Assembly (NCBI RefSeq): GCF_014270065.1
Contig: NZ_JACNME010000001.1
Location: forward strand, 558,001-622,000
Reading direction: 5' to 3'
DNA from: Quadrisphaera sp. RL12-1S
Lineage (GTDB): Bacteria > Actinomycetota > Actinomycetes > Actinomycetales > Quadrisphaeraceae
DNA: 64,000 nt
Shown here in pieces: positions 1 to 64,000 of this stretch; positions within the stretch are counted from its first letter, which is position 1; every line of letters starts with the position of its first letter. A model generated the notes under the pieces. That model ran no database searches. It had not been told where the DNA came from and saw nothing but the letters and a program-made list of their open reading frames with translations. The translations under genes were made by a program, and so were the position numbers.

Positions 1-75
1 GCACAGCACGCCCAGCTCCTTGCGCACGAAGGCGCGCGCCAGCAGGGGTGCCCTGGTGTCCTTGGGAAGCCTCAC
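1..75 (-). CDS. N-terminal fragment of an unidentified protein
   Basis: Only 25 codons are inside the window. A GTG at 73-75 overlaps the TGA of the upstream epimerase-like gene (GTGA), the usual sign of translational coupling here, and the frame stays open to the window edge. The visible residues begin VRLPKDTRAPLLARAFV, a basic amphipathic stretch. It is too short to assign a family. An ATP-binding anti-sigma type N-terminus is one possibility, but that is weak. The overlap suggests it is the last visible gene of the 2964-1 operon. Confidence 0.4.
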   Translation of the reverse strand, partial: MRLPKDTRAPLLARAFVRKELGVLC

Positions 76-1073
76 GCGCACGGCAGCACCCTGCCACCGA
101 GGTCGACCTCTCCGTGGGAACTCAGCCAGACCAGTGCCTCGCGCAGCACCTGCGGGCTGGTCCACCGCGGCGCGTACCCGAGCAGCCGCTGTCCCTTCTC
201 GATCGACGCGCTGTGGTTGCGCACGAGGTGCTCCCACGAGGCGCCGGCGTGCTCCGCCCCCTCGGTCTCGCCCAGGCGCTGCGCGTACCCGGCGCGGAAC
301 TCGTCCCACCCGACGTCGCGCAGGTGCGCCTCCTGCCCGAACCAGGACGCGACCTGCTGCGCCAGCCCGCGCACGGTCCAGCCGCGGTCGGAGACGGCGA
401 AGAAGCTCTCGCCCACCGCCGTCGAACGGTGCTCGAGCGCCTTCTGGAAGACCTGGGCGACGTCGTCGGCGTGCACGTGGTGCATCAGCTGGTGCCCCCC
501 GTCCGGGACCGCCAGCTCCTCGCCCGCGGCGAGCGCGGACCAGACGGCCGGGTCGGTGTTGCCCAGGGGGTTGATGACGCGCCAGCCGGGGCCGCTGATG
601 TGGCCGGGGTGCACCACGGTGGTGGGCACCCCGCCGCGGCGGGACTCGGCGAGGAGCAGGTCCTCGCAGGCGACCTTGCCGGTGCCGTAGTCGCCGAACG
701 GCTCGCGCGGGTCCTCCTCGCGCAGGGGCGCCGCGGCGGCGCGGCCGTGGGTCCAGATGGTGCCCGCGTGCAGCAGGTGCCCCAGCCGTCCGCGCAGCGC
801 CTCGACCAGCTGCGCCGCCTGCTCGGGCCGGAAGCAGACCATGTCGACGACGACGTCGGCGCCCAGGTCCGCGATGCGACCGCCGAACGTCCCGGCGGCC
901 TCCTCGGCCTCCCTGTCCACCTGCACGCGCTGCACGCGCGCCCACGCCTCGTGCGGCTGGTACGGCTCGCGGGTGCCCCGCGAGAGGGCCACCACCTCGT
1001 GCCCCGCGGTGACGAGGCGGGGCACGAGGTAGGTGCCGACGTGGCCGGTGGCTCCGATGACGACGACGCGCAC
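72..1073 (-). CDS. NAD-dependent epimerase/dehydratase (extended SDR)
   Basis: A 333-residue extended short-chain dehydrogenase. It opens with a Rossmann glycine motif (VIGATGHVG, residues about 4-12) and carries the YxxxK pair as YGTGK near residue 150. Such enzymes use bound NAD(P) to epimerise, dehydrate or reduce sugar nucleotides and related carbonyls in the cytoplasm; the substrate cannot be read from the sequence. The GTG at 1073 is chosen because the glycine motif follows it directly; upstream in-frame sequence antisense to nothing conserved is shadow. It lies 32 bp downstream of an SDR gene on the same strand, so it is probably the third gene of an oxidoreductase operon. Confidence 0.8.
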   Translation of the reverse strand: MRVVVIGATGHVGTYLVPRLVTAGHEVVALSRGTREPYQPHEAWARVQRVQVDREAEEAAGTFGGRIADLGADVVVDMVCFRPEQAAQLVEALRGRLGHLLHAGTIWTHGRAAAAPLREEDPREPFGDYGTGKVACEDLLLAESRRGGVPTTVVHPGHISGPGWRVINPLGNTDPAVWSALAAGEELAVPDGGHQLMHHVHADDVAQVFQKALEHRSTAVGESFFAVSDRGWTVRGLAQQVASWFGQEAHLRDVGWDEFRAGYAQRLGETEGAEHAGASWEHLVRNHSASIEKGQRLLGYAPRWTSPQVLREALVWLSSHGEVDLGGRVLPCA

Positions 1074-1105
1074 GGGGTTGCTCCTCGAGGGGGTCGGGCT
1101 GGTGC

Positions 1106-1882
1106 TCAGTGGACGGTGTAGCCGCCGTCCGCCACGAGCACGGAACCCGTGATGAAGCTGGCGGCGTCGCTGGCCAGGAACACCACGCTCGGCGCGATCT
1201 CCTCCGGGGAGGCGGCGCGCTGCTGCGGTGCGTCCTCGATCCACTGCCGCCGGAACCGGGGCTCGTCGACAGGGGCCATCGCGGTGCGCACGTACCCCGG
1301 GGCGAGGGCGTTCACACGGATGCCGTGCGGCGCCCACTCCGCCGCGAGCGACTTGGTCAGCTGGTGCACCGCCGCCTTGGAGGCGTTGTAGGCCGCCTGC
1401 TCCTGGGGGCGGTTGACGATGATCGCCGAGATCGACCCGATGTTGACGATCGAGCCGCCCCCCGCCTCGCGCATGTGGCGTCCGACCGCCAGGGAGGTCT
1501 TCCACAGGGCTCGCACGTTGAGGTCGAACACCGCCGACCACTCCTCGTCGGGCACGTCCCAGCTGGACCGGTGGAAGCACACGCCCGCGTTGTTGACCAG
1601 CACGTCGATGCGCCCGCCGAGGCCCTCGAGGGCCTCGGCGGTGGCGCGCTCGACGTCGGCGTCGACCGTGAGGTCGGCGTCGACCCGGACCAGGTCGACG
1701 CCGTCCGCGGCGGCCTCGTCGACGAGGGCCTGGTTGCGCGCGCCGTCGCGGGCGACGATCGCGACCTTCGCGCCCGCCGCGGCCAGGGCGAGCACGAACG
1801 CCCGGCCGAGGCCCTGGTTGCCGCCGGTGACGACGGCGGTGCGCCCCTCGAGGCTGAACGGACCCCAGCTCCCAGCCGTCAC
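1106..1882 (-). CDS. SDR family oxidoreductase
   Basis: A 258-residue classical short-chain dehydrogenase. The cofactor motif TGGNQGLG is near residue 20, NNAG near 97, the catalytic Ser in IGSIS and the YxxxK as YNASK near 165. The C-terminus ends in the typical GSVLVADGGY. The family reduces or oxidises alcohols, often sugar or polyol carbons, with NAD(P). Its ATG overlaps the stop of the zinc dehydrogenase by 4 bp, so the two are translationally coupled. Together with that enzyme it may carry out successive steps on a polyol or sugar acid; the exact substrate is not evident. Confidence 0.88.
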   Translation of the reverse strand: MTAGSWGPFSLEGRTAVVTGGNQGLGRAFVLALAAAGAKVAIVARDGARNQALVDEAAADGVDLVRVDADLTVDADVERATAEALEGLGGRIDVLVNNAGVCFHRSSWDVPDEEWSAVFDLNVRALWKTSLAVGRHMREAGGGSIVNIGSISAIIVNRPQEQAAYNASKAAVHQLTKSLAAEWAPHGIRVNALAPGYVRTAMAPVDEPRFRRQWIEDAPQQRAASPEEIAPSVVFLASDAASFITGSVLVADGGYTVH

Positions 1883-2964
1883 CGCCAGGGCTCCACGACG
1901 GACTTCAGGCTCTGCGGGTCCTTGTCGGAGTCGAGCGCGTCGGCGGCGTGGTCGAGGTCGTAGCGGCCGGTGACCAGGGAGTCGACGTCCACCTGGCCCG
2001 AGGCCACCAGGTGCGCGGCCAGCGGCCAGGTGTCGGTGTACCGGAAGATGCCGGTGAGCAGGACCTCGTTGTCCTGGATGTAGCTGACCGGCAGCGTCAG
2101 CTCGGGGTTGCCCAGGCCCACCAGCACGGCGGTGCCGCCGCCGCGCACGGACCGGATGCCCGAGGTGATGGCCTGCGGGGCACCGGAGGCGTCGATGAAG
2201 GCGTCAACCTGGAGGGCCGTCACGTCGGTCTCGCGCGGGTCGACGGCGCTGGTGGCGCCGAAGCCGAGCGCGCGCTCGCGGCGGGGGCCGACGAGGTCGG
2301 TGATGATGACCTCGCGGGCGCCGAACGCCCGGGCGACCTGGGCGGTGATGATGCCGATCGGGCCGGCGCCGGCGATGAGCACCCGCTGGCCGGGCACCAC
2401 GCGGGCCTTGCGCATCGCGGCGATGCCCACGCTCAGCGGCTCGAGCAGCGCAGCGGCGTCGTCGGAGAGCCCGTCCGCCACGGGGAAGGCGAACTCCGCC
2501 GGCGCGGTGACGTACTCGGCGAAGGAGCCGTCCACCGGGGGCGTGGCGTAGAAGCGCATGTGCGGGCAGAGGTTGTAGCGGCCGGCCAGGCACTGCGAGC
2601 AGTGGTGGCAGGGGCGCTGCGGGTCCACGGCCACGCGCTCGCCGACGCGCGAGGCGTCCACGCCGGAGCCGACGGCCACCACGGTGCCGCCCATCTCGTG
2701 GCCCAGCACCATCGGGGACTCGACGACGAACTCCCCGGCACGCATGTGCCGGTAGTAGTGGACGTCGGAGCCGCAGACCCCGACGGAGCCCACCCTGATG
2801 AGCACCTCACCCGGGCCGGCCTCGGGGACGGGGCGCTCCTGCACCTCGACCGTGTTCTCGGCCAGCAGCACGCTGGCCCGCATCGTCTCCGGGAGGCGGT
2901 CAGGCACCCCGGGGGCCGCCTGGGCCCTGTTCTGCTCCGTCGCAGCGCTCATGCGCGCCATCAT
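1879..2964 (-). CDS. Zinc-dependent alcohol/polyol dehydrogenase
   Basis: A 361-residue medium-chain dehydrogenase. The catalytic zinc ligands are in GVCGSDVHY and GHEMGG. A structural-zinc lobe of four cysteines lies in the CHHCSQCLAGRYNLC segment, and the Rossmann motif GAGPIG is near residue 190. It resembles xylitol, L-iditol and sorbitol dehydrogenases, which oxidise polyols to ketoses with NAD+. The first Met is at 2964, but internal Met codons after the variable first 25 residues could also serve. It is the first gene of the operon, with a perfect 14-bp palindrome just upstream suggesting LacI-type control. Substrate is inferred only from family. Confidence 0.88.
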   Translation of the reverse strand: MMARMSAATEQNRAQAAPGVPDRLPETMRASVLLAENTVEVQERPVPEAGPGEVLIRVGSVGVCGSDVHYYRHMRAGEFVVESPMVLGHEMGGTVVAVGSGVDASRVGERVAVDPQRPCHHCSQCLAGRYNLCPHMRFYATPPVDGSFAEYVTAPAEFAFPVADGLSDDAAALLEPLSVGIAAMRKARVVPGQRVLIAGAGPIGIITAQVARAFGAREVIITDLVGPRRERALGFGATSAVDPRETDVTALQVDAFIDASGAPQAITSGIRSVRGGGTAVLVGLGNPELTLPVSYIQDNEVLLTGIFRYTDTWPLAAHLVASGQVDVDSLVTGRYDLDHAADALDSDKDPQSLKSVVEPWR

Positions 2965-2977
2965 GCCCCGCCCGCGG

Positions 2978-2991
2978 TGAGAACGTTCTCA
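2978..2991. promoter_or_regulatory. LacI-type operator palindrome
   Basis: TGAGAACGTTCTCA is a perfect 14-bp palindrome with the central CG typical of LacI/GalR operators. It sits 14 bp upstream of the zinc dehydrogenase start and so would overlap its promoter or leader. No LacI-family gene is present in the window, so the regulator would be encoded elsewhere. Confidence 0.6.
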
Positions 2992-3051
2992 GCCGGGGGT
3001 CCCGCCGGCCGCAGGGGCCAGCGGGACCCGGGTCGCGCGGCTGCGCCGGCC

Positions 3052-3657
3052 TCAGCTGGCGGTGAGCTTCCCCGCCACGGTGACCACGCGGCGGGCGAGG
3101 TGGTCGAGCGCGTCCAGCTCGGCCTGGCCCAGAGGAGCGTCGTTGTTCGCGCCGGTGACGTGGCTGACCCCGTACGGGTTGCCGTCGACGAACTTCAGCG
3201 GGTCGGTGTACCCGGGGGAGACGATGATGCCGCCGAAGTGGTGGATGGTGTTGTAGAGCGCCAGCAGCGTCGACTCCTGGCCGCCGTGGGCGGTCTGGCT
3301 GGCCGTGAAGCCGGCGTAGACCTTGTCCGCCAGCAGGCCCTGGCCCCACTGCGGGCCGAGGGAGTCGATGAAGGTCTTGAGCTGCCCGGCGATGTTGCCG
3401 TAGCGGGTGGGGGAGCCGAACAGCACGGCGTCGGCCCACACGACGTCGTCCGCGGTCACGGCCGGCACGTCCGCCGAGGCGGCGGCGCTGTCGGCCTGGG
3501 CCTGGCTGGCCTCGCGCTCCCCGGCGGTGGCCTGGCGCGCCACCTCGCGCAGGCGCACCTCGGCGCCGGCGGCCTCACCGGCCTCAGCCGCGCGCTGGGC
3601 CATGCCCCGCACGGTGCCCGTCGCCGAGTAGTAGACGATCGCGAGCTTGACGCTCAC
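3052..3657 (-). CDS. wrbA: NAD(P)H:quinone oxidoreductase, WrbA type
   Basis: A 201-residue flavodoxin-fold protein of WrbA length. The FMN phosphate loop is YYSATGTVRG near residue 8, followed by the conserved SPTRYGN segment, the AGQLKTFID helix and GGQE with a following aromatic-binding HHFGG loop. WrbA-type enzymes are FMN-bound tetramers that reduce quinones by two electrons, protecting against redox cycling. The GTG at 3657 is chosen because AGGAGGAC lies 6-8 bases upstream; an upstream ATG at 3690 lacks this. It is transcribed away from the sigma-factor cluster. A TGAACGTTCA palindrome lies 67 bp upstream. Confidence 0.88.
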   Translation of the reverse strand: MSVKLAIVYYSATGTVRGMAQRAAEAGEAAGAEVRLREVARQATAGEREASQAQADSAAASADVPAVTADDVVWADAVLFGSPTRYGNIAGQLKTFIDSLGPQWGQGLLADKVYAGFTASQTAHGGQESTLLALYNTIHHFGGIIVSPGYTDPLKFVDGNPYGVSHVTGANNDAPLGQAELDALDHLARRVVTVAGKLTAS

Positions 3658-3723
3658 AGCGGTCCTCCTGGATCGGGTTCCGGTCGGCACTGCTCGCGGA
3701 CCGGCTCCACCAGGCTCACACGT

Positions 3724-3733
3724 TGAACGTTCA
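3724..3733. promoter_or_regulatory. Short palindrome upstream of wrbA
   Basis: TGAACGTTCA is a perfect 10-bp palindrome 67 bp upstream of the wrbA start. Its position suits an operator or a site near the promoter. The match to a LacI-like core is suggestive only, and no cognate regulator is nearby. Confidence 0.35.
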
Positions 3734-3790
3734 CCGACCAGCCGAGGCGATCACCACCCGCCGGCACCGGTGCCGGATGCCCCGGGACCC

Positions 3791-3868
3791 GTGACGCCGG
3801 ACGGGCAGAACCCCTCGACCAGCACCCCCTCGGCCCGCTTCGGAGGACTTCTGCCCGTCCGGCGTCAC
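3791..3868. terminator. 20-bp perfect inverted repeat, likely terminator
   Basis: The arms 3791-3810 and 3849-3868 are perfect reverse complements over 20 bp (outer end GTGACGCCGG), separated by 38 bases. The structure lies 24 bp beyond the stop of the sigma-partner gene and before wrbA on the same strand, so it would insulate wrbA from readthrough. There is no T-run. Confidence 0.6.
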
Positions 3869-3891
3869 ACCCTCGGCCGGACTGCACCGGG

Positions 3892-4707
3892 TCAGTGCTC
3901 TCCCCGGTGCAGGACGCGCTCCGTGGTGCGCCCGTCGGCCAGCGTGGTGCGGACCGTCAGGGAGCTCGTCGGCCACGACGGCCACCAGGCCGTGAACCAG
4001 CCGTCGCCCAGGGTCGCCGCGACGCGGCGGCCGTCGGCGTCGGTGAGGACGACGCTCGTGACGTCAGCCCCCGCGCGGCCGAACGCCTGGGTGTAGGAGC
4101 CCTCAGCGGTCCGCAGCCCACCACCCCACACCACGGTGGTGCCGTCGCGGCGCGGCTCGGGGACGCTGTCTGCCGGTGCCCAGGCGCCCATCCCCGTCTC
4201 CTCGCCGAGGACGGGGTCGTGGAGCGACGGGTCGGCGGACAGGCAGGTGGCCACGCCTTCCTCCGTCACAGCGAGCGCCGAGAGGTAGCCGCCCCTGAGG
4301 TCCGCCAGCCCTGCCGTCCGAGGCCCTCCGAGGGGCTTCCCGTCCGGGTCGGTCATCAGGGCGAGGCAGTCGGCCTCGGCCGTGGCGGCCTGCTCCGCCG
4401 TCAGCGGTGTGGGCTCCGCGGTCCACGTGGCGAAGGCCTGCGGGGTGCCCTCGTCTGAGGCGACCTGCGCGGCGACGAGGCCAGCGGCCGTCACCGCCGC
4501 CGCGGCGCCCACGAGCACCCACCGGCGGCGCAGCCGGACCGAGCGCTGGCCGCTCGTCGTCGTCCTGCTCTCGGGGTCTGCGGGGGTGCGCGGGGTGGCG
4601 AGGACCCGCGCCAGCAGCGCCTCGGCGGCCGGGGAGGTGGGGTCGGGGGTGCGCCCCAGGGTGGGGTCGAGGCGGGTCAGGTCCAGCTCGGTCAGCGGGG
4701 CGTTCAT
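3892..4707 (-). CDS. Membrane-anchored protein, probable ECF sigma partner
   Basis: A 271-residue protein. It has an N-terminal cytosolic part of about 55 residues, a basic RLRRRW stop-transfer edge, a single membrane helix (about residues 60-80, VLVGAAAAVTAAGLVAAQV) and an extracytoplasmic domain of about 190 residues containing two cysteines (in EADCLAL and VATCLSA). The ATG overlaps the stop of the sigma factor by 4 bp, the normal arrangement for a sigma factor and its membrane regulator. No HxxxCxxC zinc anti-sigma motif is visible, so it is not a classical ZAS protein. Its role as sigma regulator is inferred from order and topology. Confidence 0.7.
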   Translation of the reverse strand: MNAPLTELDLTRLDPTLGRTPDPTSPAAEALLARVLATPRTPADPESRTTTSGQRSVRLRRRWVLVGAAAAVTAAGLVAAQVASDEGTPQAFATWTAEPTPLTAEQAATAEADCLALMTDPDGKPLGGPRTAGLADLRGGYLSALAVTEEGVATCLSADPSLHDPVLGEETGMGAWAPADSVPEPRRDGTTVVWGGGLRTAEGSYTQAFGRAGADVTSVVLTDADGRRVAATLGDGWFTAWWPSWPTSSLTVRTTLADGRTTERVLHRGEH

Positions 4708-5324
4708 CGGGGGCCTCCGTCGGCGGGAGCGGTCTTCGGGGTGGCGGGGTGGTCGAGGTGCACGCGCAGCCGGCGGCGGGCGCGGACCAGGCGCAGGCTC
4801 AGCGCGGTGCGGCTGATGCCGAGCACCTGCGCGGCCTCGACGGTGCTCAGCCCGTCGAGGGCGGTGAGGGTGAGCGCCTCCTGGTCGGACGGGCTGAGCA
4901 GGCACCAGGCGCGGGCCAGGTCCACCTGGGAGACCACGCGGTCGCTGCCGTCGGGGACGACGTCGGCGGGCAGCGCCGTGCCGACGCGCACGGCGAGGGC
5001 CTGGCGGCGCGCGTCGCCGCGGCGGGCGTTGAGCATGGTCCGCTGGGCCACGCCGAACAGCCACGCGCGGGCCCTGCCGTGGTCGGCCGGGACCTCCTCC
5101 AGGCGGCGCCACGCGACCACGAACACCTCCGCGACGACGTCCTCGGCGGCCAGCGGGTGCAGGCGCCGCTCGACGAACCTGACGAGGTCGGCGTAGGTCG
5201 CGCGGAACAGGGCCTGGTACCGGTCCTCGTCGGGCACCGGGCCTCCTGGCGGTGGGGGTGGTGGAGCCGCGGCGGGGGCGGTGGTCAGCGGGGTGCTCAC
5301 ACCCCCTACGTGTCCGGCGCACAC
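4704..5324 (-). CDS. ECF-family RNA polymerase sigma factor
   Basis: A sigma factor of about 200 residues with region 2 (FRATYADLVRFVERRL to VVAEVFVVAWRRLEEV) and region 4 (LLSPSDQEALTLTALDGLS followed by an EAAQVLGISRTALSLRL helix-turn-helix). Region 3 is absent, as expected for the ECF group. It would bind core RNA polymerase and direct it to a small regulon. Two GTG starts are possible, 5324 and 5300; the first residues are variable and proline-rich so the start is uncertain. It is the first gene of a two-gene operon with the membrane partner at 4707. Confidence 0.85.
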   Translation of the reverse strand: MCAGHVGGVSTPLTTAPAAAPPPPPPGGPVPDEDRYQALFRATYADLVRFVERRLHPLAAEDVVAEVFVVAWRRLEEVPADHGRARAWLFGVAQRTMLNARRGDARRQALAVRVGTALPADVVPDGSDRVVSQVDLARAWCLLSPSDQEALTLTALDGLSTVEAAQVLGISRTALSLRLVRARRRLRVHLDHPATPKTAPADGGPR

Positions 5325-5374
5325 GGTGCCGCTACACGTCGGTGGCCGGCCGGGTGATCTGCCAGCATGCGCGC

Positions 5375-5767
5375 ATGTCCGTGATCGTCCGCGTGCTCGT
5401 CAACGCCGTCGCCCTGTGGGTGACCACCCTCGTGGTGCCCGGCATCGCGATCACCGCCCGCGAGGGCCACCTCCAGCAGGCGGTGACGTTCGTGGTGGTG
5501 GGTGCGGTGTTCGGCGTGGTCAACACGGTGGTGCGGCCGGTGGTGAAGCTGCTGTCGCTGCCGCTGTACGTGCTGACCCTCGGGCTGTTCTCGCTGGTGG
5601 TGAACGCCGCGATGCTGGAGCTGACGGCGTGGGTGTCGAGCTTCACGCCGCTGACCCTCGTCGTCGACCGGTTCTTCTGGTCGGCGGTGCTCGGCGCGGT
5701 CGTCGTGGGCGTGGTGTCGTGGCTGCTCGCGCTGCTCGTGCCGGAGCGGCGCCGGCACCGCGTCTGA
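5375..5767 (+). CDS. YvlD-like / phage holin family 4 membrane protein
   Basis: A 130-residue protein with four hydrophobic segments (about residues 4-22, 34-52, 62-82 and 102-124) and a basic C-terminal tail. It carries the pattern VNTVVRPVVKLLSLPLYVLTLG typical of the PF04020 family in shortened form (conserved NxxVRPVxxxLxxPLxxLTLG). These small membrane proteins are widespread in actinobacteria; the holin name is historical and no lysis role is implied. The ATG at 5375 starts directly at the first membrane segment. It is divergent from the sigma factor and a single-gene unit. Confidence 0.85.
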   Translation: MSVIVRVLVNAVALWVTTLVVPGIAITAREGHLQQAVTFVVVGAVFGVVNTVVRPVVKLLSLPLYVLTLGLFSLVVNAAMLELTAWVSSFTPLTLVVDRFFWSAVLGAVVVGVVSWLLALLVPERRRHRV

Positions 5768-5780
5768 CCCCCGGGCCGGG

Positions 5781-6212
5781 TCACAGCACCAGGCGGTGCT
5801 CCTCCGTGGCGCCGACGACGGCGGACAGGGGCAGCGAGCTGTCGAAGCTGACCAGCCGGCCCCCGCGCGCGACGGCGAGGGCCAGCAGGTAGGCGTCCGT
5901 GACCTGCTTGGTGCCCAGGAGCTGACGCCGGTCGACGACGGCCGGGTCGAGCAGGCTGGCGTCGCAGGCCCAGAACTCGTGGTCGTCCTGCGCGCACCGG
6001 TCAGCCAGGAGGCCCGCGGCCTGCGCGAGCGGAACCGGCTGCGGGTACCGGGGCTGGCTGATGATGCGCAGGAAGCCGTTCTGCGTGATGGCGCAGGAGG
6101 CCCACTGCGGGCCGGCCTCCCGCTGCACCCAGGCGATCGCCCGGTCGTGGGCGCTGTGCTCGGAGTCGAGGAGCGCCAGCAGCACGTTGACGTCGAGGAG
6201 CGCGCGCCTCAC
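5781..6212 (-). CDS. vapC: VapC-type PIN-domain ribonuclease toxin
   Basis: A 143-residue PIN domain. The acidic metal-binding positions include Asp7 (LLDVNVLLAL), Asp106 in VTDAYLLALA and Asp124 in VSFD; the TQNGFLRI stretch near residue 45 is typical of one VapC subgroup. PIN toxins are Mg2+-dependent RNases that cut tRNA or rRNA when not held by their antitoxin. The ATG overlaps the antitoxin stop by 4 bp, so the pair is co-translated. The length and order (antitoxin first) match the family. The RNA target cannot be deduced. Confidence 0.88.
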   Translation of the reverse strand: MRRALLDVNVLLALLDSEHSAHDRAIAWVQREAGPQWASCAITQNGFLRIISQPRYPQPVPLAQAAGLLADRCAQDDHEFWACDASLLDPAVVDRRQLLGTKQVTDAYLLALAVARGGRLVSFDSSLPLSAVVGATEEHRLVL

Positions 6213-6445
6213 ACGCCTTCCTCTTCGCGCAGGTCGTCGATGAGCTCGTTCGTGACGACGCCGCCGCGGCGGGGCAGGGGCGTCCAGCCGTACACCGACT
6301 CCTGGGGCCCGGTCCGGCCCAGGTCACCGACGAGCGCCTGGCGGGCCAGCTCCGAGATGACCTCGCCGGTGGTCTTCCCGGTCTGCCGGGCCCGCTCCTT
6401 GGCGACGGCGAGCACGTCGTCGTCGATGGTGAGCGTCGTCCTCAT
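6209..6445 (-). CDS. vapB: VapB-type ribbon-helix-helix antitoxin
   Basis: A 78-residue protein. Its N-terminus (MRTTLTIDDDVLAVAKERA) is the beta strand and first helix of a ribbon-helix-helix DNA-binding domain, and the C-terminal part (about residues 50-78) should wrap the toxin. It neutralises VapC and represses the operon. Two adjacent ATGs exist (6448, 6445). A TAGCAT -10-like hexamer ends three bases before the first, which would place transcription start at the second, giving a leaderless mRNA; no Shine-Dalgarno is present. A 16-bp palindrome covers the start. Confidence 0.85.
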   Translation of the reverse strand: MRTTLTIDDDVLAVAKERARQTGKTTGEVISELARQALVGDLGRTGPQESVYGWTPLPRRGGVVTNELIDDLREEEGV

Positions 6446-6489
6446 CATCTGATGCTAGCGCATCACGCATCATGCATCAGATGATGAGG
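6440..6489. promoter_or_regulatory. vapBC operator: 16-bp-arm palindrome
   Basis: The arms 6440-6455 and 6474-6489 are perfect 16-bp reverse complements (each contains ATCATCTGATGC or its complement) with an 18-bp spacer holding further GCAT repeats. One arm covers the vapB start codons and the -10-like TAGCAT; the other lies upstream. This is the expected position for autorepression by a VapBC complex. It also separates vapB from the upstream ABC gene. Confidence 0.75.
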
Positions 6490-6506
6490 ACGGACGCCGC
6501 AGCCCG

Positions 6507-7880
6507 TCAGGCCGGGGGCTCCAGGTCGGCCAGCAGGCCCGCAGCGACCTCGGAGAGCACCAGCTCGCCGGAGCCGGCGTCGTAGTCGAACAGCTCGCCG
6601 TAGCGGCCCCAGTCGATGGCGGTGTCGAGCTGGCGCTCGACGTCGTCGTCGGAGTAGCCGCGGCGCAGCAGGTCCCGGAAGAAGTCGTCGCGCAGGGCCC
6701 CCTCCCCGCTGTTCTCCAGGGCCTTGACGACGGCGCGCACCAGCGGGGCGCGCTCCAGCGCGAGGGCCCCGAAGAGCTCCTTGCGGCGCAGGATGTCGGC
6801 GGTGTGCCAGCTGCGGCCGGCGTCGGCGAGGAAGGCCTGCGCCCCCTCGACCTCGAGCAGGCCGAGCATGCGCGCGGCGTCGACCAGCGGCAGGAGGTCG
6901 TCGACGTCGAAGGAGAGCTGGTCGGCGAGGTCGGGCAGGTCGGCCTGGCCGCCGTGCGCGTCGACGATCTCCACCAGGCCCGCGAGCCCGCCCACGCTGG
7001 CCTGGGGCAGGGGGTGGGTGAGGGGGCCGGGCGCGGTGGCGCGCGTGGCGGCCGGGTGCTCGTCGCGGTCGGTGAGGATCGCGTAGAGCCTGTCCACGAG
7101 GGCTTCGAAGGTGGGGCTGCGGCGGTCGCGCGGGCGCGGCAGCGTCACCTCCACCTCCGCCTTGAGGTGCCCGGGGTTGGAGCCGAGGACGAGCACGCGG
7201 TCGGCGAGCACCACGGCCTCCTCGATGTTGTGCGTGACGATGCAGATGCAGGAGGTGGGCACGTCCGGGCGCGCCCACAGCGAGGCGACCTCCCCGCGCA
7301 GGTTCTCGCTGGTGAGCACGTCCAGGGCGGAGAACGGCTCGTCCATGAGCAGGACGTCGGGGCGCAGCACCAGCGCCCGCGCGAAGCCCACGCGCTGGCG
7401 CATGCCGCCGGACAGCTCGCGCGGGTAGGCCGACTCGAACCCGTCCAGGCCGATGGAGTCGATGGCCGCCAGCGCCCGCTCGCGCCGCTCGACCGGGCCG
7501 ACGCCGGCGGCCCGCAGCCCCAGCTCGACGTTCTGCTGGACGGTGAGCCACGGCATGAGCGCGAAGCTCTGGAAGACCATCGCGGTGCCGGGGTTGGCGC
7601 CGGTGAGGCGCTCGCCCCGGTAGCGGACCTCGCCGCTCGTGGGGGAGATGAGCCCGGCCAGGGTGCGCAGCAGCGTGGACTTGCCGGAGCCGGACTTGCC
7701 GAGCAGGGCCACGATCTCGCCCTCGTGGAGGGTGAGGGAGACGTCGTCGAGCACCTGGAGGGTGCTGCCGTCCGCGGACGGGAAGGCGGTGGAGACGTGC
7801 TCCACGGTGATGAGCTCGGTGCGGGAGGTGCGGGCGCGGCCGGCGGAGCGGGGTGCCTGGAGGGTGTTCACGGGGATCAC
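6507..7880 (-). CDS. ABC transporter ATPase with AAA-associated C-terminal domain
   Basis: A 457-residue ATPase. The nucleotide-binding domain occupies about residues 25-250, with Walker A GKSGSGKST near 60, Q-loop FQSFAL, signature LSGGMRQRV near 155, Walker B LLMDEPFSALD and the H-loop VTHN. It resembles nitrate/sulfonate/taurine-type ATPases. The remaining about 180 residues match the layout of the AAA-associated C-terminal domain found in a subset of such importers. It lies 43 bp downstream of the fused permease gene. No substrate-binding protein is encoded nearby. The substrate is unknown; regulator features suggest a metal-related role. Confidence 0.85.
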   Translation of the reverse strand: MIPVNTLQAPRSAGRARTSRTELITVEHVSTAFPSADGSTLQVLDDVSLTLHEGEIVALLGKSGSGKSTLLRTLAGLISPTSGEVRYRGERLTGANPGTAMVFQSFALMPWLTVQQNVELGLRAAGVGPVERRERALAAIDSIGLDGFESAYPRELSGGMRQRVGFARALVLRPDVLLMDEPFSALDVLTSENLRGEVASLWARPDVPTSCICIVTHNIEEAVVLADRVLVLGSNPGHLKAEVEVTLPRPRDRRSPTFEALVDRLYAILTDRDEHPAATRATAPGPLTHPLPQASVGGLAGLVEIVDAHGGQADLPDLADQLSFDVDDLLPLVDAARMLGLLEVEGAQAFLADAGRSWHTADILRRKELFGALALERAPLVRAVVKALENSGEGALRDDFFRDLLRRGYSDDDVERQLDTAIDWGRYGELFDYDAGSGELVLSEVAAGLLADLEPPA

Positions 7881-7923
7881 GTCCCTTCGTCAGGTGGGTC
7901 GGAGCAGGTCGGGGCAGGTCTGG

Positions 7924-9702
7924 TCAGGTCAGGGAGAAGCGCGACTCGGCGAGGGCGTAGAGGCGGCGCCAGAAGAGGCGGTTGAGGCCCACCACGAAGA
8001 CGCTCATCACCGTGACGCCCACGAGGGTCTTGGCGAAGTCGCCGCTGGCCGTGGAGTCGGCGATGTAGGCGCCCAGCCCGGCGGCGTGCAGCGTGGTGCC
8101 GTGGTAGCTGACCACCTCCGAGACGATGGAGGCGTTCCAGGCGCCGCCGGCGGCGGTGATCCCGCCGGTGACCCAGGCGGCGAAGACCGCGGGTCCGTAC
8201 AGCGAGCGCCACCGCGCCACGAGGCCCAGCCGCATGCTCGTGGCCGCCTCCCGCAGGTCGTGCGGGATGGCCGAGGCCCCCGCGATGACGTTGAAGAGCA
8301 CGTACCACTGCGAGCCGAGGGCCATGAGGAGGATCCCGCCCCAGTCGAGGCTGACGCCCGTGCTGATGAGCGCGAGGGTCGCGAAGGGGAACAGGAAGTT
8401 GGCGGGGAAGCTGGCGAGCACCTGCACCACCGGCTGGGCGATGCGCGTGACCCGCGGGTCGAGCCCGATCCACACCCCGACCGGCACCCACACCGCGGTG
8501 CTGACCACGAGCAGCACGAGCACCCGCCCGAAGGTCAGCAGCCCCAGCCAGGCGGCCGTGCCGAACTCCCCCAGGCCGGTGTGCGCGCTGATGTAGCGCA
8601 GCACGGCCACCAGCCCCCAGGCCAGCAGCCCGAGGACGACGACGGCGAACGCGACGTCCCCGGCGCGGCGCCGCCCGGCGTGCACCTGCAGGCGGTGGTC
8701 GGCGAGGCCCAGCGGGCGGGTGGCACGGTCGAGCCCCTCCCCGAGGGGCCGCAGGAGCCGCGCGGTGGCGGCGGGGAGCACCGAGCGCCGCAGCAGCGAC
8801 AGCACGGCGCTGGTCTGCACCTGCGCGGACGCGCTGTCACCGGTGCGGAACCGCTCCGCCCAGGCGGTGAGCGGCCGCCAGAACAGCGTGTTGACGCCCA
8901 CCACCATGACCACCATGACGACGATCGCCAGCAGCAGCCTGTCGATCTGGCCGTTCGCGGAGGCGGCGGCCACGTAGGAGCCGATGCCGGGCAGCGCGTA
9001 GGTGTGGCCGTTGACGCTGATGACCTCCGAGGCCACGAGGAAGAACCACCCGCCGCCGAAGCTCATCATCCCGTTCCAGACCAGGGGGATGGTGCCGCCG
9101 GGCACGTCGAGCCGCCAGAAGCGCTGCCACCTGGTGAGGCGCAGCAGCCGGGCGGCCTCGTCGAGGTCGCGGGGCTGGGTGACCAGCGACTGGTAGAAGG
9201 CGAACGCCATGTTCCAGGCCTGGCTGGTGAAGATCGCGAAGATGCTGGCGCACTCCACGCCCAGCTCGGAGTGCGGGAACAGCGCCAGCCAGAAGGTGAT
9301 GGTCACCGACAGCAGGGCCAGCACGGGCACCGACTGCAGCACGTCGAGCACCGGCAGCAGCACCTTCTCCACGCGGCGCGACCGGGCGGCCGCGGTGGCG
9401 TAGACGAAGGTGAACAGCGTGGAGGCCGCGAGCGCCGCGAACATGCGCAGCAGGGACCGGGCGGCGTCGTAGGGGAGGTCCGCCGGGTCGGTGGAGACCG
9501 CGGCGGGGGCGCTGGCCCGGTCGAAGGGGGCGCTGATGCCGTGGGACAGGTCCACGAGCAGCCAGAGGGTCACCGCCAGTCCGACGAGGACGACGGCGTC
9601 CGCGGCCAGGTGGCTGCGGGCGCGCAGCGGCGCGCCGGTCGGGGTGTAGGTGGCCAGGCGCACCGAGGACGGGCGCAGGGAGGACGGACGCGCAGTGGGC
9701 AT
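7924..9702 (-). CDS. Fused two-domain ABC transporter permease
   Basis: A 592-residue membrane protein formed by two binding-protein-dependent permease domains in tandem (roughly residues 75-290 and 330-590). Each has about six helices and an EAA-type loop: DEAARLLRLTRWQRFWRLDVP in the first, and LREAATSMRLGLVARW in the second. The fusion means one polypeptide provides the whole channel for the ATPase encoded 43 bp downstream. Family members are usually annotated as nitrate/sulfonate-type anion importers, but many, like this one, lack a binding protein. The gene follows a leader with a small His-rich ORF and is divergent from an ArsR-type regulator. Confidence 0.85.
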   Translation of the reverse strand: MPTARPSSLRPSSVRLATYTPTGAPLRARSHLAADAVVLVGLAVTLWLLVDLSHGISAPFDRASAPAAVSTDPADLPYDAARSLLRMFAALAASTLFTFVYATAAARSRRVEKVLLPVLDVLQSVPVLALLSVTITFWLALFPHSELGVECASIFAIFTSQAWNMAFAFYQSLVTQPRDLDEAARLLRLTRWQRFWRLDVPGGTIPLVWNGMMSFGGGWFFLVASEVISVNGHTYALPGIGSYVAAASANGQIDRLLLAIVVMVVMVVGVNTLFWRPLTAWAERFRTGDSASAQVQTSAVLSLLRRSVLPAATARLLRPLGEGLDRATRPLGLADHRLQVHAGRRRAGDVAFAVVVLGLLAWGLVAVLRYISAHTGLGEFGTAAWLGLLTFGRVLVLLVVSTAVWVPVGVWIGLDPRVTRIAQPVVQVLASFPANFLFPFATLALISTGVSLDWGGILLMALGSQWYVLFNVIAGASAIPHDLREAATSMRLGLVARWRSLYGPAVFAAWVTGGITAAGGAWNASIVSEVVSYHGTTLHAAGLGAYIADSTASGDFAKTLVGVTVMSVFVVGLNRLFWRRLYALAESRFSLT

Positions 9703-9770
9703 GGCGGGGCTCCGCGGGCTGGGGCCGCTGTCCGCCGTGACAGCGCGGCCGAGCGGGGCTCGGCGGCCTG

Positions 9771-9830
9771 TCAGCGCGCGGTGGCGGCGTGGAGGTGGAG
9801 GGCGTGGTGACTGCTGCCGTCGGTACTCAT
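9771..9830 (-). CDS. 19-residue His-rich leader ORF
   Basis: A mini-ORF in the leader of the permease operon. ATG at 9830 is preceded by AGGAGGTG with 9-10 bases spacing, and the reading frame MSTDGSSHHALHLHAATAR ends in TGA 68 bp before the permease start. Four of 19 residues are His. The position and good ribosome site suggest a regulatory leader peptide (translation-coupled attenuation) rather than a functional enzyme. It lacks the terminal Cys seen in sulfur-linked actinobacterial leader peptides. This is inference from layout alone. Confidence 0.5.
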   Translation of the reverse strand: MSTDGSSHHALHLHAATAR

Positions 9831-9908
9831 CCGCGCCCCACCTCCTCGCGCCGGCGGCCGGGGCGGCGCTGGTCGGCGCTCCGGTCCTGGCGGGACGCTA
9901 GCAACACT

Positions 9909-9932
9909 CAAGCACTTGCGCAATCGTGCGAA
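9909..9932. promoter_or_regulatory. Probable ArsR/SmtB-type operator
   Basis: The stretch holds CAAGCACTTG (9909-9918, arms CAAG/CTTG) overlapping an imperfect dyad TTGCGCAATCGTGCGAA (9916-9932). It lies at or just before the start of the ArsR-type gene and upstream of the divergent permease operon. ArsR-family proteins normally bind such AT-containing dyads over their own promoters. Confidence 0.5.
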
Positions 9933-9949
9933 CCGGTGATGATGGGTCG

Positions 9950-10351
9950 GTGCTCCGCCCCGACGACGCCGACCGACGCGCCCCCGGCTCCACCGACGTC
10001 ACCGACGAGCAGCTCGAGGCGGCTGCGGCCACCTTCGACCTGCTCTCCACCCCCAGCAGGCTCCACCTCGTGTGGCTGCTCAGCGCCGGCGAGAGCGATG
10101 TGACCAGCCTCGCGGAGCGCACGGGCTCCACGGTCCCGGCGGCCAGCCAGCACCTGGCCAAGCTGCGCGCCGCGGGCGTGGTCAGCGCCCGCCGCGACGG
10201 CCGCCGCCAGCTGTACCGCATCGACGACCCGCACGTGGTGGCCATGACCGAGGAGGCGTTCCGCCACATCGCCCCCGACGGCACCATCGCCGTGGGGGTC
10301 GACGAGCGCCGTCCTCCGCGACGGCCCCGCTTCAGCACCACCGCCGGCTGA
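9950..10351 (+). CDS. ArsR/SmtB-family regulator with CzrA-like metal site
   Basis: A winged-helix regulator of about 133 residues (GTG at 9926, within the putative operator, is an alternative start). Helix-turn-helix: TSLAERTGSTVPAASQHLAKL; wing: ARRDGRRQLYRI. The final helix reads DDPHVVAMTEEAFRH, in which D-x-H followed 11 residues later by H matches three of the four alpha-5 zinc ligands of SmtB/CzrA sensors; the fourth position is P or D. It would repress DNA binding targets until metal binds. It is divergent from the ABC operon, which it probably controls. Metal sensing is inferred, not shown. Confidence 0.82.
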   Translation: MLRPDDADRRAPGSTDVTDEQLEAAAATFDLLSTPSRLHLVWLLSAGESDVTSLAERTGSTVPAASQHLAKLRAAGVVSARRDGRRQLYRIDDPHVVAMTEEAFRHIAPDGTIAVGVDERRPPRRPRFSTTAG

Positions 10352-10405
10352 CCCGCCGGCCGGTCCCTCGGTGGGACCGCCGGGCGGCGGGGCGGCCCCC
10401 GCGCG

Positions 10406-12979
10406 TCACATCCGCTGGAGGCCGTGCCCGGTGATGACGGCGGTGCCCTCCAGGTCGGAGGCCTCCAGGTCGACCGTGGCGAGGAGGCCCCAGTCGTGGT
10501 CGCCCGCGGGGTCGTCGACCACCTGGCGCACGTGCCACAGCCGCGCCTCGCGGTCGTGGGTGACCTGCAGCAGCGAGGGGGCGCGCGAGGCCGCCGACAC
10601 CCCGACGTCGTCGTGCTCGGCGTAGTAGTCGGCCACCGCCGCCTGCCAGGCGTCGAGGTCGAGCTCGGGGTCGAGCTGGGCGAGGTCCCACGCCCGGCGG
10701 CGCGCCAGGAGGTCCACCCGCTGCCACATCGCGTTGCGCACCTGCACGGTGAAGGCGCGGACGTTGGCGGTGATGCCCCGCAGGGCCGGCGGCGGGGGCG
10801 GCGCGCCGCCCTCCACGAGCGCCTCGGGGTGGGTGAGCGCCTCCCACTCGTCGAGCAGGCTCGAGTCCGTCTGGCGGACCACCTCGCCCAGCCACTCGAT
10901 GACGTCGTCCAGCCCCTCGCCGCGCCGGTCCTCCGGGACGGTCTGGCGCAGCGCCCGGTAGGCGTCGGACAGGTAGCGCAGCACCGCGCCCTCGGAGCGG
11001 GAGAGGTTGTAGCGGCGGACCAGGTCCCCGAAGGTCATCGCCTGCTCGAGCATCTCGCGCACCACCGACTTGGGGGACAGCGCGTCCTCCGGCAGCCACG
11101 GCGCGCTCTGGCGGTACTGCTCGAAGGCCGCGCCGAGCAGCTCCTCCAGCGGCTTGGGCCAGGTGACCTCCTCGAGCAGCTCCATCCGCTCCTCGTACTC
11201 GATCCCCTCGGCCTTCATGGCCGCCACCGCCTCCCCGCGGGCGGCGAACTGCTGGGCCAGGAGGATCGGGCGCGGGTCGTCGAGGGTCGCCTCCACCACG
11301 CTGACGACGTCGAGGGCCGGGGTCGGCGAGGTGGGGTCGAGCACGTCGAGCGCGGCCACCGCGAAGGTCGACAGCGGCTGGTTCAGGGCGAAGTCGGCCT
11401 GCAGGTCCACCGTGAGGCGCAGCGTGCGGCCGTCCTCGTCCGGCTCCGGGAGCTTCTCGACCACGCCGGCGGCCAGCAGCTCGCGCACGATCGCCACCGC
11501 CCGCTTCACCAGGCGGACCTGGGCGCCGCGGTCGGAGTGGTTCTCGCGCAGCAGCCGGCGGAACGCCGGCACGGTCGGCGCGGGCCTGGCGATGGTGTTG
11601 AGCACCATGGCGTGCGTCACGCGCATCTGGCTGGTCAGCGGCTCCGGGGCCGCGGCGACCAGCCGTTCGAAGGTGGGCTGGGCCCAGCTGACCTCGCCCT
11701 CCGGCGGCTTCTTCTTGACCACCTTGCGGCGCTTCTTGGGGTCGTCACCGGCCTTGGCCAGCGCGCGCTCGTTCTCGATGAGGTGGTCGGGGGCCTGCAC
11801 CACGCACGTGCCGGAGGTGTCGAACCCCGCCCGGCCGGCGCGCCCGGCGATCTGGTGGAACTCCCGCGCGCTCAGCAGGCGGGTGCGGCGCCCGTCGAAC
11901 TTGGTGAGGGAGGTGACGAGCACCGAGCGGATCGGCACGTTGATGCCCACGCCGAGGGTGTCGGTGCCGCAGATGACGGGCAGCAGCCCCTCCTGCGCGA
12001 GGGTCTCCACGAGGCGGCGGTACTTGGGCAGCATCCCCGCGTGGTGCACGCCGACGCCGTGGCGCACCAGCTTGGACAGCACCTGCCCGAAGCCCGCGGT
12101 GAAGCGGAAGCCGCCGAGCGCCTCGCCGATCCGCTCCCGGGCGCCCTTGTCGGCGACGGTCACGGAGAGCAACGCCTGCGCCCTCTCCAGGGCGGCGGCC
12201 TGGGTGGGGTGGACCACGTAGACCGGCGCCTCACGGGCCTCCAGCAGCTCCTCGAGCGTCTCGTGCACGGGCGTCATGGCCCAGCGGTGGTGCAGTGGCA
12301 CGGGGCGCTCGGCGCCGGCCACGAGGACGGCCTCGCGGCCGGTGCGGCGGCGCAGGTCCTCGGTGAAGCGCGAGGTGTCGCCGAGGGTCGCAGACATGAG
12401 GAGGAACTGCGCGCGGGTCAGCTCCAGCAGGGGCACCTGCCAGGCCCAGCCGCGGTCGCGGTCGGCGTAGTAGTGGAACTCGTCCATGACGACGAGTCCG
12501 ACGTCCAGGTCCGCGCCCTCGCGCAGGGCGCGGTTGGCGAGCACCTCGGCGGTGCAGCACACCACCGGCGCCGAGGCGTTGACGGCGCCGTCCCCGGTGA
12601 CCATGCCCACGTTCTGGGCTCCCAGCACCTCCACCAGCGCGAAGAACTTCTCGCTGACCAGCGCTTTGATGGGGGCGGTGTAGACCGAGCGGCGCCCGGA
12701 GGCCATGGCGGCGGCGTGGGCGCCGAGGGCCACCAACGACTTGCCGGACCCGGTGGGCGTGGCCAGCACCACGTGCGACCCGCTCACCACCTCGATGAGC
12801 GCCTCCTCCTGGGCGGGGTAGAGGGTCAGCCCGCGGCCGGTGGCCCACCCCTCGAAGGCCTCGAAGACGGCGTCCGGGTCTGCGGCCGCCTCACCGGTGG
12901 GCAGGCGGGAGGGCAGGTCGGGGCGTCGGTCCACCTCGAGGTCGGTCCCGCGGTCGGACGTGCGGGTGGGGTCTGGCAC
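10406..12979 (-). CDS. DEAD/DEAH-box helicase with DUF3516 domain
   Basis: A superfamily 2 helicase of about 857 residues. N-terminal RecA-like domain: Walker A ATPTGSGKS, motif II MDEFHYY (a DEFH variant) and motif III SATLGD. Second domain: motif VI HQIAGRAGRAGFD, typical of Ski2/Mtr4-like RNA helicases. The C-terminal half, about 400 residues, corresponds to DUF3516, an actinobacterial extension ending in GTAVITGHGLQRM. It likely remodels structured RNA or assists RNA decay. The GTG at 12979 is preferred because the preceding residues are low-complexity; an upstream GTG/ATG at 13024 is possible. It stands alone. Confidence 0.87.
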   Translation of the reverse strand: MPDPTRTSDRGTDLEVDRRPDLPSRLPTGEAAADPDAVFEAFEGWATGRGLTLYPAQEEALIEVVSGSHVVLATPTGSGKSLVALGAHAAAMASGRRSVYTAPIKALVSEKFFALVEVLGAQNVGMVTGDGAVNASAPVVCCTAEVLANRALREGADLDVGLVVMDEFHYYADRDRGWAWQVPLLELTRAQFLLMSATLGDTSRFTEDLRRRTGREAVLVAGAERPVPLHHRWAMTPVHETLEELLEAREAPVYVVHPTQAAALERAQALLSVTVADKGARERIGEALGGFRFTAGFGQVLSKLVRHGVGVHHAGMLPKYRRLVETLAQEGLLPVICGTDTLGVGINVPIRSVLVTSLTKFDGRRTRLLSAREFHQIAGRAGRAGFDTSGTCVVQAPDHLIENERALAKAGDDPKKRRKVVKKKPPEGEVSWAQPTFERLVAAAPEPLTSQMRVTHAMVLNTIARPAPTVPAFRRLLRENHSDRGAQVRLVKRAVAIVRELLAAGVVEKLPEPDEDGRTLRLTVDLQADFALNQPLSTFAVAALDVLDPTSPTPALDVVSVVEATLDDPRPILLAQQFAARGEAVAAMKAEGIEYEERMELLEEVTWPKPLEELLGAAFEQYRQSAPWLPEDALSPKSVVREMLEQAMTFGDLVRRYNLSRSEGAVLRYLSDAYRALRQTVPEDRRGEGLDDVIEWLGEVVRQTDSSLLDEWEALTHPEALVEGGAPPPPPALRGITANVRAFTVQVRNAMWQRVDLLARRRAWDLAQLDPELDLDAWQAAVADYYAEHDDVGVSAASRAPSLLQVTHDREARLWHVRQVVDDPAGDHDWGLLATVDLEASDLEGTAVITGHGLQRM

Positions 12980-13087
12980 GCCCTCGAGCGTCCCACGCCC
13001 GCGCGACCGGCCTCCCGGGCGCACGAGGTCGGTGGTGGACGTCCGAGCGGGTGTCGGGCACGATCTCCTCTGCGCTCAGGTGGCGGT

Positions 13088-13104
13088 GGTCACCTACTGT
13101 GACC
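13088..13104. promoter_or_regulatory. Dyad GGTCAC-N5-GTGACC before RsbW-like gene
   Basis: A perfect 6-bp dyad with a 5-bp spacer lies 63 bp upstream of the ATPase-domain gene and about 110 bp upstream of the divergent helicase. Its symmetry and place between divergent genes suit a repressor or activator site. No cognate protein can be named. Confidence 0.35.
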
Positions 13105-13166
13105 CCTGCTGACCGTCTGCTGGCGACTCCGCCCGGCTCCGGTCGACCGGCGAGGAGGATGGCCAG

Positions 13167-14072
13167 GTGGGGCTGGAGGCGTCGCACAGCGGCGGGACGG
13201 GGTGGCGCTCGGGCACCCGGTACCTGCCCGTGACGGCGTCCGTGCGCGAGGCCCGCCGCTTCGTGGAGGCCGAGCTGGCCGCCCACGGCCGGCCCGACCT
13301 CGCCGACGACGCCGGCCTGGTGCTCAGCGAGCTCGCCGCGAACGCCGTCCTGCACGCGCGCACGCCCTTCGAGGTGGTGGTCTCCGGGCAGGACCGCCAC
13401 CGCGTGCGCGTGGACGTGCTGGACGGCAGCCCCTCCCTGCCCCTGCTCGCCGCCGCCCTGCAGACGTCCATGACCGGCCGCGGCATGGTGCTGGTCGCGG
13501 CCCTGGCGTCCCGGTGGGGCAGCGAGCGGCTGGAGGACGGCAAGACCGTCTGGTTCGAGGTGGGCGGTGACGACGAGCGCAGCCACCCCGACGACCCCAG
13601 CGCCGAGGACCTGCTCGCCATGTGGGCCGACCTCGACACCGCCGTGACCGTCGTCGTCCCGGACCTGCCGGTGCAGGCGCTGCTGGCCGCCAAGGAGCAC
13701 CTGGACGACCTGGTGCGCGAGCTCCAGATCGTCATGCACGACCCGGCGGTCGTCGCGCGCGCCCAGCACGACGCCCCCGAGGAGGTGGTGCTGGCGCGCC
13801 GCCTCGACGCGGCCGTGCAGGCCTTCGAGCCGGCGCGGGTGCAAGTCCGCACGCAGGTGGTGCGCGCGGCCCGGGAGGGCGCGCAGACCGTCACCCTGGA
13901 GCTGGTGCTGGACCCGAGCGCCGGCCAGCACGCCCGCCGCTTCCTGGCGGCGGTCGAGGACGCGAACCGGCTGTCGCTCACCGGGGTGCTGCTGACCCGT
14001 GGCGACGAGCTGGGGCGCCACGCCGCCGTGCGGCGGCTCTACCTCGAAGAGGTCGTGCGCCAGCTCGGCTGA
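13167..14072 (+). CDS. RsbW-like ATP-binding regulator with C-terminal extension
   Basis: A 301-residue protein. The N-terminal about 130 residues form a GHKL/HATPase_c_2 fold: VLSELAANAVLHA (N-box) near residue 52, DGSPSLP and TGRGMVLV (G-box) near 110, as in anti-sigma kinases RsbW/SpoIIAB. The C-terminal about 160 residues are helical, rich in Arg and Asp, and not recognised. The GTG start is supported by GAGGAGGATGG upstream. It may phosphorylate or bind an anti-sigma antagonist and so tune a stress sigma factor. No partner is adjacent, so the target is unknown. Confidence 0.75.
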   Translation: MGLEASHSGGTGWRSGTRYLPVTASVREARRFVEAELAAHGRPDLADDAGLVLSELAANAVLHARTPFEVVVSGQDRHRVRVDVLDGSPSLPLLAAALQTSMTGRGMVLVAALASRWGSERLEDGKTVWFEVGGDDERSHPDDPSAEDLLAMWADLDTAVTVVVPDLPVQALLAAKEHLDDLVRELQIVMHDPAVVARAQHDAPEEVVLARRLDAAVQAFEPARVQVRTQVVRAAREGAQTVTLELVLDPSAGQHARRFLAAVEDANRLSLTGVLLTRGDELGRHAAVRRLYLEEVVRQLG

Positions 14073-14086
14073 GCGCTCGGCCGCTG

Positions 14087-14132
14087 CCGCCGTCGTCGTC
14101 CTGGTCGTGGGAGCCCAGGACGACGACGGCGG
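14087..14132. terminator. Bidirectional hairpin terminator
   Basis: The arms 14087-14104 and 14115-14132 are perfect 18-bp complements with a 10-base loop. The hairpin lies between the convergent RsbW-like gene (ends 14072) and trpB2 (ends 14145), so it can stop transcription from both sides. Confidence 0.75.
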
Positions 14133-14144
14133 GCGCCAGCCCGC

Positions 14145-15506
14145 TCAGCTGATGGTGGGCACCGCCGCGAGGGCCGTGCGCAGGTCCTCCTCGGACAGCC
14201 CCGAGTCGGTCATGGTGCCCCGGAGGTAGGACTCGTAGGCCGCGAGGTCGAGCAGGCCGTGGCCGCACAGCGCGGTGACGATGACCTTCTCCTCCCCGGT
14301 CTCCTTGCAGGCCAGCGCCTCCTGGATGGCGAGGGCGTGGGTCGGCTCGGGCGCCGGCACGATGCCCTCGGTGCGCGCGAACCGGACCGCGGCGTCGAAG
14401 CACGCGGTCTGGTCGACGCTGGTGGCCGTCATGAGGCCCAGCTCGTAGACGTGGCTGATGAGCGGTGCCATGCCGTGGTAGCGCAGGCCGCCGGCGTGGA
14501 TGGGGTCGGGCACGAAGTCGTGGCCGAGGGTGTGCATCTTCATCAGCGGGGTGAGCCCGGCGGTGTCGCCGAAGTCGTACCGGTACTCCCCGCGCGTGAG
14601 GCTCGGCGCGGAGGCGGGCTCCACGGCGCGGATCTCGGGGCTGATGCGGCCGGCCATCTTCTCCCGCAGGAACGGGAAGCAGAGCCCGCCGAAGTTGGAG
14701 CCGCCTCCGGTGCAGCCGATGACCAGGTCGACGTCGGTCTCCCCGGCCTTGGCCAGCTGCAGCAGCGCCTCCTCGCCGATGACGGTCTGGTGCAGCAGCA
14801 CGTGGTTGAGCACCGAGCCGAGGGCGTACTTGGTGTCCTCGCGCTGCGCGGCCACCTCCACCGCCTCGGAGATGGCGATGCCCAGGGAGCCCGTGTGGTC
14901 CGGGGGGAACGCGCGGCCGGCCTCGGTGAGGCGCGACGGCGAGCGGTGCACCGTGCCGCCGAAGGTCTCGATGAGGGTGCGGCGGTAGGGCTTGGCGTCG
15001 TAGGAGCCGCCCACCTGCCACACCTCGCACTCCAGGCCGAACAGCGAGCAGGCGAACGCCAGCGCGGTGCCCCACTGGCCCGCGCCGGTCTCCGTGGTCA
15101 GCTTCTTGACGCCGGCCTTGGCGTTGTAGAAGACCTGCGGGACGGCGGTGTTGGGCTTGTGCGAGCCGGCGGGGCTGACGCCCTCGTACTTGTAGTAGAT
15201 GCGGGCCGGGGTGCCGAGCGCCTTCTCGAGGGCGTGCGCGCGGTACAGCGGCGAGGGGCGCCAGAGGCGGTAGACCTCCTGGACCTCCTCGGGGATGTCG
15301 ATGTAGCGCTCGGTGCTGACCTCCTGCGCGATGAGGTCCATCGGGAAGAGGCCGGCCAGGTCCTCCGGGCCGATCGGCTGGTGCGTGCCCGGGTGCAGCG
15401 GCGGCGGGGGCGGCGCCGGAAGGTCGGGCACGATGTTGTACCAGCGGGTCGGCATCTCGGACTCGTCCAGCAGGAACTTGTGCTGCTTCACCGGTGAAGA
15501 GGCCAT
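14145..15506 (-). CDS. trpB2: TrpB2-type tryptophan synthase beta-like enzyme
   Basis: A 453-residue PLP enzyme of the long TrpB2 subgroup. The PLP lysine is Lys117 in SHKPN, the phosphate-binding loop is CTGGGSN near residue 246, and the active-site GAGQWG follows near 142. TrpB2 proteins condense indole with serine (or O-phosphoserine) to tryptophan but lack TrpA-interacting features, and often act as indole salvage enzymes. There is no trpA next to it, consistent with the stand-alone subgroup. The ATG at 15506 gives the usual length. It is divergent from argG, 54 bp apart. Confidence 0.88.
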
Positions 15507-15524
15507 GGTCGGGGAGCGTAGTGA

Positions 15525-16997
<1,473 letters not shown>

Positions 16998-17042
16998 CCC
17001 CCCACCCCGTCCGTGATCATGGACTTCCGAAGCACTTTTCGG

Positions 17043-17094
17043 CCGTGATCATGGGCTTCCCGAGCACCCCTGCTCGGGAAGCCCATGATCACGG
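17043..17094. terminator. 24-bp perfect hairpin with GTGATCATGG base
   Basis: The arms 17043-17066 and 17071-17094 are perfect 24-bp complements with a CCCC loop. A degenerate copy of one arm (CCGTGATCATGGACTTCC) lies at 17011-17028. The right arm includes the stop codon of the convergent WYL gene (17089-17091). The location between argG and the WYL gene suits a bidirectional terminator. The outer CCGTGATCATGG is shared with the hairpin at 18744. Confidence 0.75.
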
Positions 17095-18066
17095 TGGCGG
17101 ACGGGAGGCGGCGGCGAAGCGGGACGCCCAGGCGGCCAGGTGCTCGCGCAGGGCGGCCGGCTCGACGTCGCTGACCTCGCAGCGCGCGCGGGCGAGGGCG
17201 AAGGCGGCCCAGTCGAGGTCCTCGGCGCTCATGCGCAGGGTGGAGGTCGCCGAGTCACGTTCCTCCACGTGCGCCCAGCCGCCGAGCCGGGCGCGGGCCA
17301 CGTCGGCGCGCAGGTGCAGGACGGCGGTGACCTCGTGGAGACGGGGCGCCGCGGCGACGCTGCGCTCGACGACGGCGACCGCGTCCGGTCCGGGCAGCTC
17401 GCGCGGGCGGAACCGCCCGCCCTCGGGATGGGCGGCGGTGGCCCGGTCGACGCGCAGCGTGCGCCAGTCGCCGCGGCCCAGGTCCCACGCGAGCAGGTAC
17501 CAGCGCCGCCCCAGCCGGACCAGCGCGTGCGGCTTCACGCGCCGCCGCGTCTGCGCGCCGTCGGCGGCGGTGTAGTCCAGCTGCAGCCGCTCCGCGTCAC
17601 GGCACGCCTGCGCGAGCACCAGCAGCACGGCGGGGTCCGGCCCGCCGGTGGCGCCCCACGGGCCGCCGGCGGTCACGGCGCGCAGCGCCTCGACCCTGCG
17701 CCGCAGCCGCGGCGGCATCACCTGCACCACCTTCGTCAGGGCGCGCAGCGCCGGCTGGGCGCTGGCGTCGTCGTCGCCGGTGGCCGTGGCGGCACCCTGC
17801 AGCGCCAGCGCGAGGGCGACGGCCTCCTCGTCGTCGAGGGCCAGCGGCGGCAGCGACGCACCCGCGGCGAGCCGGTACCCGCCGTCCGGGCCGGACACCG
17901 CGTCGACCGGGTAGCCGAGCTCGCGCAGCCGCTCGACGTCGCGCCGCAGCGTGCGCGCCGAGACGCCGAGGCGCCCCGCCAGCTCGCCGCCGGGCCAGTG
18001 GGCGCGGGCCTGCATCAGCGACAGCAGCCGGAGCGTGCGCGAGGAGGTGTTGGCCACGTCGCCCAC
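17089..18066 (-). CDS. HTH-WYL transcriptional regulator (YafY/PafBC type)
   Basis: A 325-residue protein. N-terminal HTH_11-like domain (LAGRLGVSARTLRRDVERL, about residues 28-48) and a central WYL domain beginning LQLDYTAADG with the RRWYLLAWDLGRGDWRTLRVDR core near residues 200-222. WYL regulators sense nucleic acids or small ligands and repress or activate neighbouring genes. An alternative GTG three codons in is possible. It is divergent from a DinB/DUF664 gene 97 bp away, a common pairing that suggests it controls that gene. Confidence 0.88.
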   Translation of the reverse strand: MGDVANTSSRTLRLLSLMQARAHWPGGELAGRLGVSARTLRRDVERLRELGYPVDAVSGPDGGYRLAAGASLPPLALDDEEAVALALALQGAATATGDDDASAQPALRALTKVVQVMPPRLRRRVEALRAVTAGGPWGATGGPDPAVLLVLAQACRDAERLQLDYTAADGAQTRRRVKPHALVRLGRRWYLLAWDLGRGDWRTLRVDRATAAHPEGGRFRPRELPGPDAVAVVERSVAAAPRLHEVTAVLHLRADVARARLGGWAHVEERDSATSTLRMSAEDLDWAAFALARARCEVSDVEPAALREHLAAWASRFAAASRPPP

Positions 18067-18163
18067 TGTGTCGCAGATCGCGGTCAGGAAGTGGCCGCGA
18101 CCGCTCTAGCGTGGACTCCACCAGGGCGCGGAGACCCACGCCCGCCGTCCGCAGGAGGCACCC

Positions 18164-18733
18164 GTGTTCGCTCCCGGCACCCACACCGAGGCCGAGGTCT
18201 TCGCCGGCTTCATCGCGCTGCAGCTCGAGGGCGTGCGCACCGCCGCCTTCGGCCTCACCGACGAGCAGGCGCGCGAGCGGCCATGCCGCAGCGAGCTGTC
18301 GGTCGGCGGGCTGGTCAAGCACGTGACGTGGGTGATGCGCCAGCGCGGGCAGGACCGCGTGATGGACGAGGCCGGCTACGCGGCCTTCACGGACAGCTTC
18401 ACCCTCCGGGAGGACGAGACGCTCGGGGGAGCTCTCGCCGCGTTCGACCAGACCCGCGAGGCCTACCTCGCCGACGTGCGCGCCACCGACCCCGGCGCCC
18501 CCATGACCGAGCCCGCTGCCCCGTGGGACGGCCGCGACGAGCCGACGCCGTCGGTGCAGCGGTACGCCCTCGCGCACGCCATCGAGGAGTTCGCCCGCCA
18601 CGCCGGGCACGCGGACGTCCTGCGCGAGCAGCTGGACGGCGCGACCGCCGCGCCGCTGGTCATGGCCGTGGCCGGCGACCCGGGCAACGACTTCGTGCGC
18701 CCCTGGTCGCCGGGGACCCCCACCCTCGCCTGA
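18164..18733 (+). CDS. DinB superfamily protein, DUF664 (mycothiol-transferase-like)
   Basis: A 189-residue four-helix protein of the DUF664/DinB superfamily. The likely metal-binding histidines are in VKHVTWV (near residue 50) and in EEFARHAGHADVLRE (near 143). Family members use mycothiol or bacillithiol in detoxifying transfers or isomerisations in actinobacteria. The GTG start is supported by AGGAGGCACCC directly upstream. It is divergent from the WYL regulator and terminates at the hairpin at 18744. Confidence 0.85.
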   Translation: MFAPGTHTEAEVFAGFIALQLEGVRTAAFGLTDEQARERPCRSELSVGGLVKHVTWVMRQRGQDRVMDEAGYAAFTDSFTLREDETLGGALAAFDQTREAYLADVRATDPGAPMTEPAAPWDGRDEPTPSVQRYALAHAIEEFARHAGHADVLREQLDGATAAPLVMAVAGDPGNDFVRPWSPGTPTLA

Positions 18734-18743
18734 CCACCCCTCC

Positions 18744-18797
18744 CCGTGATCATGGGCGGTCGGCCACCCGGAAGTGGCCGATCGACCATGATCACGG
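18744..18797. terminator. 24-bp hairpin (two mismatches), GTGATCATGG base
   Basis: The arms 18744-18767 and 18774-18797 pair at 22 of 24 positions with a 6-base loop. The outermost 12 bases CCGTGATCATGG match the hairpin at 17043, while the inner sequence differs. It lies between the convergent DUF664 and aldo/keto reductase genes and should act as a bidirectional terminator. Confidence 0.72.
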
Positions 18798-18812
18798 CCC
18801 GGACCCGGGGGG

Positions 18813-19844
18813 TCAGTCCCCGGCGTCGCGGGCGCCGGCCCACAGGTCGACGCCGGACTCCACCGCGTGCTCGTCGATGGCGGCGAGCTCGTCGGCGGTG
18901 AACTCGACCTTGGCCGCGGCGGCCACGTTGTCCTCCACCTGCTTGACGCTGGAGGCGCCGAACAGCGCCGTGGTGATGCGCCGGTCGCGCAGCACCCACG
19001 AGAGCGCCATCTGCGCCAGCGTCTGCCCGCGGCCGGAGGCGATCTCGTTGAGCGCCCGCACGCGGGCGAGGTTCTCGTCGCTGAGCATGTCCATGCCGAG
19101 GGAGGAGCCGCGCGAGGCGCGCGAGCCCTCCGGCACCCCGCCGAGGTACTTGTCGGTGAGCAGCCCCTGCGCGAGCACGGTGAAGGGGATGCAGCCGACG
19201 CCCTCGCGCTCCAGCACGTCGAGCAGCTCGGACTCCACCCAGCGGTTGAGCATCGAGTACGAGGGCTGGTGGATGAGCAGCGGCGTGCCCAGCTCCCGCA
19301 GGATCTGCGCGGCCTGCGCGGTGCGCTCCGGCCCGTAGCTGGAGATGCCCACGTAGAGGGCCTTGCCGGCGCGGACGGCGTCCGCGAGCGCCGTCATGGT
19401 CTCCTCCAGCGGCGTCTGGGGGTCGGGCCGGTGGTGGTAGTAGATGTCGACGTAGTCCAGGCCCATGCGCTCCAGGGAGGCGTCGAGGCTGGCGCGCAGG
19501 TACTTGCGGGAGCCGTGGTCGCCGTAGGGGCCGGGCCACATGTCCCAGCCGGCCTTGGTGGAGATGACCAGCTCGTCGCGGTAGGGGCGCAGGTCGGACC
19601 GCATGAGCTCGCCGAAGTTCTTCTCGGCGGAGCCGTAGGGCGGCCCGTAGTTGTTGGCGAGGTCCATGTGGGTCACGCCGAGGTCGAAGGCGCGGCGCAC
19701 GATGGCGCGCTGGCCCTCCAGCGACCTGTCGTCACCGAAGTTGTGCCAGAACCCCAGGCTGACCAGGGGGAGGTCGAGTCCGCTGCGCCCGCAGCGGCGG
19801 TAGGTCATCGTCTCGTAACGGTCATCAGCGGCGATGTACGTCAT
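18813..19844 (-). CDS. Aldo/keto reductase, L-glyceraldehyde 3-phosphate reductase type
   Basis: A 343-residue AKR barrel. The catalytic Asp-Tyr-Lys-His set appears as DLANNYGPPYG (Asp and Tyr near residues 62-67), STKAGW and YYHHRPDP. The YRRCGRSGL start, GPYGDHGSRKYLRASLDASLERMGLDYVDIYYHHR pattern in parts, and length match YghZ/MgrA-like enzymes, which reduce L-glyceraldehyde 3-phosphate and methylglyoxal with NADPH. The ATG at 19844 or 19853 starts the protein; the former is used. It is divergent from an alpha/beta hydrolase 64 bp away. Confidence 0.87.
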   Translation of the reverse strand: MTYIAADDRYETMTYRRCGRSGLDLPLVSLGFWHNFGDDRSLEGQRAIVRRAFDLGVTHMDLANNYGPPYGSAEKNFGELMRSDLRPYRDELVISTKAGWDMWPGPYGDHGSRKYLRASLDASLERMGLDYVDIYYHHRPDPQTPLEETMTALADAVRAGKALYVGISSYGPERTAQAAQILRELGTPLLIHQPSYSMLNRWVESELLDVLEREGVGCIPFTVLAQGLLTDKYLGGVPEGSRASRGSSLGMDMLSDENLARVRALNEIASGRGQTLAQMALSWVLRDRRITTALFGASSVKQVEDNVAAAAKVEFTADELAAIDEHAVESGVDLWAGARDAGD

Positions 19845-19908
19845 GCGTTGCATCGTTGCAGGCCCGGTCGGGGTGCCGTCTGCTGGGACGGGGGGCCAGA
19901 CTGCGCCC

Positions 19909-20865
19909 GTGCTCATCGGTGCGCGCACGCCCAGCCCCTGGCACGGCCACGCCCTGAGCGGCCTGTCCTGGGGAGACGTCGACGACGACGGGAGCGGCGG
20001 CGCCCTCGTGGTGGCGGTGCACGGCATCACCGCCAACGCCGCCGCGTGGACGGCGGTCGCGCCGCGGCTCCTGGCGGACCCGGCCACCGCCGTCGTGTCC
20101 GCCGTCGTGGCCCCCGAGCTGCGCGGCCGCGGCGCGAGCCGCGACCTGCCCGGCCCGTGGGGCCTCGCTCGGCACGCCGACGACGTGGCCGCTGAGGTGA
20201 CCGCCCTCCTGGACGCCGCGCCGGGCCGGCGCGCGGCGCTGGTGGGGCACTCGATGGGCGCGTTCACCCTGGCCGCGCTCGCCGCCCGCCACCCGGAGCT
20301 GGTGGCCCGGCTGGCCGGCGTGGTCCTCGTGGACGGCGGGCTGCCGCTGGAGGCGCCGCCCGGCACGGCGCCGGCCGAGGCCGCGGCGGCCGCGCTCGGC
20401 CCGGCGCTGGCGCGGCTGCGGCGCACCTTCGCCGACCCGGCCGAGCACCGCGCGCTGTGGGGCGGTCACCCGGCGCTGCAGGGGCTGCGGGCTGACGTGG
20501 TGGACGCCTACGCCGCGCGCGACCTCGCCCGGGCGGACGGGGACGACGACGACAGCGGCGGCTGGCGGGTGCCCGTGGTGGGCGACGCGGTGGCGCAGGA
20601 CATGGCGGACCTGTACGACCCCGCGGTCGTCGCGCCCGGCCTCGAGCGCCTCGCCGCTGCCGGGTCGGCGCTGCTCACCTGCCCGCGCGGCCTCGACGAC
20701 GGCGCGCCCCTGTACGCCCCCGACCTGGTGGCCCGCTGGCGCTCGGCGCTCCCGGGGCTGGCGGTGAGGGAGGTCCCCGACACCAACCACTACTCGGTGC
20801 TCTTCGCCGACGCGGCCGCCGACACCGTCGCCGCGGCCGTCCTGTCCACCCTCACCGCCCGCTGA
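19909..20865 (+). CDS. Alpha/beta hydrolase
   Basis: A 318-residue alpha/beta hydrolase. The oxyanion segment VAVHGITANAAAW lies near residue 38, the nucleophile elbow is GHSMG (Ser near 112), an acid lies later in the chain, and the catalytic His is in DTNHYSVLF near the C-terminus. Substrate unknown; the family includes esterases and C-C hydrolases. The GTG at 19909 is used since upstream codons overlap the divergent reductase start. A second hydrolase and an SDR follow on the same strand, with gaps of 28 bp and an 8-bp overlap, suggesting a three-gene operon. Confidence 0.82.
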   Translation: MLIGARTPSPWHGHALSGLSWGDVDDDGSGGALVVAVHGITANAAAWTAVAPRLLADPATAVVSAVVAPELRGRGASRDLPGPWGLARHADDVAAEVTALLDAAPGRRAALVGHSMGAFTLAALAARHPELVARLAGVVLVDGGLPLEAPPGTAPAEAAAAALGPALARLRRTFADPAEHRALWGGHPALQGLRADVVDAYAARDLARADGDDDDSGGWRVPVVGDAVAQDMADLYDPAVVAPGLERLAAAGSALLTCPRGLDDGAPLYAPDLVARWRSALPGLAVREVPDTNHYSVLFADAAADTVAAAVLSTLTAR

Positions 20866-20893
20866 CCCGCCGACCCGCTGACCAGGAGGCCCG

Positions 20894-21976
20894 ATGACCA
20901 GCTCACCGCGACCGGTCCACCCGCTCGACACCACCACGGGGCGCCTGCGCGTGCGCGGCCTCGACACCGGCCCGTCCGACCAGGTCGACCACGTGGTGGT
21001 GCTGGTGCACGGCAACCTCTCCAGCTCGGAGTTCTTCCGCCGCCAGCTCGAGGCGCTGCCGCAGGGGTGGCGCGGGATCGCCCCGGACCTGCGCGGGTTC
21101 GGCGGCAGCGACCCCGAGCCCGTGGACGCGACCCGCGGCGTGCGCGACTACAGCGACGACGTGCTCTCCGTGCTCGACGCCCTCGGCGTGCCGCGGGCGC
21201 ACCTGCTCGGCTGGAGCCTGGGCGGCGGGGTGGTGGCGCAGGCCGCGCTCGACAGGCCCGGCGCCGTCGCCTCCCTCGTCCTCGTGGACCCCGTCTCCCC
21301 CTACGGCTACGGCGCCACCCGCGCCGACGGCTCCCGCCTCGCCGATGACGACCCCGGCGCAGGAGCCGGCCTGGCCAACCCGCGCCTCGTGGAGCTGCTC
21401 GCCGCCGGCGAGCGCAGCGGGGACGACCCCAGCTCACCCCGCAGCGTCATGAACGGGCTGTACTTCGCCCACGGGTTCCGCAGCCCCGACGAGGAGGCGC
21501 TGCTGACGTCGGTGCTCTCCACCCGCACCGGTCCCGACCACTACCCCGGGGACGCCTCGCCCGCGTCGTCCTGGCCCGGCACCGGTCCCGGCGGGCGCGG
21601 GGTGCTCAACACCCTCGCCCCGAAGCACTTCGACGTGTCAGGGCTGGCAGCACTGGCCGACGACGACGGCCGCCGTCCTCCCGTCCTGTGGGCCCGCGGG
21701 GAGCACGACGCCATCGTCAGCGACGCCGCCGCGCTCGACCTCGCCGTCCTCGGCGGTGCCGGCGTGGTGCCGGGGTGGCCGGGTGCGGAGGCCTACCCGG
21801 TGCAGCCGATGGTCACCCAGACCCGCGCGGTGCTCGACGCGTACGCCGCCAACGGCGGCTCCTACCGCGAGGTGGTGCTCGACGCCGGCCACAGCCCCCA
21901 CGTGGAGCGGCCCGAGGAGTTCGCCGCCGCCCTGCACGAGCACCTCACCACCGCTGAGGAGGCGCCCCGTGGCTGA
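20894..21976 (+). CDS. Alpha/beta hydrolase
   Basis: A 360-residue alpha/beta hydrolase. Oxyanion segment LVHGNLSSSEFF, nucleophile elbow GWSLGG (Ser near 107), and the catalytic His in DAGHSPHVERPEEF near residue 336. An insert of about 90 residues (about 145-235) forms the lid. The ATG follows CAGGAGGCCCG. It shares only the fold with the preceding hydrolase, so the pair is not a recent duplication. The downstream SDR starts inside its last codons. Confidence 0.85.
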   Translation: MTSSPRPVHPLDTTTGRLRVRGLDTGPSDQVDHVVVLVHGNLSSSEFFRRQLEALPQGWRGIAPDLRGFGGSDPEPVDATRGVRDYSDDVLSVLDALGVPRAHLLGWSLGGGVVAQAALDRPGAVASLVLVDPVSPYGYGATRADGSRLADDDPGAGAGLANPRLVELLAAGERSGDDPSSPRSVMNGLYFAHGFRSPDEEALLTSVLSTRTGPDHYPGDASPASSWPGTGPGGRGVLNTLAPKHFDVSGLAALADDDGRRPPVLWARGEHDAIVSDAAALDLAVLGGAGVVPGWPGAEAYPVQPMVTQTRAVLDAYAANGGSYREVVLDAGHSPHVERPEEFAAALHEHLTTAEEAPRG

Positions 21977-22742
21977 CGCGCCGGACCGCCACCTGGAGGG
22001 CCAGCGCGCCGTCGTCACCGGCGCCGCCAGCGGCATCGGCGCGGCGTGCGCGCGCTCGCTGGCCGCCGCGGGCGCGTCCGTCGTCCTGCTGGACCGCGCC
22101 GAGGACGCCGTGCGTGCGCTCGCGGAGGAGCTGGGCGGGCGCGCCGTCGTCGTCGACCTGTCCGACACCGCCGCGCTGCCGGGGGTGCTGGAGGCGGCCG
22201 ACCTCGACTGCGACGTCCTCGTCAACAACGCCGGCGTGCAGCACGTGGCACGGGTGGAGGACTTCCCGCCCGAGCAGCTCTCGCTCATGCTGCGGCTGAT
22301 GCTGGAGGCGCCGTTCCTGCTGGCCCGGGCGGTGCTGCCGGGGATGTACGCGCGCGGGCGGGGGCGGCTGGTGCACGTCGGGTCGGTGCACGGGCACCGC
22401 GCGTCGCCGTTCAAGGCGGCGTACGTGGCGGCCAAGCACGGGCTGGAGGGGCTGAGCAAGACCATCGCGCTGGAGGGCGGTGACCGCGGCGTGACGTCGG
22501 TGGTGGTGTGCCCGGGATTCGTGCGGACGCCGCTGGTGGAGGCGCAGATCGCCGCTCAGGCCCGGGAGACCGGGGTGCCGCAGGAGCGGGTGGTCGAGGA
22601 CGTGCTGCTGCACATGGCGGCCGTCAAGCGGCTGCTGGAGCCGGAGGAGGTCGGCGCGACCGTGGCGTGGCTGACCCGGCCGGAGGCGGCGTCCATGACC
22701 GGGACCTCGGTGCTCATGGACGGCGGCTGGTCGGCGCGCTGA
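21969..22742 (+). CDS. SDR oxidoreductase, 3-hydroxybutyrate dehydrogenase-like
   Basis: A 257-residue classical SDR. Cofactor loop TGAASGIG near residue 16, NNAG near 85, Ser in HVGSVHG and YxxxK as YVAAK near 150. The VHGHRASPFKAAYVAAKHGLEG region and C-terminal MDGGWSAR resemble D-3-hydroxybutyrate dehydrogenases. The GTG overlaps the hydrolase stop by 8 bp. With two hydrolases upstream it could oxidise a hydroxyacid released by ester cleavage, for instance from a polyhydroxyalkanoate-like compound; this is inference. Confidence 0.84.
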   Translation: MADAPDRHLEGQRAVVTGAASGIGAACARSLAAAGASVVLLDRAEDAVRALAEELGGRAVVVDLSDTAALPGVLEAADLDCDVLVNNAGVQHVARVEDFPPEQLSLMLRLMLEAPFLLARAVLPGMYARGRGRLVHVGSVHGHRASPFKAAYVAAKHGLEGLSKTIALEGGDRGVTSVVVCPGFVRTPLVEAQIAAQARETGVPQERVVEDVLLHMAAVKRLLEPEEVGATVAWLTRPEAASMTGTSVLMDGGWSAR

Positions 22743-22754
22743 GCCCTTCCGGTG

Positions 22755-23657
22755 TCAGGGGAGGTCGGCGCCGGTGAGCTGGGCGGACAGCGCCCACAGG
22801 TCCGCCGCCAGGCCGAGGTCGCTGGCCAGCGCGGTGCGCCCGACCAGGCGCGGCGCACCGCGCACCTCCCCCGGACCGGACGGCCCGAGGAACGCGCCGC
22901 CCGGCAGGTCGGCGGTGGCGGCCGCGAGCGTCGGCTGCGCGCCGGCCGCGGCGCTCTGCGCGATGACGCGGTTGCCGACGCCGGTGAGCCGGTCGGCGAG
23001 GGCGTTGCCGCTGCGCCCCTGGAGGTTGGTGGCGGCCCAGCCCGGGTGGGCCGCCAGGACGCGCTGCAGCGAGCCGGCGGCGTGCAGGCGGCGCTGCAGC
23101 TCCAGGGCGAACAGCAGGTTGGCGAGCTTGCTCTGCGCGTACGCCCCGGAGGGGCTGTAGGCGCGGCGCTCCCAGTTGAGGTCGCCGAGGTCGATCTTGC
23201 CGGTCTTGTGGACCAGGGAGCTGAGCACCACGACGCGCCCGTCCGGCGCCAGGTGCGGCAGCAGCTGGCAGACCAGCGCGTGGTGGCCGAGGTGGTTGGT
23301 GCCGACCTGGCTCTCGAAGCCGTCCGCGGTCCGCGCGAACGGCACCATCATGATCCCGGCGTTGGCGACGACGACGTCGATGCGGCGGCCGGCGTCGTCC
23401 TGCTGCGCCCAGCCCTCGGCGAAGGCGCGGACGCTGCTGAGGTCGGCGAGGTCCAGCCGGCGCACCTCGGTGGTCCCGGGCAGGCCGGCGGCCACGCGCT
23501 GGCCCTTGGCGGTGTCGCGCACCGCGAGCACCACGCGGGCGCCGCGGGCGGCGAGCTCCTTGGTGGTCTCCTGCCCGAGCCCGCTGGACGCGCCGGTGAC
23601 GAGCACCGTGCGGCCGGTCTGGTCGGGGATCTGAGCGGTGGTCCAGGGCGTCGCCAC
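22755..23657 (-). CDS. SDR oxidoreductase, retinol dehydrogenase/WW-oxidoreductase-like
   Basis: A 300-residue SDR of the longer retinol-dehydrogenase-like group. TGASSGLGQE near residue 19, NAG in VVANAGIM, and YxxxK as YAQSK near 175. These enzymes act on hydrophobic carbonyls or are of unknown substrate in bacteria. The GTG at 23657 leaves about 10 residues before the Rossmann strand. It starts 10 bp after the stop of the antiporter gene on the same strand, so it may be co-transcribed with it. Confidence 0.85.
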   Translation of the reverse strand: MATPWTTAQIPDQTGRTVLVTGASSGLGQETTKELAARGARVVLAVRDTAKGQRVAAGLPGTTEVRRLDLADLSSVRAFAEGWAQQDDAGRRIDVVVANAGIMMVPFARTADGFESQVGTNHLGHHALVCQLLPHLAPDGRVVVLSSLVHKTGKIDLGDLNWERRAYSPSGAYAQSKLANLLFALELQRRLHAAGSLQRVLAAHPGWAATNLQGRSGNALADRLTGVGNRVIAQSAAAGAQPTLAAATADLPGGAFLGPSGPGEVRGAPRLVGRTALASDLGLAADLWALSAQLTGADLP

Positions 23658-23667
23658 GGGCCTCACG

Positions 23668-25581
23668 CTAGTCCGCCACCTCGTGGGCGTAGCACCAGCG
23701 CCAGGCCTCCCCGACCTCCACGCTGCGCATGACCGGGTGGCCGGTCTCGCGCCAGTGGGCGGTGGCGTGCTGGCTGGGCGAGGAGTCGCAGCAGGAGACG
23801 ACACCGCACTCCAGGCACCCCCGCAGGTGCACCCAGGAGGTGCCCTCGCGCACGCAGGCCCCGCACACGGAGGTGTCCTCGAAGCGCCGCGTGCGCGGCG
23901 CCCGCTCCAGGTGCTCGCAGGCGGGCGTGGGCACCGCGGCGCCGACCAGCGGCTCGGAGGCGCGGCCCCCGGCGGTGGGGCCGGAGGCGGCTCCGTGCTC
24001 GGAGGAGCGGTGGGCCCGGTCCACGAGGGACTCCTCCAGGTCCAGCTGCGCCAGCGCCGAGCGGAGCACCAGGTCGTCGTACCCGCCGGAGCGGCGGGCG
24101 TCGAGGATGGCCTCGCGCTCAGCCGCAAGCATGAGCAGCCGCAGCCGCCGGTACTCCGCCGAGGGCGTCGTCCGCTCCTCCTCCGCCGGGCCGAGGCGCT
24201 CCCAGGCGGCGTCGACGCGGGCGCGGGCGCGGCCCCGCAGCTGGTCCACCACCGGTGGTGCCGCGGCGTCCCCGCCGGCGACCAGGGCGTCGAGCCGCTG
24301 CAGGCCGGCCCGGGCGGCGCCCTCGAGGAGCACCGCCTCGGCCAGGGCGTCCTCAGCGGCGTCGGGCCCGCGCAGCCCGAGGCGGCGCACCAGCACCGGC
24401 AGGGTGAGGCCCTGCACGAGCAGGGTGCCGGCCACCACCGCGAACGCCGCCAGCTGCAGCAGCGGCAGCTCGGGGGCGGTGGCGGGGACGGCGAAGGCGG
24501 CGGCCAGCGTCACCACGCCGCGCATGCCCGCCCAACCGACCACCAGGGCCTCTCCGGTGCTCCAGCGCGTGCCGCCGGAGGCCAGGCGCGGCACCGCCCG
24601 GGAGACCGCTGCCGCGACGAGGAGCAGCAGCACGCGCACCACCACGGTGACCGCGAGCACGAGCAGGCAGAAGCCCACCGCGGAGCCGGCCGAGCGGCCG
24701 CTGTCCGCGACGGCCTCGAGCAGTCCCGGCAGCTGCAACCCGATGAGCAGGAACGCGCCGTTCTCGAGGAGGAACGCGATGGTCTTCCACGTGGTGGTCT
24801 CCACCACCCGGGAGGTGGCGCTGCGCAGCCGCGCCGAGCTGCGGGCCAGCAGCAGGCCCGTGGTGACCACGGCCAGCACGCCGGAGCCGTGCGCCTCCTC
24901 CGCGGCGAGGTAGGCGGCGAAGGGCGCCCCCAGGGACACCACGGTGACCATGACGGCGTCGTCGAGGCGGGCGCGAACCCACGACAGGGCCAGGCCGACC
25001 ACGGCCCCCACGGCCACCCCCACCACCACGAGGACGGCGAAGTCCAGCGCCACCGCACCGGCGCTCACGCTGCCCACCAGCGCCCCGCTGGCCGCGGCGA
25101 GCAGCGCCAGCGCGGTGGCGTCGTTGACCAGGCTCTCCCCCTCCAGCAGCCGCGTCAGGCGCCGCGGCATGCCGATGCGGCGCGCGACGGCCGTGGCGGC
25201 CACCGCGTCCGGCGGGGCCACCACCGCCCCGAGCGCGAAGGCGGCGGCCAGCCCGACAGCGGGCAGCGCGAGGGCCACGGCGCCGCCGACCGCCGCCGTG
25301 GTGACCACCACCGCACCCACCGACAGCAGCACCACGCCGGTGACGTCGCGGCGCAGGTCCACCAGGGACAGCTGCACCGCCGCCGCGTACAGCAGCGGCG
25401 GCAGCAGGCCGGTGAGCACCAGCTCCGGCTCGAGCCGCAGCTCGGGGACCCCCGGCACCGCGCCGAGCGCAGCTCCGACGACGACGAGCACCAGCGGGGT
25501 CGACCAGCCGAGGCGCTCGCACAGCGCCGCCACGGCCAGCACCACCGCCACGACTCCCAGCAGCACAGCCGCTGTGATCAC
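23668..25581 (-). CDS. Na+/H+ antiporter (CPA1/NhaP-like) with UBP-type zinc-finger tail
   Basis: A 637-residue protein. The first about 410 residues form 12 or so membrane helices with conserved antiporter motifs VVAPPDAVAATAV and LLEGESLVNDATALAL (the ND pair). A helical cytosolic stretch follows. The last about 90 residues hold a zinc-finger UBP pattern: CEHL, CGAC, CLECG, CC, then HATAHWRETGHP and a terminal WCYAHE. The zinc finger could sense ubiquitin-like tags, C-termini or simply regulate the antiporter. It would exchange Na+ (or K+) for H+ at the membrane. The start sits directly at the first helix. Confidence 0.87.
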   Translation of the reverse strand: MITAAVLLGVVAVVLAVAALCERLGWSTPLVLVVVGAALGAVPGVPELRLEPELVLTGLLPPLLYAAAVQLSLVDLRRDVTGVVLLSVGAVVVTTAAVGGAVALALPAVGLAAAFALGAVVAPPDAVAATAVARRIGMPRRLTRLLEGESLVNDATALALLAAASGALVGSVSAGAVALDFAVLVVVGVAVGAVVGLALSWVRARLDDAVMVTVVSLGAPFAAYLAAEEAHGSGVLAVVTTGLLLARSSARLRSATSRVVETTTWKTIAFLLENGAFLLIGLQLPGLLEAVADSGRSAGSAVGFCLLVLAVTVVVRVLLLLVAAAVSRAVPRLASGGTRWSTGEALVVGWAGMRGVVTLAAAFAVPATAPELPLLQLAAFAVVAGTLLVQGLTLPVLVRRLGLRGPDAAEDALAEAVLLEGAARAGLQRLDALVAGGDAAAPPVVDQLRGRARARVDAAWERLGPAEEERTTPSAEYRRLRLLMLAAEREAILDARRSGGYDDLVLRSALAQLDLEESLVDRAHRSSEHGAASGPTAGGRASEPLVGAAVPTPACEHLERAPRTRRFEDTSVCGACVREGTSWVHLRGCLECGVVSCCDSSPSQHATAHWRETGHPVMRSVEVGEAWRWCYAHEVAD

Positions 25582-25748
25582 CGGTCCACCTCCTGCTGCC
25601 CTCCGGTCACCCGGACCCCTGCGCGGGCCACCGGCTCCCGGGGAGAGCGCGCCGTGCTCGCAGGACAGGCGTACACCGTGGGGGGACGACCTGCGACGCC
25701 GTCCACCCGAGGTGGCGCGACCGCGGCCGTGGGAGCATCGGGTCGCCA

Positions 25749-25821
25749 GGGCCTCTAGCTCAACTGGCAGAGCAGCGGACTTTTAATCCGCGGGTTGTGG
25801 GTTCGAGCCCCACGGGGCCCA
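25749..25821 (+). tRNA. tRNA-Lys(UUU)
   Basis: A 73-base cloverleaf. The acceptor stem GGGCCTC pairs with GGGGCCC (one G-U), the D stem is GCTC/GAGC, the anticodon stem GCGGA/TCCGC encloses loop CTTTTAA giving anticodon UUU, and the T arm is GTGGG-TTCGAGC-CCCAC. The CCA end is not fully encoded. It is the attachment site of the mobile element: bases from the anticodon loop onward (25780-25821) are duplicated at 36692. The antisense strand of this gene encodes the integrase C-terminus. Confidence 0.97.
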
Positions 25822-26953
25822 CCGACGTTTCCGCAGGTAGGGGCAGTTCCAGTACCTCGGCCGAGGTCTCCTCGGCGGCCGGAGTACACCCAAAGTCCAC
25901 ACTTCTCGTGACCATCAACGCGTCCATGCGCTGCGAGACCGAGTCGTCGTCGTCCTCGAACAGGCCCGCGTACACGTCCAGGGTCATCGCCGCCGAGGCG
26001 TGCCCGAGCATGTTCTGGACCTTCTTGACGTCCGCGCCAGCGGCCACCGCGAGGCTGGCCGCCGTCGAGCGCAGGTCGTGAGGAGTGACGTCGGCCAGCC
26101 CGGCCCGGCGCACCGCGGCGTCGAACCGGACTCGGAAGGCGCGCAGGCGCAGCGGGCCGCCCTCGGGCGCGGTGAGTGCGAGGTCGTCGGGCGCCTTGCC
26201 CTTGAGACGCTTGGACAGCGGCTCCACGAGGGAGGCCGAGAAGCGCACCGTCCGCTCCCGATGCGTCTTGGTGTCGCCGTACACGAGCCTGCCCCCGACC
26301 TCGGCAACGGCCTCACGCACGACCATCCGGCGGCGCACGAGATCGACGCTGCCCACGCGCAGCGCCGCCGCCTCACCGAACCGCAGTCCCGTCATCGCCA
26401 GCAGTCGGATGACGTCGCCCTCCGCTCCCATCGCCAGCGCCAGGCGCCCCACCTCGGCGGGGGTGAGGTAGCGGGCAGGCTTGCGGGTGCGCCGGGGGAT
26501 CGGCACGCCACGCGCCACGTTCTGCGTGAGCCGCCCGTCCTTGACCGCGTAGCCCAGGATCAAGCTGAGCACTCGGTGCGCCTGAGCCACGGTGCTCGGC
26601 GCGAGCCCCTTGGCCGTCAGCTCCTGCACCCACGAGGCGACCTCGGAGTGCATCACGCGGTCCAGCGGCACCTTGTCCCAGCGTGGGAGGACGTGGGTGC
26701 GCCGCAGCGTCTCGTAGCGCGTCCGGCTGCTGATCTTGAGGTGGCCCTGCGCGTCGATCCAGGTCTGCGACCAGGCCCCGACCGTCACGCGGCTGCGCTT
26801 GGGATCACGCCAGGTGCCACCGTCGATGGCCACGCGCTGCGCCGCCAACCACGACTCGGCCTCGCGCTTGCTCGGGAAGTGCTTGCTATGGGCGCGGTGG
26901 TCCGGTCCTCGGTAGCGAGCCGTGAACCCGCCGCGTCTGCGCTCGATGCTCAC
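25760..26953 (-). CDS. int: Tyrosine recombinase/integrase
   Basis: A 397-residue phage-type integrase. The N-terminal arm-binding domain occupies about residues 1-55 and a SAM-like core-binding domain about 60-145. The catalytic residues are Arg191 (TGLRFGEAA), Lys229, His292 and Arg295 (HDLRS), His318 (GHAS) and Tyr328 (LDVYAG). The 3' end runs antisense through tRNA-Lys, and the last residues GLKVRCSAS come from the tRNA region. The stop lies 20 bp outside the element core, so the C-terminus depends on integration state. It overlaps the repressor gene by 4 bp. Confidence 0.93.
   Translation of the reverse strand: MSIERRRGGFTARYRGPDHRAHSKHFPSKREAESWLAAQRVAIDGGTWRDPKRSRVTVGAWSQTWIDAQGHLKISSRTRYETLRRTHVLPRWDKVPLDRVMHSEVASWVQELTAKGLAPSTVAQAHRVLSLILGYAVKDGRLTQNVARGVPIPRRTRKPARYLTPAEVGRLALAMGAEGDVIRLLAMTGLRFGEAAALRVGSVDLVRRRMVVREAVAEVGGRLVYGDTKTHRERTVRFSASLVEPLSKRLKGKAPDDLALTAPEGGPLRLRAFRVRFDAAVRRAGLADVTPHDLRSTAASLAVAAGADVKKVQNMLGHASAAMTLDVYAGLFEDDDDSVSQRMDALMVTRSVDFGCTPAAEETSAEVLELPLPAETSVGPVGLEPTTRGLKVRCSAS
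25780..25823 (+). repeat. attL core (44-bp direct repeat)
   Basis: Identical over 44 bp to 36692-36735, starting at the anticodon loop of tRNA-Lys (CTTTTAATCC) and ending two bases past the tRNA. The flanking bases differ (A versus T before, G versus A after). The full tRNA is on this side. Confidence 0.95.
25824..25838 (+). repeat. Candidate integrase arm site (P' arm)
   Basis: GACGTTTCCGCAGGT immediately follows the attL core and recurs exactly at 36656-36670, 21 bp before the attR core. Direct 15-bp repeats flanking the core in the excised circle fit arm-type integrase or Xis sites. Confidence 0.55.
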
Positions 26954-27336
26954 TCCCCGCCCGCCTCCCTGGCCAGCGCACGCTCTCTCTCGGCCTTCAG
27001 TAGGTCATCCAGCACCCGCATGGCCTCTGTCTGTGCGACTGGCTCGCCGGGGTCGGTAGCCGACCCCTCGCCAGCGATCCAGCGCAGCGGGACGTCGAGT
27101 ACTCGGGCCAGCGCCACAGCTTCGCGGAACTTGAGCGCCCGCGTACCTCGCTCGACGTGGCCGATCGCCGTGTGGTGGAGCTGTAGCCCATAACTGCCGA
27201 GGCGTCGCGCGACGTCATCCTGCGAGAGGTCCCGCACTCGCCGCGCCATCCGGACGCGTCGACCCACTGCGCCGTCATCGGGCAGCGGCAATAGGTCGGC
27301 AACCGTCGGCATGTCGCAGATCATACGCGCGCTCAT
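26950..27336 (-). CDS. Xre-family repressor of the element
   Basis: A 128-residue protein with a lambda-repressor-like HTH at about residues 25-85 (RRVRMARRVRDLSQDDVARRL then HHTAIGHVERGTRALKF). The C-terminal tail is helical and charged. It overlaps int by 4 bp, and both are transcribed away from the early genes, as in phage and PICI master repressors. The first ATG (27336) lies in a 12-bp inverted repeat, with internal ATGs at 27324 and 27312 as options. It probably represses both its own and the xis-side promoter until a helper phage signal relieves it. Confidence 0.85.
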   Translation of the reverse strand: MSARMICDMPTVADLLPLPDDGAVGRRVRMARRVRDLSQDDVARRLGSYGLQLHHTAIGHVERGTRALKFREAVALARVLDVPLRWIAGEGSATDPGEPVAQTEAMRVLDDLLKAERERALAREAGGE

Positions 27337-27376
27337 CGCTCAAAACCTATGTACAGTGCTCATCAGCGATGAGCGC
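27329..27376. promoter_or_regulatory. Divergent switch region with repressor operators
   Basis: Perfect 12-bp arms GCGCTCATCGCT (27329-27340) and AGCGATGAGCGC (27365-27376) flank 24 bp, and a second nested dyad GCTCATC-AGC-GATGAGC covers 27358-27374. So three GCTCATC-type half-sites lie between the divergent xre and xis genes. TAATTT (27378-27383) is a likely -10 toward xis. This is the expected layout of a lysogeny operator. Confidence 0.72.
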
Positions 27377-27399
27377 TAATTTCGAGCTAGGAGCGAGCG

Positions 27400-27621
27400 A
27401 TGGAGTCGGTGACGAGGTGGGCGACGGAGTGGGCGGACATCAACGAGGCGTCCGCGATCACGGGAGTGCCGGTCGCAACGCTGAGGTCGTGGCGGTGGCG
27501 ACGCCTCGGCGAGGGGCCCGAGAGCTTCACCGTGGGTCGACGCATCCGCTACAGGCGCGACGCCATCGAGGCGTGGATGCGCCAGCAGGAAGCTGCGGGC
27601 ACCTCGGCCGGTGCAGCGTGA
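27400..27621 (+). CDS. AlpA/Xis-like MerR-type DNA-binding protein
   Basis: A 73-residue winged HTH_17 protein: DINEASAITGVPVATLRSWRWRRLGEGPESFTVGRRIRYRRDAIEAW in parts shows the helix-turn-helix and the wing. Such proteins act as excisionases or transcription activators in phages and satellites. The ATG follows AGGAGCGAGCG. As the first gene of the rightward operon and next to the operator region, an excision/activation role is likely. The next gene overlaps it by 4 bp. Confidence 0.83.
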   Translation: MESVTRWATEWADINEASAITGVPVATLRSWRWRRLGEGPESFTVGRRIRYRRDAIEAWMRQQEAAGTSAGAA

Positions 27622-27962
27622 GCGTCGACGAGCTGCCTGCTGAGCTGCGCGGCATCGCGCGCCGCACGGGCGAGCTGCTGGCCGATGGCGGGCACGTCGC
27701 TGATGGCGACGAGGTGCGCGCGGCGGTCCTGCACATCGACGCCGAGGTGCTCCGTCGCCTGCGCGAGGGAGCACGCGGCATCGACGCCGCCGTGGGCGTC
27801 GTCGGCCAGGTCGTCTGCGACCGCCTCGCCACCCGGCTGCTCCAGGGCCGCGAGGTGGGCGAGGCGCTCTACGACGTCGCCGTGCTGCACGCCGCGCTGG
27901 AGCTGGGCTACCCCGCGAGCTGGTTCGCGGTTTCCTGCCTGGACGACCTGGTAGCGCGGTGA
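27618..27962 (+). CDS. Hypothetical protein of the element's early operon
   Basis: A 114-residue mostly helical, acidic protein. Nothing recognisable beyond alternating Arg/Glu-rich helices; one pair of cysteines is present but not in a CxxC motif. The GTG overlaps the xis-like stop (GTGA) and its own stop overlaps the next gene in the same way, which supports it being real. Its position between xis and the replication gene suggests an element-regulatory role. Confidence 0.72.
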   Translation: MSVDELPAELRGIARRTGELLADGGHVADGDEVRAAVLHIDAEVLRRLREGARGIDAAVGVVGQVVCDRLATRLLQGREVGEALYDVAVLHAALELGYPASWFAVSCLDDLVAR

Positions 27963-28213
27963 GCGAGCCGACCGCTGAGGCCGACGTGGTGGCGCAGACC
28001 GTCGCCCTCGCCGTCGAGCGTCTCCAGGCCTGCAAGTCCGCCTATGCCCGCCAGACGCTGACGCGCTGGTGGATCAGGCGCCACGAGCAGACCGCGCGCT
28101 TCCCCGGCTCCCGCCAGCACGCGGTGGCCGAGGGCGTCCTGGCCACCGTCAGCCCCGGCGCCCTGAAGGCCTACCGCCGAGCCGCTGCGCTGCGTCGCGA
28201 CGACGCGGCCTGA
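27959..28213 (+). CDS. Small basic hypothetical protein
   Basis: An 84-residue, Arg-rich helical protein (RQTLTRWWIRRHEQTARF, LKAYRRAAALRRDDAA). It overlaps the preceding gene by 4 bp. The basic character would suit nucleic-acid contact but there is no defined domain. It is part of the coupled early operon. Confidence 0.68.
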   Translation: MSEPTAEADVVAQTVALAVERLQACKSAYARQTLTRWWIRRHEQTARFPGSRQHAVAEGVLATVSPGALKAYRRAAALRRDDAA

Positions 28214-28241
28214 TCCCCCACCCCTAGACAGGAGCACGACC

Positions 28242-28526
28242 GTGATCGCTTGCTACACCGTGAAGGCACTCGGCGAGGCGCTGGACACCGAGGTGACCAC
28301 CCTGCCCGACGGCAGCGAGGCCCTGGCCTGGACCGCCGACGGCGCCGAGGTGACCGTCACCCAGCACGGGCCCGAGGAGGCCTGGCTGGTCAGCGTCGCG
28401 TCCGTCGGTGAGGACGAGCCGCCCTACCGCGAGGTCGTGCGCTTCTCCCGAGGTGCCCACCAGGTCACCGAGACCGTCGCCCACGGGCTGACGGCGCTGC
28501 GCGAGGCAGGCCGCCTCGCCGGGTAG
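28242..28526 (+). CDS. Small acidic hypothetical protein
   Basis: A 94-residue acidic protein, mainly predicted beta strands (ALAWTADGAEVTVTQHGPEEAWLVSVASV). GTG start with CAGGAGCACGACC upstream. No domain is recognised. Small acidic proteins in satellites can be DNA mimics or helper-interference factors, but nothing here proves that. Confidence 0.7.
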   Translation: MIACYTVKALGEALDTEVTTLPDGSEALAWTADGAEVTVTQHGPEEAWLVSVASVGEDEPPYREVVRFSRGAHQVTETVAHGLTALREAGRLAG

Positions 28527-28558
28527 CCGAGCCCCGCTCCCGACTCCAGACGTAGATC

Positions 28559-28592
28559 GCCCCTGGCAGCCGTTGGTAGCAGCTCCAGGGGC
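28559..28592. other. Stem-loop before the replication gene
   Basis: GCCCCTGG (28559-28566) and CCAGGGGC (28585-28592) form an 8-bp stem with an 18-base loop, ending 28 bp before the replication protein start. It could be a weak terminator or an mRNA leader structure. Confidence 0.35.
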
Positions 28593-28619
28593 ACGACCCG
28601 AGTGGTGGGTAAGAACACG

Positions 28620-30947
28620 ATGACAGTTTTTGAACCCGACATCAAGCATGACGACGCGCCCGACGCAGTGATCACCGCGAAGGTGCTGCCCTTCCCCCGT
28701 CAGCAGACCTCCGGGCTGAGCGTCCCTGTCATCGAGGCCGACGACGACGCGATGACCGCCGCACTGAAGTACGCCGCTGCGAACTGGAGAGTTATCCCGG
28801 TGCGCCGAAGCACCAAACACCCCGGCTCGGTCCTGGGTGAGGGCTGGCAGTACCAGTCCAGCTCCGACCCCGCCGTCATCGCGGCCTGGTTCGCCGGGTG
28901 CGACTACGGGGTGGGTCTGCACGCGGGTGCCAGCGGCGCCGTCATCTTCGACATCGACAAGCCCGAGCTGCTGCCGGAACCGCTGCGCCAGGCGGCCGAG
29001 GAGTACGCCCCGCCGTTCCAGTCCACGCGACCCGGCCAGCCCGGACGCGGGCACCTGATCTTCGCCCTGCGCCCCGGACAGGCGCTCGGCAACTCGCGTG
29101 GCAGGCTCTACGACGCCGGGACCGAGCTGACCACCAAGTCCCACGCCTGGGGCGAGGTGCGCGGGCTCAACGGCTTCATCGTGGCTGAGCCCAGCGTCCA
29201 CGCCGACGCCGACGGCGCCTACGACTGGCAGGGCATCGGTGCCGTGCCCTACGTCCCGGACTACGTCAGCGAGCTACTCCCGCTCGGCCGGGACCGCGAC
29301 GCCCCCGTCACTGAGGCCGCCGTCGAGGCCTTCCTGGCCGAGCACTCTGGCGGGACGCACGCGCACCTCATGGCCGCACCGCTGGAGCGCTTCACGCGCG
29401 AGGTGGCCGACGGCGGCTCGCGTCACGAGGCGCTCGTGGCCACGGCGTGCTGGATCGCCCGTGACGTCCGCGCGGGCCTGTACGACGCACCGACCGCGTT
29501 CTCCACGCTGGAGTCCCTGTTCCTGGACGCCATGGCCGCCATGCCCACCCCCGGCCGCCATCCGGCCAACGAGTTCCAGGGGGTGCTGGCCTGGGCCGTG
29601 GCGCAGGTGGCCGCACCCGGTGAACCCACGCCAGCCCAGCACCGCGAGGCCGTGCTGACGCGCCTGTACGGCCCCGCTCCCGAGCCACCGACCGACCCCG
29701 AGCCCCCACCTCCGCGCGAGCCACCTGAGCCCACCCCGAACACCCCGGCGCCCGCCACCGCCGACGACCCCGAGCAGGAGCACGACGTGGTGGAGTCCGA
29801 GTCCAGCCCAGGCGTCATCGAGCGCGCCTACGACGCCATGGTCCGCGAGGAGGTCCGGCGCCAGTCGGCCCGCGAGGACGCGGCTCGCATCCTCGCCGAG
29901 CGCCAGGACGGCACCGAGGGCCGCAAGCACCTGCGTGAGCGAGCGCTGAGCATCGCTGGCCTGCGCTCCCTGCCGCCGACGACACCGCTGATCGATGGGC
30001 TGCTGGCGCGCGACACCCTGGCCCAGCTCAGCGGCCCACCCGGCTCGTACAAGTCGTTCGTGGCCCTGGCCATGGCGCTGAGCGTGGCCACCGGGCGCCG
30101 GTTCGAGGAGCACGACGTCCCAGCAGCCGGGCCCGTCGTCTACGTGGCCGCCGAGGGCAGCAGCGGCATGCTCGCCAGGGCGCTGGCCTGGTGCCACCTC
30201 AACGGGGTCGACCCCGACGCCCTGGACGGCCAGTTCTACGTCGTGCCCGAGCCGGTGCAGCTCAACGGCGCCGTGGACGTCACCGAGGCCGTGGAGTTCG
30301 CCGCCGAGATCGGGGCCGCCCTGGTCGTCCTGGACACCCGCCACCGCTGCACCCTCGGGCTGGAGGAGAACAGCTCCAGCGAACAGGGACGGGCCATCCA
30401 CTCCGCTGAGCGCATCCAGCGCGCCAGCGGTGCCACGGTGCTGGTGATCCACCACTCGGGGCGCACCGGCGAGCACGGACGCGGCTCCAACGCCTGGGAT
30501 GGCGCCGTGTGGTCTGAGCTGCGGCTCACCGGCGCTGACCTGCGGGTGAAGATCACCTGCGAGAAGCACAAGGACTGGCCCGACGCCTGCCAGCACACGT
30601 TCGCCATGCAACCCACCGTGGTGCCTGCCGAACTGATGCCGGGAGCGAGCGAGCAGCAGCGCTCCACCCTCGTAACCGTCCAGGGAACGCTCTGGACGGC
30701 ACCTCGCGCGGAGACCAAGAACGCGCGCATCGTCCAGAAGATCGTTTGGACGATGGCGACTCCCGCTGGGCTCGCGCCCGGTGTCATCCGGGACCTGGCC
30801 ATGGAGCAGGGCGGCAGCCGCTCCGGTGCCTACGAGGCACTGAACTCGCTGGTCACGAGCGGTTTCCTCCGCAACGTGGGAACCGACAAGGCGCCGCGGT
30901 ACGTCACCGACCGACCGGCTCCCAGCGACCTCGCGGACTGGTCATGA
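28620..30947 (+). CDS. Bifunctional primase-polymerase / RepA-like AAA helicase
   Basis: A 775-residue replication protein. The N-terminal about 220 residues resemble the prim-pol domain (WRVIPVR, VGLHAGASGAVIFDID, GRGHLIF), with acidic metal ligands in FDID. A Pro-rich linker (about 370-400) leads to a RecA-like ATPase: Walker A GPPGSYKS near 472 and Walker B ALVVLDT near 567, as in RepA/AAA_25 helicases. A C-terminal winged domain (GVIRDLAMEQGGSRSGAYEAL) may bind origin DNA. ATG 28620 is used; GTG 28602 is an alternative. It would allow helper-independent replication after excision. Confidence 0.87.
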   Translation: MTVFEPDIKHDDAPDAVITAKVLPFPRQQTSGLSVPVIEADDDAMTAALKYAAANWRVIPVRRSTKHPGSVLGEGWQYQSSSDPAVIAAWFAGCDYGVGLHAGASGAVIFDIDKPELLPEPLRQAAEEYAPPFQSTRPGQPGRGHLIFALRPGQALGNSRGRLYDAGTELTTKSHAWGEVRGLNGFIVAEPSVHADADGAYDWQGIGAVPYVPDYVSELLPLGRDRDAPVTEAAVEAFLAEHSGGTHAHLMAAPLERFTREVADGGSRHEALVATACWIARDVRAGLYDAPTAFSTLESLFLDAMAAMPTPGRHPANEFQGVLAWAVAQVAAPGEPTPAQHREAVLTRLYGPAPEPPTDPEPPPPREPPEPTPNTPAPATADDPEQEHDVVESESSPGVIERAYDAMVREEVRRQSAREDAARILAERQDGTEGRKHLRERALSIAGLRSLPPTTPLIDGLLARDTLAQLSGPPGSYKSFVALAMALSVATGRRFEEHDVPAAGPVVYVAAEGSSGMLARALAWCHLNGVDPDALDGQFYVVPEPVQLNGAVDVTEAVEFAAEIGAALVVLDTRHRCTLGLEENSSSEQGRAIHSAERIQRASGATVLVIHHSGRTGEHGRGSNAWDGAVWSELRLTGADLRVKITCEKHKDWPDACQHTFAMQPTVVPAELMPGASEQQRSTLVTVQGTLWTAPRAETKNARIVQKIVWTMATPAGLAPGVIRDLAMEQGGSRSGAYEALNSLVTSGFLRNVGTDKAPRYVTDRPAPSDLADWS

Positions 30948-31038
30948 CCTAGCCGTCCAGGCGCGTCCAGCGTCGTCCAGGCCTCTCGCCAGACGTCCAG
31001 TCCAGCCCCCCACCCCTAGGGGGCTGGACGTCTGGACG
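30676..31038. repeat. CGTCCAG iteron array, candidate replication origin
   Basis: CGTCCAG occurs exactly at 30677, 30731, 30954, 30964, 30974 and 30994, and its complement CTGGACG at 30692, 31024 and 31032, with a near copy at 30746. Three copies are spaced exactly 10 bp and the fourth 20 bp later. Pairs also form dyads (30676-30699, 30729-30754). The last copies are in a stem: 30989-31010 with 31019-31035. The array begins in the end of the replication gene and fills the gap after it, as iteron origins do. Confidence 0.68.
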
Positions 31039-31114
31039 GACGAGACGAGACATCGACTACCAGCCCCCACCACAGGCGCTCCCAATGAAGATCAACTATC
31101 TCGAGGAGTTCGCC

Positions 31115-31612
31115 ATGTCCCGCTTCACCTACGTCCTGCCCCTCGCCGCAGCCCTCGCCCTGGCTGGCTGCGGCACCACCCCGGCCACCGAGGCACCGCC
31201 CGAGCTGGCCTCAGCGCCCAGCGAGCCCGCTACCCGTGGCGGGGAGCCCATCGAGGAGCCGACTGCCACCCCCGCGTCGCCCTACCCGGCCGTGACGATC
31301 CAGCCCGGCTCGCTGGCCGCCAAGGGCGCCTCCCTGGGCCTGGACCTCGACTGGAGCGCCTACGTGGCTCCGGCGGGCGGCTGGGAGCCCGGTGAGGCCG
31401 CCTGGCAGTGCGAGTGGTCACTGGCCAACGCTCCCGCCGAGGGCGTCCAGCGCGGCGACGCTGCCCGCTACGTCATCTTCCTGGCCACCTCTCGCGCAGG
31501 GATGCACCAGGAGTCCTGGGAGGCCTCCCAGGACGCGGTGGCCGACAACACCCGGGCCTGCCTGGCCTTCCTTCAGGCGCAGGTCGACCTCGCCGCTGCC
31601 CAGCAGTCCTGA
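31115..31612 (+). CDS. Predicted lipoprotein carried by the element
   Basis: A 165-residue secreted lipoprotein. The signal sequence MSRFTYVLPLAAALALAGC ends in a lipobox (LAGC, Cys19). A Pro/Thr/Glu-rich linker follows to about residue 60, then a globular part with two Cys. ATG 31115 has GAGGAG upstream; an in-frame ATG at 31085 is less likely since it would put charged residues before the signal. It would be anchored outside the membrane. In temperate phages such lipoproteins often block superinfection; this role here is inferred. Confidence 0.82.
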   Translation: MSRFTYVLPLAAALALAGCGTTPATEAPPELASAPSEPATRGGEPIEEPTATPASPYPAVTIQPGSLAAKGASLGLDLDWSAYVAPAGGWEPGEAAWQCEWSLANAPAEGVQRGDAARYVIFLATSRAGMHQESWEASQDAVADNTRACLAFLQAQVDLAAAQQS

Positions 31613-31636
31613 ACACCCAACCCGAGAGGACACGCC

Positions 31637-32152
31637 ATGACCCGCAAGCCCAACCCCCTGCGCACCAGGACCGTCTCCCGTGAGGCCGGCGCAGCGCTGG
31701 CCGCCCTGGACGGCGCCACGATCACCGAGCTGGTCCACGAGGAGGTCACCGACCCGCTGTTCCCTGAGGCGCCCGCCGTGGTCAACGACGACGAGGTGAC
31801 CGCCAGCGTCATGATCCCTCGGCGCTACCTGAAGGCCGAGTGCCCCGACTGCGGCGGCCCGCGCAGCGAGCACGGCATCGACGCGCTGGTCTTCGACCAT
31901 GACGAGCGCTGCGAGGTCGGGGCGGCCCTGGACGCTCAGCTCCGCCGGGACGCTGGCGTCATCGCCCGCAAGGTCGGACGGGGTGAGCCGCCCCAGCGCA
32001 GCCGGACCTCGACCCGCGAGGAGCTGTGGTGCCTGGCTGACCGGGGACTGACCCCGCCGACGCGCTGCACCACCGTGCGCCTGAACGCGCAGGGCCAGCC
32101 GGTGCGCTCCTGGCGCTGGCTGGACCACGAGCCGGACCTGGCTGCGAGCTGA
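31637..32152 (+). CDS. Hypothetical protein with a CxxC motif
   Basis: A 171-residue protein of unknown function. A CPDCGGPRSEHG motif near residue 69 with a later Cys (DERCEVG) suggests a small zinc-binding site. ATG preceded by GAGAGGACACGCC. It follows the lipoprotein by 24 bp and is closed by a strong hairpin, so the two are probably one transcription unit. Confidence 0.75.
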   Translation: MTRKPNPLRTRTVSREAGAALAALDGATITELVHEEVTDPLFPEAPAVVNDDEVTASVMIPRRYLKAECPDCGGPRSEHGIDALVFDHDERCEVGAALDAQLRRDAGVIARKVGRGEPPQRSRTSTREELWCLADRGLTPPTRCTTVRLNAQGQPVRSWRWLDHEPDLAAS

Positions 32153-32159
32153 CCACCGG

Positions 32160-32195
32160 TGGCGCCCCGGTTCTCCTGCGAGAACCGGGGCGCCA
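32160..32195. terminator. 16-bp perfect hairpin terminator
   Basis: The arms 32160-32175 and 32180-32195 are perfect 16-bp complements with a 4-base CTGC loop, starting 8 bp after the preceding stop. There is no T-run, common in high-GC actinobacteria. It separates the replication/lipoprotein part from the packaging part of the element. Confidence 0.75.
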
Positions 32196-32284
32196 TGGTG
32201 CCCCTACGGCGCCTCCTCGACGACCACCCTTGATCGAGAGCGAGCCGGAGGGACGACTCCGGCGCAGGCCGACGAGGAGCACCC

Positions 32285-32719
32285 GTGAGCACCACCGACG
32301 ACACCCAGACCCCGCCGGACGACCAGACCCCCGACCCGGCCGACCACGCCGAGGAGACCCCCTCCGGCAAGCGTGCTCAGCGTGAGCGGGCCCAGGCAGC
32401 CGAGACCCGTGCCGAGCAGGCAGAGACGCGGGTGGCCGCCCTCCAGCGCCGCGAGGTCGCCCGCCTGGCCTCGGCCCACCTGGCCGACGGGGCCGACCTC
32501 CTGGAGCCCGCTCTGGGTGGTGCTGAGTTGCAGGCCCTGCTGGGCGAGGACGGTCTGCCGGATGCCGAGCTGATCGAGGCCGCAGCCGCAGCCATGCTCG
32601 GCAAGCGCCCCTACCTGGGCGCCACCCGCCGCCGCGCCAGCGGCAGCCCCGACGGTGGCGCTCGTGAGCCCGTGTCCCGTGCGCGTGGCTGGGGCGAAGT
32701 CCTGCGAGCCCAGCGATGA
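32285..32719 (+). CDS. Scaffold-like coiled-coil protein
   Basis: A 144-residue protein. Acidic, Asp/Thr/Pro-rich N-terminus (about 1-28), a heptad-like coiled coil (about 29-62, KRAQRERAQAAETRAEQAET then RVAALQRREV) and a basic C-terminal end (RRRASGSP, VLRAQR). The shape, small size and place upstream of the terminase/capsid genes are typical of phage scaffolding proteins, which line the procapsid. No sequence signature proves it, so this is an inference. GTG start preceded by GACGAGGAGC. The next gene overlaps by 4 bp. Confidence 0.72.
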   Translation: MSTTDDTQTPPDDQTPDPADHAEETPSGKRAQRERAQAAETRAEQAETRVAALQRREVARLASAHLADGADLLEPALGGAELQALLGEDGLPDAELIEAAAAAMLGKRPYLGATRRRASGSPDGGAREPVSRARGWGEVLRAQR

Positions 32720-33105
32720 ACGCGCCCCGCTGCCCGGAGTGCAGCGCCCCGCTGTGGGTTGACCCCAGGCTCGGGCTGCTGTGCGCGCACGAGGTCTCGT
32801 GTGAGCTGGGCAAGGCTGAGGATCAGCAGGCGCATGACGATCGCTCAGCGTGTGGCTGGCGTACGACGCACTCACCTGAGTACACGCGTGATGATCCGCG
32901 TCAGTACGGCGCGATGTTCGTGCGCGAGGCGACTGCGGCTGAACGCACGCTCGCGCTCGCATGCGGTGCTGATGCTGCTGCTGTTGCGCGCACTCAGGTC
33001 GCGCTGCACTTCCTCGCTGGCGGGATCAGGCGACGTGTCTTCACGAGCGTGCGACTGACGGGGCTGCCCGGCCTGCCGACCACCGACCCCCGCCTGGTCC
33101 GGTGA
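32716..33105 (+). CDS. Zinc-ribbon-like hypothetical protein
   Basis: A 129-residue protein. CPECSAPL near residue 5 and LLCAHEVSCELG near 20, with another Cys (SACGW), outline a possible zinc ribbon. The C-terminal half is helical. It overlaps both neighbours by 4 bp. Function unknown; small zinc proteins near terminase genes may be endonuclease remnants, but no HNH motif is present. Confidence 0.72.
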   Translation: MNAPRCPECSAPLWVDPRLGLLCAHEVSCELGKAEDQQAHDDRSACGWRTTHSPEYTRDDPRQYGAMFVREATAAERTLALACGADAAAVARTQVALHFLAGGIRRRVFTSVRLTGLPGLPTTDPRLVR

Positions 33106-33251
33106 GCACCCCGGCCGCCCCTCCCCTGGGGGAGGCACCCCCGGACGATCTTGCTGCGGTGACCCCTGGAGAGGTCTGCCGACCAAGGCAACCCCTGAGT
33201 CGTATGCGACACAGCCTGAACGCCCCGTACAGCCCCTGGAGGACGCCGTGA
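33102..33251 (+). CDS. 49-residue mini-gene between zinc-ribbon and terS
   Basis: GTG at 33102 overlaps the preceding TGA, and the frame runs 49 codons to a TGA at 33249-33251 that itself overlaps the GTG of the terminase gene (GTGA on both sides). The product begins VSTPAAPPLGEAPPDDL and is basic toward the end. No domain. The precise double overlap in an otherwise coupled operon is the main evidence that it is translated. Confidence 0.5.
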   Translation: MSTPAAPPLGEAPPDDLAAVTPGEVCRPRQPLSRMRHSLNAPYSPWRTP

Positions 33252-33661
33252 GCAGCACTGAGGCCTACCGCGAGCCCGAGCCCGCACCGGCAGGCCTGGG
33301 CCCGCGTGGGACCGCTCTGTGGGCCAAGGTCGTCGGCCCCTGCACCCTGGACCCGCACGAGCAGGAGATGTTGGAGCACGGCTGCCGCCTGGCCGACCGC
33401 CTCGACGCCCTCGATGCAGCGGTGGCGGCCGACGGCGTCATGGTCGACGGCGCCCGAGGCTCCAAGCGCCTGCACCCCGCCATCGCTGAACACCGCCAGG
33501 CCACCCTCGCGCTGGCCCGCGTCATGGTGGCCCTGCGCTTGCCCGCCGGGTACGCCGACAGCGGCGCCAGCTCCACCGGGAGCACGCCCACCGGCATCGT
33601 GCGCCAGGCCCAGCGCCGGGTCGGCATCCGTGGGTTCCAGTCGATGCCTCGGGGCGCGTGA
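33248..33661 (+). CDS. terS: Phage terminase small subunit (P27-like)
   Basis: A 137-residue protein with the actinophage small-terminase layout: LGPRGTALWAKVVGP near residue 17, then DPHEQEMLEHGCRLADRLDALDAA, and HPAIAEHRQATLALARVMVALRLP near 77-100. Small terminases recognise the pac/cos site and hand DNA to the large terminase. No large terminase is encoded here, so it would recruit that of a helper phage. This is the classic way satellites redirect packaging to their own DNA. GTG start, overlapping the preceding mini-gene. Confidence 0.82.
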   Translation: MSSTEAYREPEPAPAGLGPRGTALWAKVVGPCTLDPHEQEMLEHGCRLADRLDALDAAVAADGVMVDGARGSKRLHPAIAEHRQATLALARVMVALRLPAGYADSGASSTGSTPTGIVRQAQRRVGIRGFQSMPRGA

Positions 33662-34071
33662 TGGCTGGTCTGCGACCGCCTCGCCCGGCCAAGCCCGGCT
33701 CGGTGGGGGCTCCACCTCGCTGTCTGCGCCTGCGCGGCGTCAGCGACGTCTGGGGCGATGACCTCGGTGACCCGCTGGCACCGCACCGTTGGCGGGCCGC
33801 CGCCGAGCGTTGGCGAGCTGCTGCCCGAGCCAGCGGGATGCGCGAGACCGATGTCTGGTCGGCTCTGCCGGGCGGGCCCTACAGGTTCGACGCGGACTAC
33901 TACGTCGAGGACACGCTGCGCCACTACGGCTACACGCTCGATGACCTGCCCGTCATGGCCGCCGAGGCCCGCCAGCACTACCCGGAGCTGTTCGACCCGG
34001 GCTGGATTCCGCAGGTGGAGCGCTCCGGCTGGGAAGCTGCTGCGGCGAGCCTGGCCAACCGCACCCCGTAG
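33658..34071 (+). CDS. Hypothetical protein downstream of terS
   Basis: A 137-residue protein, or 136 from the ATG at 33661. Basic N-terminus (about 1-30) and helical, Trp/Tyr-rich rest (HRWRAAAERWRAAAR, YYVEDTLRHYGYTLDDL). It overlaps terS by 4 bp. No domain is recognised. Given its place it may take part in head assembly or packaging. Confidence 0.7.
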   Translation: MMAGLRPPRPAKPGSVGAPPRCLRLRGVSDVWGDDLGDPLAPHRWRAAAERWRAAARASGMRETDVWSALPGGPYRFDADYYVEDTLRHYGYTLDDLPVMAAEARQHYPELFDPGWIPQVERSGWEAAAASLANRTP

Positions 34072-34204
34072 TTGCCCCACGGCGTCGTCGATGACGCCGA
34101 TGATCGACCTCAGTACCTCCGCCGTTCGTGGCCGTCACGGAGCGCGGGCAGCGGGTGGTGCAGTCCTGGCCCGGCTGAGGGCCCCTGCGTGGCCGTGAGG
34201 GAGC

Positions 34205-34228
34205 GCGCAGAGACACCCGTCTCTGCGC
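34205..34228. other. 10-bp perfect hairpin before the capsid gene
   Basis: GCGCAGAGAC (34205-34214) and GTCTCTGCGC (34219-34228) form a perfect stem with an ACCC loop, 18 bases before the capsid GTG and directly before its CCAGGAG ribosome site. It may be a terminator, a processing site or a 5' stabiliser of the capsid mRNA. Confidence 0.55.
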
Positions 34229-34246
34229 ACCTCCAGGAGCCCCATC

Positions 34247-35107
34247 GTGGCTACGACCGTCACCGCCTCCGGCCTGCTCAAGCCCGAGGACGTCAAGAAC
34301 CTGATCCTGCTGCCGCTCCAGACCGGCGGCAGCGTCGCGCTCAACCCCGCCGTCTCGACGCTGGTCACCACCGATGCCCAGGTCAGCCGCTTCCCCCGCG
34401 TCACGGCCGCCCCGATCGTCGGCTGGGTGGCCGAGGGCGCCCCGCTGAACCTCACGGACATCGCCGTCGACGAGGTCGAGGTCGTGCCGTCCAAGGTCGG
34501 CTCCATCGTGCCGATCACCTCCGAGCTGGAGGAGGACGCCGAGTACGACCCCCTCGCGCTGGTCGGCTCCCAGCTCGTCGACCAGGCGGGCCAGGCCCTG
34601 GATGACGCCTTCCTGGGCAACCTCGCCTCCCCGGCTCCCAAGGGACTGGCCGCGCTGGCTGCTGCCTCGGGCAGCGGCGTGCAGATCGCCTCGGCCGGTG
34701 GCGCCTGGTCCAACCTGGACGTCTTCAGCAAGGCCGCCTCGCTGATCGAGGGCATCGGCGGGCAGATGACCGCCGTGCTGGCCAACCCCGCCGACGTGCT
34801 GACGATCTCCACGCTGAAGGCGTCCACCGGCTCCAACGCCCCGCTGCTGGCCCCTGGCGGTGACCCGGCTCAGCCCAGCCGCCGTCAGGTCGAGGGCGTG
34901 CCGCTGCTGAGTCACCGCAGCGTCCCGGCAGGCACCGCGTGGGCCGTGGACCGCTCGCGCATCTTCACCGTCATCCGCCGCTCGGTGCGCGTGGAGCAGG
35001 ACCGCAGCGTCTACCGCTCCACTGACCGCACGGCCGTCGTGATGACGATGCGCGCCGGGTTCGGGTTCGTCGACGACCGCGCCGTCGTCAAGATCAGCAA
35101 GGCCTGA
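34247..35107 (+). CDS. HK97-fold phage major capsid protein
   Basis: A 286-residue capsid protein. The pattern of an N-terminal arm, then ALNPAVSTLVTTDAQVSRFPR, WVAEGAPLNLTDIAVDEVEVVPSKVGSIVPITSELEEDA in parts, and the C-terminal RSRIFTVIRRSVRVEQDRSVY is typical of actinophage HK97-like major capsid proteins. There is no long N-terminal delta domain, which fits use of a separate scaffold. It would assemble the head shell. Start GTG with CAGGAGCCCCATC upstream. A satellite-encoded capsid could form a small head around the 11-kb genome. Confidence 0.87.
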   Translation: MATTVTASGLLKPEDVKNLILLPLQTGGSVALNPAVSTLVTTDAQVSRFPRVTAAPIVGWVAEGAPLNLTDIAVDEVEVVPSKVGSIVPITSELEEDAEYDPLALVGSQLVDQAGQALDDAFLGNLASPAPKGLAALAAASGSGVQIASAGGAWSNLDVFSKAASLIEGIGGQMTAVLANPADVLTISTLKASTGSNAPLLAPGGDPAQPSRRQVEGVPLLSHRSVPAGTAWAVDRSRIFTVIRRSVRVEQDRSVYRSTDRTAVVMTMRAGFGFVDDRAVVKISKA

Positions 35108-35109
35108 TC

Positions 35110-35406
35110 GTGGCTCAGCAGACCGCTCCCGGTGACCAGCCCGTGGTCAGCGGGCGCACCGGGGATCGCTCGGACCGGGTGGTGTTCGCCGACCACGGCG
35201 CCAGCCACGTCACGGTGACCCGCACCAGCGGGGCCGCTGCGCTGTACGTCACCACCGACGGGAGCGCGCCGACGTCGAACGGGCCGTGGCGCTGGGTGCT
35301 GCGGGCCGACGACCCGGCACTGACCATCCCGGTGCCCCCGGCCGAGTCGGTCGTGGTGCGCCTGCACGCCAGCGAGCCCGTCGACTACGACGTGCAGGCC
35401 CTGTAG
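35110..35406 (+). CDS. Small beta-rich head-type protein
   Basis: A 98-residue, mostly beta-strand protein (SHVTVTRTSGAAALYVTTDG, SVVVRLHA). It starts 2 bp after the capsid stop and is therefore translationally coupled. The position right after the capsid gene and all-beta nature resemble capsid decoration or head-fibre proteins. No family match is certain. Confidence 0.72.
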   Translation: MAQQTAPGDQPVVSGRTGDRSDRVVFADHGASHVTVTRTSGAAALYVTTDGSAPTSNGPWRWVLRADDPALTIPVPPAESVVVRLHASEPVDYDVQAL

Positions 35407-35717
35407 CCAGCGGGGCGGCTGACTCGTCGGCAGCTCGCCCCGCCTCCGGTGGTTGCGGTTCGTCCCCGTGGCCACCACCAGCCCCGCCCCGGCCAGCACC
35501 GCCTCCCGCTGGTCGGGGCGGTGGCGTGTCGTCCCCACAGCCCTGCCCCTAGAGGCATGCTGGTGGTGTTCCTCTCGTTCGGGAACGGCGCAGCGGTGTC
35601 TCGCCCGCTCGCCAACCGCCTCGCCCTCGGTGCGCTGCCGTCGTACACAGCGCACCGGGGGCGGTGGCGCGCCAGGGCCCTCCGTGTTGTCGGTGGCTGC
35701 CTCTACCTTCACCGCCT
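35407..35717. other. 311-bp stretch without a convincing gene
   Basis: Between the small head-type gene and the accessory gene at 35718. Short open frames exist on both strands but have neither ribosome sites nor plausible composition. The first part is C-rich with scattered short inverted repeats (for example CCCCGCC/GGCGGTG-type). It may hold a terminator and a promoter for the following accessory gene; nothing is clear. Confidence 0.4.
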
Positions 35718-36140
35718 GTGAGCGAACCGTCACCGCTGCCCGGCAAGTGGATTCCCATGGCGTTCCTCCAGGGGGCCGATCTCGGGCTACCCCTGCGGGT
35801 GCCGGAGGACGCCTGGATACGCCTGATCCATCACGACGAGCGTGGCGCGCCCTACCTCATGTACGTCTTGTTCTGGATCACGCCAGGCCTGCTGCACCTT
35901 GCTCGCTGCGAGGGCTGGGTAGAAGACGACAGCGACCTGATTGACGACGTCGACGATCGCCGGGTACTGACACACGAGCGCATCAGCTTCGAGCGCATCG
36001 AGGAGTACAACCTGGACCTGGCCACCGGCCAGGGCTTCCTCAAGGTCACCGGCCAGCCGCGCCGAGAGGATCTGCCGATGATCCCCATCGTCAGCTACCT
36101 CAACGAGGGGCCCGGCGGCATGCAGATCACCAAGCACTGA
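35718..36140 (+). CDS. Accessory hypothetical protein near attR
   Basis: A 140-residue protein of unknown function, acidic overall, with one hydrophobic stretch (LMYVLFWITPGLLHLA near residue 55). The GTG at 35718 is chosen since upstream residues are low-complexity. Composition is less GC-biased than neighbours. Its place between the capsid genes and attR is where satellites and prophages often keep anti-phage or host-benefit cargo; that is inference only. Confidence 0.65.
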   Translation: MSEPSPLPGKWIPMAFLQGADLGLPLRVPEDAWIRLIHHDERGAPYLMYVLFWITPGLLHLARCEGWVEDDSDLIDDVDDRRVLTHERISFERIEEYNLDLATGQGFLKVTGQPRREDLPMIPIVSYLNEGPGGMQITKH

Positions 36141-36208
36141 GTCCGCACAAGCACATCGCCGCCCCGCGCGGAGGGCGGTGCCACGTCCGGGCCGGGGGCC
36201 GAACGACC

Positions 36209-36523
36209 CTACGGACGCTGTGCCTTGAGCACCTCACGGATGAAGATCGCCGCCACGGGCTCGAAGTCTGAGGAGTCCATGGCGTGCCTGGTCTGGATCA
36301 CGAGAGGGTCAAGGCCGTGCGCGGTCTGCTCGTGCAGCGACTCGCCCCCGACCGCGTAGGCCACCATCCCCGTCGTGGCCTGATGCCAGGGGAGGGGCTC
36401 GCTCGTCAGGGCCGCGCGCACAGCACCTGCGTCATCAGCGCTGAGGGCAGTGAAGGTTGACGACGTCAGCACCCGCTCACTGAACTCGGAGAGCAGGGCG
36501 TTCATCGTGTCGTCGTGGACCAT
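36209..36523 (-). CDS. Accessory hypothetical protein on the opposite strand
   Basis: A 104-residue protein (ATG 36523) convergent to the preceding gene. It is helical and has no recognised domain (MNALLSEFSERVLTSS, VIQTRHAMDSSDF). The opposite orientation and own upstream region (36524-36655) indicate independent expression in the integrated state, as for lysogenic-conversion genes. An upstream ATG at 36616 would add a hydrophobic segment but lacks support. Confidence 0.6.
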   Translation of the reverse strand: MVHDDTMNALLSEFSERVLTSSTFTALSADDAGAVRAALTSEPLPWHQATTGMVAYAVGGESLHEQTAHGLDPLVIQTRHAMDSSDFEPVAAIFIREVLKAQRP

Positions 36524-36655
36524 GGGGGCGAGCGTAGGTCGCCTGGTCTGGCGGCTCCCGCTGGCGTACACCAGAAGTACACAGACTCCCCAGTAACCGC
36601 CGTCAGTCCCCATCACTCGCCAGTAATCGAAGCGCTGGTCAGAGCAGTCATCACG

Positions 36656-36670
36656 GACGTTTCCGCAGGT
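36656..36670 (+). repeat. Candidate integrase arm site (P arm)
   Basis: GACGTTTCCGCAGGT, identical to 25824-25838. It ends 21 bp before the attR core. In the excised circle it would lie on the other side of the core from the copy at 25824. Confidence 0.55.
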
Positions 36671-36691
36671 CAGAGCGTCCCTTAGGACGAT

Positions 36692-36735
36692 CTTTTAATC
36701 CGCGGGTTGTGGGTTCGAGCCCCACGGGGCCCACC
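36692..36735 (+). repeat. attR core (44-bp direct repeat)
   Basis: Second copy of the 44-bp core. It holds only the 3' half of tRNA-Lys from the anticodon loop (the 5' half is absent), so it is not a functional tRNA. It marks the far end of the element. Confidence 0.95.
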
Positions 36736-36779
36736 ACCCAGACCCACCGTCCGGTGCTGGTCGCCGACGGTGAGCGAGG

Positions 36780-37568
36780 TCAGCGGATCGTGTAGCCGCC
36801 GTCCACCACGAGGTCAGCGCCGTTGACCATGTCCGAGGCACCGCTCGCGAGGAACAGGGCCGCACCGGCCACCTCCCGCGGCACGGCGAAGCGGCCCACC
36901 GGGATCTCCCGCTTGGCGGCCTCGCCCTTCTCCCCCGCCCAGGCCTTCTTGCCCAGCTCGGTGAGCACCACGGTCGGGGAGATGCAGTTGGCGGTGACCC
37001 CGCGCCCGGCCCACTCGGCGGCCAGCACCCGCGTCAGGCCCACCACGCCGGCCTTGGAGGCGCAGTAGGCGGCGTGCTCCAGCAGTCCCACGCTCGCGGC
37101 CTGGCTGGCCATGGAGATGACCTTGCCGCGGCCCGCCTCCAGCATGCGGCGTCCCACCGCCTGGCTGACCAGGAACGTCCCGGTGAGGTTCACAGCGATG
37201 GTCCGGTCCCAGGCGCGGGTGGACAGCTCCTCCGCGGGCGCCAGGTCGACGATGCCCGCGCAGTTGACCAGCACGTCCACCCCGCCGGTCGCCTCGACCG
37301 CCGCCGCCACGGCGGCCTCGACGGAGGCGGGGTCGGACACGTCGCACCCCAGCCCCACGGCCCCGCCGCCCAGCTCGCCGGCGCGCCGCTGCGCGGCATC
37401 GGCGTCGAGGTCGACGACCACCACGCGGGCACCCCGCTCGGCGAAGACGTCGGCGATCGCCGAGCCGATGCCCGAGACGGCGCCGGTGACCAGCGCGGTC
37501 CTGCCGTCCAGCCGGAAGCTGAGGTCGACGTCGTCGTCGGTGGGTGTGGCTGGAACGGCGGTGCTCAT
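36780..37568 (-). CDS. SDR oxidoreductase, sugar/polyol dehydrogenase-like
   Basis: A 262-residue classical SDR. TGAVSGIG near residue 29, a CAG variant of NNAG (VLVNCAGIV), Ser in SMASQAA and YxxxK as YCASK near 168. The C-terminus ends ADLVVDGGYTIR. It resembles GolD and D-threitol dehydrogenase type enzymes. AGGAGGAC lies just before the ATG. It is the first chromosomal gene past attR and is divergent from the D-lactate dehydrogenase gene. With the polyol genes downstream it likely oxidises a sugar alcohol. Confidence 0.84.
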   Translation of the reverse strand: MSTAVPATPTDDDVDLSFRLDGRTALVTGAVSGIGSAIADVFAERGARVVVVDLDADAAQRRAGELGGGAVGLGCDVSDPASVEAAVAAAVEATGGVDVLVNCAGIVDLAPAEELSTRAWDRTIAVNLTGTFLVSQAVGRRMLEAGRGKVISMASQAASVGLLEHAAYCASKAGVVGLTRVLAAEWAGRGVTANCISPTVVLTELGKKAWAGEKGEAAKREIPVGRFAVPREVAGAALFLASGASDMVNGADLVVDGGYTIR

Positions 37569-37910
37569 GGGTCCTCCTGCGGTGGTCCTGCGCGGTCGTC
37601 CCCTGGTCGGGCCGGTCCCGGCTGCCGGGGCCCTGGCCGCCGCTGCGGTGGACGGGCGAGCTCCTCATCGAGTCCCCTCAGGACCCCTGGAAAGTAGCAC
37701 CGGCGAGGGGGGCGACGTCTTGTGAGAGAGCCCGTGCGTCCGTCCCTGCGGCACATCCGCGGTACCCACGACCTGGACGGCGCGGACGACGTCGAGCACG
37801 CTGGAGCTGCTGCGCCCGCTCCCCGCGAACAGCACCAGCAGCACCAGCAGCTTGAGCAGCACCACCATGGCCACCGCCCCGTCCCTGCCCACCACCGGAG
37901 GTGGCGCGTG
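37569..37910. other. 342-bp divergent intergenic region
   Basis: Lies between the SDR (minus) and the FAD/Fe-S oxidase (plus) and so must hold both promoters. GGAGGTGG before 37911 is the oxidase ribosome site, and CAGGAGGAC before the SDR start is the other. An open frame extends upstream from the oxidase start but its codons (Gln/His-rich) do not look coding. No clear operator palindrome is visible. Confidence 0.45.
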
Positions 37911-40790
37911 ATGAGCCCGACCCGACCCTCGGTCGCCAGCCCGGCGCTGCCGACCACACCGCTGGAGGCCCTCCCGCCGTCGCAGGCGGAGGTCTGGGCC
38001 GACGGCGTCACCGCCAGCCGGCGCGAGCTGGACCGCCGCGCCCGCGCCCACGACGCCTCCCACTACCTCCTGCTGCCGCAGGTGGTGGCCACGGCCCGCG
38101 ACGCCGCGGGGGTGGCCGCGGCGATGGCGCGGGCCAGCGAGCTCGGGCTGCCCGTGACCTTCAGGTCCGGCGGTACGAGCCTGTCCGGGCAGGCACTCTC
38201 GGACGGGCTGCTCCTCGACGTCCGCGCGGGGTTCCGCGGCGTGGAGGTCGGTGCCGGGGGGCTGACGGTGCGCGCCCAGCCGGGCGCCACGGTGCGCGAG
38301 GTCAACACCCGGCTGGCGCGGCACGCCCGCAAGCTGGGGCCGGACCCGGCCAGCGAGGTCGCCTGCACGGTCGGCGGCGTGGTGGCCAACAACTCCAGCG
38401 GCATGGCCTGCGGCACCACCGCGAACACGTACCGCACCCTGCGCTCGCTGGTGGCGGTGCTGACCGACGGCACCGTCGTCGACACCGGCGCGCCCGACGC
38501 CGACGAGCGGCTGCGCACCGTCCGCCCGGACCTGCACGCGGGCCTGCTGTCGCTGCGCGAGCGGCTGCTCGCCGACCCGGCCGCCGTGGCCGAGGTGCGG
38601 CGGCAGTTCTCGATGAAGAACACCATGGGCTACGGCCTCAACGCCCTGCTCGACCACGAGACCGCCGTCGAGGTCCTCGCGCACCTGCTGGTGGGCAGCG
38701 AGGGCACGCTCGCGTTCGTGGCCGAGGCCACCTTCGAGACCGTGCCGGTGCACCCGCACGCCGCCACCGGCCTGCTGGTGTTCCCCGACCTGTCCGCCGC
38801 CACCGCCGCCCTGCCCGCCCTGGTGGCGGCCGGAGCGGCCACCGCCGAGCTCCTGGACGCCGCGTCCCTGCGGGTGGCGCAGGGGCTGTCGGACGTGCCG
38901 CCGGCCATCGCCGCGATCACCGTCGAGGAGCACGCCGCGCTGCTGGTGGAGCTGCAGGCCGCCACCGCCGGGGAGCTCGCCGCGGCCCGGGCGCGCACCA
39001 CCCCCGTGCTCGACGCGCTGCCCCTGTCCGCGCCCGCCGAGCTCACCACCGACGCGGGCGAGCGGGCCGCGCTGTGGCACGTCCGCAAGGGCCTCTACAC
39101 CGCGGTCGCCGGAGCGCGGCCGTCAGGGACCACGGCGCTGCTGGAAGACGTGGTGGTCCCCGTCGAGGCGCTGCTGGAGACCTGCGAGGGGCTGACCCGG
39201 CTCTTCGAGGTGCACGGCTACGACAGCTCGGTCATCTTCGGGCACGCCAAGGACGGCAACATCCACTTCCTGGTCAACGAGCGCTTCGAGGACCCGGCGA
39301 GCCTGGAGCGCTACCAGCGCTTCACGGCCGACCTCGTCGACCTGGTGCTGGGCGCCGGCGGCTCGCTCAAGGCCGAGCACGGCACCGGGCGGATCATGGC
39401 GCCGTTCGTGCGCCGCCAGTACGGCGACTTCCTGCACGACCTCATGCTCGAGGTCAAGCGCCTCTTCGACCCCGCGGGCCTGCTCAACCCCGGCGTGGTC
39501 GTCGACGCCGACCCCGGGGCGTGGCTGCGCCACCTCAAGACCGTGCCGACCGTCGAGGAGGAGGTGGACCGGTGCGTGGAGTGCGGCTACTGCGAGCCCG
39601 GCTGCCCCAGCAAGGACCTCACCCTCACCCCCCGCCAGCGCATCGTGCTGCGCCGCGAGCTGGCGGCGGCCCGCGCCGCCGGCGACGACGACCTCGCCGC
39701 CCGGCTCACCGAGGACTACGAGTACGCCGGCGTGCAGACCTGCGCGGTGGACGGGCTGTGCGCCCAGGCCTGCCCGGTGGACATCAACACCGGTGACCTC
39801 GTGCGGCGCCTGCGCGCCGAGTCCGCCCCCGCCGCGCTCGACGCGGGCTGGGACCTGGCCGCGCGGCACTGGGGCGCCGCCACCCGCGTCGGTGGAGCCG
39901 CGCTCACCGCGGCCGGGAGGCTGCCCGTCCCGCTGGTGCGAGCGACGACCACGGCGGCCCGCGCGGTGCTCGGCGCCGACCGGGTGCCCTCCTACTCCCC
40001 GGAGCTGCCCGCGGGCGGGCGGCCGCGCCCGGTGCTGCGGCCGTCCGGCGAGCCCGCGGCGGTGCTCTTCGCGTCCTGCACCGGCACCCTGTTCGGGCCC
40101 GACGGGGGGCCGGAGGGCGCGGCCGGCGGCCTCGGGGCGACCGCCGCACTGGTCGCCCTCGCCGAGCGCGCCGGCGTGGCGCTGGTGACGCCCGAGGGGC
40201 TGGGCTCGCTGTGCTGCGCCACGCCCTGGAAGTCCAAGGGGCTGCGCGCGGGGCAGGCCACCATGGCCTCGCGGCTGGTGGCCGCGCTGCTGGAGGCCAC
40301 CCGCGGGGGCGAGCTGCCCGTGGTGTGCGACGCCGCCAGCTGCACCGAGGGCCTGCAGGCGGCGTGGGCCGGGGCACGGGCGGGCACGGAGCCGACGCCG
40401 CCCCTGACCGTCGTCGACGCCACCCGCTTCGCGGCCGACCACCTGCTCGGCCGGCTCGCGGTGACGCGCCGGCTCGGCTCGGTCGTGGTGCACCCGACCT
40501 GCTCGACGGAGGCGCTGGGCACCACGTCCGCGCTGGTCGAGGTCGCGCAGGCGGTGGCTGACGACGTGGTCGTCCCGCCGTCGTGGGGCTGCTGCGCCTA
40601 CGCTGGCGACCGCGGGCTGCTGCACCCTGAGCTGACCGCCAGCGCCACCGCCAGGGAGGCCGCCGACGTGGCCGAGCGCACCTACGACGCCTACGTCTCG
40701 GCCAACCGCACGTGCGAGCTGGGGATGACGCGCGCCACGGGCCGTCCCTACCGGCACGTGCTGGAGCTGCTCGAGGCCGCGACCCGCTGA
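37911..40790 (+). CDS. FAD-binding and Fe-S oxidoreductase, D-lactate dehydrogenase type
   Basis: A 959-residue fusion of GlcD-like and GlcF-like parts. N-terminal FAD_binding_4 domain (FRSGGTSLSGQ, VGGVVANNSSGM), a FAD-oxidase C domain (HAKDGNIHFLV, KAEHGTGRIMAPFV), two 4Fe-4S motifs (CVECGYCEPGCP and CAVDGLCAQACP), and a C-terminal pair of CCG-type segments (LGSLCCATPWKSKG, WGCCAYAGDRG). It oxidises D-lactate or a related 2-hydroxyacid and passes electrons to the quinone pool. The ATG at 37911 is supported by GGAGGTGG; residues upstream are non-coding in character. It could handle D-lactate formed in the neighbouring sugar pathway. Confidence 0.9.
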   Translation: MSPTRPSVASPALPTTPLEALPPSQAEVWADGVTASRRELDRRARAHDASHYLLLPQVVATARDAAGVAAAMARASELGLPVTFRSGGTSLSGQALSDGLLLDVRAGFRGVEVGAGGLTVRAQPGATVREVNTRLARHARKLGPDPASEVACTVGGVVANNSSGMACGTTANTYRTLRSLVAVLTDGTVVDTGAPDADERLRTVRPDLHAGLLSLRERLLADPAAVAEVRRQFSMKNTMGYGLNALLDHETAVEVLAHLLVGSEGTLAFVAEATFETVPVHPHAATGLLVFPDLSAATAALPALVAAGAATAELLDAASLRVAQGLSDVPPAIAAITVEEHAALLVELQAATAGELAAARARTTPVLDALPLSAPAELTTDAGERAALWHVRKGLYTAVAGARPSGTTALLEDVVVPVEALLETCEGLTRLFEVHGYDSSVIFGHAKDGNIHFLVNERFEDPASLERYQRFTADLVDLVLGAGGSLKAEHGTGRIMAPFVRRQYGDFLHDLMLEVKRLFDPAGLLNPGVVVDADPGAWLRHLKTVPTVEEEVDRCVECGYCEPGCPSKDLTLTPRQRIVLRRELAAARAAGDDDLAARLTEDYEYAGVQTCAVDGLCAQACPVDINTGDLVRRLRAESAPAALDAGWDLAARHWGAATRVGGAALTAAGRLPVPLVRATTTAARAVLGADRVPSYSPELPAGGRPRPVLRPSGEPAAVLFASCTGTLFGPDGGPEGAAGGLGATAALVALAERAGVALVTPEGLGSLCCATPWKSKGLRAGQATMASRLVAALLEATRGGELPVVCDAASCTEGLQAAWAGARAGTEPTPPLTVVDATRFAADHLLGRLAVTRRLGSVVVHPTCSTEALGTTSALVEVAQAVADDVVVPPSWGCCAYAGDRGLLHPELTASATAREAADVAERTYDAYVSANRTCELGMTRATGRPYRHVLELLEAATR

Positions 40791-40825
40791 GCACCCCCGG
40801 CGAGCCTGGCAGGGGGGCCACCCCG

Positions 40826-40841
40826 ACGCACATTCGTGCGT
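40826..40841. promoter_or_regulatory. SorC-type operator before the kinase operon
   Basis: ACGCAC-ATTC-GTGCGT is a perfect 6-bp dyad 61 bp upstream of the kinase start. Its core GCACATTCGTGC differs by one base from GCACATCCGTGC (50573-50584) in front of the sugar importer. The shared motif suggests a common regulator, most simply the SorC protein encoded two genes on. Confidence 0.6.
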
Positions 40842-40901
40842 AACTGTGAGAGTATGTGAGCGATCTGGTGTTCCCAGAGCCTCGCTTGCCAGGGTGGGTC
40901 G

Positions 40902-42458
40902 ATGATGACGAACGCGCCGGACGGCCCGCTGCTGCTGGGCGTCGACGGGGGGACCGAGGGCGTCCGGGTGGGTCTGTTCGACCCGTCCGGGACGGCTCTC
41001 GCGGTGGCCCGACGTCCCTACCCGACCCGGTTCCCGCGGTCGGGCTGGGCGGAGCAGAAGCCCGAGCACTGGTGGCTCGGGCTCAGCGCGGGGGTCCAGG
41101 AGGTGCTGGCCGTCTCCGGCGTCGCGCCCTCCCGGGTCGCCGGCATCGCCACCGCCGCCACGAGCTTCACCATGGTGTGCGTCGGGGACGACGACAGGCC
41201 GCTGCGGCCCGCCCTCATGTGGATGGACTCCCGGGCCAGCGCGGAGGCGGCGGAGATCGGTGCCACGCGCTCGCCCGCGCTGCGCTACACCGGTGGGGAC
41301 CAGGCCTCGGCGGAGTGGATGCTCGGCAAGGCGATGTGGCTCAAGCGCCACGAGCCGGCCACCTTCGAGGCCACCACCTGGTTGGCCGACTACGCCGAGT
41401 GGATCGCCTTCCAGCTCACCGGTGAGCGGGCCGCCTCGGAGGACTCCGCCGCGATCCGCTGCTACTACGACCGCCTCCGGGGCGGCTGGCCCGTGGACCT
41501 GTGGGACGCGGTGGGCGTCCCGGAGCTGCGCGCGAAGGTGCCGCAGCGCGTCGTCCCGATGGGCGAGGTGGTGGGCCAGCTCACCGCGACCGCCGCCGCC
41601 GAGCTCGGGCTGCCGGCGGGCATCCCGGTGGCCGGCGGTGGGGCCGACGCGTTCGTGGCGATGCTGGGCCTGGGCGTGACCGGACCGGGGAGCCTGGCGA
41701 TGGTGACCGGCTCCTCGCACGTCCACATGCTCCAGACGCCGGTGCCCCGCTACACGAAGGGCCTGTTCGGCTCCTACACGGACGCGGTGCTGCCGGGGCA
41801 GTTCACCATCGAGGGCGGCCAGATCACCACCGGCGCGATGGTGGCCTGGTACGTCCGCTCCCTGGCCGGGCAGGACGCGGGTCCCGCGGAGCTGGCGGCG
41901 CTGTACCGGCGGCTCAACGAGGACGCCGCCGCGCTGCCCCCGGGGTCGGAGGGCGTGGTGGCCCTCGACTACCTGCAGGGCAACCGCACGCCGCACATCG
42001 ATCCGAGCGCGCGCGGGATGATCTGGGGGCTGAGCCTGTCCCACGGGCCGCACCACATCTACCGGGCCCTGGTCGAGTCGGTGTGCTTCGGCACCGAGAA
42101 CATCATCCGCACCATGCGGCAGGCGGGGAACGCCGTCGACGAGATCGTCGCGTGCGGGGGTGCCCTCAACAGCCCGCTGTGGCTGCAGGCGCACGCCGAC
42201 GTCGCCGGTCTGCCGATCCGGACCACCGCCCAGCCCGACGTCGCCGTGCTCGGGGCCGCCGTCCTGGCGGCGGCGGGCGCCGGCCTGTACCCCTCCACCG
42301 CGGAAGCGTCCCGGGCGATGGTCCGGCCCGGGCGCGTGGTGGAGCCGGACGCGGCCGCCACCGAGGCCTACCGGCCGTGGGTGGACCTCTACACCGAGTC
42401 GTACGCGGCGATGCGTCCGCTGCTGCACCGGGCCACCGCGCTGGCGGCGGGTGCCTGA
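40902..42458 (+). CDS. FGGY-family carbohydrate kinase
   Basis: A 518-residue sugar kinase. Two actin-like domains: phosphate-1 motif LLLGVDGGTEGVRVGLFD near residue 10, the MWMDSRA substrate loop near 107, the GGGADAF hinge near 245 and adenosine motif ACGGALNSPLWLQ near 420. FGGY kinases phosphorylate pentoses, ketoses and polyols such as ribulose, xylulose or erythritol; the exact substrate is unclear. ATG 40902 or 40905. Its stop shares one base with the ATG of the SorC regulator. It would trap the sugar imported by the 46409-50547 transporter. Confidence 0.88.
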   Translation: MMTNAPDGPLLLGVDGGTEGVRVGLFDPSGTALAVARRPYPTRFPRSGWAEQKPEHWWLGLSAGVQEVLAVSGVAPSRVAGIATAATSFTMVCVGDDDRPLRPALMWMDSRASAEAAEIGATRSPALRYTGGDQASAEWMLGKAMWLKRHEPATFEATTWLADYAEWIAFQLTGERAASEDSAAIRCYYDRLRGGWPVDLWDAVGVPELRAKVPQRVVPMGEVVGQLTATAAAELGLPAGIPVAGGGADAFVAMLGLGVTGPGSLAMVTGSSHVHMLQTPVPRYTKGLFGSYTDAVLPGQFTIEGGQITTGAMVAWYVRSLAGQDAGPAELAALYRRLNEDAAALPPGSEGVVALDYLQGNRTPHIDPSARGMIWGLSLSHGPHHIYRALVESVCFGTENIIRTMRQAGNAVDEIVACGGALNSPLWLQAHADVAGLPIRTTAQPDVAVLGAAVLAAAGAGLYPSTAEASRAMVRPGRVVEPDAAATEAYRPWVDLYTESYAAMRPLLHRATALAAGA

Positions 42459-43426
42459 TGGCCGTGCGCGAGGAGGACCTGGCGCGGCGCGAGCTCGTCG
42501 CGTCCATCGCGAGCATGTACTACCTGCAGGGGCTGGACCAGAACGCGATCGCCGCCGGCGTCGGCGTCTCCCGCTCCTCGGTGTCGCGCATGATCACCGA
42601 GGCGCGGCAGACGGGCATCGTGCAGATCACCGTGGAGCGCCCCCTCCCGCGCGACCACGACCTCGAGGAGCGGCTGGCCGCGGCCTTCCCCGGCTGCTCC
42701 GCGCTGGTGGTGGCCGACCCGGCGCAGGGGGTGCCCACCGCGGCCGTCGACAGGGTCGGCGCCCTCGCGGCGCGGTACCTGCAGGACCACCTGCCGGCCG
42801 GCGGCACGCTGGCGATCTCCTGGGGCGAGACGGTGGCGGCGGTGGCCGGCGCCCTGCCGGAGGACCCGTCCAGCCAGGCGCTGGTGGTGCAGATGATCGG
42901 CGCCTCCGGCACGTCCCGCCCCGCCATCGACGGGCCGGAGCTGGCGCAGACGTTCGCTCGGCGCCTCGGCGGCGTGCACCGCACCCTCAACGCCCCGCTG
43001 GTGGTGGACGACGCCGCCCTCGCCCAGGCCCTGCTGCGCCAGCCGCCGCTCGCGAGCGTGCTGTCCGCCGCCGCGACGGCGGACCTGGCCCTCATCGGCC
43101 TGGGGACGCTCGAGCCCGAGGGGTCCTCGCTCCTGCGGGCCGGCTACGTGGGCCGAGACGAGCTGGCCAGGTGCGCAGAGCTCGGGGTGGTGGGTGACGC
43201 CGCCGGCCACATGCTCGACGCCGCCGGTGCGGTGGTCCCCTCCGACCTGGGCGAGCGCATGGTCACCCTCGACGAGGCCTCGCTGCGCGGCATCCCGCGC
43301 GTGGTGGCGGTGGCCCTCGGGCGGTCCAAGGTCCGCATCATCCGGGCCTCCCTGCTCAGCGGGCTCGTCCACGTGCTCGTCTCCGACGCGGCGACGGTCC
43401 GCGCCGTCCTCGCTCAGCGCAGCTGA
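42458..43426 (+). CDS. SorC-family transcriptional regulator
   Basis: A 322-residue SorC/DeoR-type regulator. HTH near residues 28-50 (NAIAAGVGVSRSSVSRMITEAR), then a NagB-like sugar-phosphate-binding domain (GGTLAISWGETVAAV, LALIGLGTLEPEGS, GDAAGHMLDAAG, RVVAVALGRSKVRII). It should bind DNA until a sugar phosphate is made by the kinase next to it. The ATG shares its A with the kinase stop, so the two are co-translated. The matching dyads at 40826 and 50572 are likely targets. Confidence 0.88.
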   Translation: MAVREEDLARRELVASIASMYYLQGLDQNAIAAGVGVSRSSVSRMITEARQTGIVQITVERPLPRDHDLEERLAAAFPGCSALVVADPAQGVPTAAVDRVGALAARYLQDHLPAGGTLAISWGETVAAVAGALPEDPSSQALVVQMIGASGTSRPAIDGPELAQTFARRLGGVHRTLNAPLVVDDAALAQALLRQPPLASVLSAAATADLALIGLGTLEPEGSSLLRAGYVGRDELARCAELGVVGDAAGHMLDAAGAVVPSDLGERMVTLDEASLRGIPRVVAVALGRSKVRIIRASLLSGLVHVLVSDAATVRAVLAQRS

Positions 43427-43448
43427 GCACCACCAGAAGGGAACCGGC

Positions 43449-44492
43449 ATGAGAGCCGCCGTCTACGAGGGCTCGGGCCAGGTCGCCGTGCGCGACGTCG
43501 AGCTGCCCGTCCCGGGCGAGGGGGAGGTGCTCGTGCGCGTGGCCTCCAACACCATCTGCGGGACGGACCTCCGCATCGCCTCCGGCGCCAAGTCGAAGGG
43601 CGTGCGGGTGCCCGTCGTCCTCGGGCACGAGTCCGCGGGCGTGGTGGAGCGCGTCGGGCGCGGTGTGGACCGCGTGCGGGTGGGCGACCACGTGGGAGTG
43701 GCGCCGTCGGTGGTGTGCGGGACGTGCGACATGTGCCGCCGCGGTGCCGCCAACCTCTGCCGGACGGCCCAGGTGCTGGGGCACGACCTCGACGGCGGCC
43801 TCGCCGAGCACATGCTCGTCTCGGCCCGGGCGGTGGCGGGGGGCAACCTCGTGGTCGCCGCCCCCGAGGTCCCGTTCGAGCAGGTCTCCCTCGCCGAGCC
43901 GCTCTCGTGCGTCCTGCACGCCCAGAGGCTGTACCGCGTGGACGTGGACGACGTCGTCCTCGTGGTGGGCGGCGGGGCGATCGGCTTGATGCACGCCCAG
44001 CTGGCCCGCGTCGCGGGTGCCCGCACGGTGGTGGTCAGCGAGCCCGTGGCCTCCCGCAGGGCCCTGGCCACCCGGCTGGGCGTCGACGTGGTGGTGGACC
44101 CCGTCCACGAGGACCTGCCGGCGATCATGGCCGACCTCACCGACGGGGTCGGGGCGGACGTGGTGGTCCTGTGCATCGGGGTCCCCGCCCTGGTCGACCA
44201 GGCCCTGGCCGGGGCCCGCCACCGGGGTCGGGTGAACTTCTTCGCGGGGTTCCCCAAGGACCGCCTGTCCGAGGTCGACCCGAACCGCATCCACTACGGG
44301 GAGCTGACCGTGACCGGGAGCTCCAACTCCACGGTGGACGACCACCGCGCCGCCGTCCGCCTCGTGGAGCGCGGCCGGGTGGACGTCGGGTCGCTGGTCA
44401 CGCACTCCTTCGGCCTCGACGAGATCGACCAGGCGCTGGTCGCGGCCGCCTCCCCCGAGGCCGTGAAGGTGGTCGTGCGTCCCGGCTCCTGA
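43449..44492 (+). CDS. Zinc-binding polyol/alcohol dehydrogenase
   Basis: A 347-residue medium-chain dehydrogenase. Catalytic zinc residues in TICGTDLRIASG and GHESAG, a structural zinc lobe CGTCDMCRRGAANLC, and Rossmann motif VGGGAIG near residue 177. It is third in the kinase operon, 22 bp after sorC, with AGAAGGGAA upstream of the ATG. It probably oxidises a polyol to the ketose that the FGGY kinase phosphorylates, but could act on a phosphate ester. It ends just before a very strong terminator. Confidence 0.86.
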   Translation: MRAAVYEGSGQVAVRDVELPVPGEGEVLVRVASNTICGTDLRIASGAKSKGVRVPVVLGHESAGVVERVGRGVDRVRVGDHVGVAPSVVCGTCDMCRRGAANLCRTAQVLGHDLDGGLAEHMLVSARAVAGGNLVVAAPEVPFEQVSLAEPLSCVLHAQRLYRVDVDDVVLVVGGGAIGLMHAQLARVAGARTVVVSEPVASRRALATRLGVDVVVDPVHEDLPAIMADLTDGVGADVVVLCIGVPALVDQALAGARHRGRVNFFAGFPKDRLSEVDPNRIHYGELTVTGSSNSTVDDHRAAVRLVERGRVDVGSLVTHSFGLDEIDQALVAAASPEAVKVVVRPGS

Positions 44493-44509
44493 GGCCCCGG
44501 CGCTCTACC

Positions 44510-44568
44510 GGACGCGCGGAAGGGCCGGTGGGCTCCCGTCGGGAGCCCACCGGCCCTTCCGCGCGTCC
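44510..44568. terminator. 28-bp perfect bidirectional hairpin
   Basis: The arms 44510-44537 and 44541-44568 are perfect 28-bp complements with a 3-base GTC loop. It lies exactly between convergent genes (stops at 44492 and 44583). It is by far the longest perfect hairpin in the window. Confidence 0.85.
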
Positions 44569-44582
44569 GCCTCGGGCGGGCG

Positions 44583-45344
44583 TCAGATGACGCGGATGTT
44601 GCCCCCGTCGACCGGCACCTGCGCGCCGGTGGTGCGGGCGAACCGGTCGCTGAGCAGCGCGAGCACGGCGTCGCTGACGTCGCTGAGGCGCACGTCCACG
44701 CCGAGGAGGGTGTTGCGCTTGTACTGCTCGACGCTCATCCCGTAGCGCTTGGCGCTGGACGCCAGCGCCTCGTCGGTCCACAGGCCGGTGTTGAAGACGG
44801 CGTCGGGGTGGACGATGTTGACGCGGATGCCCCGGGGTGCCAGCTCCAGGGCCGCCACCCGGCCCAGCTGGGTCAGGCCGGCCTTGGCGGCCGAGTAGGC
44901 GGCGGCGCCCGGACCGGGCGCGGCGACGTTGCGCGAGCCGATGATGACGATCGAGCCGGGCCCGTCGCCCATGGCCGCGAGGACCTCCTTGAGCACCACC
45001 AGGTGGCTGGTGAGGTTCACCTCCAGGCTGCGCCGGAAGGTCTCCACCTCCAGGTCGACGATGTGCTGGCCGGCGGTGAAGATCCCCGCGTTGGACACCA
45101 GCAGGTCCACGCGTCCCACGGACGCGCGGAACGCCTCGACGGCGTCGTGCACCGCCCCCGCGTCCGTGACGTCGGTCCGCACACCGGTCCACCGGGGGTC
45201 CGCTGACGCCGTCGCGACGCCCTCGGCGAGGTCGAGCCCCAGCACCCGGGCGCCCTCGGCCATGAGCGCCTCGGAGACGGCCAGCCCGATGCCCCCGGCG
45301 GCGCCCGTGACCACGGCCGCGCGGCCGTCGAAGGTGCCGCTCAC
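44583..45344 (-). CDS. SDR resembling the C-terminal half of RhaD-type aldolase/dehydrogenases
   Basis: A 253-residue [11 protein letters not shown] near residue 13, SNAG in LLVSNAGIF, YxxxK as YSAAK near 151. The segment [20 protein letters not shown] then [14 protein letters not shown] is characteristic of the dehydrogenase half of bifunctional rhamnulose-phosphate aldolase/alcohol dehydrogenases. Here it is a separate gene, and its GTG overlaps the stop of an LsrF-like aldolase. So aldolase and dehydrogenase are paired as two proteins. It likely oxidises the aldehyde or ketose linked to the aldolase step. Confidence 0.82.
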
Positions 45345-46213
45345 GCGACGCCGTCGCGGTACAGGGCGTAGGCGTCCTCGACGGACGCGCCCTCGTGCAC
45401 GATGGCCGAGACGGCCTGGATCATGGCTGCGGGCTTGTCGCTCTGGAAGATGTTGCGGCCCATGTCCACGCCGAGGGCGCCCTCGGCGACGCAGTTCGCC
45501 GTCATCTGCAGGGCCTCGAGCTCGGGGAGCTTCTTGCCGCCCGCCACCACGATCGGCACGGGGCAGGAGGCGACGACGGAGCCGAAGCCCTCGGCCACGT
45601 AGTAGCACTTGACGATCTGCGCGCCCAGCTCGGCCATCATGCGCGTGGCCAGGCGGAAGTAGCGGGCGTCGCGGACCATGTCCTTGCCCACCGCGACCAC
45701 GGCCATGACCGGGATGCCCACCTGGTGGCCCTGGTCGACCAGGGTGGTGAGGTTCTTGATGGACTGCGTCTCGTTCTCGCTGCCGATGAACACCTGCACC
45801 GCCAGCGCGGACGCGTTGAGGCGCACGGCGTCCTCGATGCTCATCGCGAGCCGCTCGTCCGAGAGCTCGCGCAGCACGCTGGGGCCGCCGCTGGCGCGCA
45901 CCACCACGGGCTTGTCGGTGGCCGGGGTGACGGTGCTGCGGATGGCCCCGCGCGTGGCCATGAGGGCGTCGGCGTGCGGCAGCAGCGGCGGGATGGCCAG
46001 GTCGAGGCGCTCCAGGCCGGTGGTGGGGCCCTGGAAGTAGCCGTGGTCGACGGCGAGCATCACGGTGCGACCGCTGCTGGGCCGGAAGATCCGCGAGAGC
46101 CGGTTCTTCATGCCCCAGTCCAGCGAGGCGGCGCCCTTGAGGAAGAAGCCCTGGTCCTGGACGGGGACGTCCTCGAAGTAGTTCTTCGTGGGGGTCGAGT
46201 CTGCTTCCGGCAT
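45341..46213 (-). CDS. LsrF/DhnA-type class I aldolase or thiolase
   Basis: A 290-residue TIM-barrel enzyme strikingly like Lsr[20 protein letters not shown] near residue 25, [20 protein letters not shown] near 53, [17 protein letters not shown] and [15 protein letters not shown] near 255. The Schiff-base Lys is probably in [11 protein letters not shown]. LsrF handles phosphorylated autoinducer-2 products; other family members cleave sugar phosphates. With a FGGY kinase, a Gгu/Chv-type importer and no LsrK/LsrR/LsrG genes nearby, a general sugar-phosphate cleavage is as likely as AI-2 catabolism. The start ATG has CTCCTTGGGAGG nearby (complement). Confidence 0.86.
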
Positions 46214-46231
46214 GGTCTCTCCTTGGGAGGA

Positions 46232-46260
46232 TGTTCACGTCTGTGGGAATGCGTTCACAG
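46232..46260. promoter_or_regulatory. Direct repeat in the leader of the aldolase gene
   Basis: GTTCAC occurs at 46233-46238 and 46253-46258, 20 bp (two helix turns) apart, within TGTTCACG and CGTTCACAG. The repeats lie 20-47 bp upstream of the aldolase start. This fits binding of one regulator on one DNA face. The rest of the gap to the binding-protein gene (46261-46408) shows no other signal. Confidence 0.45.
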
Positions 46261-46408
46261 CATAGCGCTGCGGAGGCCCCCTCCGCGCCGTGCGCGAGGG
46301 GGCTGAGGGCGGGCTGCGAGCGAGATGCGAGCGGGCTCGGGCAGCAGGACGGGGGGCCGCAGCTCGCGCTGCGACCCCCCGCTCGCCGACGGGCGCCAGG
46401 GGCGCCGG

Positions 46409-47545
46409 TCAGCCCTGGCCGGTGGCGATGGGGCCGCGGACCGGGTCCTTGCCGTACACCTCGGCGAGGTTGGCCGAGGTCACGAGCGTGGGGTCGAGGA
46501 AGTCCGTGGGGATCTTCGTGACGCCGTTGTCGGACTCGCCGTTGGTGACGCTCACCTTCTGCCCCGCGGCGAGCTGCTTGACGATCTCCACCGAGGCGTC
46601 CACCTGCGACAGGGTCGGCTTGTCGATGGTGCTGTACTGCACGCCGTCCTTGATGAGCTTGATGCTCTCGGGGTCGGAGTCCTGGCCGGTCATCGGCGGC
46701 ACGGGCTTGCCGGCGTTGGTGATCGAGGTGATCAGCGCGCGGGCGATCGTGTCGTTGGGCGACAGGACACCGTCGAGGGTGGCGCCGGAGTAGTTGGCGG
46801 TGAGGATGGAGTCCATCCGGTTCTGCGCCGTCTTGGGGTCCCAGCCCTGGGTGGCGGCCTGCTGGAAGCTGACCTGGCCCGAGGGCACCTTGAGCGTGCC
46901 GTCGTCGATCTTGGGCTGCAGGACCTTCATCGCGCCCTCGAAGAAGATGCGGGCGTTGTTGTCGTCCGGGGAGCCCGCGAACAGCTCGACGTTGTAGGGA
47001 GCCGGGTGGCCGGCCTTGGCCTCGAGGCCCTGCAGCAGGCTCTGGCCCTGCAGCTCGCCCACCTTGTCGGGCTGGAACGTCACGAGGTAGTTCACGTCGG
47101 CCGAGTTGGTGATCATGCGGTCGTAGGAGATGACGGGGATGCCCGCCGCCTTCGCCTGCGCCAGCTGCGAGCCGAGCTGGGAGCCGTCGATCGGGCCGAT
47201 GATCAGCGCCTTGGCGCCGCGGGTGATGAGCGCGGAGATCTGGCTCTGCTGCTCGGCGACGCCGCTGTTGGCGAACTGGACCTGGCTCTCGAAGCCGGCC
47301 GCCTTGAGCTTCTCGGGGAAGAGGCGCTGGGCGTCCTCCCAGTTCTGGCTGGTCTTCTGCGGCAGGGAGACGCCGATGAGGCTTCCTGCGGCGAAGCCGC
47401 CGGCGGCCGCGCCGGCGCCGCTGCCGCTGCCGGTGGCGGTGGCGTCGGTGCCGGCCCGCTGGCTGCAGCCGGACACGGACAGGGCGAGGCCGACGGCGCC
47501 GACGGCGCCGAGGGTCAGGAACTTGCGGCGAGCGATGTTCATCAT
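46409..47545 (-). CDS. Sugar ABC transporter substrate-binding lipoprotein (ChvE-like)
   Basis: A 378-residue exported binding protein. Signal with RRKF then a hydrophobic core and lipobox SVSGC (Cys near residue 27). The mature part is a Peripla_BP_4 fold: IGVSLPQKTSQNWEDAQ, ALIIGPIDGSQLGSQL, IPVISYDRMI, VLSPNDTIARALI and MTGQDSDPESIKLIK. It resembles ChvE/MmsE-type multiple-monosaccharide binding proteins. It delivers sugar to the permease and ATPase encoded upstream. The gap to the permease gene is 99 bp, which may allow higher expression of this component. Confidence 0.88.
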   Translation of the reverse strand: MMNIARRKFLTLGAVGAVGLALSVSGCSQRAGTDATATGSGSGAGAAAGGFAAGSLIGVSLPQKTSQNWEDAQRLFPEKLKAAGFESQVQFANSGVAEQQSQISALITRGAKALIIGPIDGSQLGSQLAQAKAAGIPVISYDRMITNSADVNYLVTFQPDKVGELQGQSLLQGLEAKAGHPAPYNVELFAGSPDDNNARIFFEGAMKVLQPKIDDGTLKVPSGQVSFQQAATQGWDPKTAQNRMDSILTANYSGATLDGVLSPNDTIARALITSITNAGKPVPPMTGQDSDPESIKLIKDGVQYSTIDKPTLSQVDASVEIVKQLAAGQKVSVTNGESDNGVTKIPTDFLDPTLVTSANLAEVYGKDPVRGPIATGQG

Positions 47546-47644
47546 CGGAAGGCTGCCAATCTGTTCGGTGGGACGGGGGTGGGCAGCACCGAGCCACCCG
47601 ACGGACGACGTCCGGCGGACCGGTGTGTTCAGGAGGGGCTGGGG

Positions 47645-48979
47645 TCAGCTCCGGGTGGAGGACAGCGGCGGCTCGGCGGCGGGCTGCTGGGCCGGCGGCG
47701 GTCCGTCCTGGCCGGTGCGGGGGTCGCGGCGCAGCCCCCGCATGACGAGCCCGATGATCGACGGCTTGCCCTGGCTCTTGTTGTAGACGTCCAGGGCCAC
47801 CGCCAGCAGCAGCACCAGGCCCTTGATGACCTGGGTGATGTCGGCCTGCACCCCGAGCAGCTGCAGGCCGTTGTTGAGGACGGCGATGACCAGGCCCCCG
47901 ATGACGGAGGCGACCACGGTGCCGATGCCGCCCGAGACGGCGGCACCGCCGATGAAGACGGCCGCGATGGCGTCGAGCTCCCACCCGACGCCGTCGGCGG
48001 GCCCGGAGGAGGTGGAGCGGCCGATGAAGACGACCGCCGCCACGCCGGCGAGGAAGCCCATGTTGGTCATCACGAAGAAGTTGACCCGGCGCACGTTGAC
48101 GCCGGTGAGCACCGCTGCGGCGCGGTTGCCGCCGACGGCGTAGATGTGCCGGCCGAGCGGGGTCTTGGCGGCGACGAAGGCGTACACCACCACGAGGAGC
48201 AGCAGGACGATGCCGGCGATCGGGAACGAGCGGCCCACCGGCGCGGAGGCGAAGAGGTAGGTCGCGACCAGGATCGCCGCACCGAGCAGCACCAGCTTGG
48301 CGATGACCGCGCCGACGGGGCCCGCGGGGGCGCCCAGGCGCAGGGCGTTGCGCCGCTTGCGCAGCTCCACGAAGACCAGCAGCGCCAGGCCCAGCAGGCC
48401 CAGCAGCACGGTGAGGTTGTTGAAGCCCGTGTTCGGGCCCACCTCGGGCAGCGACGCCGTGCCGAAGTAGATGATCTGCTGCGGGACGGGGATGGTGGTC
48501 GACTGCCCGAGCACCTGGTTCAGCCCTCGGAAGAGGAGCATGCCCGCGAGCGTGACGATGAACGCCGGGATCCCGACCACGGCGACCCAGAACCCCTGCC
48601 AGGCCCCGACGAGGATCGCGACCGCCAGCCCCAGCAGGATCGCGAGGTACGGCGGCACGCCGCCGTCCTGGATGAGCTTGGCGACGACGACGCCCACGAA
48701 GGCGGCCACGGAGCCGACGGACAGGTCGATGTGACCGGCGATGATCACCAGGACCATGCCCACGGCCAGGATGAGCACGTAGGCGTTGCCCTGGATGATG
48801 TTGATGATGTTGCCGGGGGTCAGGGCGACGCCCGTCTGCACCTGGAAGAACAGCAGGAGCAGCACCAGGGCGATCACCATGCCGAACTGGCGCAGGTTGC
48901 TGCTGACCAGCTCCCCGATCTGCCGGGCCCGGCTCGGGGCGCCTCCTGAGGTGCGCGCTGCGCTGGTGGACGTGCTCAT
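47645..48979 (-). CDS. Sugar ABC transporter permease (GguB/MmsB-like)
   Basis: A 444-residue membrane protein of the ribose/xylose-type permease family, with about 10-12 helices. Conserved motifs: AGHIDLSVGSVAAF near residue 88, GIPAFIVTLAGMLLFRGL near 145, and GRHIYAVGGNRAAA near 285 with the GGAAVSGGIGTVV loop near 355. A Pro-rich cytosolic tail ends the protein. It forms the channel for a monosaccharide importer. Its ATG overlaps the ATPase stop by 4 bp. Confidence 0.9.
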   Translation of the reverse strand: MSTSTSAARTSGGAPSRARQIGELVSSNLRQFGMVIALVLLLLFFQVQTGVALTPGNIINIIQGNAYVLILAVGMVLVIIAGHIDLSVGSVAAFVGVVVAKLIQDGGVPPYLAILLGLAVAILVGAWQGFWVAVVGIPAFIVTLAGMLLFRGLNQVLGQSTTIPVPQQIIYFGTASLPEVGPNTGFNNLTVLLGLLGLALLVFVELRKRRNALRLGAPAGPVGAVIAKLVLLGAAILVATYLFASAPVGRSFPIAGIVLLLLVVVYAFVAAKTPLGRHIYAVGGNRAAAVLTGVNVRRVNFFVMTNMGFLAGVAAVVFIGRSTSSGPADGVGWELDAIAAVFIGGAAVSGGIGTVVASVIGGLVIAVLNNGLQLLGVQADITQVIKGLVLLLAVALDVYNKSQGKPSIIGLVMRGLRRDPRTGQDGPPPAQQPAAEPPLSSTRS

Positions 48980-50547
48980 CGGACGGCCTTCCGCTCCAGG
49001 GTCATGAGCCTGAGCAGGCTCTCTTGGTCCGCTTCGTCGCGGTCGAGGACGCCGGAGATGCGCCCCTCGTTGATGGTGTAGATCCGGTCGGACAGACCGA
49101 GGAGCTCGGGGAGCTCGGAGGAGATGAGGATGACCCCTCGTCCCGAGGCGGCGATCTTCTGGATCACCCCGTAGATCTCGTACTTCGCGCCGACGTCGAT
49201 CCCGCGCGTGGGCTCGTCCAGGATCAGCAGCTCCGGGGTGGTGAAGAGCCACTTGGCCAGCACGACCTTCTGCTGGTTGCCGCCGGACAGCTGCCGGACC
49301 CCCTGCAGGACGCTGGTCGACTTGGTGCGGAGCTCCTTGCGGTACCCCTCCGCGGCGACGAAGGACCTGCTGTCGTCGATGACGCCACCGCGGGAGACCT
49401 TCTTGAGCGCCGCCGAGATGGTCGTCTCGCCGATCGAGTCGAGCAGGTTGAGCCCGAGGGTCTTGCGGTCCTCGGAGACGTAGGCCATGCCCGCGTCGAT
49501 GGCCTGCTTGACGTTCTTCGGGGCGATCTCGCGGCCGTCCAGCGTGATGGTCCCGGAGACCCACTGGCCGTACGAGCGGCCGAAGAGGCTGCGGGCCAGC
49601 TCGGTGCGCCCCGCGCCGACCAGACCGGCGAAGCCGACGATCTCGCCCCGCCGGACGAAGAAGCTCTCGTCGTCGCAGACCAGCCGCTCGGGGACCTCGG
49701 GGTGGCGGACGGTCCAGTTCTTGACCTCGAAGTACGTCTCCCCGATCGAGGGCGTGTACTCGGGGAAGCGGTGGTCGAGGGTGCGGCCGACCATCGCGCG
49801 GATGATGCGGTCCTCGTTGATGCCCTCGACGCGGACGTCGATGGTCTCGATGGTCTGGCCGTCGCGGATGATCGTGACGGCGTCGGCCACGCGCTCGATC
49901 TCGTTGAGCTTGTGGGAGATGATGATGCAGGTCAGACCCCGCTCGCGGAACTGCAGGATGAGGTCCAGCAGGTGCTGGGAGTCGCTCTCGTTGAGGGCCG
50001 CGGTGGGCTCGTCGAGGATGAGCAGCTTGGCGTTCTTGTGGAGCGCCTTGGCGATCTCCACCAGCTGCTGCTTGCCGACCCCGAGGTTCTTGATCGGGGT
50101 CGAGGGGTCCTCGCGCAGGCCCACCTGGTCGAGCAGGCGCACGGCCGTCGCGTAGGCCTCGTTCCAGTCGATCACACCGCGCCGGGTCCGCTCGCTGCCG
50201 AGGAAGAGGTTCTCCATCACCGACAGCTCGGGGATCATCGCGAGCTCCTGGTGGATGATCGCGATGCCGGCCTGCTCGCTGTGCTTGATGTCGGGGAACC
50301 GGCACTCCTGCCCGTCGAGGAAGATCTGCCCCTCGAACGTGCCGTGCGGCTCCACGGCCGACAGGACCTTCATCAGCGTGGACTTGCCGGCCCCGTTCTC
50401 GCCGCAGATGGCGTGGATGTCACCCCGCCGCACCGTGAGCGAGACGTCCTTGAGCGCGGTGACGCCGGCGTAGCGCTTGATGATGTGCCGCATCTCGAGC
50501 AGGGGCGGCGCTGACGCCTCTTCCTGCGCGGCAGGACGTGATGCCAT
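48976..50547 (-). CDS. Sugar ABC transporter ATPase (GguA/MmsA-like, two domains)
   Basis: A 523-residue protein with two nucleotide-binding domains. Domain 1: Walker A GENGAGKST near residue 47, signature LGVGKQQLVEI, Walker B LLILDEPTAAL. Domain 2: GLVGAGRTE (degenerate Walker A), signature LSGGNQQKVVLAKWL and LLILDEPTRGID. This is the normal arrangement in ribose/xylose/multiple-sugar importers. ATG 50547 is chosen because GGGAG lies 8 bases before it; ATG 50568 lies inside the operator flank with no ribosome site. First gene of the importer operon. Confidence 0.9.
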   Translation of the reverse strand: MASRPAAQEEASAPPLLEMRHIIKRYAGVTALKDVSLTVRRGDIHAICGENGAGKSTLMKVLSAVEPHGTFEGQIFLDGQECRFPDIKHSEQAGIAIIHQELAMIPELSVMENLFLGSERTRRGVIDWNEAYATAVRLLDQVGLREDPSTPIKNLGVGKQQLVEIAKALHKNAKLLILDEPTAALNESDSQHLLDLILQFRERGLTCIIISHKLNEIERVADAVTIIRDGQTIETIDVRVEGINEDRIIRAMVGRTLDHRFPEYTPSIGETYFEVKNWTVRHPEVPERLVCDDESFFVRRGEIVGFAGLVGAGRTELARSLFGRSYGQWVSGTITLDGREIAPKNVKQAIDAGMAYVSEDRKTLGLNLLDSIGETTISAALKKVSRGGVIDDSRSFVAAEGYRKELRTKSTSVLQGVRQLSGGNQQKVVLAKWLFTTPELLILDEPTRGIDVGAKYEIYGVIQKIAASGRGVILISSELPELLGLSDRIYTINEGRISGVLDRDEADQESLLRLMTLERKAVR

Positions 50548-50571
50548 CGTCGGCACTCCCATCGTCATTGA

Positions 50572-50606
50572 TGCACATCCGTGCAAGCGCGTGCACGGAT
50601 GTTGCA
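50572..50606. promoter_or_regulatory. SorC-type operator before the sugar importer
   Basis: CATCCGTGCA (50576-50585) and TGCACGGATG (50592-50601) are perfect 10-bp arms with a 6-bp spacer; the wider arms TGCACATCCGTGCA and TGCACGGATGTTGCA match apart from one extra base. It lies 25 bp upstream of the ATPase start. The core GCACATCCGTGC matches the kinase operator at 40828 at 11 of 12 positions. Confidence 0.68.
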
Positions 50607-50659
50607 GGTTAACACCAGGTGGGCGCGACTCGGAGGAGCCGCGGGTAACGATCTGCCTG

Positions 50660-51025
50660 TCAGTGGCCGCGGTGGGCGGTGCGGTGCCGCGCCGGCGGGG
50701 CGCCGGTCTCCCGCACGAAGCGGCTGCGGAAGCTGGAGGAGGTGCCCATGCCGCACACCCGCGCGATCGAGCGCGGCTCCAGGTCGGTCTGCTCCAGCAG
50801 GTCCTTGGCCCGCTCGAGCCGCGCCAGGGTCAGCCAGCGGAACGGCGGCAGACCGGTCTCGTCGCGCCACCGGCGCGCCAGGGTCTGCGGGTGCAGGCGC
50901 GCGTGGGAGGCGAGGTCGGCGACGGAGAGGGGCGAGTCCAGGTTCTCCAGCGCCCAGTCGCGCGTGCGCTGCAGGCCCGACCCCCCGCGGGTCCCCGCTC
51001 TGGTGGCCGTGCGGGCGGCCGTCAC
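50660..51025 (-). CDS. Stand-alone AraC-type HTH protein
   Basis: A 121-residue protein made almost only of the double helix-turn-helix AraC domain: LSVADLASHARLHPQTLARRW (first HTH, about 40-60) and RSIARVCGMGTSSSFRSRFVRETG (second, about 88-112). No ligand domain is present, as in MarA/SoxS or an isolated GlxA C-terminus. The GTG overlaps the zinc dehydrogenase stop (GTGA). It might be a small activator regulated by its own amount, or a trimmed remnant of a longer AraC/GlxA-like regulator. Confidence 0.8.
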   Translation of the reverse strand: MTAARTATRAGTRGGSGLQRTRDWALENLDSPLSVADLASHARLHPQTLARRWRDETGLPPFRWLTLARLERAKDLLEQTDLEPRSIARVCGMGTSSSFRSRFVRETGAPPARHRTAHRGH

Positions 51026-52107
51026 GCCGGGCCACCGGGCAGCAGCGACACCTTCACGGACCGCGTCCCCGCACCCACGAGGTCCAGGCCCTCCTGGAAC
51101 CGCGAGAGCGGCAGCTGGTGGGTGCAGATGTCGTCCAGGGGCAGCACCCCGGACTCGATCATCTGGACGGCCTTGGGCCAGGTGTGCGGGCCGAGGTGCG
51201 CGCCTCGCACGTCGAGCTCCTTGTCGTCGCTGATGATCGACCAGTCGGCGCTCGCCTCGGAGCCGAAGACGCCGTACTCCACGTAGGTCCCCATCTTGCG
51301 CAGCAGGTTCAGGCCCTGCTTGACCGCCGCCGGGTGGCCCGTGCCCTCCAGGTAGACGTCGGCGCCGAAGCCGCCGGTGAGGTCCCGCACGGCGGCGTAG
51401 ATGTCGTCCTGGGTGATGTCGAGGACCGTGTCGGCTCCCGAGCGCCGGGCGAGGTCCAGCTTGGAGGCCACCGCATCCAGGGCCACCACGTGGGCGGCGC
51501 CCTTCGCCTTGGCGCCAGCGATCATGCCCAGGCCGATCGGTCCGCAGCCGGCGACCACCACGACGTCCTCGAACTGGATGTCGGCGCGCTCCACCGCGTG
51601 CAGGGAGCACGACAGCGGCTCCACGAAGGCCGCGTGCGCCGGGGGGAGGTCCTTGGAGATCTTGTGCACGAGCGCCTCGGGCGGGAACACCATGTACTCC
51701 GCCATCGCCCCGGGGGTGCGCCGCTTGAAGCCGTAGAGGTCGTGCACCGCGCACATGTGGTAGGCCCCGCGCAGGCAGTAGCGGCACTTCCAGCAGGGCA
51801 CGATCTGCTCGGAGGTGACCCGGTCACCCACCGCCACGCCCCAGCGCGCGGCGGCCTCGTCGTCGACGTCCTCGACGACCCCGACGAACTCGTGCCCGGG
51901 GACGACCTCGGTCTCGGCCCACGCCGGGCGGCTCTCGTCACCCCAGAACTTCGCGGCCCCGTGGTAGCACTTCAGGTCGCTCGCGCAGATGCCGACCGCC
52001 TCGACGCGCACCAGCGCTCCACCGGCGGGCAGCTCGGGCCGAGCGACCTCCTCCAGGCGGTAGTCCTCCGGCCCGTGGCACACCACGGCCTGCATCGTCT
52101 GCCCCAC
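51022..52107 (-). CDS. eltD: Erythritol/L-threitol dehydrogenase-like zinc enzyme
   Basis: A 361-residue medium-chain dehydrogenase. Catalytic zinc residues in GICASDLKCYHGAAKFWGD and GHEFVG, structural zinc lobe CWKCRYCLRGAYHMC, Rossmann motif CGPIGLG near 186. The MQAVVCHGPEDYRLEEV start, YGFKRRTPGAMAEYM and YVEYGVFGSEASADWSIISDDKELD stretches in parts closely resemble mycobacterial EltD as I recall it. EltD oxidises erythritol and L-threitol to erythrulose with NAD+. The symbol is given on remembered similarity, so moderate certainty. GTG start; divergent from the second SorC regulator. Confidence 0.78.
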   Translation of the reverse strand: MGQTMQAVVCHGPEDYRLEEVARPELPAGGALVRVEAVGICASDLKCYHGAAKFWGDESRPAWAETEVVPGHEFVGVVEDVDDEAAARWGVAVGDRVTSEQIVPCWKCRYCLRGAYHMCAVHDLYGFKRRTPGAMAEYMVFPPEALVHKISKDLPPAHAAFVEPLSCSLHAVERADIQFEDVVVVAGCGPIGLGMIAGAKAKGAAHVVALDAVASKLDLARRSGADTVLDITQDDIYAAVRDLTGGFGADVYLEGTGHPAAVKQGLNLLRKMGTYVEYGVFGSEASADWSIISDDKELDVRGAHLGPHTWPKAVQMIESGVLPLDDICTHQLPLSRFQEGLDLVGAGTRSVKVSLLPGGPA

Positions 52108-52164
52108 GGCGACCCCCTCGTCGGGCCCGGCTCCTCCGGACCACGACGAGGAAACTAGGTGGGC

Positions 52165-52213
52165 CGTGAATGAACGTCCAGCGTGAATTATTCATCGTGA
52201 CCTCATCGTGACC
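52165..52213. promoter_or_regulatory. Repeat cluster between eltD-like gene and sorC
   Basis: Contains CGTGAAT at 52165-52171 region and again before the palindrome TGAATTATTCA (52184-52194), followed by two tandem copies of TCATCGTGACC (52192-52202, 52203-52213). It lies 58-106 bp from the eltD-like start and 64-112 bp before the SorC ATG. Likely operator region for the adjacent SorC protein. Confidence 0.55.
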
Positions 52214-52276
52214 TCAAGCCCTCCCCGGTCGAGCATGATGAGCACCCGTGGACGACGTGGGAGGGGGACTGACCGC

Positions 52277-53212
52277 ATGAGCGCACAGCCGAGCCAGGCG
52301 CGCGGTCCCGGAGAGCTGCTGCACGCCGCGGCGGTGCTCTACTTCGAGCAGGACGCCACCCAGGCCGAGGTCGCCGCCCGGCTGGGGATCAGCCAGGCCA
52401 CCGTCAGCCGGCTCGTCTCCGAGGCCAAGCGCCGCGGCATGGTGCAGATCAAGGTGCTCCCGCCCGCCCCCGACGAGGGGTCGCTGGGCGAGGAGGTCGC
52501 CGCTCGGCTCGGGCTCCAGCGCGTCTACGTCTTCGCCGACACCGCCCCCGAGGTGCTCGGCGCCAGCATGGGTCCGGCGCTGGGATCGGCACTGCTCGAC
52601 GCGGAGCTGGCCGCGGGGGACGTCGTCCTGATCTCCTCGGGGAAGATGTGCTACGCGGCCGCGCACTGCGACCTGCCCGCCCTGCACGGCGTGGTGGTAG
52701 CCCCCACCGTGGGCGGCTTCGCCGAGCCGGAGGCGTGGTACCAGACCAGCGAGATCACCCGGGAGTTCGCCGCGCGCGTCGACGGGCGGCCGGCCTTCCT
52801 CTACGCCCCGGCCGTGCCCAGCCCCTGGCTGCGCCAGAGCCTCCTGCAGGACCCGGCCGCCTCCCGCGTCGTCGGGCTGTGGGACCAGGCCCGGTGCGCC
52901 GTGCTGGGCGTGGGGGCGCCGCCCACCTCGCCGAGGTCCCTGCCCCACTACGCCCGGGCGCACGTGAGGAGCCTCGCGGGTGCCGTGGGGGACGTCTGCT
53001 CGCGCTTCTACGACGCGGACGGCCAGGAGGTCGCCTTCCCGGGCAGCGAGTCGATGCTGTCCACCCCCCTGGAGACGCTGCGCCGGGTGCCCGTCACCAT
53101 CGCCGTGGCGCGCGGCCAGGAGAAGCTGCTCGGCATCCGGGCGGGCGCGGCCGCGGGCTTCTTCAACCGCCTGGTCACGGACACCTCCACGGCAGAGCTG
53201 CTGCTGCGGTGA
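52277..53212 (+). CDS. SorC-family transcriptional regulator (second copy)
   Basis: A 311-residue SorC-type regulator. HTH about residues 30-52 (ATQAEVAARLGISQATVSRLVSEAK), then the sugar-phosphate-binding domain (GDVVLISSGKMCYA, VGLWDQARCAVLGVGAPP, GDVCSRFYDADGQEV, ETLRRVPVTIAVARGQEKLL). It differs clearly from the SorC at 42458, so it probably senses another intermediate. ATG preceded by GGGAGGGGGACTGACC. Divergent from the eltD-like gene and coupled to a HAD phosphatase downstream. Confidence 0.87.
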   Translation: MSAQPSQARGPGELLHAAAVLYFEQDATQAEVAARLGISQATVSRLVSEAKRRGMVQIKVLPPAPDEGSLGEEVAARLGLQRVYVFADTAPEVLGASMGPALGSALLDAELAAGDVVLISSGKMCYAAAHCDLPALHGVVVAPTVGGFAEPEAWYQTSEITREFAARVDGRPAFLYAPAVPSPWLRQSLLQDPAASRVVGLWDQARCAVLGVGAPPTSPRSLPHYARAHVRSLAGAVGDVCSRFYDADGQEVAFPGSESMLSTPLETLRRVPVTIAVARGQEKLLGIRAGAAAGFFNRLVTDTSTAELLLR

Positions 53213-53928
53213 CGGAGGCTGCTGGCGCGACCCGGCTGCGACCGGTCGGCGCCGTCCTGTTCGACATGGACGGCACGCTCGTGGACTCGCGCGCGGCGGT
53301 CGAGCGCGCCTGGGCGACCTGGGCCCGCGAGCACGGCGCCGACGTCGACCAGGCGGTGCGCTGCGCGCACGGCGGGTCCGCCGAGGACCTGGTCCGGCTC
53401 CTCCTGCCCGGCCTGACCGACCGCGAGGTCGACGCCGGCGCGGCCCGCCAGCTGGAGCTCCAGTACGACGACGTGGCCGACGTGGTCGCCGCGCGCGGGG
53501 CCCGGGAGGTGGTCGAGCTCGTCGAGGAGCTGGCCCTGCCGTGGGCCGTGGTGACCAACGCCGACCTGCGGCTCGCGCAGGTCCGGCTGCGCGCGGCAGG
53601 GGTGCGCGCCCCGGTGCTGGTCACCGTCGAGGACGTCCCGGCCGGCAAGCCCGACCCGGCGGGCTACCGGCTCGCCGCCTCCCGGCTCGGGGTGCCCACC
53701 TCGGCCTGCCTGGTCGTGGAGGACTCCGCGGCGGGCGCCAGCGCTGGGCGGGCCGCCGGCGCCCAGGTCGCCGGCGTGGGCGGCCTCGAGGCCGACGTCA
53801 CCGTCGCCGACCTGGTGGAGCTGGGCGCCCTGGTGCGTTCCGCGGCCGCCCGCGGGGACGTCATCCGGGCCGGGGGTGGCGCCGCTGGCGCAGGTCGACC
53901 GGAGAGCCGCTGGCGCTCCGGGTCGTGA
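53209..53928 (+). CDS. HAD-superfamily phosphatase (IA type)
   Basis: A 239-residue HAD hydrolase. Motif I FDMDGTLVDS (nucleophile Asp near residue 18), cap domain about 30-95, motif II VVTNADL, motif III/IV KPDPAGY and VVEDSAAG. It resembles sugar-phosphate or phosphoglycolate phosphatases that prevent build-up of phosphorylated sugars. The GTG overlaps the sorC stop by 4 bp. Its last 68 bp overlap, on the opposite strand, the end of the Xre-cupin gene. Confidence 0.85.
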   Translation: MTEAAGATRLRPVGAVLFDMDGTLVDSRAAVERAWATWAREHGADVDQAVRCAHGGSAEDLVRLLLPGLTDREVDAGAARQLELQYDDVADVVAARGAREVVELVEELALPWAVVTNADLRLAQVRLRAAGVRAPVLVTVEDVPAGKPDPAGYRLAASRLGVPTSACLVVEDSAAGASAGRAAGAQVAGVGGLEADVTVADLVELGALVRSAAARGDVIRAGGGAAGAGRPESRWRSGS

Positions 53929-54517
53929 GCATCCCCGGGGTGATGACCCACAGCACCCGGGCGCCGTCGGGGCCCGCGGTGAACGTGTGGCGCTCACCGG
54001 GGTCGAAGGTCAGCACGTCCCCGGCGCCCAGCCGCACCGGCCCCCCGGAGTCGGGGAACCGCAGCTCCAGGCTCCCCTCGAGCACCAGGGCCACCTCGAC
54101 GTCGGCGGGCAGGGCGTACGGCTCGTCACCACCGCCGCCGTCGGCGTCGATGTCGCTGAGGATGACCGCCAGACGCGCCTCCCCCCGCGGCGTGAGGAGG
54201 TGCTCGCGCAGCCCCGTGCCGCCGAAGTCGAGGGGCGGGTAGTCACCGGCCCGCAGCACCTCGCCGGGTGCGGCGGGCTCGAACAGGGTGCCCGGGGCCA
54301 CGTCCAGGGCCTCGCAGAGCCGCACCAGCACGGCCACCGACGCCCCGACCTGGCCGCGCTCCAGCTTGGACAGGTAGCCCTTGGTGACCCCGGCGGTGCG
54401 CGCGACCTCCTCGAGGCTGAGCCGCCGGGCGCTGCGCGCGGCCCGCAGCCGCGGCCCGACGGCGGCTGCGGTCCCGGAGGGGTCCTCCGCGCGGGCGCCG
54501 TGGACGGGTCCGCTCAC
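53861..54517 (-). CDS. Xre-cupin transcriptional regulator
   Basis: A 218-residue two-domain regulator. HTH_3 near residues 22-75 (LRAARSARRLSLEEVARTAGV, then TKGYLSKLERGQVG) and a C-terminal cupin_2 barrel (about 140-205: EVALVLEGSLELRF, VRLGAGDVLTFDPGERHTF). This type often controls a neighbouring permease for purines, amino acids or polyamines and binds a small ligand in the cupin. GTG 54517 is the likely start. It is divergent from the NCS1 permease, its most probable target. Its 3' end overlaps the HAD gene. Confidence 0.85.
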   Translation of the reverse strand: MSGPVHGARAEDPSGTAAAVGPRLRAARSARRLSLEEVARTAGVTKGYLSKLERGQVGASVAVLVRLCEALDVAPGTLFEPAAPGEVLRAGDYPPLDFGGTGLREHLLTPRGEARLAVILSDIDADGGGGDEPYALPADVEVALVLEGSLELRFPDSGGPVRLGAGDVLTFDPGERHTFTAGPDGARVLWVITPGMLTTRSASGSPVDLRQRRHPRPG

Positions 54518-54843
54518 CGCGGCCTCACGCCACACCGGCGAGCGGGTGCGGCGAGAGGTGCTCGTGGACGAAGAAGACGGCGTCGTCGGCGGAGCTGGCG
54601 GAGCAGGCGTCCACGAGGCGGTCGGCCGCGGCGACGAGCGCGGCCGGGGGCGGCGCACCTCCCGCGGTGGTCGATGACGGCACCGATGACCTCCCCGTCG
54701 AGCCGGCTGGGGCCATGACTCTCGCCGACCGCGGAGCGACTTGGCAACCCCGGGTCGGATCTGGGAAACCAGGGTTGACGGCGCTGCGCACCGGCGGGAG
54801 GGTGACCCCACTCACGGCGCCACCCGACCACGCAGGAGCGACC
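54518..54843. other. 326-bp divergent leader between Xre-cupin and NCS1 genes
   Basis: Holds the promoters of both genes. CAACCC and GGGTTG form a 6-bp dyad about 22 bp apart near 54744-54777, a possible regulator site. A 63-codon minus-strand frame (54525-54716) is open here but has no ribosome site or clear family, so it is not called. CAGGAG before 54844 is the permease ribosome site. Confidence 0.4.
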
Positions 54844-56313
54844 ATGGCACCAGCCAGCCCCACGCCCGAGGCCAGCTCGCCGGCCGCCCCCCGGACGCCC
54901 CTGGTCGAGGCCCGGTCCCTCGACTGGGTCCCCACCTCCGAGCGCCACGGCCGCGTGCGCGCGCAGGGGCCCTTCTGGTTCCTCGGCAACTTCCAGCCCT
55001 TCACCGTCGCGATCGGCCTGGTCGGGCCGACCGTGGGCCTGTCACTGGGCTGGACCGCCGTGGCCGGCATCGCGGGGATCCTCTTCGGCACGCTCTTCAT
55101 GGCCTTCCACGCCACGCAGGGCGCGCAGCTGGGCCTGCCCCAGATGATCCAGTCGCGGGCCCAGTTCGGGTACCGCGGGGTGCTCGTCCCCCTCGTCGGC
55201 TCCCTCATCACCTTCGTCGCCTTCAACATCGTCGACACGGTCATCATCGGCGAGGGCCTGCAGGGGCTGTTCGGCTGGGACACCGTGGTGGTCGGCGTCG
55301 TCATCGGCGCTGTCGCGACCGCACTGGCGATCTTCGGCCACGACTGGCTGCACCTCGCCTTCACGGTGCTGTTCTGGGTGTCGCTGCCGTTCTGGGTGGT
55401 CCTGACGATCGGCGTCGTCACCGGGGCGGCCGGGGGCGCGGCGCCGACCGCCCCCGGGGGCTTCAGCGGCACCGGCTTCCTGATCATGTTCACGGTCTCG
55501 GCGAGCTACAACATCACCTACGCGCCCTACGTCTCGGACTACTCGCGCTACCTGCCCGAGGACACGGCGCCCTGGAAGATCATCGCCAGCGTGTTCTGGG
55601 GCGCCAGCGCCTCCCCGGCCTGGCTCATCCCGCTGGGCGCGTGGTTCGCCACCAACCTCGGGGTGACCGACGCCCTCGGCGGGATCCACGACGCCGGGAA
55701 CGCGGTGGTGCCCCACCTGGGCACCGCCCTGACGGTGCTGTCGGTGCTCGCGCTGGTGGCCACCATGGGCCTGAACGCCTACAGCGGCATGCTCTCCCTC
55801 GTCACCGGCATCGACTCGATCCGCCCGGTGCCGCGCACCCGCACGGTGCGCGTGGTCGCCATCCTCGTGCTGGCGGTCGTGTGGACCGTCGCCGGCGTGG
55901 CCCTCACCGACGCCAGCGCCGCCGTCAACACCGCGCTGCTGCTCATGATCTACCTGCTCGCGCCGTGGACGGCGGTCAACCTGGTCGACTACTTCGTGGT
56001 CCGCCGGGGCCACTACGCCATCGCCGACCTCTTCACCCCCGACGGCGTCTACGGGCGCTGGGGCTGGCGGGGCCTGGTGGCCTACGGCGTCGGCGTCCTG
56101 TGCGAGCTGCCCTTCATCAACGTGGCGGACTTCGCGACCGGCCCGGTCGCGAACGCCCTCGGCGGGGTGGACCTGGCACCCGTCGTCGGCCTGGTCGTCC
56201 CGGCCGTCGTCTACCTCATCGCCTGCCGGGGCCTGGACGCCCGCGGGGAGGCCCGGGCCATCGAGCGCAGCGGCTCGGTGCTCGCCGCCGCCTCCCGGGA
56301 GGCCCAGCCGTGA
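54844..56313 (+). CDS. NCS1-family nucleobase/hydantoin permease
   Basis: A 489-residue transporter with about 12 helices. WVPTSERHGRVRAQGPFWFLGNFQPFT near residues 27-53 in parts and LPQMIQSRAQFGYRG near 98 are typical of cytosine/purine permeases (Na+- or H+-coupled). Substrate could be cytosine, a purine, allantoin or hydantoin. ATG 54844 has AGGAG upstream; in-frame codons further upstream are not convincing. Divergent from the Xre-cupin regulator that probably controls it. Confidence 0.87.
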   Translation: MAPASPTPEASSPAAPRTPLVEARSLDWVPTSERHGRVRAQGPFWFLGNFQPFTVAIGLVGPTVGLSLGWTAVAGIAGILFGTLFMAFHATQGAQLGLPQMIQSRAQFGYRGVLVPLVGSLITFVAFNIVDTVIIGEGLQGLFGWDTVVVGVVIGAVATALAIFGHDWLHLAFTVLFWVSLPFWVVLTIGVVTGAAGGAAPTAPGGFSGTGFLIMFTVSASYNITYAPYVSDYSRYLPEDTAPWKIIASVFWGASASPAWLIPLGAWFATNLGVTDALGGIHDAGNAVVPHLGTALTVLSVLALVATMGLNAYSGMLSLVTGIDSIRPVPRTRTVRVVAILVLAVVWTVAGVALTDASAAVNTALLLMIYLLAPWTAVNLVDYFVVRRGHYAIADLFTPDGVYGRWGWRGLVAYGVGVLCELPFINVADFATGPVANALGGVDLAPVVGLVVPAVVYLIACRGLDARGEARAIERSGSVLAAASREAQP

Positions 56314-56375
56314 GCACCGCCAGGGCCGCGGTGCTCCGGCCCGGAGGCGGCCTGCGCAGCGTCATCACCCGCTGA
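56310..56375 (+). pseudogene. 21-codon remnant resembling a zinc dehydrogenase start
   Basis: GTG at 56310 overlaps the permease stop (GTGA), and the frame VSTARAAVLRPGGGLRSVITR ends at 56375. AAVLRPGGGLR resembles the first strand of medium-chain dehydrogenases, which often follow NCS1 permeases. The sequence ends abruptly before a hairpin. It may be a truncated gene, or a chance short frame. Confidence 0.35.
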
Positions 56376-56394
56376 CCCGCCGCTCGGCGGCGGG
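56376..56394. terminator. Short GC hairpin after the NCS1 unit
   Basis: CCCGCCG (56376-56382) and CGGCGGG (56388-56394) form a 7-bp stem with a CTCGG loop right after the stop, between convergent genes. A simple high-GC terminator. Confidence 0.55.
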
Positions 56395-56399
56395 GCGCC

Positions 56400-56828
56400 T
56401 CAGGCGGCGCGGGTGCTGGCGCCGCGGTGGTGCACCACCGCCGCGATTCGGGCGGCGGCGCGCGCCGCGAGGACGGCGCGCTCGGCGACGGCGGCCTCCC
56501 GGACCGTCCGCTCGTGCGCGGCGAGGCCGCTCGCCACCGCGTCGCGCAGGCCGGCGGCGTCGTCGTGGCGCCCCAGCGCCTCGAGGAGGTCTGCCGCGCC
56601 CGGCTCGGTGCCGCTGCGCGCGGCGGCGCACGCGGCGACGTCGCGCAGGTCGAGCAGCAGGTGGTCGGCCGCCGCCGCGCCCAGGGCCCACACGCGGACC
56701 ACCAGCGCCCGGGCGGCAGCCGGGTCGGCGGCGGTCTGGACGAGCTCCTCGCACGCCGCCCGCAGGGCGTCGACATCGGGCCCGATCTCCGCCGTCGTGG
56801 GGTGGGGCGGTGCCGGGACGGTGCTCAT
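56400..56828 (-). CDS. Ala-rich helical hypothetical protein
   Basis: A 142-residue, all-helical, Ala/Arg-rich protein (ARALVVRVWALGAAAADHLLL, AHERTVREAAVAERAVLAARA in parts). No domain is recognised. ATG 56828 starts MSTVPAPPHP; it is divergent from the GAF-ANTAR gene, 77 bp from its start. Base usage is the same as its neighbours. Confidence 0.65.
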   Translation of the reverse strand: MSTVPAPPHPTTAEIGPDVDALRAACEELVQTAADPAAARALVVRVWALGAAAADHLLLDLRDVAACAAARSGTEPGAADLLEALGRHDDAAGLRDAVASGLAAHERTVREAAVAERAVLAARAAARIAAVVHHRGASTRAA

Positions 56829-56905
56829 GCCTGTCCTATCGGCAGGGGCTGTAGCGGTCCGCTGATCCAGAGGTGCTGTCCGCCTGCGGCTGCGAGGCTG
56901 GGGCC

Positions 56906-57637
56906 GTGGGTGCAGGCGGGAGCTCCGGAGCGCCACCCGGCCCGCAGGGCGAGGGGGGTGGCCTGGCCCGGCGCCTGGCGGACCTGGCGCGGGCCATGCA
57001 CGCCGATCCGACCTCGCAGGGCGTGCTCGACCGCGTGGTGCGGTCAGCCGTCGCGCTGGTCCCGCGCGCCCAGCACGGCAGCATCTCCCTGGTGAGGGGC
57101 CGCCGCACCGTCACGACCGCCGCGGCCACCAGCGCGGTCGGCCGCCGCCTCGACGAGCTGCAGACCGAGCTCGGCCAGGGTCCCTGCCTCGACGCCGCCT
57201 TCGAGCACCAGACCACCCGCGTCGCCGACCTCGCCGCGGAGGACCGGAGGTGGCCGGCGCTGGCCGCCCGGGCCTCCGAGCTGGGCGCTGCCAGCGCGCT
57301 GTGCCTGCAGCTGTACGTGGACGGCGACAACCTCGGCGCGCTCAACCTGCTCGCCGAGCGGCCGGCGGCCTTCGACGACGACGCGGAGGACGTCGGGCTG
57401 CTGCTGGCCGCGCACGCGGCGGTGGCCGTGGCGAACGCCCGGAAGCTGGAGAACCTCAGCCGGGGCCTGGCGCACCGCGACGTCATCGGCCAGGCCAAGG
57501 GCATCCTCATGGAGCGCCACCGGCTCAGCGCGGACCAGGCGTTCGAGCTGCTGGCGCGCTACAGCCAGCACACGCACCGCAAGCTGCACGACATCGCCGC
57601 CGAGCTCGCGAGCACTGGCGAGATCCCCCAGCGCTGA
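56906..57637 (+). CDS. GAF-ANTAR regulator (RNA-binding antiterminator)
   Basis: A 243-residue protein. GAF domain about residues 25-170 (HGSISLVRGRRTVTTAAATS, LGQGPCLDAAF, LCLQLYVDGDNLGALNL), then an ANTAR domain at the C-terminus (RDVIGQAKGILMERHRLSADQAFELLARYSQ in parts). ANTAR domains bind paired RNA hairpins and let transcription pass terminators. The GAF domain senses an unknown signal. GTG 56906 has GAGG upstream; GTG 56873 is an alternative. Monocistronic. No kinase is encoded next to it. Confidence 0.88.
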   Translation: MGAGGSSGAPPGPQGEGGGLARRLADLARAMHADPTSQGVLDRVVRSAVALVPRAQHGSISLVRGRRTVTTAAATSAVGRRLDELQTELGQGPCLDAAFEHQTTRVADLAAEDRRWPALAARASELGAASALCLQLYVDGDNLGALNLLAERPAAFDDDAEDVGLLLAAHAAVAVANARKLENLSRGLAHRDVIGQAKGILMERHRLSADQAFELLARYSQHTHRKLHDIAAELASTGEIPQR

Positions 57638-57709
57638 GACCGCAGCCCCGCGGCGGGAGCCGGCCGAAACCCGTGGACGGTGGCCGTCCCGACGTGGGGG
57701 GATGGACCG

Positions 57710-58471
57710 GTGGCCCCCGACGCGCACGACGAGCACCCGCGGCTGGTGGGCGTCTACGACGCCCTCGACCCCGACCGCAGCGACCTCCAGCCCTACCTGG
57801 ACCTGGCCGCGGCGACGGGCGCGCGGACCGCGCTGGACGTGGGCTGCGGCACCGGGGTCCTGGCGCTCCTGCTCGCCGAGCGCGGGCTGGGCGTGACTGG
57901 GCTCGACCCGGCAGCAGGGTCGCTGGACGTGGCCCGGGCCAAGGCGGGAGCCGAGCGGGTCCGGTGGGTGCTGGGCGACGCCCGGGCCCTGGCGGGGCTG
58001 GTGCCCCCCGTCGTCGTCGACCTCGTGACCATGACCGGGAACGCCGCCCAGGCGGTGGTGGACGACGACGACTGGGCCGTCCTGCTGGGCGCCGCCCGCG
58101 AGGCGCTCGTGCCCGGCGGGCTCTTCGCCGTCGAGACGCGCGTGCCGCAGGCCCGCGCGTGGGAGGGCTGGACCCGCGAGGCCACCGAGCGCACGTCCCA
58201 CCTGCCCGGCGTCGGGGAGGTCCGCACCTGGACCGCGGTGGACGAGGTCAGCGGTCCGCCGTCCTCGCCCACCGTGGTGTTCACCCAGTCGTTCGCCTTC
58301 GCCGCGGACGGCGCGCTGCTCACCTCGCGGTCGGTGCTCCGCTTCCGCAGCCGCGAGGAGGTCGTGGCGGCGCTGCGAGCGGCCGGCTTCGAGGACGTGG
58401 AGGTCCGCGACGCTCCCGACCGGCCCGGGCTGGAGCTGGTCCTCCTGGCCCGGCGGCCGCTCGGGGCGTGA
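57710..58471 (+). CDS. Class I SAM-dependent methyltransferase
   Basis: A 253-residue methyltransferase. SAM-binding motif I ALDVGCGTGVLALLL near residue 37, an acidic end of strand 2 (VTGLDPAAGSL), motif near DARALAGL and post-motif LVPGGLFAVETR. Resembles Methyltransf_25/11 family. The acceptor is unknown. GTG 57710 is chosen for the GGGGGGA 6-8 bases before it (GTG 57680 possible). It stands alone between the ANTAR gene and the convergent permease gene, with only 3 bp between stops. Confidence 0.85.
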   Translation: MAPDAHDEHPRLVGVYDALDPDRSDLQPYLDLAAATGARTALDVGCGTGVLALLLAERGLGVTGLDPAAGSLDVARAKAGAERVRWVLGDARALAGLVPPVVVDLVTMTGNAAQAVVDDDDWAVLLGAAREALVPGGLFAVETRVPQARAWEGWTREATERTSHLPGVGEVRTWTAVDEVSGPPSSPTVVFTQSFAFAADGALLTSRSVLRFRSREEVVAALRAAGFEDVEVRDAPDRPGLELVLLARRPLGA

Positions 58472-58474
58472 GCG

Positions 58475-59884
58475 TCAGCCCAGGTCCTTCTCCGCCTCGG
58501 CCAGGGCGGCGAACTCCTCGTCCGGGGAGTTCGCGACCAGGCGCTTGCGGCTGTACAGCGCGAAGTAGGCCATGAAGGCGAGGAAGGCCCCCAGGCACCA
58601 CAGCGCCGCGGTGCTGTCCACGAGGAAGGTCGCGACCACCGCGAGGACGGCGACGACGAGGGCGAACCCGGTGGTGACGACGCCGCCGGGCGTCCGGTAC
58701 GGCCGGGGCATGTCGGGCTCGCGCACCCGCAGCACGACGTGGCTGACCATCATGAGCACGTAGCTGAGCGCCGCTCCGAAGACCGCCATGTTGAGCAGCA
58801 GCGCCCCCTCCCCGGTCATCGACAGCACGAACCCGATGACCCCGGGGACGACGAGAGCCAGCGTGGGCGTCTTGCGGCGGTTGGTGACGGACAGCCCGCG
58901 CGGCAGGTAGCCCGCCCGGGAGAGCGCGAACAGCTGGCGCGAGTACGCGTAGATGATGGAGAAGAAGCTGGCGACCAGGCCCGCGAGGCCGATGTAGTTG
59001 ACCACCGTGGCGGCCGCCGAGCCTCCCAGCGCCTCCACCAGGGGGTTGCCGGACGTGGACATGGCCTGGGCCCCGCCGGCGCCGGTGACGAGCACCAGCG
59101 TGACCGCGCACGTGGCCAGCAGCACGAGCATCGCCACGATGATGCCGCGGGGCACGTTGCGGGCGGGGTCCTTGGTCTCCTCCGCGGCGAGGGGGACGCC
59201 CTCGACGGCGAGGAAGAACCAGATCGCGAACGGGATGGCGGCCCAGATGCCCAGGTATCCGTGGGGCAGCAGCTCCGACGCCCCGGCGGCCGACGTCGGG
59301 GTGATGTCGGTGAGGTTGGCGGCGTCGAAGCGCGGGAGCGCCGCGAGGGCGAAGACCACCAGGCCCACCACCGCCACCGCGGTGACGACGAACATGACCT
59401 TGAGCGCCTCGCCCACCCCGACGAGGTGGATGCCCACGAAGAGGGCGTAGACGGCGAGGTACACCCACCAGCCGTCGGTGATGCCGAAGAGCCCCAGCGA
59501 CTGCACGTAGGCGCCGATGAAGGTGGCGATGGCCGCGGGGGCGATGGCGTACTCGATGAGGATCGCCGTGCCGGTGGCGAACCCGCCCCACGGGCCGAGG
59601 GCGCGCCGGGCGAAGGTGTAGCCACCGCCCGCGGTGGGCAGCGCCGAGCTCAGCTCGGCCATCCCCAGCACGAGCGCCAGGTACATCCCGGCGACCACGA
59701 CGGTGGCGACGACGAGGCCGCCGAAGCCGCCCTGCTCGAGCCCGAAGTTCCACCCCGAGTAGTCACCGGAGATGACGTAGCTGACGCCCAGCCCCGCCAG
59801 CAGCAGCCAGCCGGCGCTACCGGTGCGCAGCTGGCGCCTGGCCAGGTAGTCGTCGCTCTCCAGGTGGTCCGAAACATGTGACAC
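58475..59884 (-). CDS. eat: Ethanolamine-type APC permease
   Basis: A 469-residue APC-superfamily transporter with 12 helices. The YVISGDYSGWNFGLEQGGFGGL region near residue 36, ELSSALPTAGGGYTFARRALGPWGGF near 78 and WFFLAVEGVPLAAEETKDP near 222 are typical of the ethanolamine permease subgroup (in parts). It would import ethanolamine with protons. Last gene of the minus-strand set; 157 bp separate it from sdaA, and that gap holds a clear operator dyad. Identification rests on family features, so other small amines or amino acids are possible. Confidence 0.82.
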   Translation of the reverse strand: MSHVSDHLESDDYLARRQLRTGSAGWLLLAGLGVSYVISGDYSGWNFGLEQGGFGGLVVATVVVAGMYLALVLGMAELSSALPTAGGGYTFARRALGPWGGFATGTAILIEYAIAPAAIATFIGAYVQSLGLFGITDGWWVYLAVYALFVGIHLVGVGEALKVMFVVTAVAVVGLVVFALAALPRFDAANLTDITPTSAAGASELLPHGYLGIWAAIPFAIWFFLAVEGVPLAAEETKDPARNVPRGIIVAMLVLLATCAVTLVLVTGAGGAQAMSTSGNPLVEALGGSAAATVVNYIGLAGLVASFFSIIYAYSRQLFALSRAGYLPRGLSVTNRRKTPTLALVVPGVIGFVLSMTGEGALLLNMAVFGAALSYVLMMVSHVVLRVREPDMPRPYRTPGGVVTTGFALVVAVLAVVATFLVDSTAALWCLGAFLAFMAYFALYSRKRLVANSPDEEFAALAEAEKDLG

Positions 59885-59923
59885 GCCTAGACTCCTTCGG
59901 CTGGGTGTGCGGGATCACGGGAA

Positions 59924-59954
59924 CCGTAGAACCTGGTCTGACCTGGTTCTACGG
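59924..59954. promoter_or_regulatory. Operator dyad upstream of the ethanolamine-type permease
   Basis: CCGTAGAACC (59924-59933) and GGTTCTACGG (59945-59954) are perfect 10-bp arms with an 11-bp spacer. Inside, ACCTGGT is directly repeated 10 bp apart. The site lies 40-70 bp upstream of the permease start and suits a GntR- or MarR-type regulator. None is encoded in view. Confidence 0.65.
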
Positions 59955-60041
59955 GTGATAACAAAAAGGTGTGAAGTCAGGCCACAACGAGACGTACCGG
60001 GGCGCGGGGCAACTGCCCGGAGGCCGGCCCGGCACCCCGGC

Positions 60042-61454
60042 TCAGCACTCGACGACGTTCACGGCGAGACCGCCGCGCGAGGTCTCCTTGTACTTGACGT
60101 GCATGTCGCGGCCGGTGTCGCGCATGGTCTTGATCGCCTTGTCGAGGCTCACGGTGTGCACGCCGTCGCCACCCAGCGCCAGCCGGGCGGCGTTGACGGC
60201 CTTGACCGACGCGATGGCGTTGCGCTCGATGCACGGGATCTGCACGAGCCCTCCCACCGGGTCGCAGGTCAGGCCCAGGTGGTGCTCCACCCCGATCTCC
60301 GCGGCGTTCTCCACCTGTTGCGGCGTGCCGCCGAGCACCTCGCACAGGGCGGCGGCTGCCATGGCGCTGGCCGACCCGACCTCCCCCTGGCACCCCATCT
60401 CGGCCCCCGAGATGGAGGCACCGTGCTTGATGAGGATGCCGATGGCGGCCGCGGTCAGCAGGAAGCGCACCACGGCGTCGTCGACCTGCTCGGCCGACCT
60501 GCCGGCGGGACCGGCCACGAAGCGGACGTAGTAGTGCAGGACGGCGGGGACCACGCCGGCAGCGCCGTTGGTGGGGGCGGTGACCACCCGCCCGCCCGCG
60601 GCGTTCTGCTCGTTCACCGCGAGCGCGTAGAGGTTCACCCAGTCCATGACGTGGAGCGGGTCGGCGGCACCCGCCCCGGAGCTGAGCGAGCGGTGCAGCG
60701 CGGGCGCGCGCCGACGGACCTTCAAGCCGCCGGGCAGCACGCCGTCGGTGGAGCAGCCGGTGACCACGCACTCCTGCATCACCGCCCAGATCCGCAGCAG
60801 CCCCTCGCGGACGTCGGCCTCGCTGCGCCAGGCGCGCTCGTTGGCCAGCATGACGTCGCTGACGGACCCGCCGACCGCCTCGCAGGCGGCGAGCAGCTCG
60901 GCCCCGGTGCGGAACGGGTGCGGCACGGCGGTGGCGTCCTCCACCACGCGCTCGGCTCCGACGGCCCCCTCGTCCACGACGAAGCCGCCGCCGACGGAGT
61001 AGTACGTCCGCTCGGTGAGCACGACCTGCTCACCGTCCGGCTCACCGTCCGGGTTGCCGAAGGCGGTGAAGACCATGCCGTTGGGGTGGGCGGGCAGGGC
61101 CTTGCGGCGGTGCATGACGAGGTCGTCGGGCCCGAAGGGGACCTCGTGGCCGCCGGCGACCCCCAGGCGCCCCTGGGCGCGCACCTGCTCGACGCGGGCA
61201 GGGGCACCGTCGACGTCCACGGTGGCCGGGTCCTCCCCCATCAGCCCGAGCAGCACCGCCGCCTCCGAGCCGTGGCCGTGGCCCGTGGCGCCCAGCGAGC
61301 CGAACAGCTGCACGCGCAGGCGGGCGACCCCACCGAGGAGGCCGTCGCGCTGCAGGCCCTCCACGAACAGGCGGGCGGCCCGCATCGGGCCCACGGTGTG
61401 CGACGACGACGGGCCGATGCCGATCGAGTACATGTCGAACGCGCTCAGAGCCAC
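60042..61454 (-). CDS. sdaA: L-serine ammonia-lyase, single-chain Fe-S type
   Basis: A 470-residue enzyme converting L-serine to pyruvate and ammonia. The beta domain ([22 protein letters not shown] near residue 6, in parts) and alpha domain are joined in one chain. 4Fe-4S-binding cysteines lie in [21 protein letters not shown] and IPCIERN near residues 350-415. It fits the glycine cleavage genes upstream: glycine and serine metabolism meet here. Start ATG 61454; 60 bp after gcvH. Confidence 0.93.
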
Positions 61455-61514
61455 GGTCCCTCCAGGTCCATCAGGGTGCGGGCTGCTGTCAGCCGGGGTG
61501 CGGTGACGACGGGC

Positions 61515-61889
61515 TCACCCCTCCTCCGTGAGCTGCCGGTAGGCGGTGGCGTCGAGCAGCTCCGGCTCACCGCTGACGCGGACGGTGAACAGCCACCCGG
61601 CGCCGAACGGGTCGTCGTTGACGAGTCCGCTGTTGTCCAGCACCTCCCGGTTCACCTCCAAGACCTCCCCGTCGGCCGGCGAGCACAGGTCGCTCACGGA
61701 CTTCGTCGACTCCAGCTCTCCGCACGTGGAGCCGGCGGTGAGCCGCTCGCCCACCTCCGGGAGCTGCACGTAGACGACGTCGCCGAGTGCGCCGGCCGCG
61801 TAGGCGGTGATCCCCACGCGGGCGACGCCGTCCTGGAGGTCGAGCCACTCGTGCTGGTCGGTGTAGCTGAGGTGGTCGGGAACGGTCAT
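61515..61889 (-). CDS. gcvH: Glycine cleavage system H protein
   Basis: A 124-residue lipoyl carrier. The lipoylated Lys63 is in [12 protein letters not shown], and [16 protein letters not shown] is the family start. It shuttles the aminomethyl group between P, T and L proteins. Length matches. 29 bp after gcvT. gcvP is not in the window. Confidence 0.95.
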
Positions 61890-61918
61890 GGGGGTCTCCT
61901 GCGGGCAGCGAGCGGTGG

Positions 61919-63022
61919 TCAGTGCTGGGAACGGGTGTAGAACGGGAGCTGGACGACGACGGCGGGCTCGCGCGTCCCGCGGACGTCGATCTCCAGGGCG
62001 GTGCCAGGGTCCGACAGGCCCCCGGGCACGTAGGCCATCGCCACCGGGTGGCCCAGGGTCGGGGACGGCGAGCCGCTGGTCACGGTGCCCACCGCGGTCC
62101 CGGTCTCCGGGTCGAGCACCTGCTGGCCGGCCCGGGGTGAGCGCTTGCCGGAGGTGGTCAGCCCCACGAGGACCTCGGCGGGGCCGTCGTCCCGGCGCCG
62201 CCGCAGGGCCTCCTCCCCGACGAAGCCGTCGGGCTTGCCGAAGACCACCACGCGGCCCAGGCCCGCCTCGAACGGCGTGGTGGAGCGCGTCAGCTCGTGC
62301 CCGTACAGGGGCATGCCGGCCTCGAGGCGCAGGGTGTCCCGGCAGGAGAGTCCCGCGGGCACCAGTCCCACCGGCTCCCCCGCGGCCGTCGCCGCTCGCC
62401 AGACGTCCTCGGCGGCGTCCGGGCGGCAGTACACCTCGAAACCGTCCTCGCCGGTGTACCCGGTGCGGGCCAGCAGCACCTCGTGGCCGGCCGCGCGGGC
62501 CCGGGCGATCGAGTAGTACTTCAGGGACGCCACGTCGGCGTCGCTGACGGCGGCGACCACCTCGGCCGCACGCGGACCCTGCACCGCCACCAGCGCCCAC
62601 TCCGTGGACGCGTCGTGCACGGCGGCGTCGAAGCCCTGCGCGCGGGCGGTGAGCTCCGCCGCCACCTCGTCGCTGTTCGAGGCGTTGGCGACGACGAGGT
62701 AGGAGTCCTCGGCGAGCCGGTAGACGACCAGGTCGTCGATGGTGCCGCCGTCCTGCGCGCAGATCATCGAGTAGCGCGCCCCCCCGACCCGGATCGCGGA
62801 CGGCCGCCCGACCAGCGCGCGGTCCAGGGCCCGGGCCGCCTCGGGGCCGCGCACCTCGACCTCGCCCATGTGGCTGAGGTCGAACAGCCCCGCGGCGGTG
62901 CGGACGGCGTGGTGCTCCGCCGTCTCCGAGCCGTAGCGGACCGGCATGGCCCAGCCGGCGAAGTCGACGAGCTTGGCGCCGAGCTCGCGGTGCAGCTCGG
63001 CGAGGGGGGTCTGCTTCGACAT
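61919..63022 (-). CDS. gcvT: Aminomethyltransferase, glycine cleavage T protein
   Basis: A 367-residue folate enzyme. [29 protein letters not shown] near residues 26-54 in parts, [23 protein letters not shown] near 80 and [12 protein letters not shown] near 200 (folate/Asp region) are canonical. It transfers a one-carbon unit to tetrahydrofolate and releases ammonia. ATG 63022 gives the normal length. Followed by gcvH. Confidence 0.94.
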
Positions 63023-63078
63023 CGTGGGTTCCTCACTGTCGGGACGGGCGGGCGTGGGTGGCGCGCTGGCGCCGCCGG

Positions 63079-63795
63079 TCAGCCCGGGTGGGCGGCTGCC
63101 GCGACGAGCCCGCGGAACAGGCCCGCGTCGGCCACCACCTCGGGGTGCCACTGCACGCCGAGGTGAAACCGGCCGCTCTCGCGGCGCTCGATGGCCTCCA
63201 GGGTGCCGTCCGGGGCCCAGCCGACCGCCGCGTACCCCGGGTGGGAGCGCACCGCCTGGTGGTGGTGGCAGCGGACCTCCACCCGGGGGCCCACCAGCTC
63301 CTCGAGCTGGCTGCCGGGGCCGGTGCTGACCTCCACCACGCCGAAGCCGTCCCCGCCCGGGTCGTGGCCGTCGTGCTCCACGACGTCGGGCAGGTGCTGC
63401 TCCAGGGCGCCGCCGGCGTGCACGGCCATCACCTGCATGCCGCGGCAGACGCCCAGCACCGGCAGCGAGCGCTCCTCGGCGGCGTCCAGCAGCGCCATCT
63501 CCCAGGCGTCGCGGTCCGCCCGGGGGCGGCCGGTCCGCGGGTGGGGCTCCTGCCCGTACGCCGCCGGGGCCACGTCGGCGCCGCCAGCGATGACGAGGGC
63601 GTCGAGCCGGGCCACCACCTCCCGGGCCGCCTCCGCGTGGGGCTCCACCGGCGGCAGGAGCACCGGCAGGCCACCGGCGGCGCGGACGGCCTCGGCGTAG
63701 CTGCTGGGCAGCAGGTCGGCCTTCTGGTCCCACACCCCCCAGGAGGCCTGCTCCCGGTAGGTGCTGATGCCCACCAGCGGGCGCGCGGGGGCCAC
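63079..63795 (-). CDS. Class I glutamine amidotransferase-like gamma-glutamyl hydrolase (PuuD type)
   Basis: A 238-residue peptidase C26 family protein. Nucleophile Cys117 in GVCRGMQ, His217 and Glu219 in VQWHPEV. VGISTYREQASWGVWDQKADLLP near residue 8 is typical of gamma-glutamyl-gamma-aminobutyrate hydrolases. Next to an ethanolamine-type permease and an SDR, it may cleave a gamma-glutamylated amine in ethanolamine use. GTG 63795 starts one base after the SDR stop. No fused synthase domain. Confidence 0.87.
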   Translation of the reverse strand: MAPARPLVGISTYREQASWGVWDQKADLLPSSYAEAVRAAGGLPVLLPPVEPHAEAAREVVARLDALVIAGGADVAPAAYGQEPHPRTGRPRADRDAWEMALLDAAEERSLPVLGVCRGMQVMAVHAGGALEQHLPDVVEHDGHDPGGDGFGVVEVSTGPGSQLEELVGPRVEVRCHHHQAVRSHPGYAAVGWAPDGTLEAIERRESGRFHLGVQWHPEVVADAGLFRGLVAAAAHPG

Positions 63796-63796
63796 C

Positions 63797-64000
63797 TCAG
63801 ACCGGCGTCACGTAGGCGGCGGAGATGCCGCCGTCGACGAGGAAGGTGGAGGCGGTGATGAAGCTCGCGTCGTCGGAGGCGAGGAAGAGGACGGCGCTCG
63901 CCAGCTCCTCCGGCTCGGCGAAGCGGCCCATGGGCACGTGCACGAGGCGGCGGGCGGCGCGCTCGGCGTCCTTGGCGAACAGCTCCTTGAGCAGCGGCGT
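63797..64000 (-). CDS. SDR oxidoreductase, C-terminal part (truncated by the window)
   Basis: Only the last 67 residues are visible. [35 protein letters not shown] in parts is the typical end of a classical SDR, finishing AAYVTPV. It is upstream of the gamma-glutamyl hydrolase on the same strand with one base between them, so it belongs to the same operon. The catalytic site lies outside the window. Confidence 0.85.

Follow-up and report, generated by a model that had tools for sequence, protein, structure and literature searches.

An element of about 11 kb at a tRNA-Lys gene of the soil bacterium Quadrisphaera sp. RL12-1S raises the question of how DNA that encodes a capsid and a small terminase, and no portal, large terminase (TerL) or tail, could be packaged and moved. 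The window analysed is a stretch of 64,000 nucleotides (contig NZ_JACNME010000001.1, positions 558,001 to 622,000), to which all coordinates refer. The element measures 10,912 bp from start to start and is framed by perfect 44-bp repeats. One copy of a 15-bp exact repeat lies just inward of each end, placed as arm-type integrase sites would be. The features are as follows.

25749..25823, +: tRNA-Lys(TTT), integration target (ARAGORN; Rfam RF00005)
25760..26953, -: tyrosine integrase (phrog_1 6.3e-59, PF00589 4.1e-23); 3' end enters the tRNA
25780..25823, no strand: attL core, 44 bp, identical to attR
25824..25838, no strand: arm-type repeat copy, 15 bp, GACGTTTCCGCAGGT, exact repeat
26950..27336, -: Xre-type repressor, divergent from the other genes (HTH_3 2e-9)
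27400..27621, +: Xis/AlpA-like HTH_17 protein (phrog_66 7.3e-10, HTH_17 8.5e-11)
27618..28526, +: three small ORFs with no assigned function (27618-27962; 27959-28213, with a homologue in the INWT6 element; 28242-28526)
28602..30947, +: Prim-Pol/AAA replication protein (PF09250, PF13481, phrog_10729 8.7e-66; Pfam Prim-Pol 2.9e-22, AAA_25 8.9e-31); start may be 28668
30948..31084, no strand: iteron array, candidate replication origin (CGTCCAG six times, plus inverted repeats)
31085..31612, +: lipoprotein-like accessory gene, 70% identical in the INWT6 element
31637..32152, +: conserved protein, no assigned function, also in loci L011 and L012
32285..32719, +: capsid scaffold-like protein (profile built here 2e-29; phmmer to packaged-satellite scaffold 7.4e-10)
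32716..33105, +: conserved Cys-containing protein, no assigned function, also in L011 and L012
33248..33661, +: terminase small subunit, TerS (phrog_1496 2.3e-19; phmmer to packaged-satellite TerS 1.3e-11)
33658..34071, +: conserved protein overlapping terS, beside terS in L012 too
34247..35107, +: HK97-type major capsid protein (PF05065 2.1e-21, phrog_10 1.2e-26; phmmer to packaged-satellite capsid 1.4e-19)
35110..36523: three small ORFs with no assigned function (35110-35406, +; 35757-36140, +; 36209-36523, -), for which homologues were not found in the other 34 related capsid loci
36656..36670, no strand: second arm-type repeat copy, 15 bp, exact repeat
36692..36735, no strand: attR core, 44 bp, identical to attL

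A preliminary description of this DNA, made from its letters alone, had listed the att repeats, an int-xre-xis module, a prim-pol/AAA protein, an iteron-like array, a scaffold-like gene, terS and an HK97-type capsid gene, with tail, lysis, portal and large terminase genes missing, and each of these points was confirmed. The iteron array is real: CGTCCAG occurs six times, counting both strands, in the 137 bp after the replication gene, and in none of 1000 dinucleotide shuffles was any 7-mer so frequent. Scaffold assignment rests on our own profile and has no library match; the protein aligns with proteins in the scaffold position of related loci, and members of the profile lie upstream of the capsid in most of them. 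Structure predictions for the capsid (pLDDT 27) and the 33658-34071 protein (pLDDT 45) were too low for use.

When the 17 ORFs of the element were scanned with Pfam and PHROG, no portal, TerL, tail or lysis family was matched, and the TerL and portal profiles were both negative on the element, although the TerL profile does pick up a distant prophage TerL at 4.8e-29. Head maturation protease, connector, HNH and tape-measure families likewise had no match among these ORFs, of which several small ones remain unassigned. The preliminary description had also considered that portal or large terminase genes might be linked to the element elsewhere. Across the whole genome no TerL was matched with PF03354 or phrog_9 and no portal with PF04860 or PF05133. 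There is thus no visible resident helper in this genome as far as these four models show. As annotated from sequence, the packaging module consists of scaffold, capsid and TerS and lacks TerL, portal and tail.

A clean empty attB was not found in other Quadrisphaera genomes because the right flank has no synteny there, a right-flank gene being located elsewhere in congeners. On the left, synteny extends to 25824 (three genomes) or 25829 (one genome), and in two congeners (G010 and G011) other integrases (PF00589) follow the same tRNA-Lys. G010 additionally has a low-GC prophage, distinct from its element, that encodes TerL and portal; no link between the two could be shown.

Whether the gene set is peculiar to this genome was addressed with 35 related capsid loci, 22 of which gave no TerL or portal profile match; in genome-wide searches with phrog_9, PF03354, PF05133 and PF04860, no match fell inside those 22. 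An intact capsid of the element's family is present in 17 of the 22 (type A), and 15 of these 17 also have a scaffold match. Exact repeats 8,700-10,912 bp apart bound ten of the 17, eight of the ten overlapping a called tRNA; element ends were taken as repeats of at least 23 bp, a cut-off chosen after the list was seen, and shorter ones (L011, L030, L045) were not counted. These relatives sit at different tRNAs. TerL and portal are found in ten other loci (type B: L033-L037, L040, L042, L044, L046, L048), with phrog_9, PF03354 and PF05133 each matching all ten. Type-B capsids form one clade in each of three capsid trees (support 100/99 or 100/100), and the Quadrisphaera element and its relatives fall outside it. 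An upstream gene of one type-B locus (L035:4437-4865), taken by eye for an HNH endonuclease, had no Pfam match.

The closest relative is L011, with a capsid 86% identical to that of the Quadrisphaera element, whereas the recombinases are of different kinds (tyrosine in the Quadrisphaera element, serine in L011) and the replication genes are unrelated. L011 has a different iteron after its replication gene, GTGGACA, again six times (0 of 300 shuffles). Capsid dN/dS was 0.35 against L011 and 0.93 against L012; both values are skewed by the very high GC content and count as weak evidence. L011 and L013 had no match with the TerS profile, the TerS genes of L014 and L016 are called by our own profile and not confirmed by PHROG, and eight type-A capsids form a clade without a TerS match by that profile. 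The apparent lack of TerS in that clade may be an artefact of having used L012 as the seed of the profile. Gene prediction in the lower-GC loci is approximate. Scans of viral contigs with four capsids (those of the Quadrisphaera element, L015, L012 and L051) gave no relatives.

A homologous capsid is also encoded in 12 GenBank records deposited as 'Mycolicibacterium phage' (OR387110-OR387121, 10.87-11.08 kb; for example Anya, JSForest1 and Alyssa1), which are phages of Mycolicibacterium aichiense. In all three records that were inspected, genes for capsid, scaffold and TerS are present and those for TerL and portal are missing. With phmmer, the capsid and TerS of the Quadrisphaera element matched all three and the scaffold two of the three, far above 100 shuffles of each. 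A tblastn search of phages with the element capsid gave no match at 1e-5; with E relaxed to 10, the Mycolicibacterium records were absent among the matches listed (20 of 83) and among the leading names in the tally of organisms; since phmmer reaches the packaged-satellite capsids at 1.4e-19, this negative marks a limit of sensitivity and not absence. The records name no helper, and no publication on them was found. Genomes of equal length among them begin at different points, so their deposited ends are unreliable.

These phages resemble the Quadrisphaera element in size, in having an integrase, in their homologous capsid, scaffold and TerS and, in the three inspected, in the lack of TerL and portal. 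They differ in that the integrase is a serine integrase and in carrying an adaptor, a stopper and a short tape measure, all absent from the Quadrisphaera element; nine element proteins compared with the adaptor, stopper and tape measure of L073 and L075, two of the records inspected, gave no match. They are, moreover, annotated as phages and not as satellites. L073 and L075 match the full phage Herbertwm, of the same host, in the adaptor (49-50%), the stopper (41-45%) and also the tape measure, whereas capsid and scaffold hardly match and TerS does not match. Herbertwm is not unique in this respect: at 1e-20 the tape measure of L073 has 770 matching records.

Taken together, we consider it likely that the Quadrisphaera element belongs to a recurrent type of actinobacterial phage satellite, here in its integrated form, which probably borrows motor, portal and tail from other viruses and would have the following life cycle. 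A helper phage would relieve repression, upon which the element would excise and then replicate with the iteron array as origin. Scaffold and capsid of the satellite would form a head around the helper's portal, probably a small one because the units are 9-11 kb; its TerS would bias the helper's TerL toward satellite DNA, and the filled head would receive the helper's neck and tail. Among the Mycolicibacterium relatives, adaptor, stopper and short tape measure would additionally come from the satellite; the Quadrisphaera element has none of these and would depend on the helper for them too. At about even odds, in our judgement, such elements constitute an unnamed family of 'head-and-TerS' satellites with chimeric virions, in which shell, scaffold and packaging specificity would come from the satellite and portal and motor from an unrelated helper, while in some members neck proteins and a shortened tape measure, both of helper lineage, would fit the foreign head to the tail of the helper and make that tail shorter. 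In that case a portal would function inside a procapsid built from a shell protein with hardly any sequence similarity to the portal's own shell protein.

The preliminary description had likewise read the element as a satellite, and that part holds: the element is att-bounded and satellite-like, encodes capsid, scaffold and TerS, and lacks portal, TerL and tail. Its further claim, that this would be an unusual division of labour, is not supported: the arrangement recurs in the class, the ~11-kb relatives have been deposited as phages, and capsid-bearing candidate PICIs of Mycobacterium, including phiRv1 and phiRv2, were published in mSystems in 2023 (PMC10654092). The kind of satellite is already known, and a head and TerS without a motor is not rare. 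A candidate PICI in that paper is a phage-like region with an integrase and a major capsid gene, whose induction and transduction are, per its authors, still to be determined (PMC10654092). Those elements have tRNA targets, and some of them have helicase, terminase and scaffold genes (PMC10654092). The Quadrisphaera element has both defining genes and a tRNA target; it differs in residing in a host genus other than Mycobacterium. The main text of that paper does not use the word 'portal', and the passages drawn on here do not separate elements with TerL and portal from those without (PMC10654092). Type-B loci, for their part, fit the capsid-forming PICIs (cf-PICIs) better than the Quadrisphaera element does. 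By the definition given in passages of PMC10690885, a cf-PICI has genes for portal, both terminase subunits, protease, connectors and HNH; the Quadrisphaera element shares with them its own capsid and a tail that would be borrowed, but portal and TerL were tested and are absent, which rules out a cf-PICI proper. The Streptomyces satellites MulchRoom and MiniFlayer are also actinobacterial with capsid genes of their own, but are described in the same passages as having both terminase subunits, a portal, terminal repeats and no obvious replicases (PMC10690885).

SaPI-type PICIs are att-bounded and have an integrase, a divergent repressor, Xis and a replication gene with iterons, and they take the helper's capsid protein. 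The Quadrisphaera element shares the att bounds, integrase, divergent repressor, Xis and replication protein with iterons, but encodes a full capsid and scaffold. It also has a TerS gene, to which we ascribe a putative redirecting role; TerS of SaPI-type PICIs redirects packaging, according to passages of PMC10690885. A different use of the head genes can be envisaged, in which capsid and scaffold mainly disrupt the assembly of helper heads, and helper capsids carry the satellite DNA under the guidance of the satellite TerS. Such interference would suit the missing portal, the lack of a protease match, the eight-capsid clade without a TerS match by our profile, and the P4 and SaPI satellites, which remodel helper heads instead of making their own (as described in passages of PMC10690885). 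We nevertheless regard it as unlikely, since a full capsid with its own scaffold is kept in 15 of the 17 type-A loci, beyond what interference requires, and the ten bounded units all measure 8.7-10.9 kb.

Improbable too is a decayed prophage or decayed cf-PICI that has lost portal, large terminase and tail. Elements of type B, of similar size and with TerL, portal, scaffold and capsid, do occur in the same class, and some related loci are visibly broken (L049, L032, L017). Against decay, type-B capsids form a separate clade, reading frames are intact across capsids 86% and 46% identical, and relatives of ~11 kb were deposited as phage genomes. The preliminary description had allowed for homologous loci being prophages with genes lost at random; the relatives proved to be repeat-bounded, and ten such elements in one size class (8.7-10.9 kb) with the same head genes rule out random prophage decay. 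Domestication, with an immobile resident island and a capsid used by the host, for gene transfer or as a nanocompartment, would agree with a genome without helper-type TerL or portal, but is very improbable given the perfect att repeats, arm-type repeats, intact integrase, Xre and Xis, the iteron array, the relatives at different tRNAs and the other integrases at the same tRNA-Lys in two congeners.

If the satellite reading is true, head formation and packaging specificity would be separable from portal, motor and tail across two unrelated genomes, a split that is absent from the satellites compared (P4, SaPI, cf-PICI, MulchRoom/MiniFlayer) as the passages of PMC10690885 describe them, and the ease with which capsids can exchange portals and motors would become apparent. 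The capsid-bearing candidate islands of mycobacteria would likewise gain a life cycle open to testing, since it appears that relatives sharing these head genes have already been isolated on a soil mycobacterium. The TerS of L074 is also like that of full mycobacteriophages (about 37-41%), and TerS of this kind is accordingly not exclusive to satellites.

The element in Quadrisphaera sp. RL12-1S is bounded by two copies of a perfect 44-bp repeat, and an exact 15-bp repeat is found just inside both of its ends.

25749-25823, tRNA-Lys(TTT), the 3' end of which is one copy of the 44-bp repeat
36692-36735, second copy of the repeat, giving a repeat unit of 10,912 bp

The gene order begins with a tyrosine integrase, an Xre repressor, an Xis-like protein, three small ORFs and a Prim-Pol/AAA protein. 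These are followed by a CGTCCAG array, a lipoprotein-like gene, a hypothetical gene, a scaffold-like gene and a second hypothetical gene, and then by terS, a hypothetical gene overlapping terS, the capsid gene and three small ORFs. CGTCCAG is present six times within 137 bp, a count that no 7-mer reached in 1000 shuffles. Portal, large terminase (TerL), tail, protease and lysis families had no match among the 17 element ORFs scanned, and PF03354 and phrog_9 (TerL) as well as PF04860 and PF05133 (portal) were without match in the whole genome. As judged from sequence, the element comprises an integration unit, a replication module and its own scaffold, capsid and small terminase (TerS), with TerL, portal and tail missing. 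The preliminary description had claimed this combination, and it is borne out by the ORF scans and, for TerL and portal, genome-wide. The hypothetical proteins at 33658-34071 and 32716-33105 are found together with terS or scaffold in elements of Quadrisphaera, with homologues of both in L012 and of the latter also in L011, the element of Quadrisphaera sp. INWT6. They are candidates for helper-manipulating factors.

The left flank is syntenic in four other Quadrisphaera genomes, with similarity ending at 25824 in three and at 25829 in one, at or just beyond the end of tRNA-Lys. In genomes G010 and G011 the same tRNA-Lys is followed by a different integrase gene (PF00589; loci L063 and L064), and the integration site is therefore shared by different elements. 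No clean empty site was found in the congeners, as the right-flank gene is located elsewhere in them. G010, a Quadrisphaera genome of >70% GC, also harbors an ~18-kb prophage-like region of ~50% GC containing TerL and portal (L066, contig C116, about 33–51 kb).

Related capsids were searched for within the family (13 genomes) and 394 genomes drawn from the class. Every distinct place with E<=1e-15 in the profile search was taken, and three loci of the same genus were added. This gave at least 35 loci, including the window, since no more than 6 first-look candidates were scored in each of the 394 class genomes. About 20 kb was read per locus, three being shorter at contig ends, and scanned with profiles built in this analysis. 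TerL and portal matches were absent in 22 of the 35 loci. Seventeen of these, including the window, carry an intact capsid of the window's family (type A), three (L028, L029, L043) have a capsid ORF that is longer and lack a scaffold match, and two (L032, L049) have a broken capsid. L043 (G105, contig C5) contains a 1,153-residue tape measure close to the capsid, and four models found neither TerL nor portal in its whole genome. Ten loci (type B) each contain TerL, portal, scaffold, capsid and connector.

L033-L037, L040, L042, L044, L046, L048, type B loci

TerL and portal were also present in two further loci, L027 and L038, while L017 held portal pieces alone. As an independent check, library models were run over 28 genomes: phrog_9, PF03354 and PF05133 each matched every one of the ten type-B loci and no locus among the 22 lacking TerL and portal, and PF04860 matches were confined to other prophages. 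Scaffold is present in 15 of 17 type-A loci. Thirteen of the 17 come from a single family, f12, presumably Mycobacteriaceae, as L018 and L030 are related to Mycolicibacterium phages.

The type-A loci are complete elements. With ends taken as exact repeats of 23 bp or more, 10 of 17, including the window, are repeat-bounded with a spacing of 8,700–10,912 bp, as are 7 of 10 type-B loci (9,953–11,320 bp). The repeat overlaps a called tRNA in eight of the ten bounded type-A loci (Lys, Phe, Ala, Leu, Gly twice, Pro, Val). Twenty-two selected large proteins, representing 15 of the 16 type-A loci other than the window, were searched against PHROGs, which returned replication proteins, two tape-measure or endolysin-like proteins and unknowns; neither TerL nor portal was among the families listed for these proteins (for L030, 25 of 40 families). 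L011 and the window have in common the lipoprotein-like gene, the 31637 protein, the scaffold, the 32716 protein and the capsid (86%). L011 differs in its recombinase, which is of the serine class (PF00239), in a rep gene unrelated to that of the window, and in the iteron behind rep, GTGGACA six times. Modules are swapped while head genes persist, which is the opposite of random gene loss.

Type-B capsids formed one clade in all three trees (support 100/99 in one and 100/100 in two), with type-A capsids outside it each time. The type-B loci, whose portal is of SPP1 type, are cf-PICI-like. In the first tree type A splits into nine, including the window, and eight (100/100), all eight from f12. 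Support for the set of nine was 91/92 in that tree, and the set was unresolved in the third tree; the placement of L027-L029 switches sides between trees. By profile, TerS was matched in seven of the nine and in none of the eight. PHROG confirms five of the seven (window, L012, L015, L018, L030), TerS of L014 and L016 being matched by the in-house profile alone, which was seeded from L012.

Searches by tblastn with type-A proteins matched 12 GenBank ‘Mycolicibacterium phages’ (OR387110-OR387121, 10,866–11,078 bp, host M. aichiense), of which three, L073, L074 and L075 (source soil, Virginia), were inspected. These contain TerS, a small gene, head-to-tail adaptor, stopper, serine integrase, small genes including an HTH protein, a scaffold-position gene, capsid and tape measure. 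In each of the three, in-house profiles detected capsid, scaffold and TerS but neither TerL nor portal, even at E 0.1. With phmmer the window capsid matched 3/3 (best 1.4e-19, 66.6 bits; 100 shuffles at most 0), TerS 3/3 (1.3e-11, 40.8 bits; shuffles at most 11.2) and scaffold 2/3 (7.4e-10, 35.3 bits; shuffles at most 12.8). Since all three match the capsid, the earlier negative tblastn of the window capsid against phages reflects a sensitivity limit. From the three inspected, the twelve records named as phages look like satellites. Having been deposited as phage genomes, with soil given as the source, they presumably represent DNA from particles; no publication describing them was found. Equal-length genomes among them begin at different points, and the deposited ends are therefore probably arbitrary cuts of circular assemblies.

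The first 30 kb of Herbertwm, a full phage of M. aichiense (51.5 kb, Williamsburg), was compared with L073 and L075. L073 was strongly similar in adaptor (49%), stopper (45%) and tape-measure N-terminus (62% over 349 residues) and faintly so in capsid (23% over 109 residues, 4e-4) and scaffold (0.012), and its TerS had no match in that region. L075 behaved alike (adaptor 50%, stopper 41%, tape measure 46%, capsid 0.002). On this evidence the neck and tape measure seem to derive from a helper-like lineage, and the head genes to be the satellite's own. The tape measure is matched at 1e-20 by 770 phage records, so Herbertwm stands for a type of helper and is a candidate at most. TerS of L074 resembles that of other full mycobacteriophages (about 37–41%). 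We infer that a helper phage would induce the element, that the satellite head would assemble on the helper portal, that satellite TerS would steer helper TerL and that the helper would supply the tail.

As a general rule, the length of a phage's tape measure sets that of its tail. In this comparison the tape measure has 651 residues in the satellite versus 807, which would predict a shorter satellite tail if it works as the ruler. Tape-measure-like proteins also adjoin the capsid in two type-A loci, L030:7502-9460 (phrog_305, 1.1e-202) and L051:6378-9311 (phrog_971 endolysin, 3.2e-42; phrog_10780 tape measure, 2.7e-24). Together with the tape measures of the three inspected M. aichiense relatives, they raise the possibility that satellites of this sort determine how long their tail is.

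In Mycobacterium, PICI candidates that combine integrase and capsid have been reported, among them phiRv1 and phiRv2, and some also have helicase, scaffold and terminase; the induction and transduction of these candidates were, according to those authors, still to be determined, and the word ‘portal’ is absent from the main text (PMC10654092). Calling the division of labour unusual was thus too strong. The definition of cf-PICIs requires a complete set of head and packaging genes (PMC10690885), from which the window element departs in being without portal and TerL. No capsid and TerS satellite lacking TerL and portal was found described in the available portions of a 2024 review of satellite families (PMC11389934), nor in open-access literature by title or abstract start. 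We therefore regard the kind of element as known and the head plus TerS combination without TerL and portal as a new variant.

At L027 (6472-14014, with L069 on G209 contig C28), the large-terminase gene of a tailed prophage is interrupted by a ~5.6-kb segment with a serine recombinase (PF00239), scaffold and capsid, and the part of the prophage that was read contained no second capsid. The N-terminal part of the terminase (L027:13046-14014) corresponds to phrog_19179 positions 5-244 and the C-terminal part (L027:6475-7383) to positions 241-342. A satellite sitting within the gene for a phage packaging motor would be remarkable if true.
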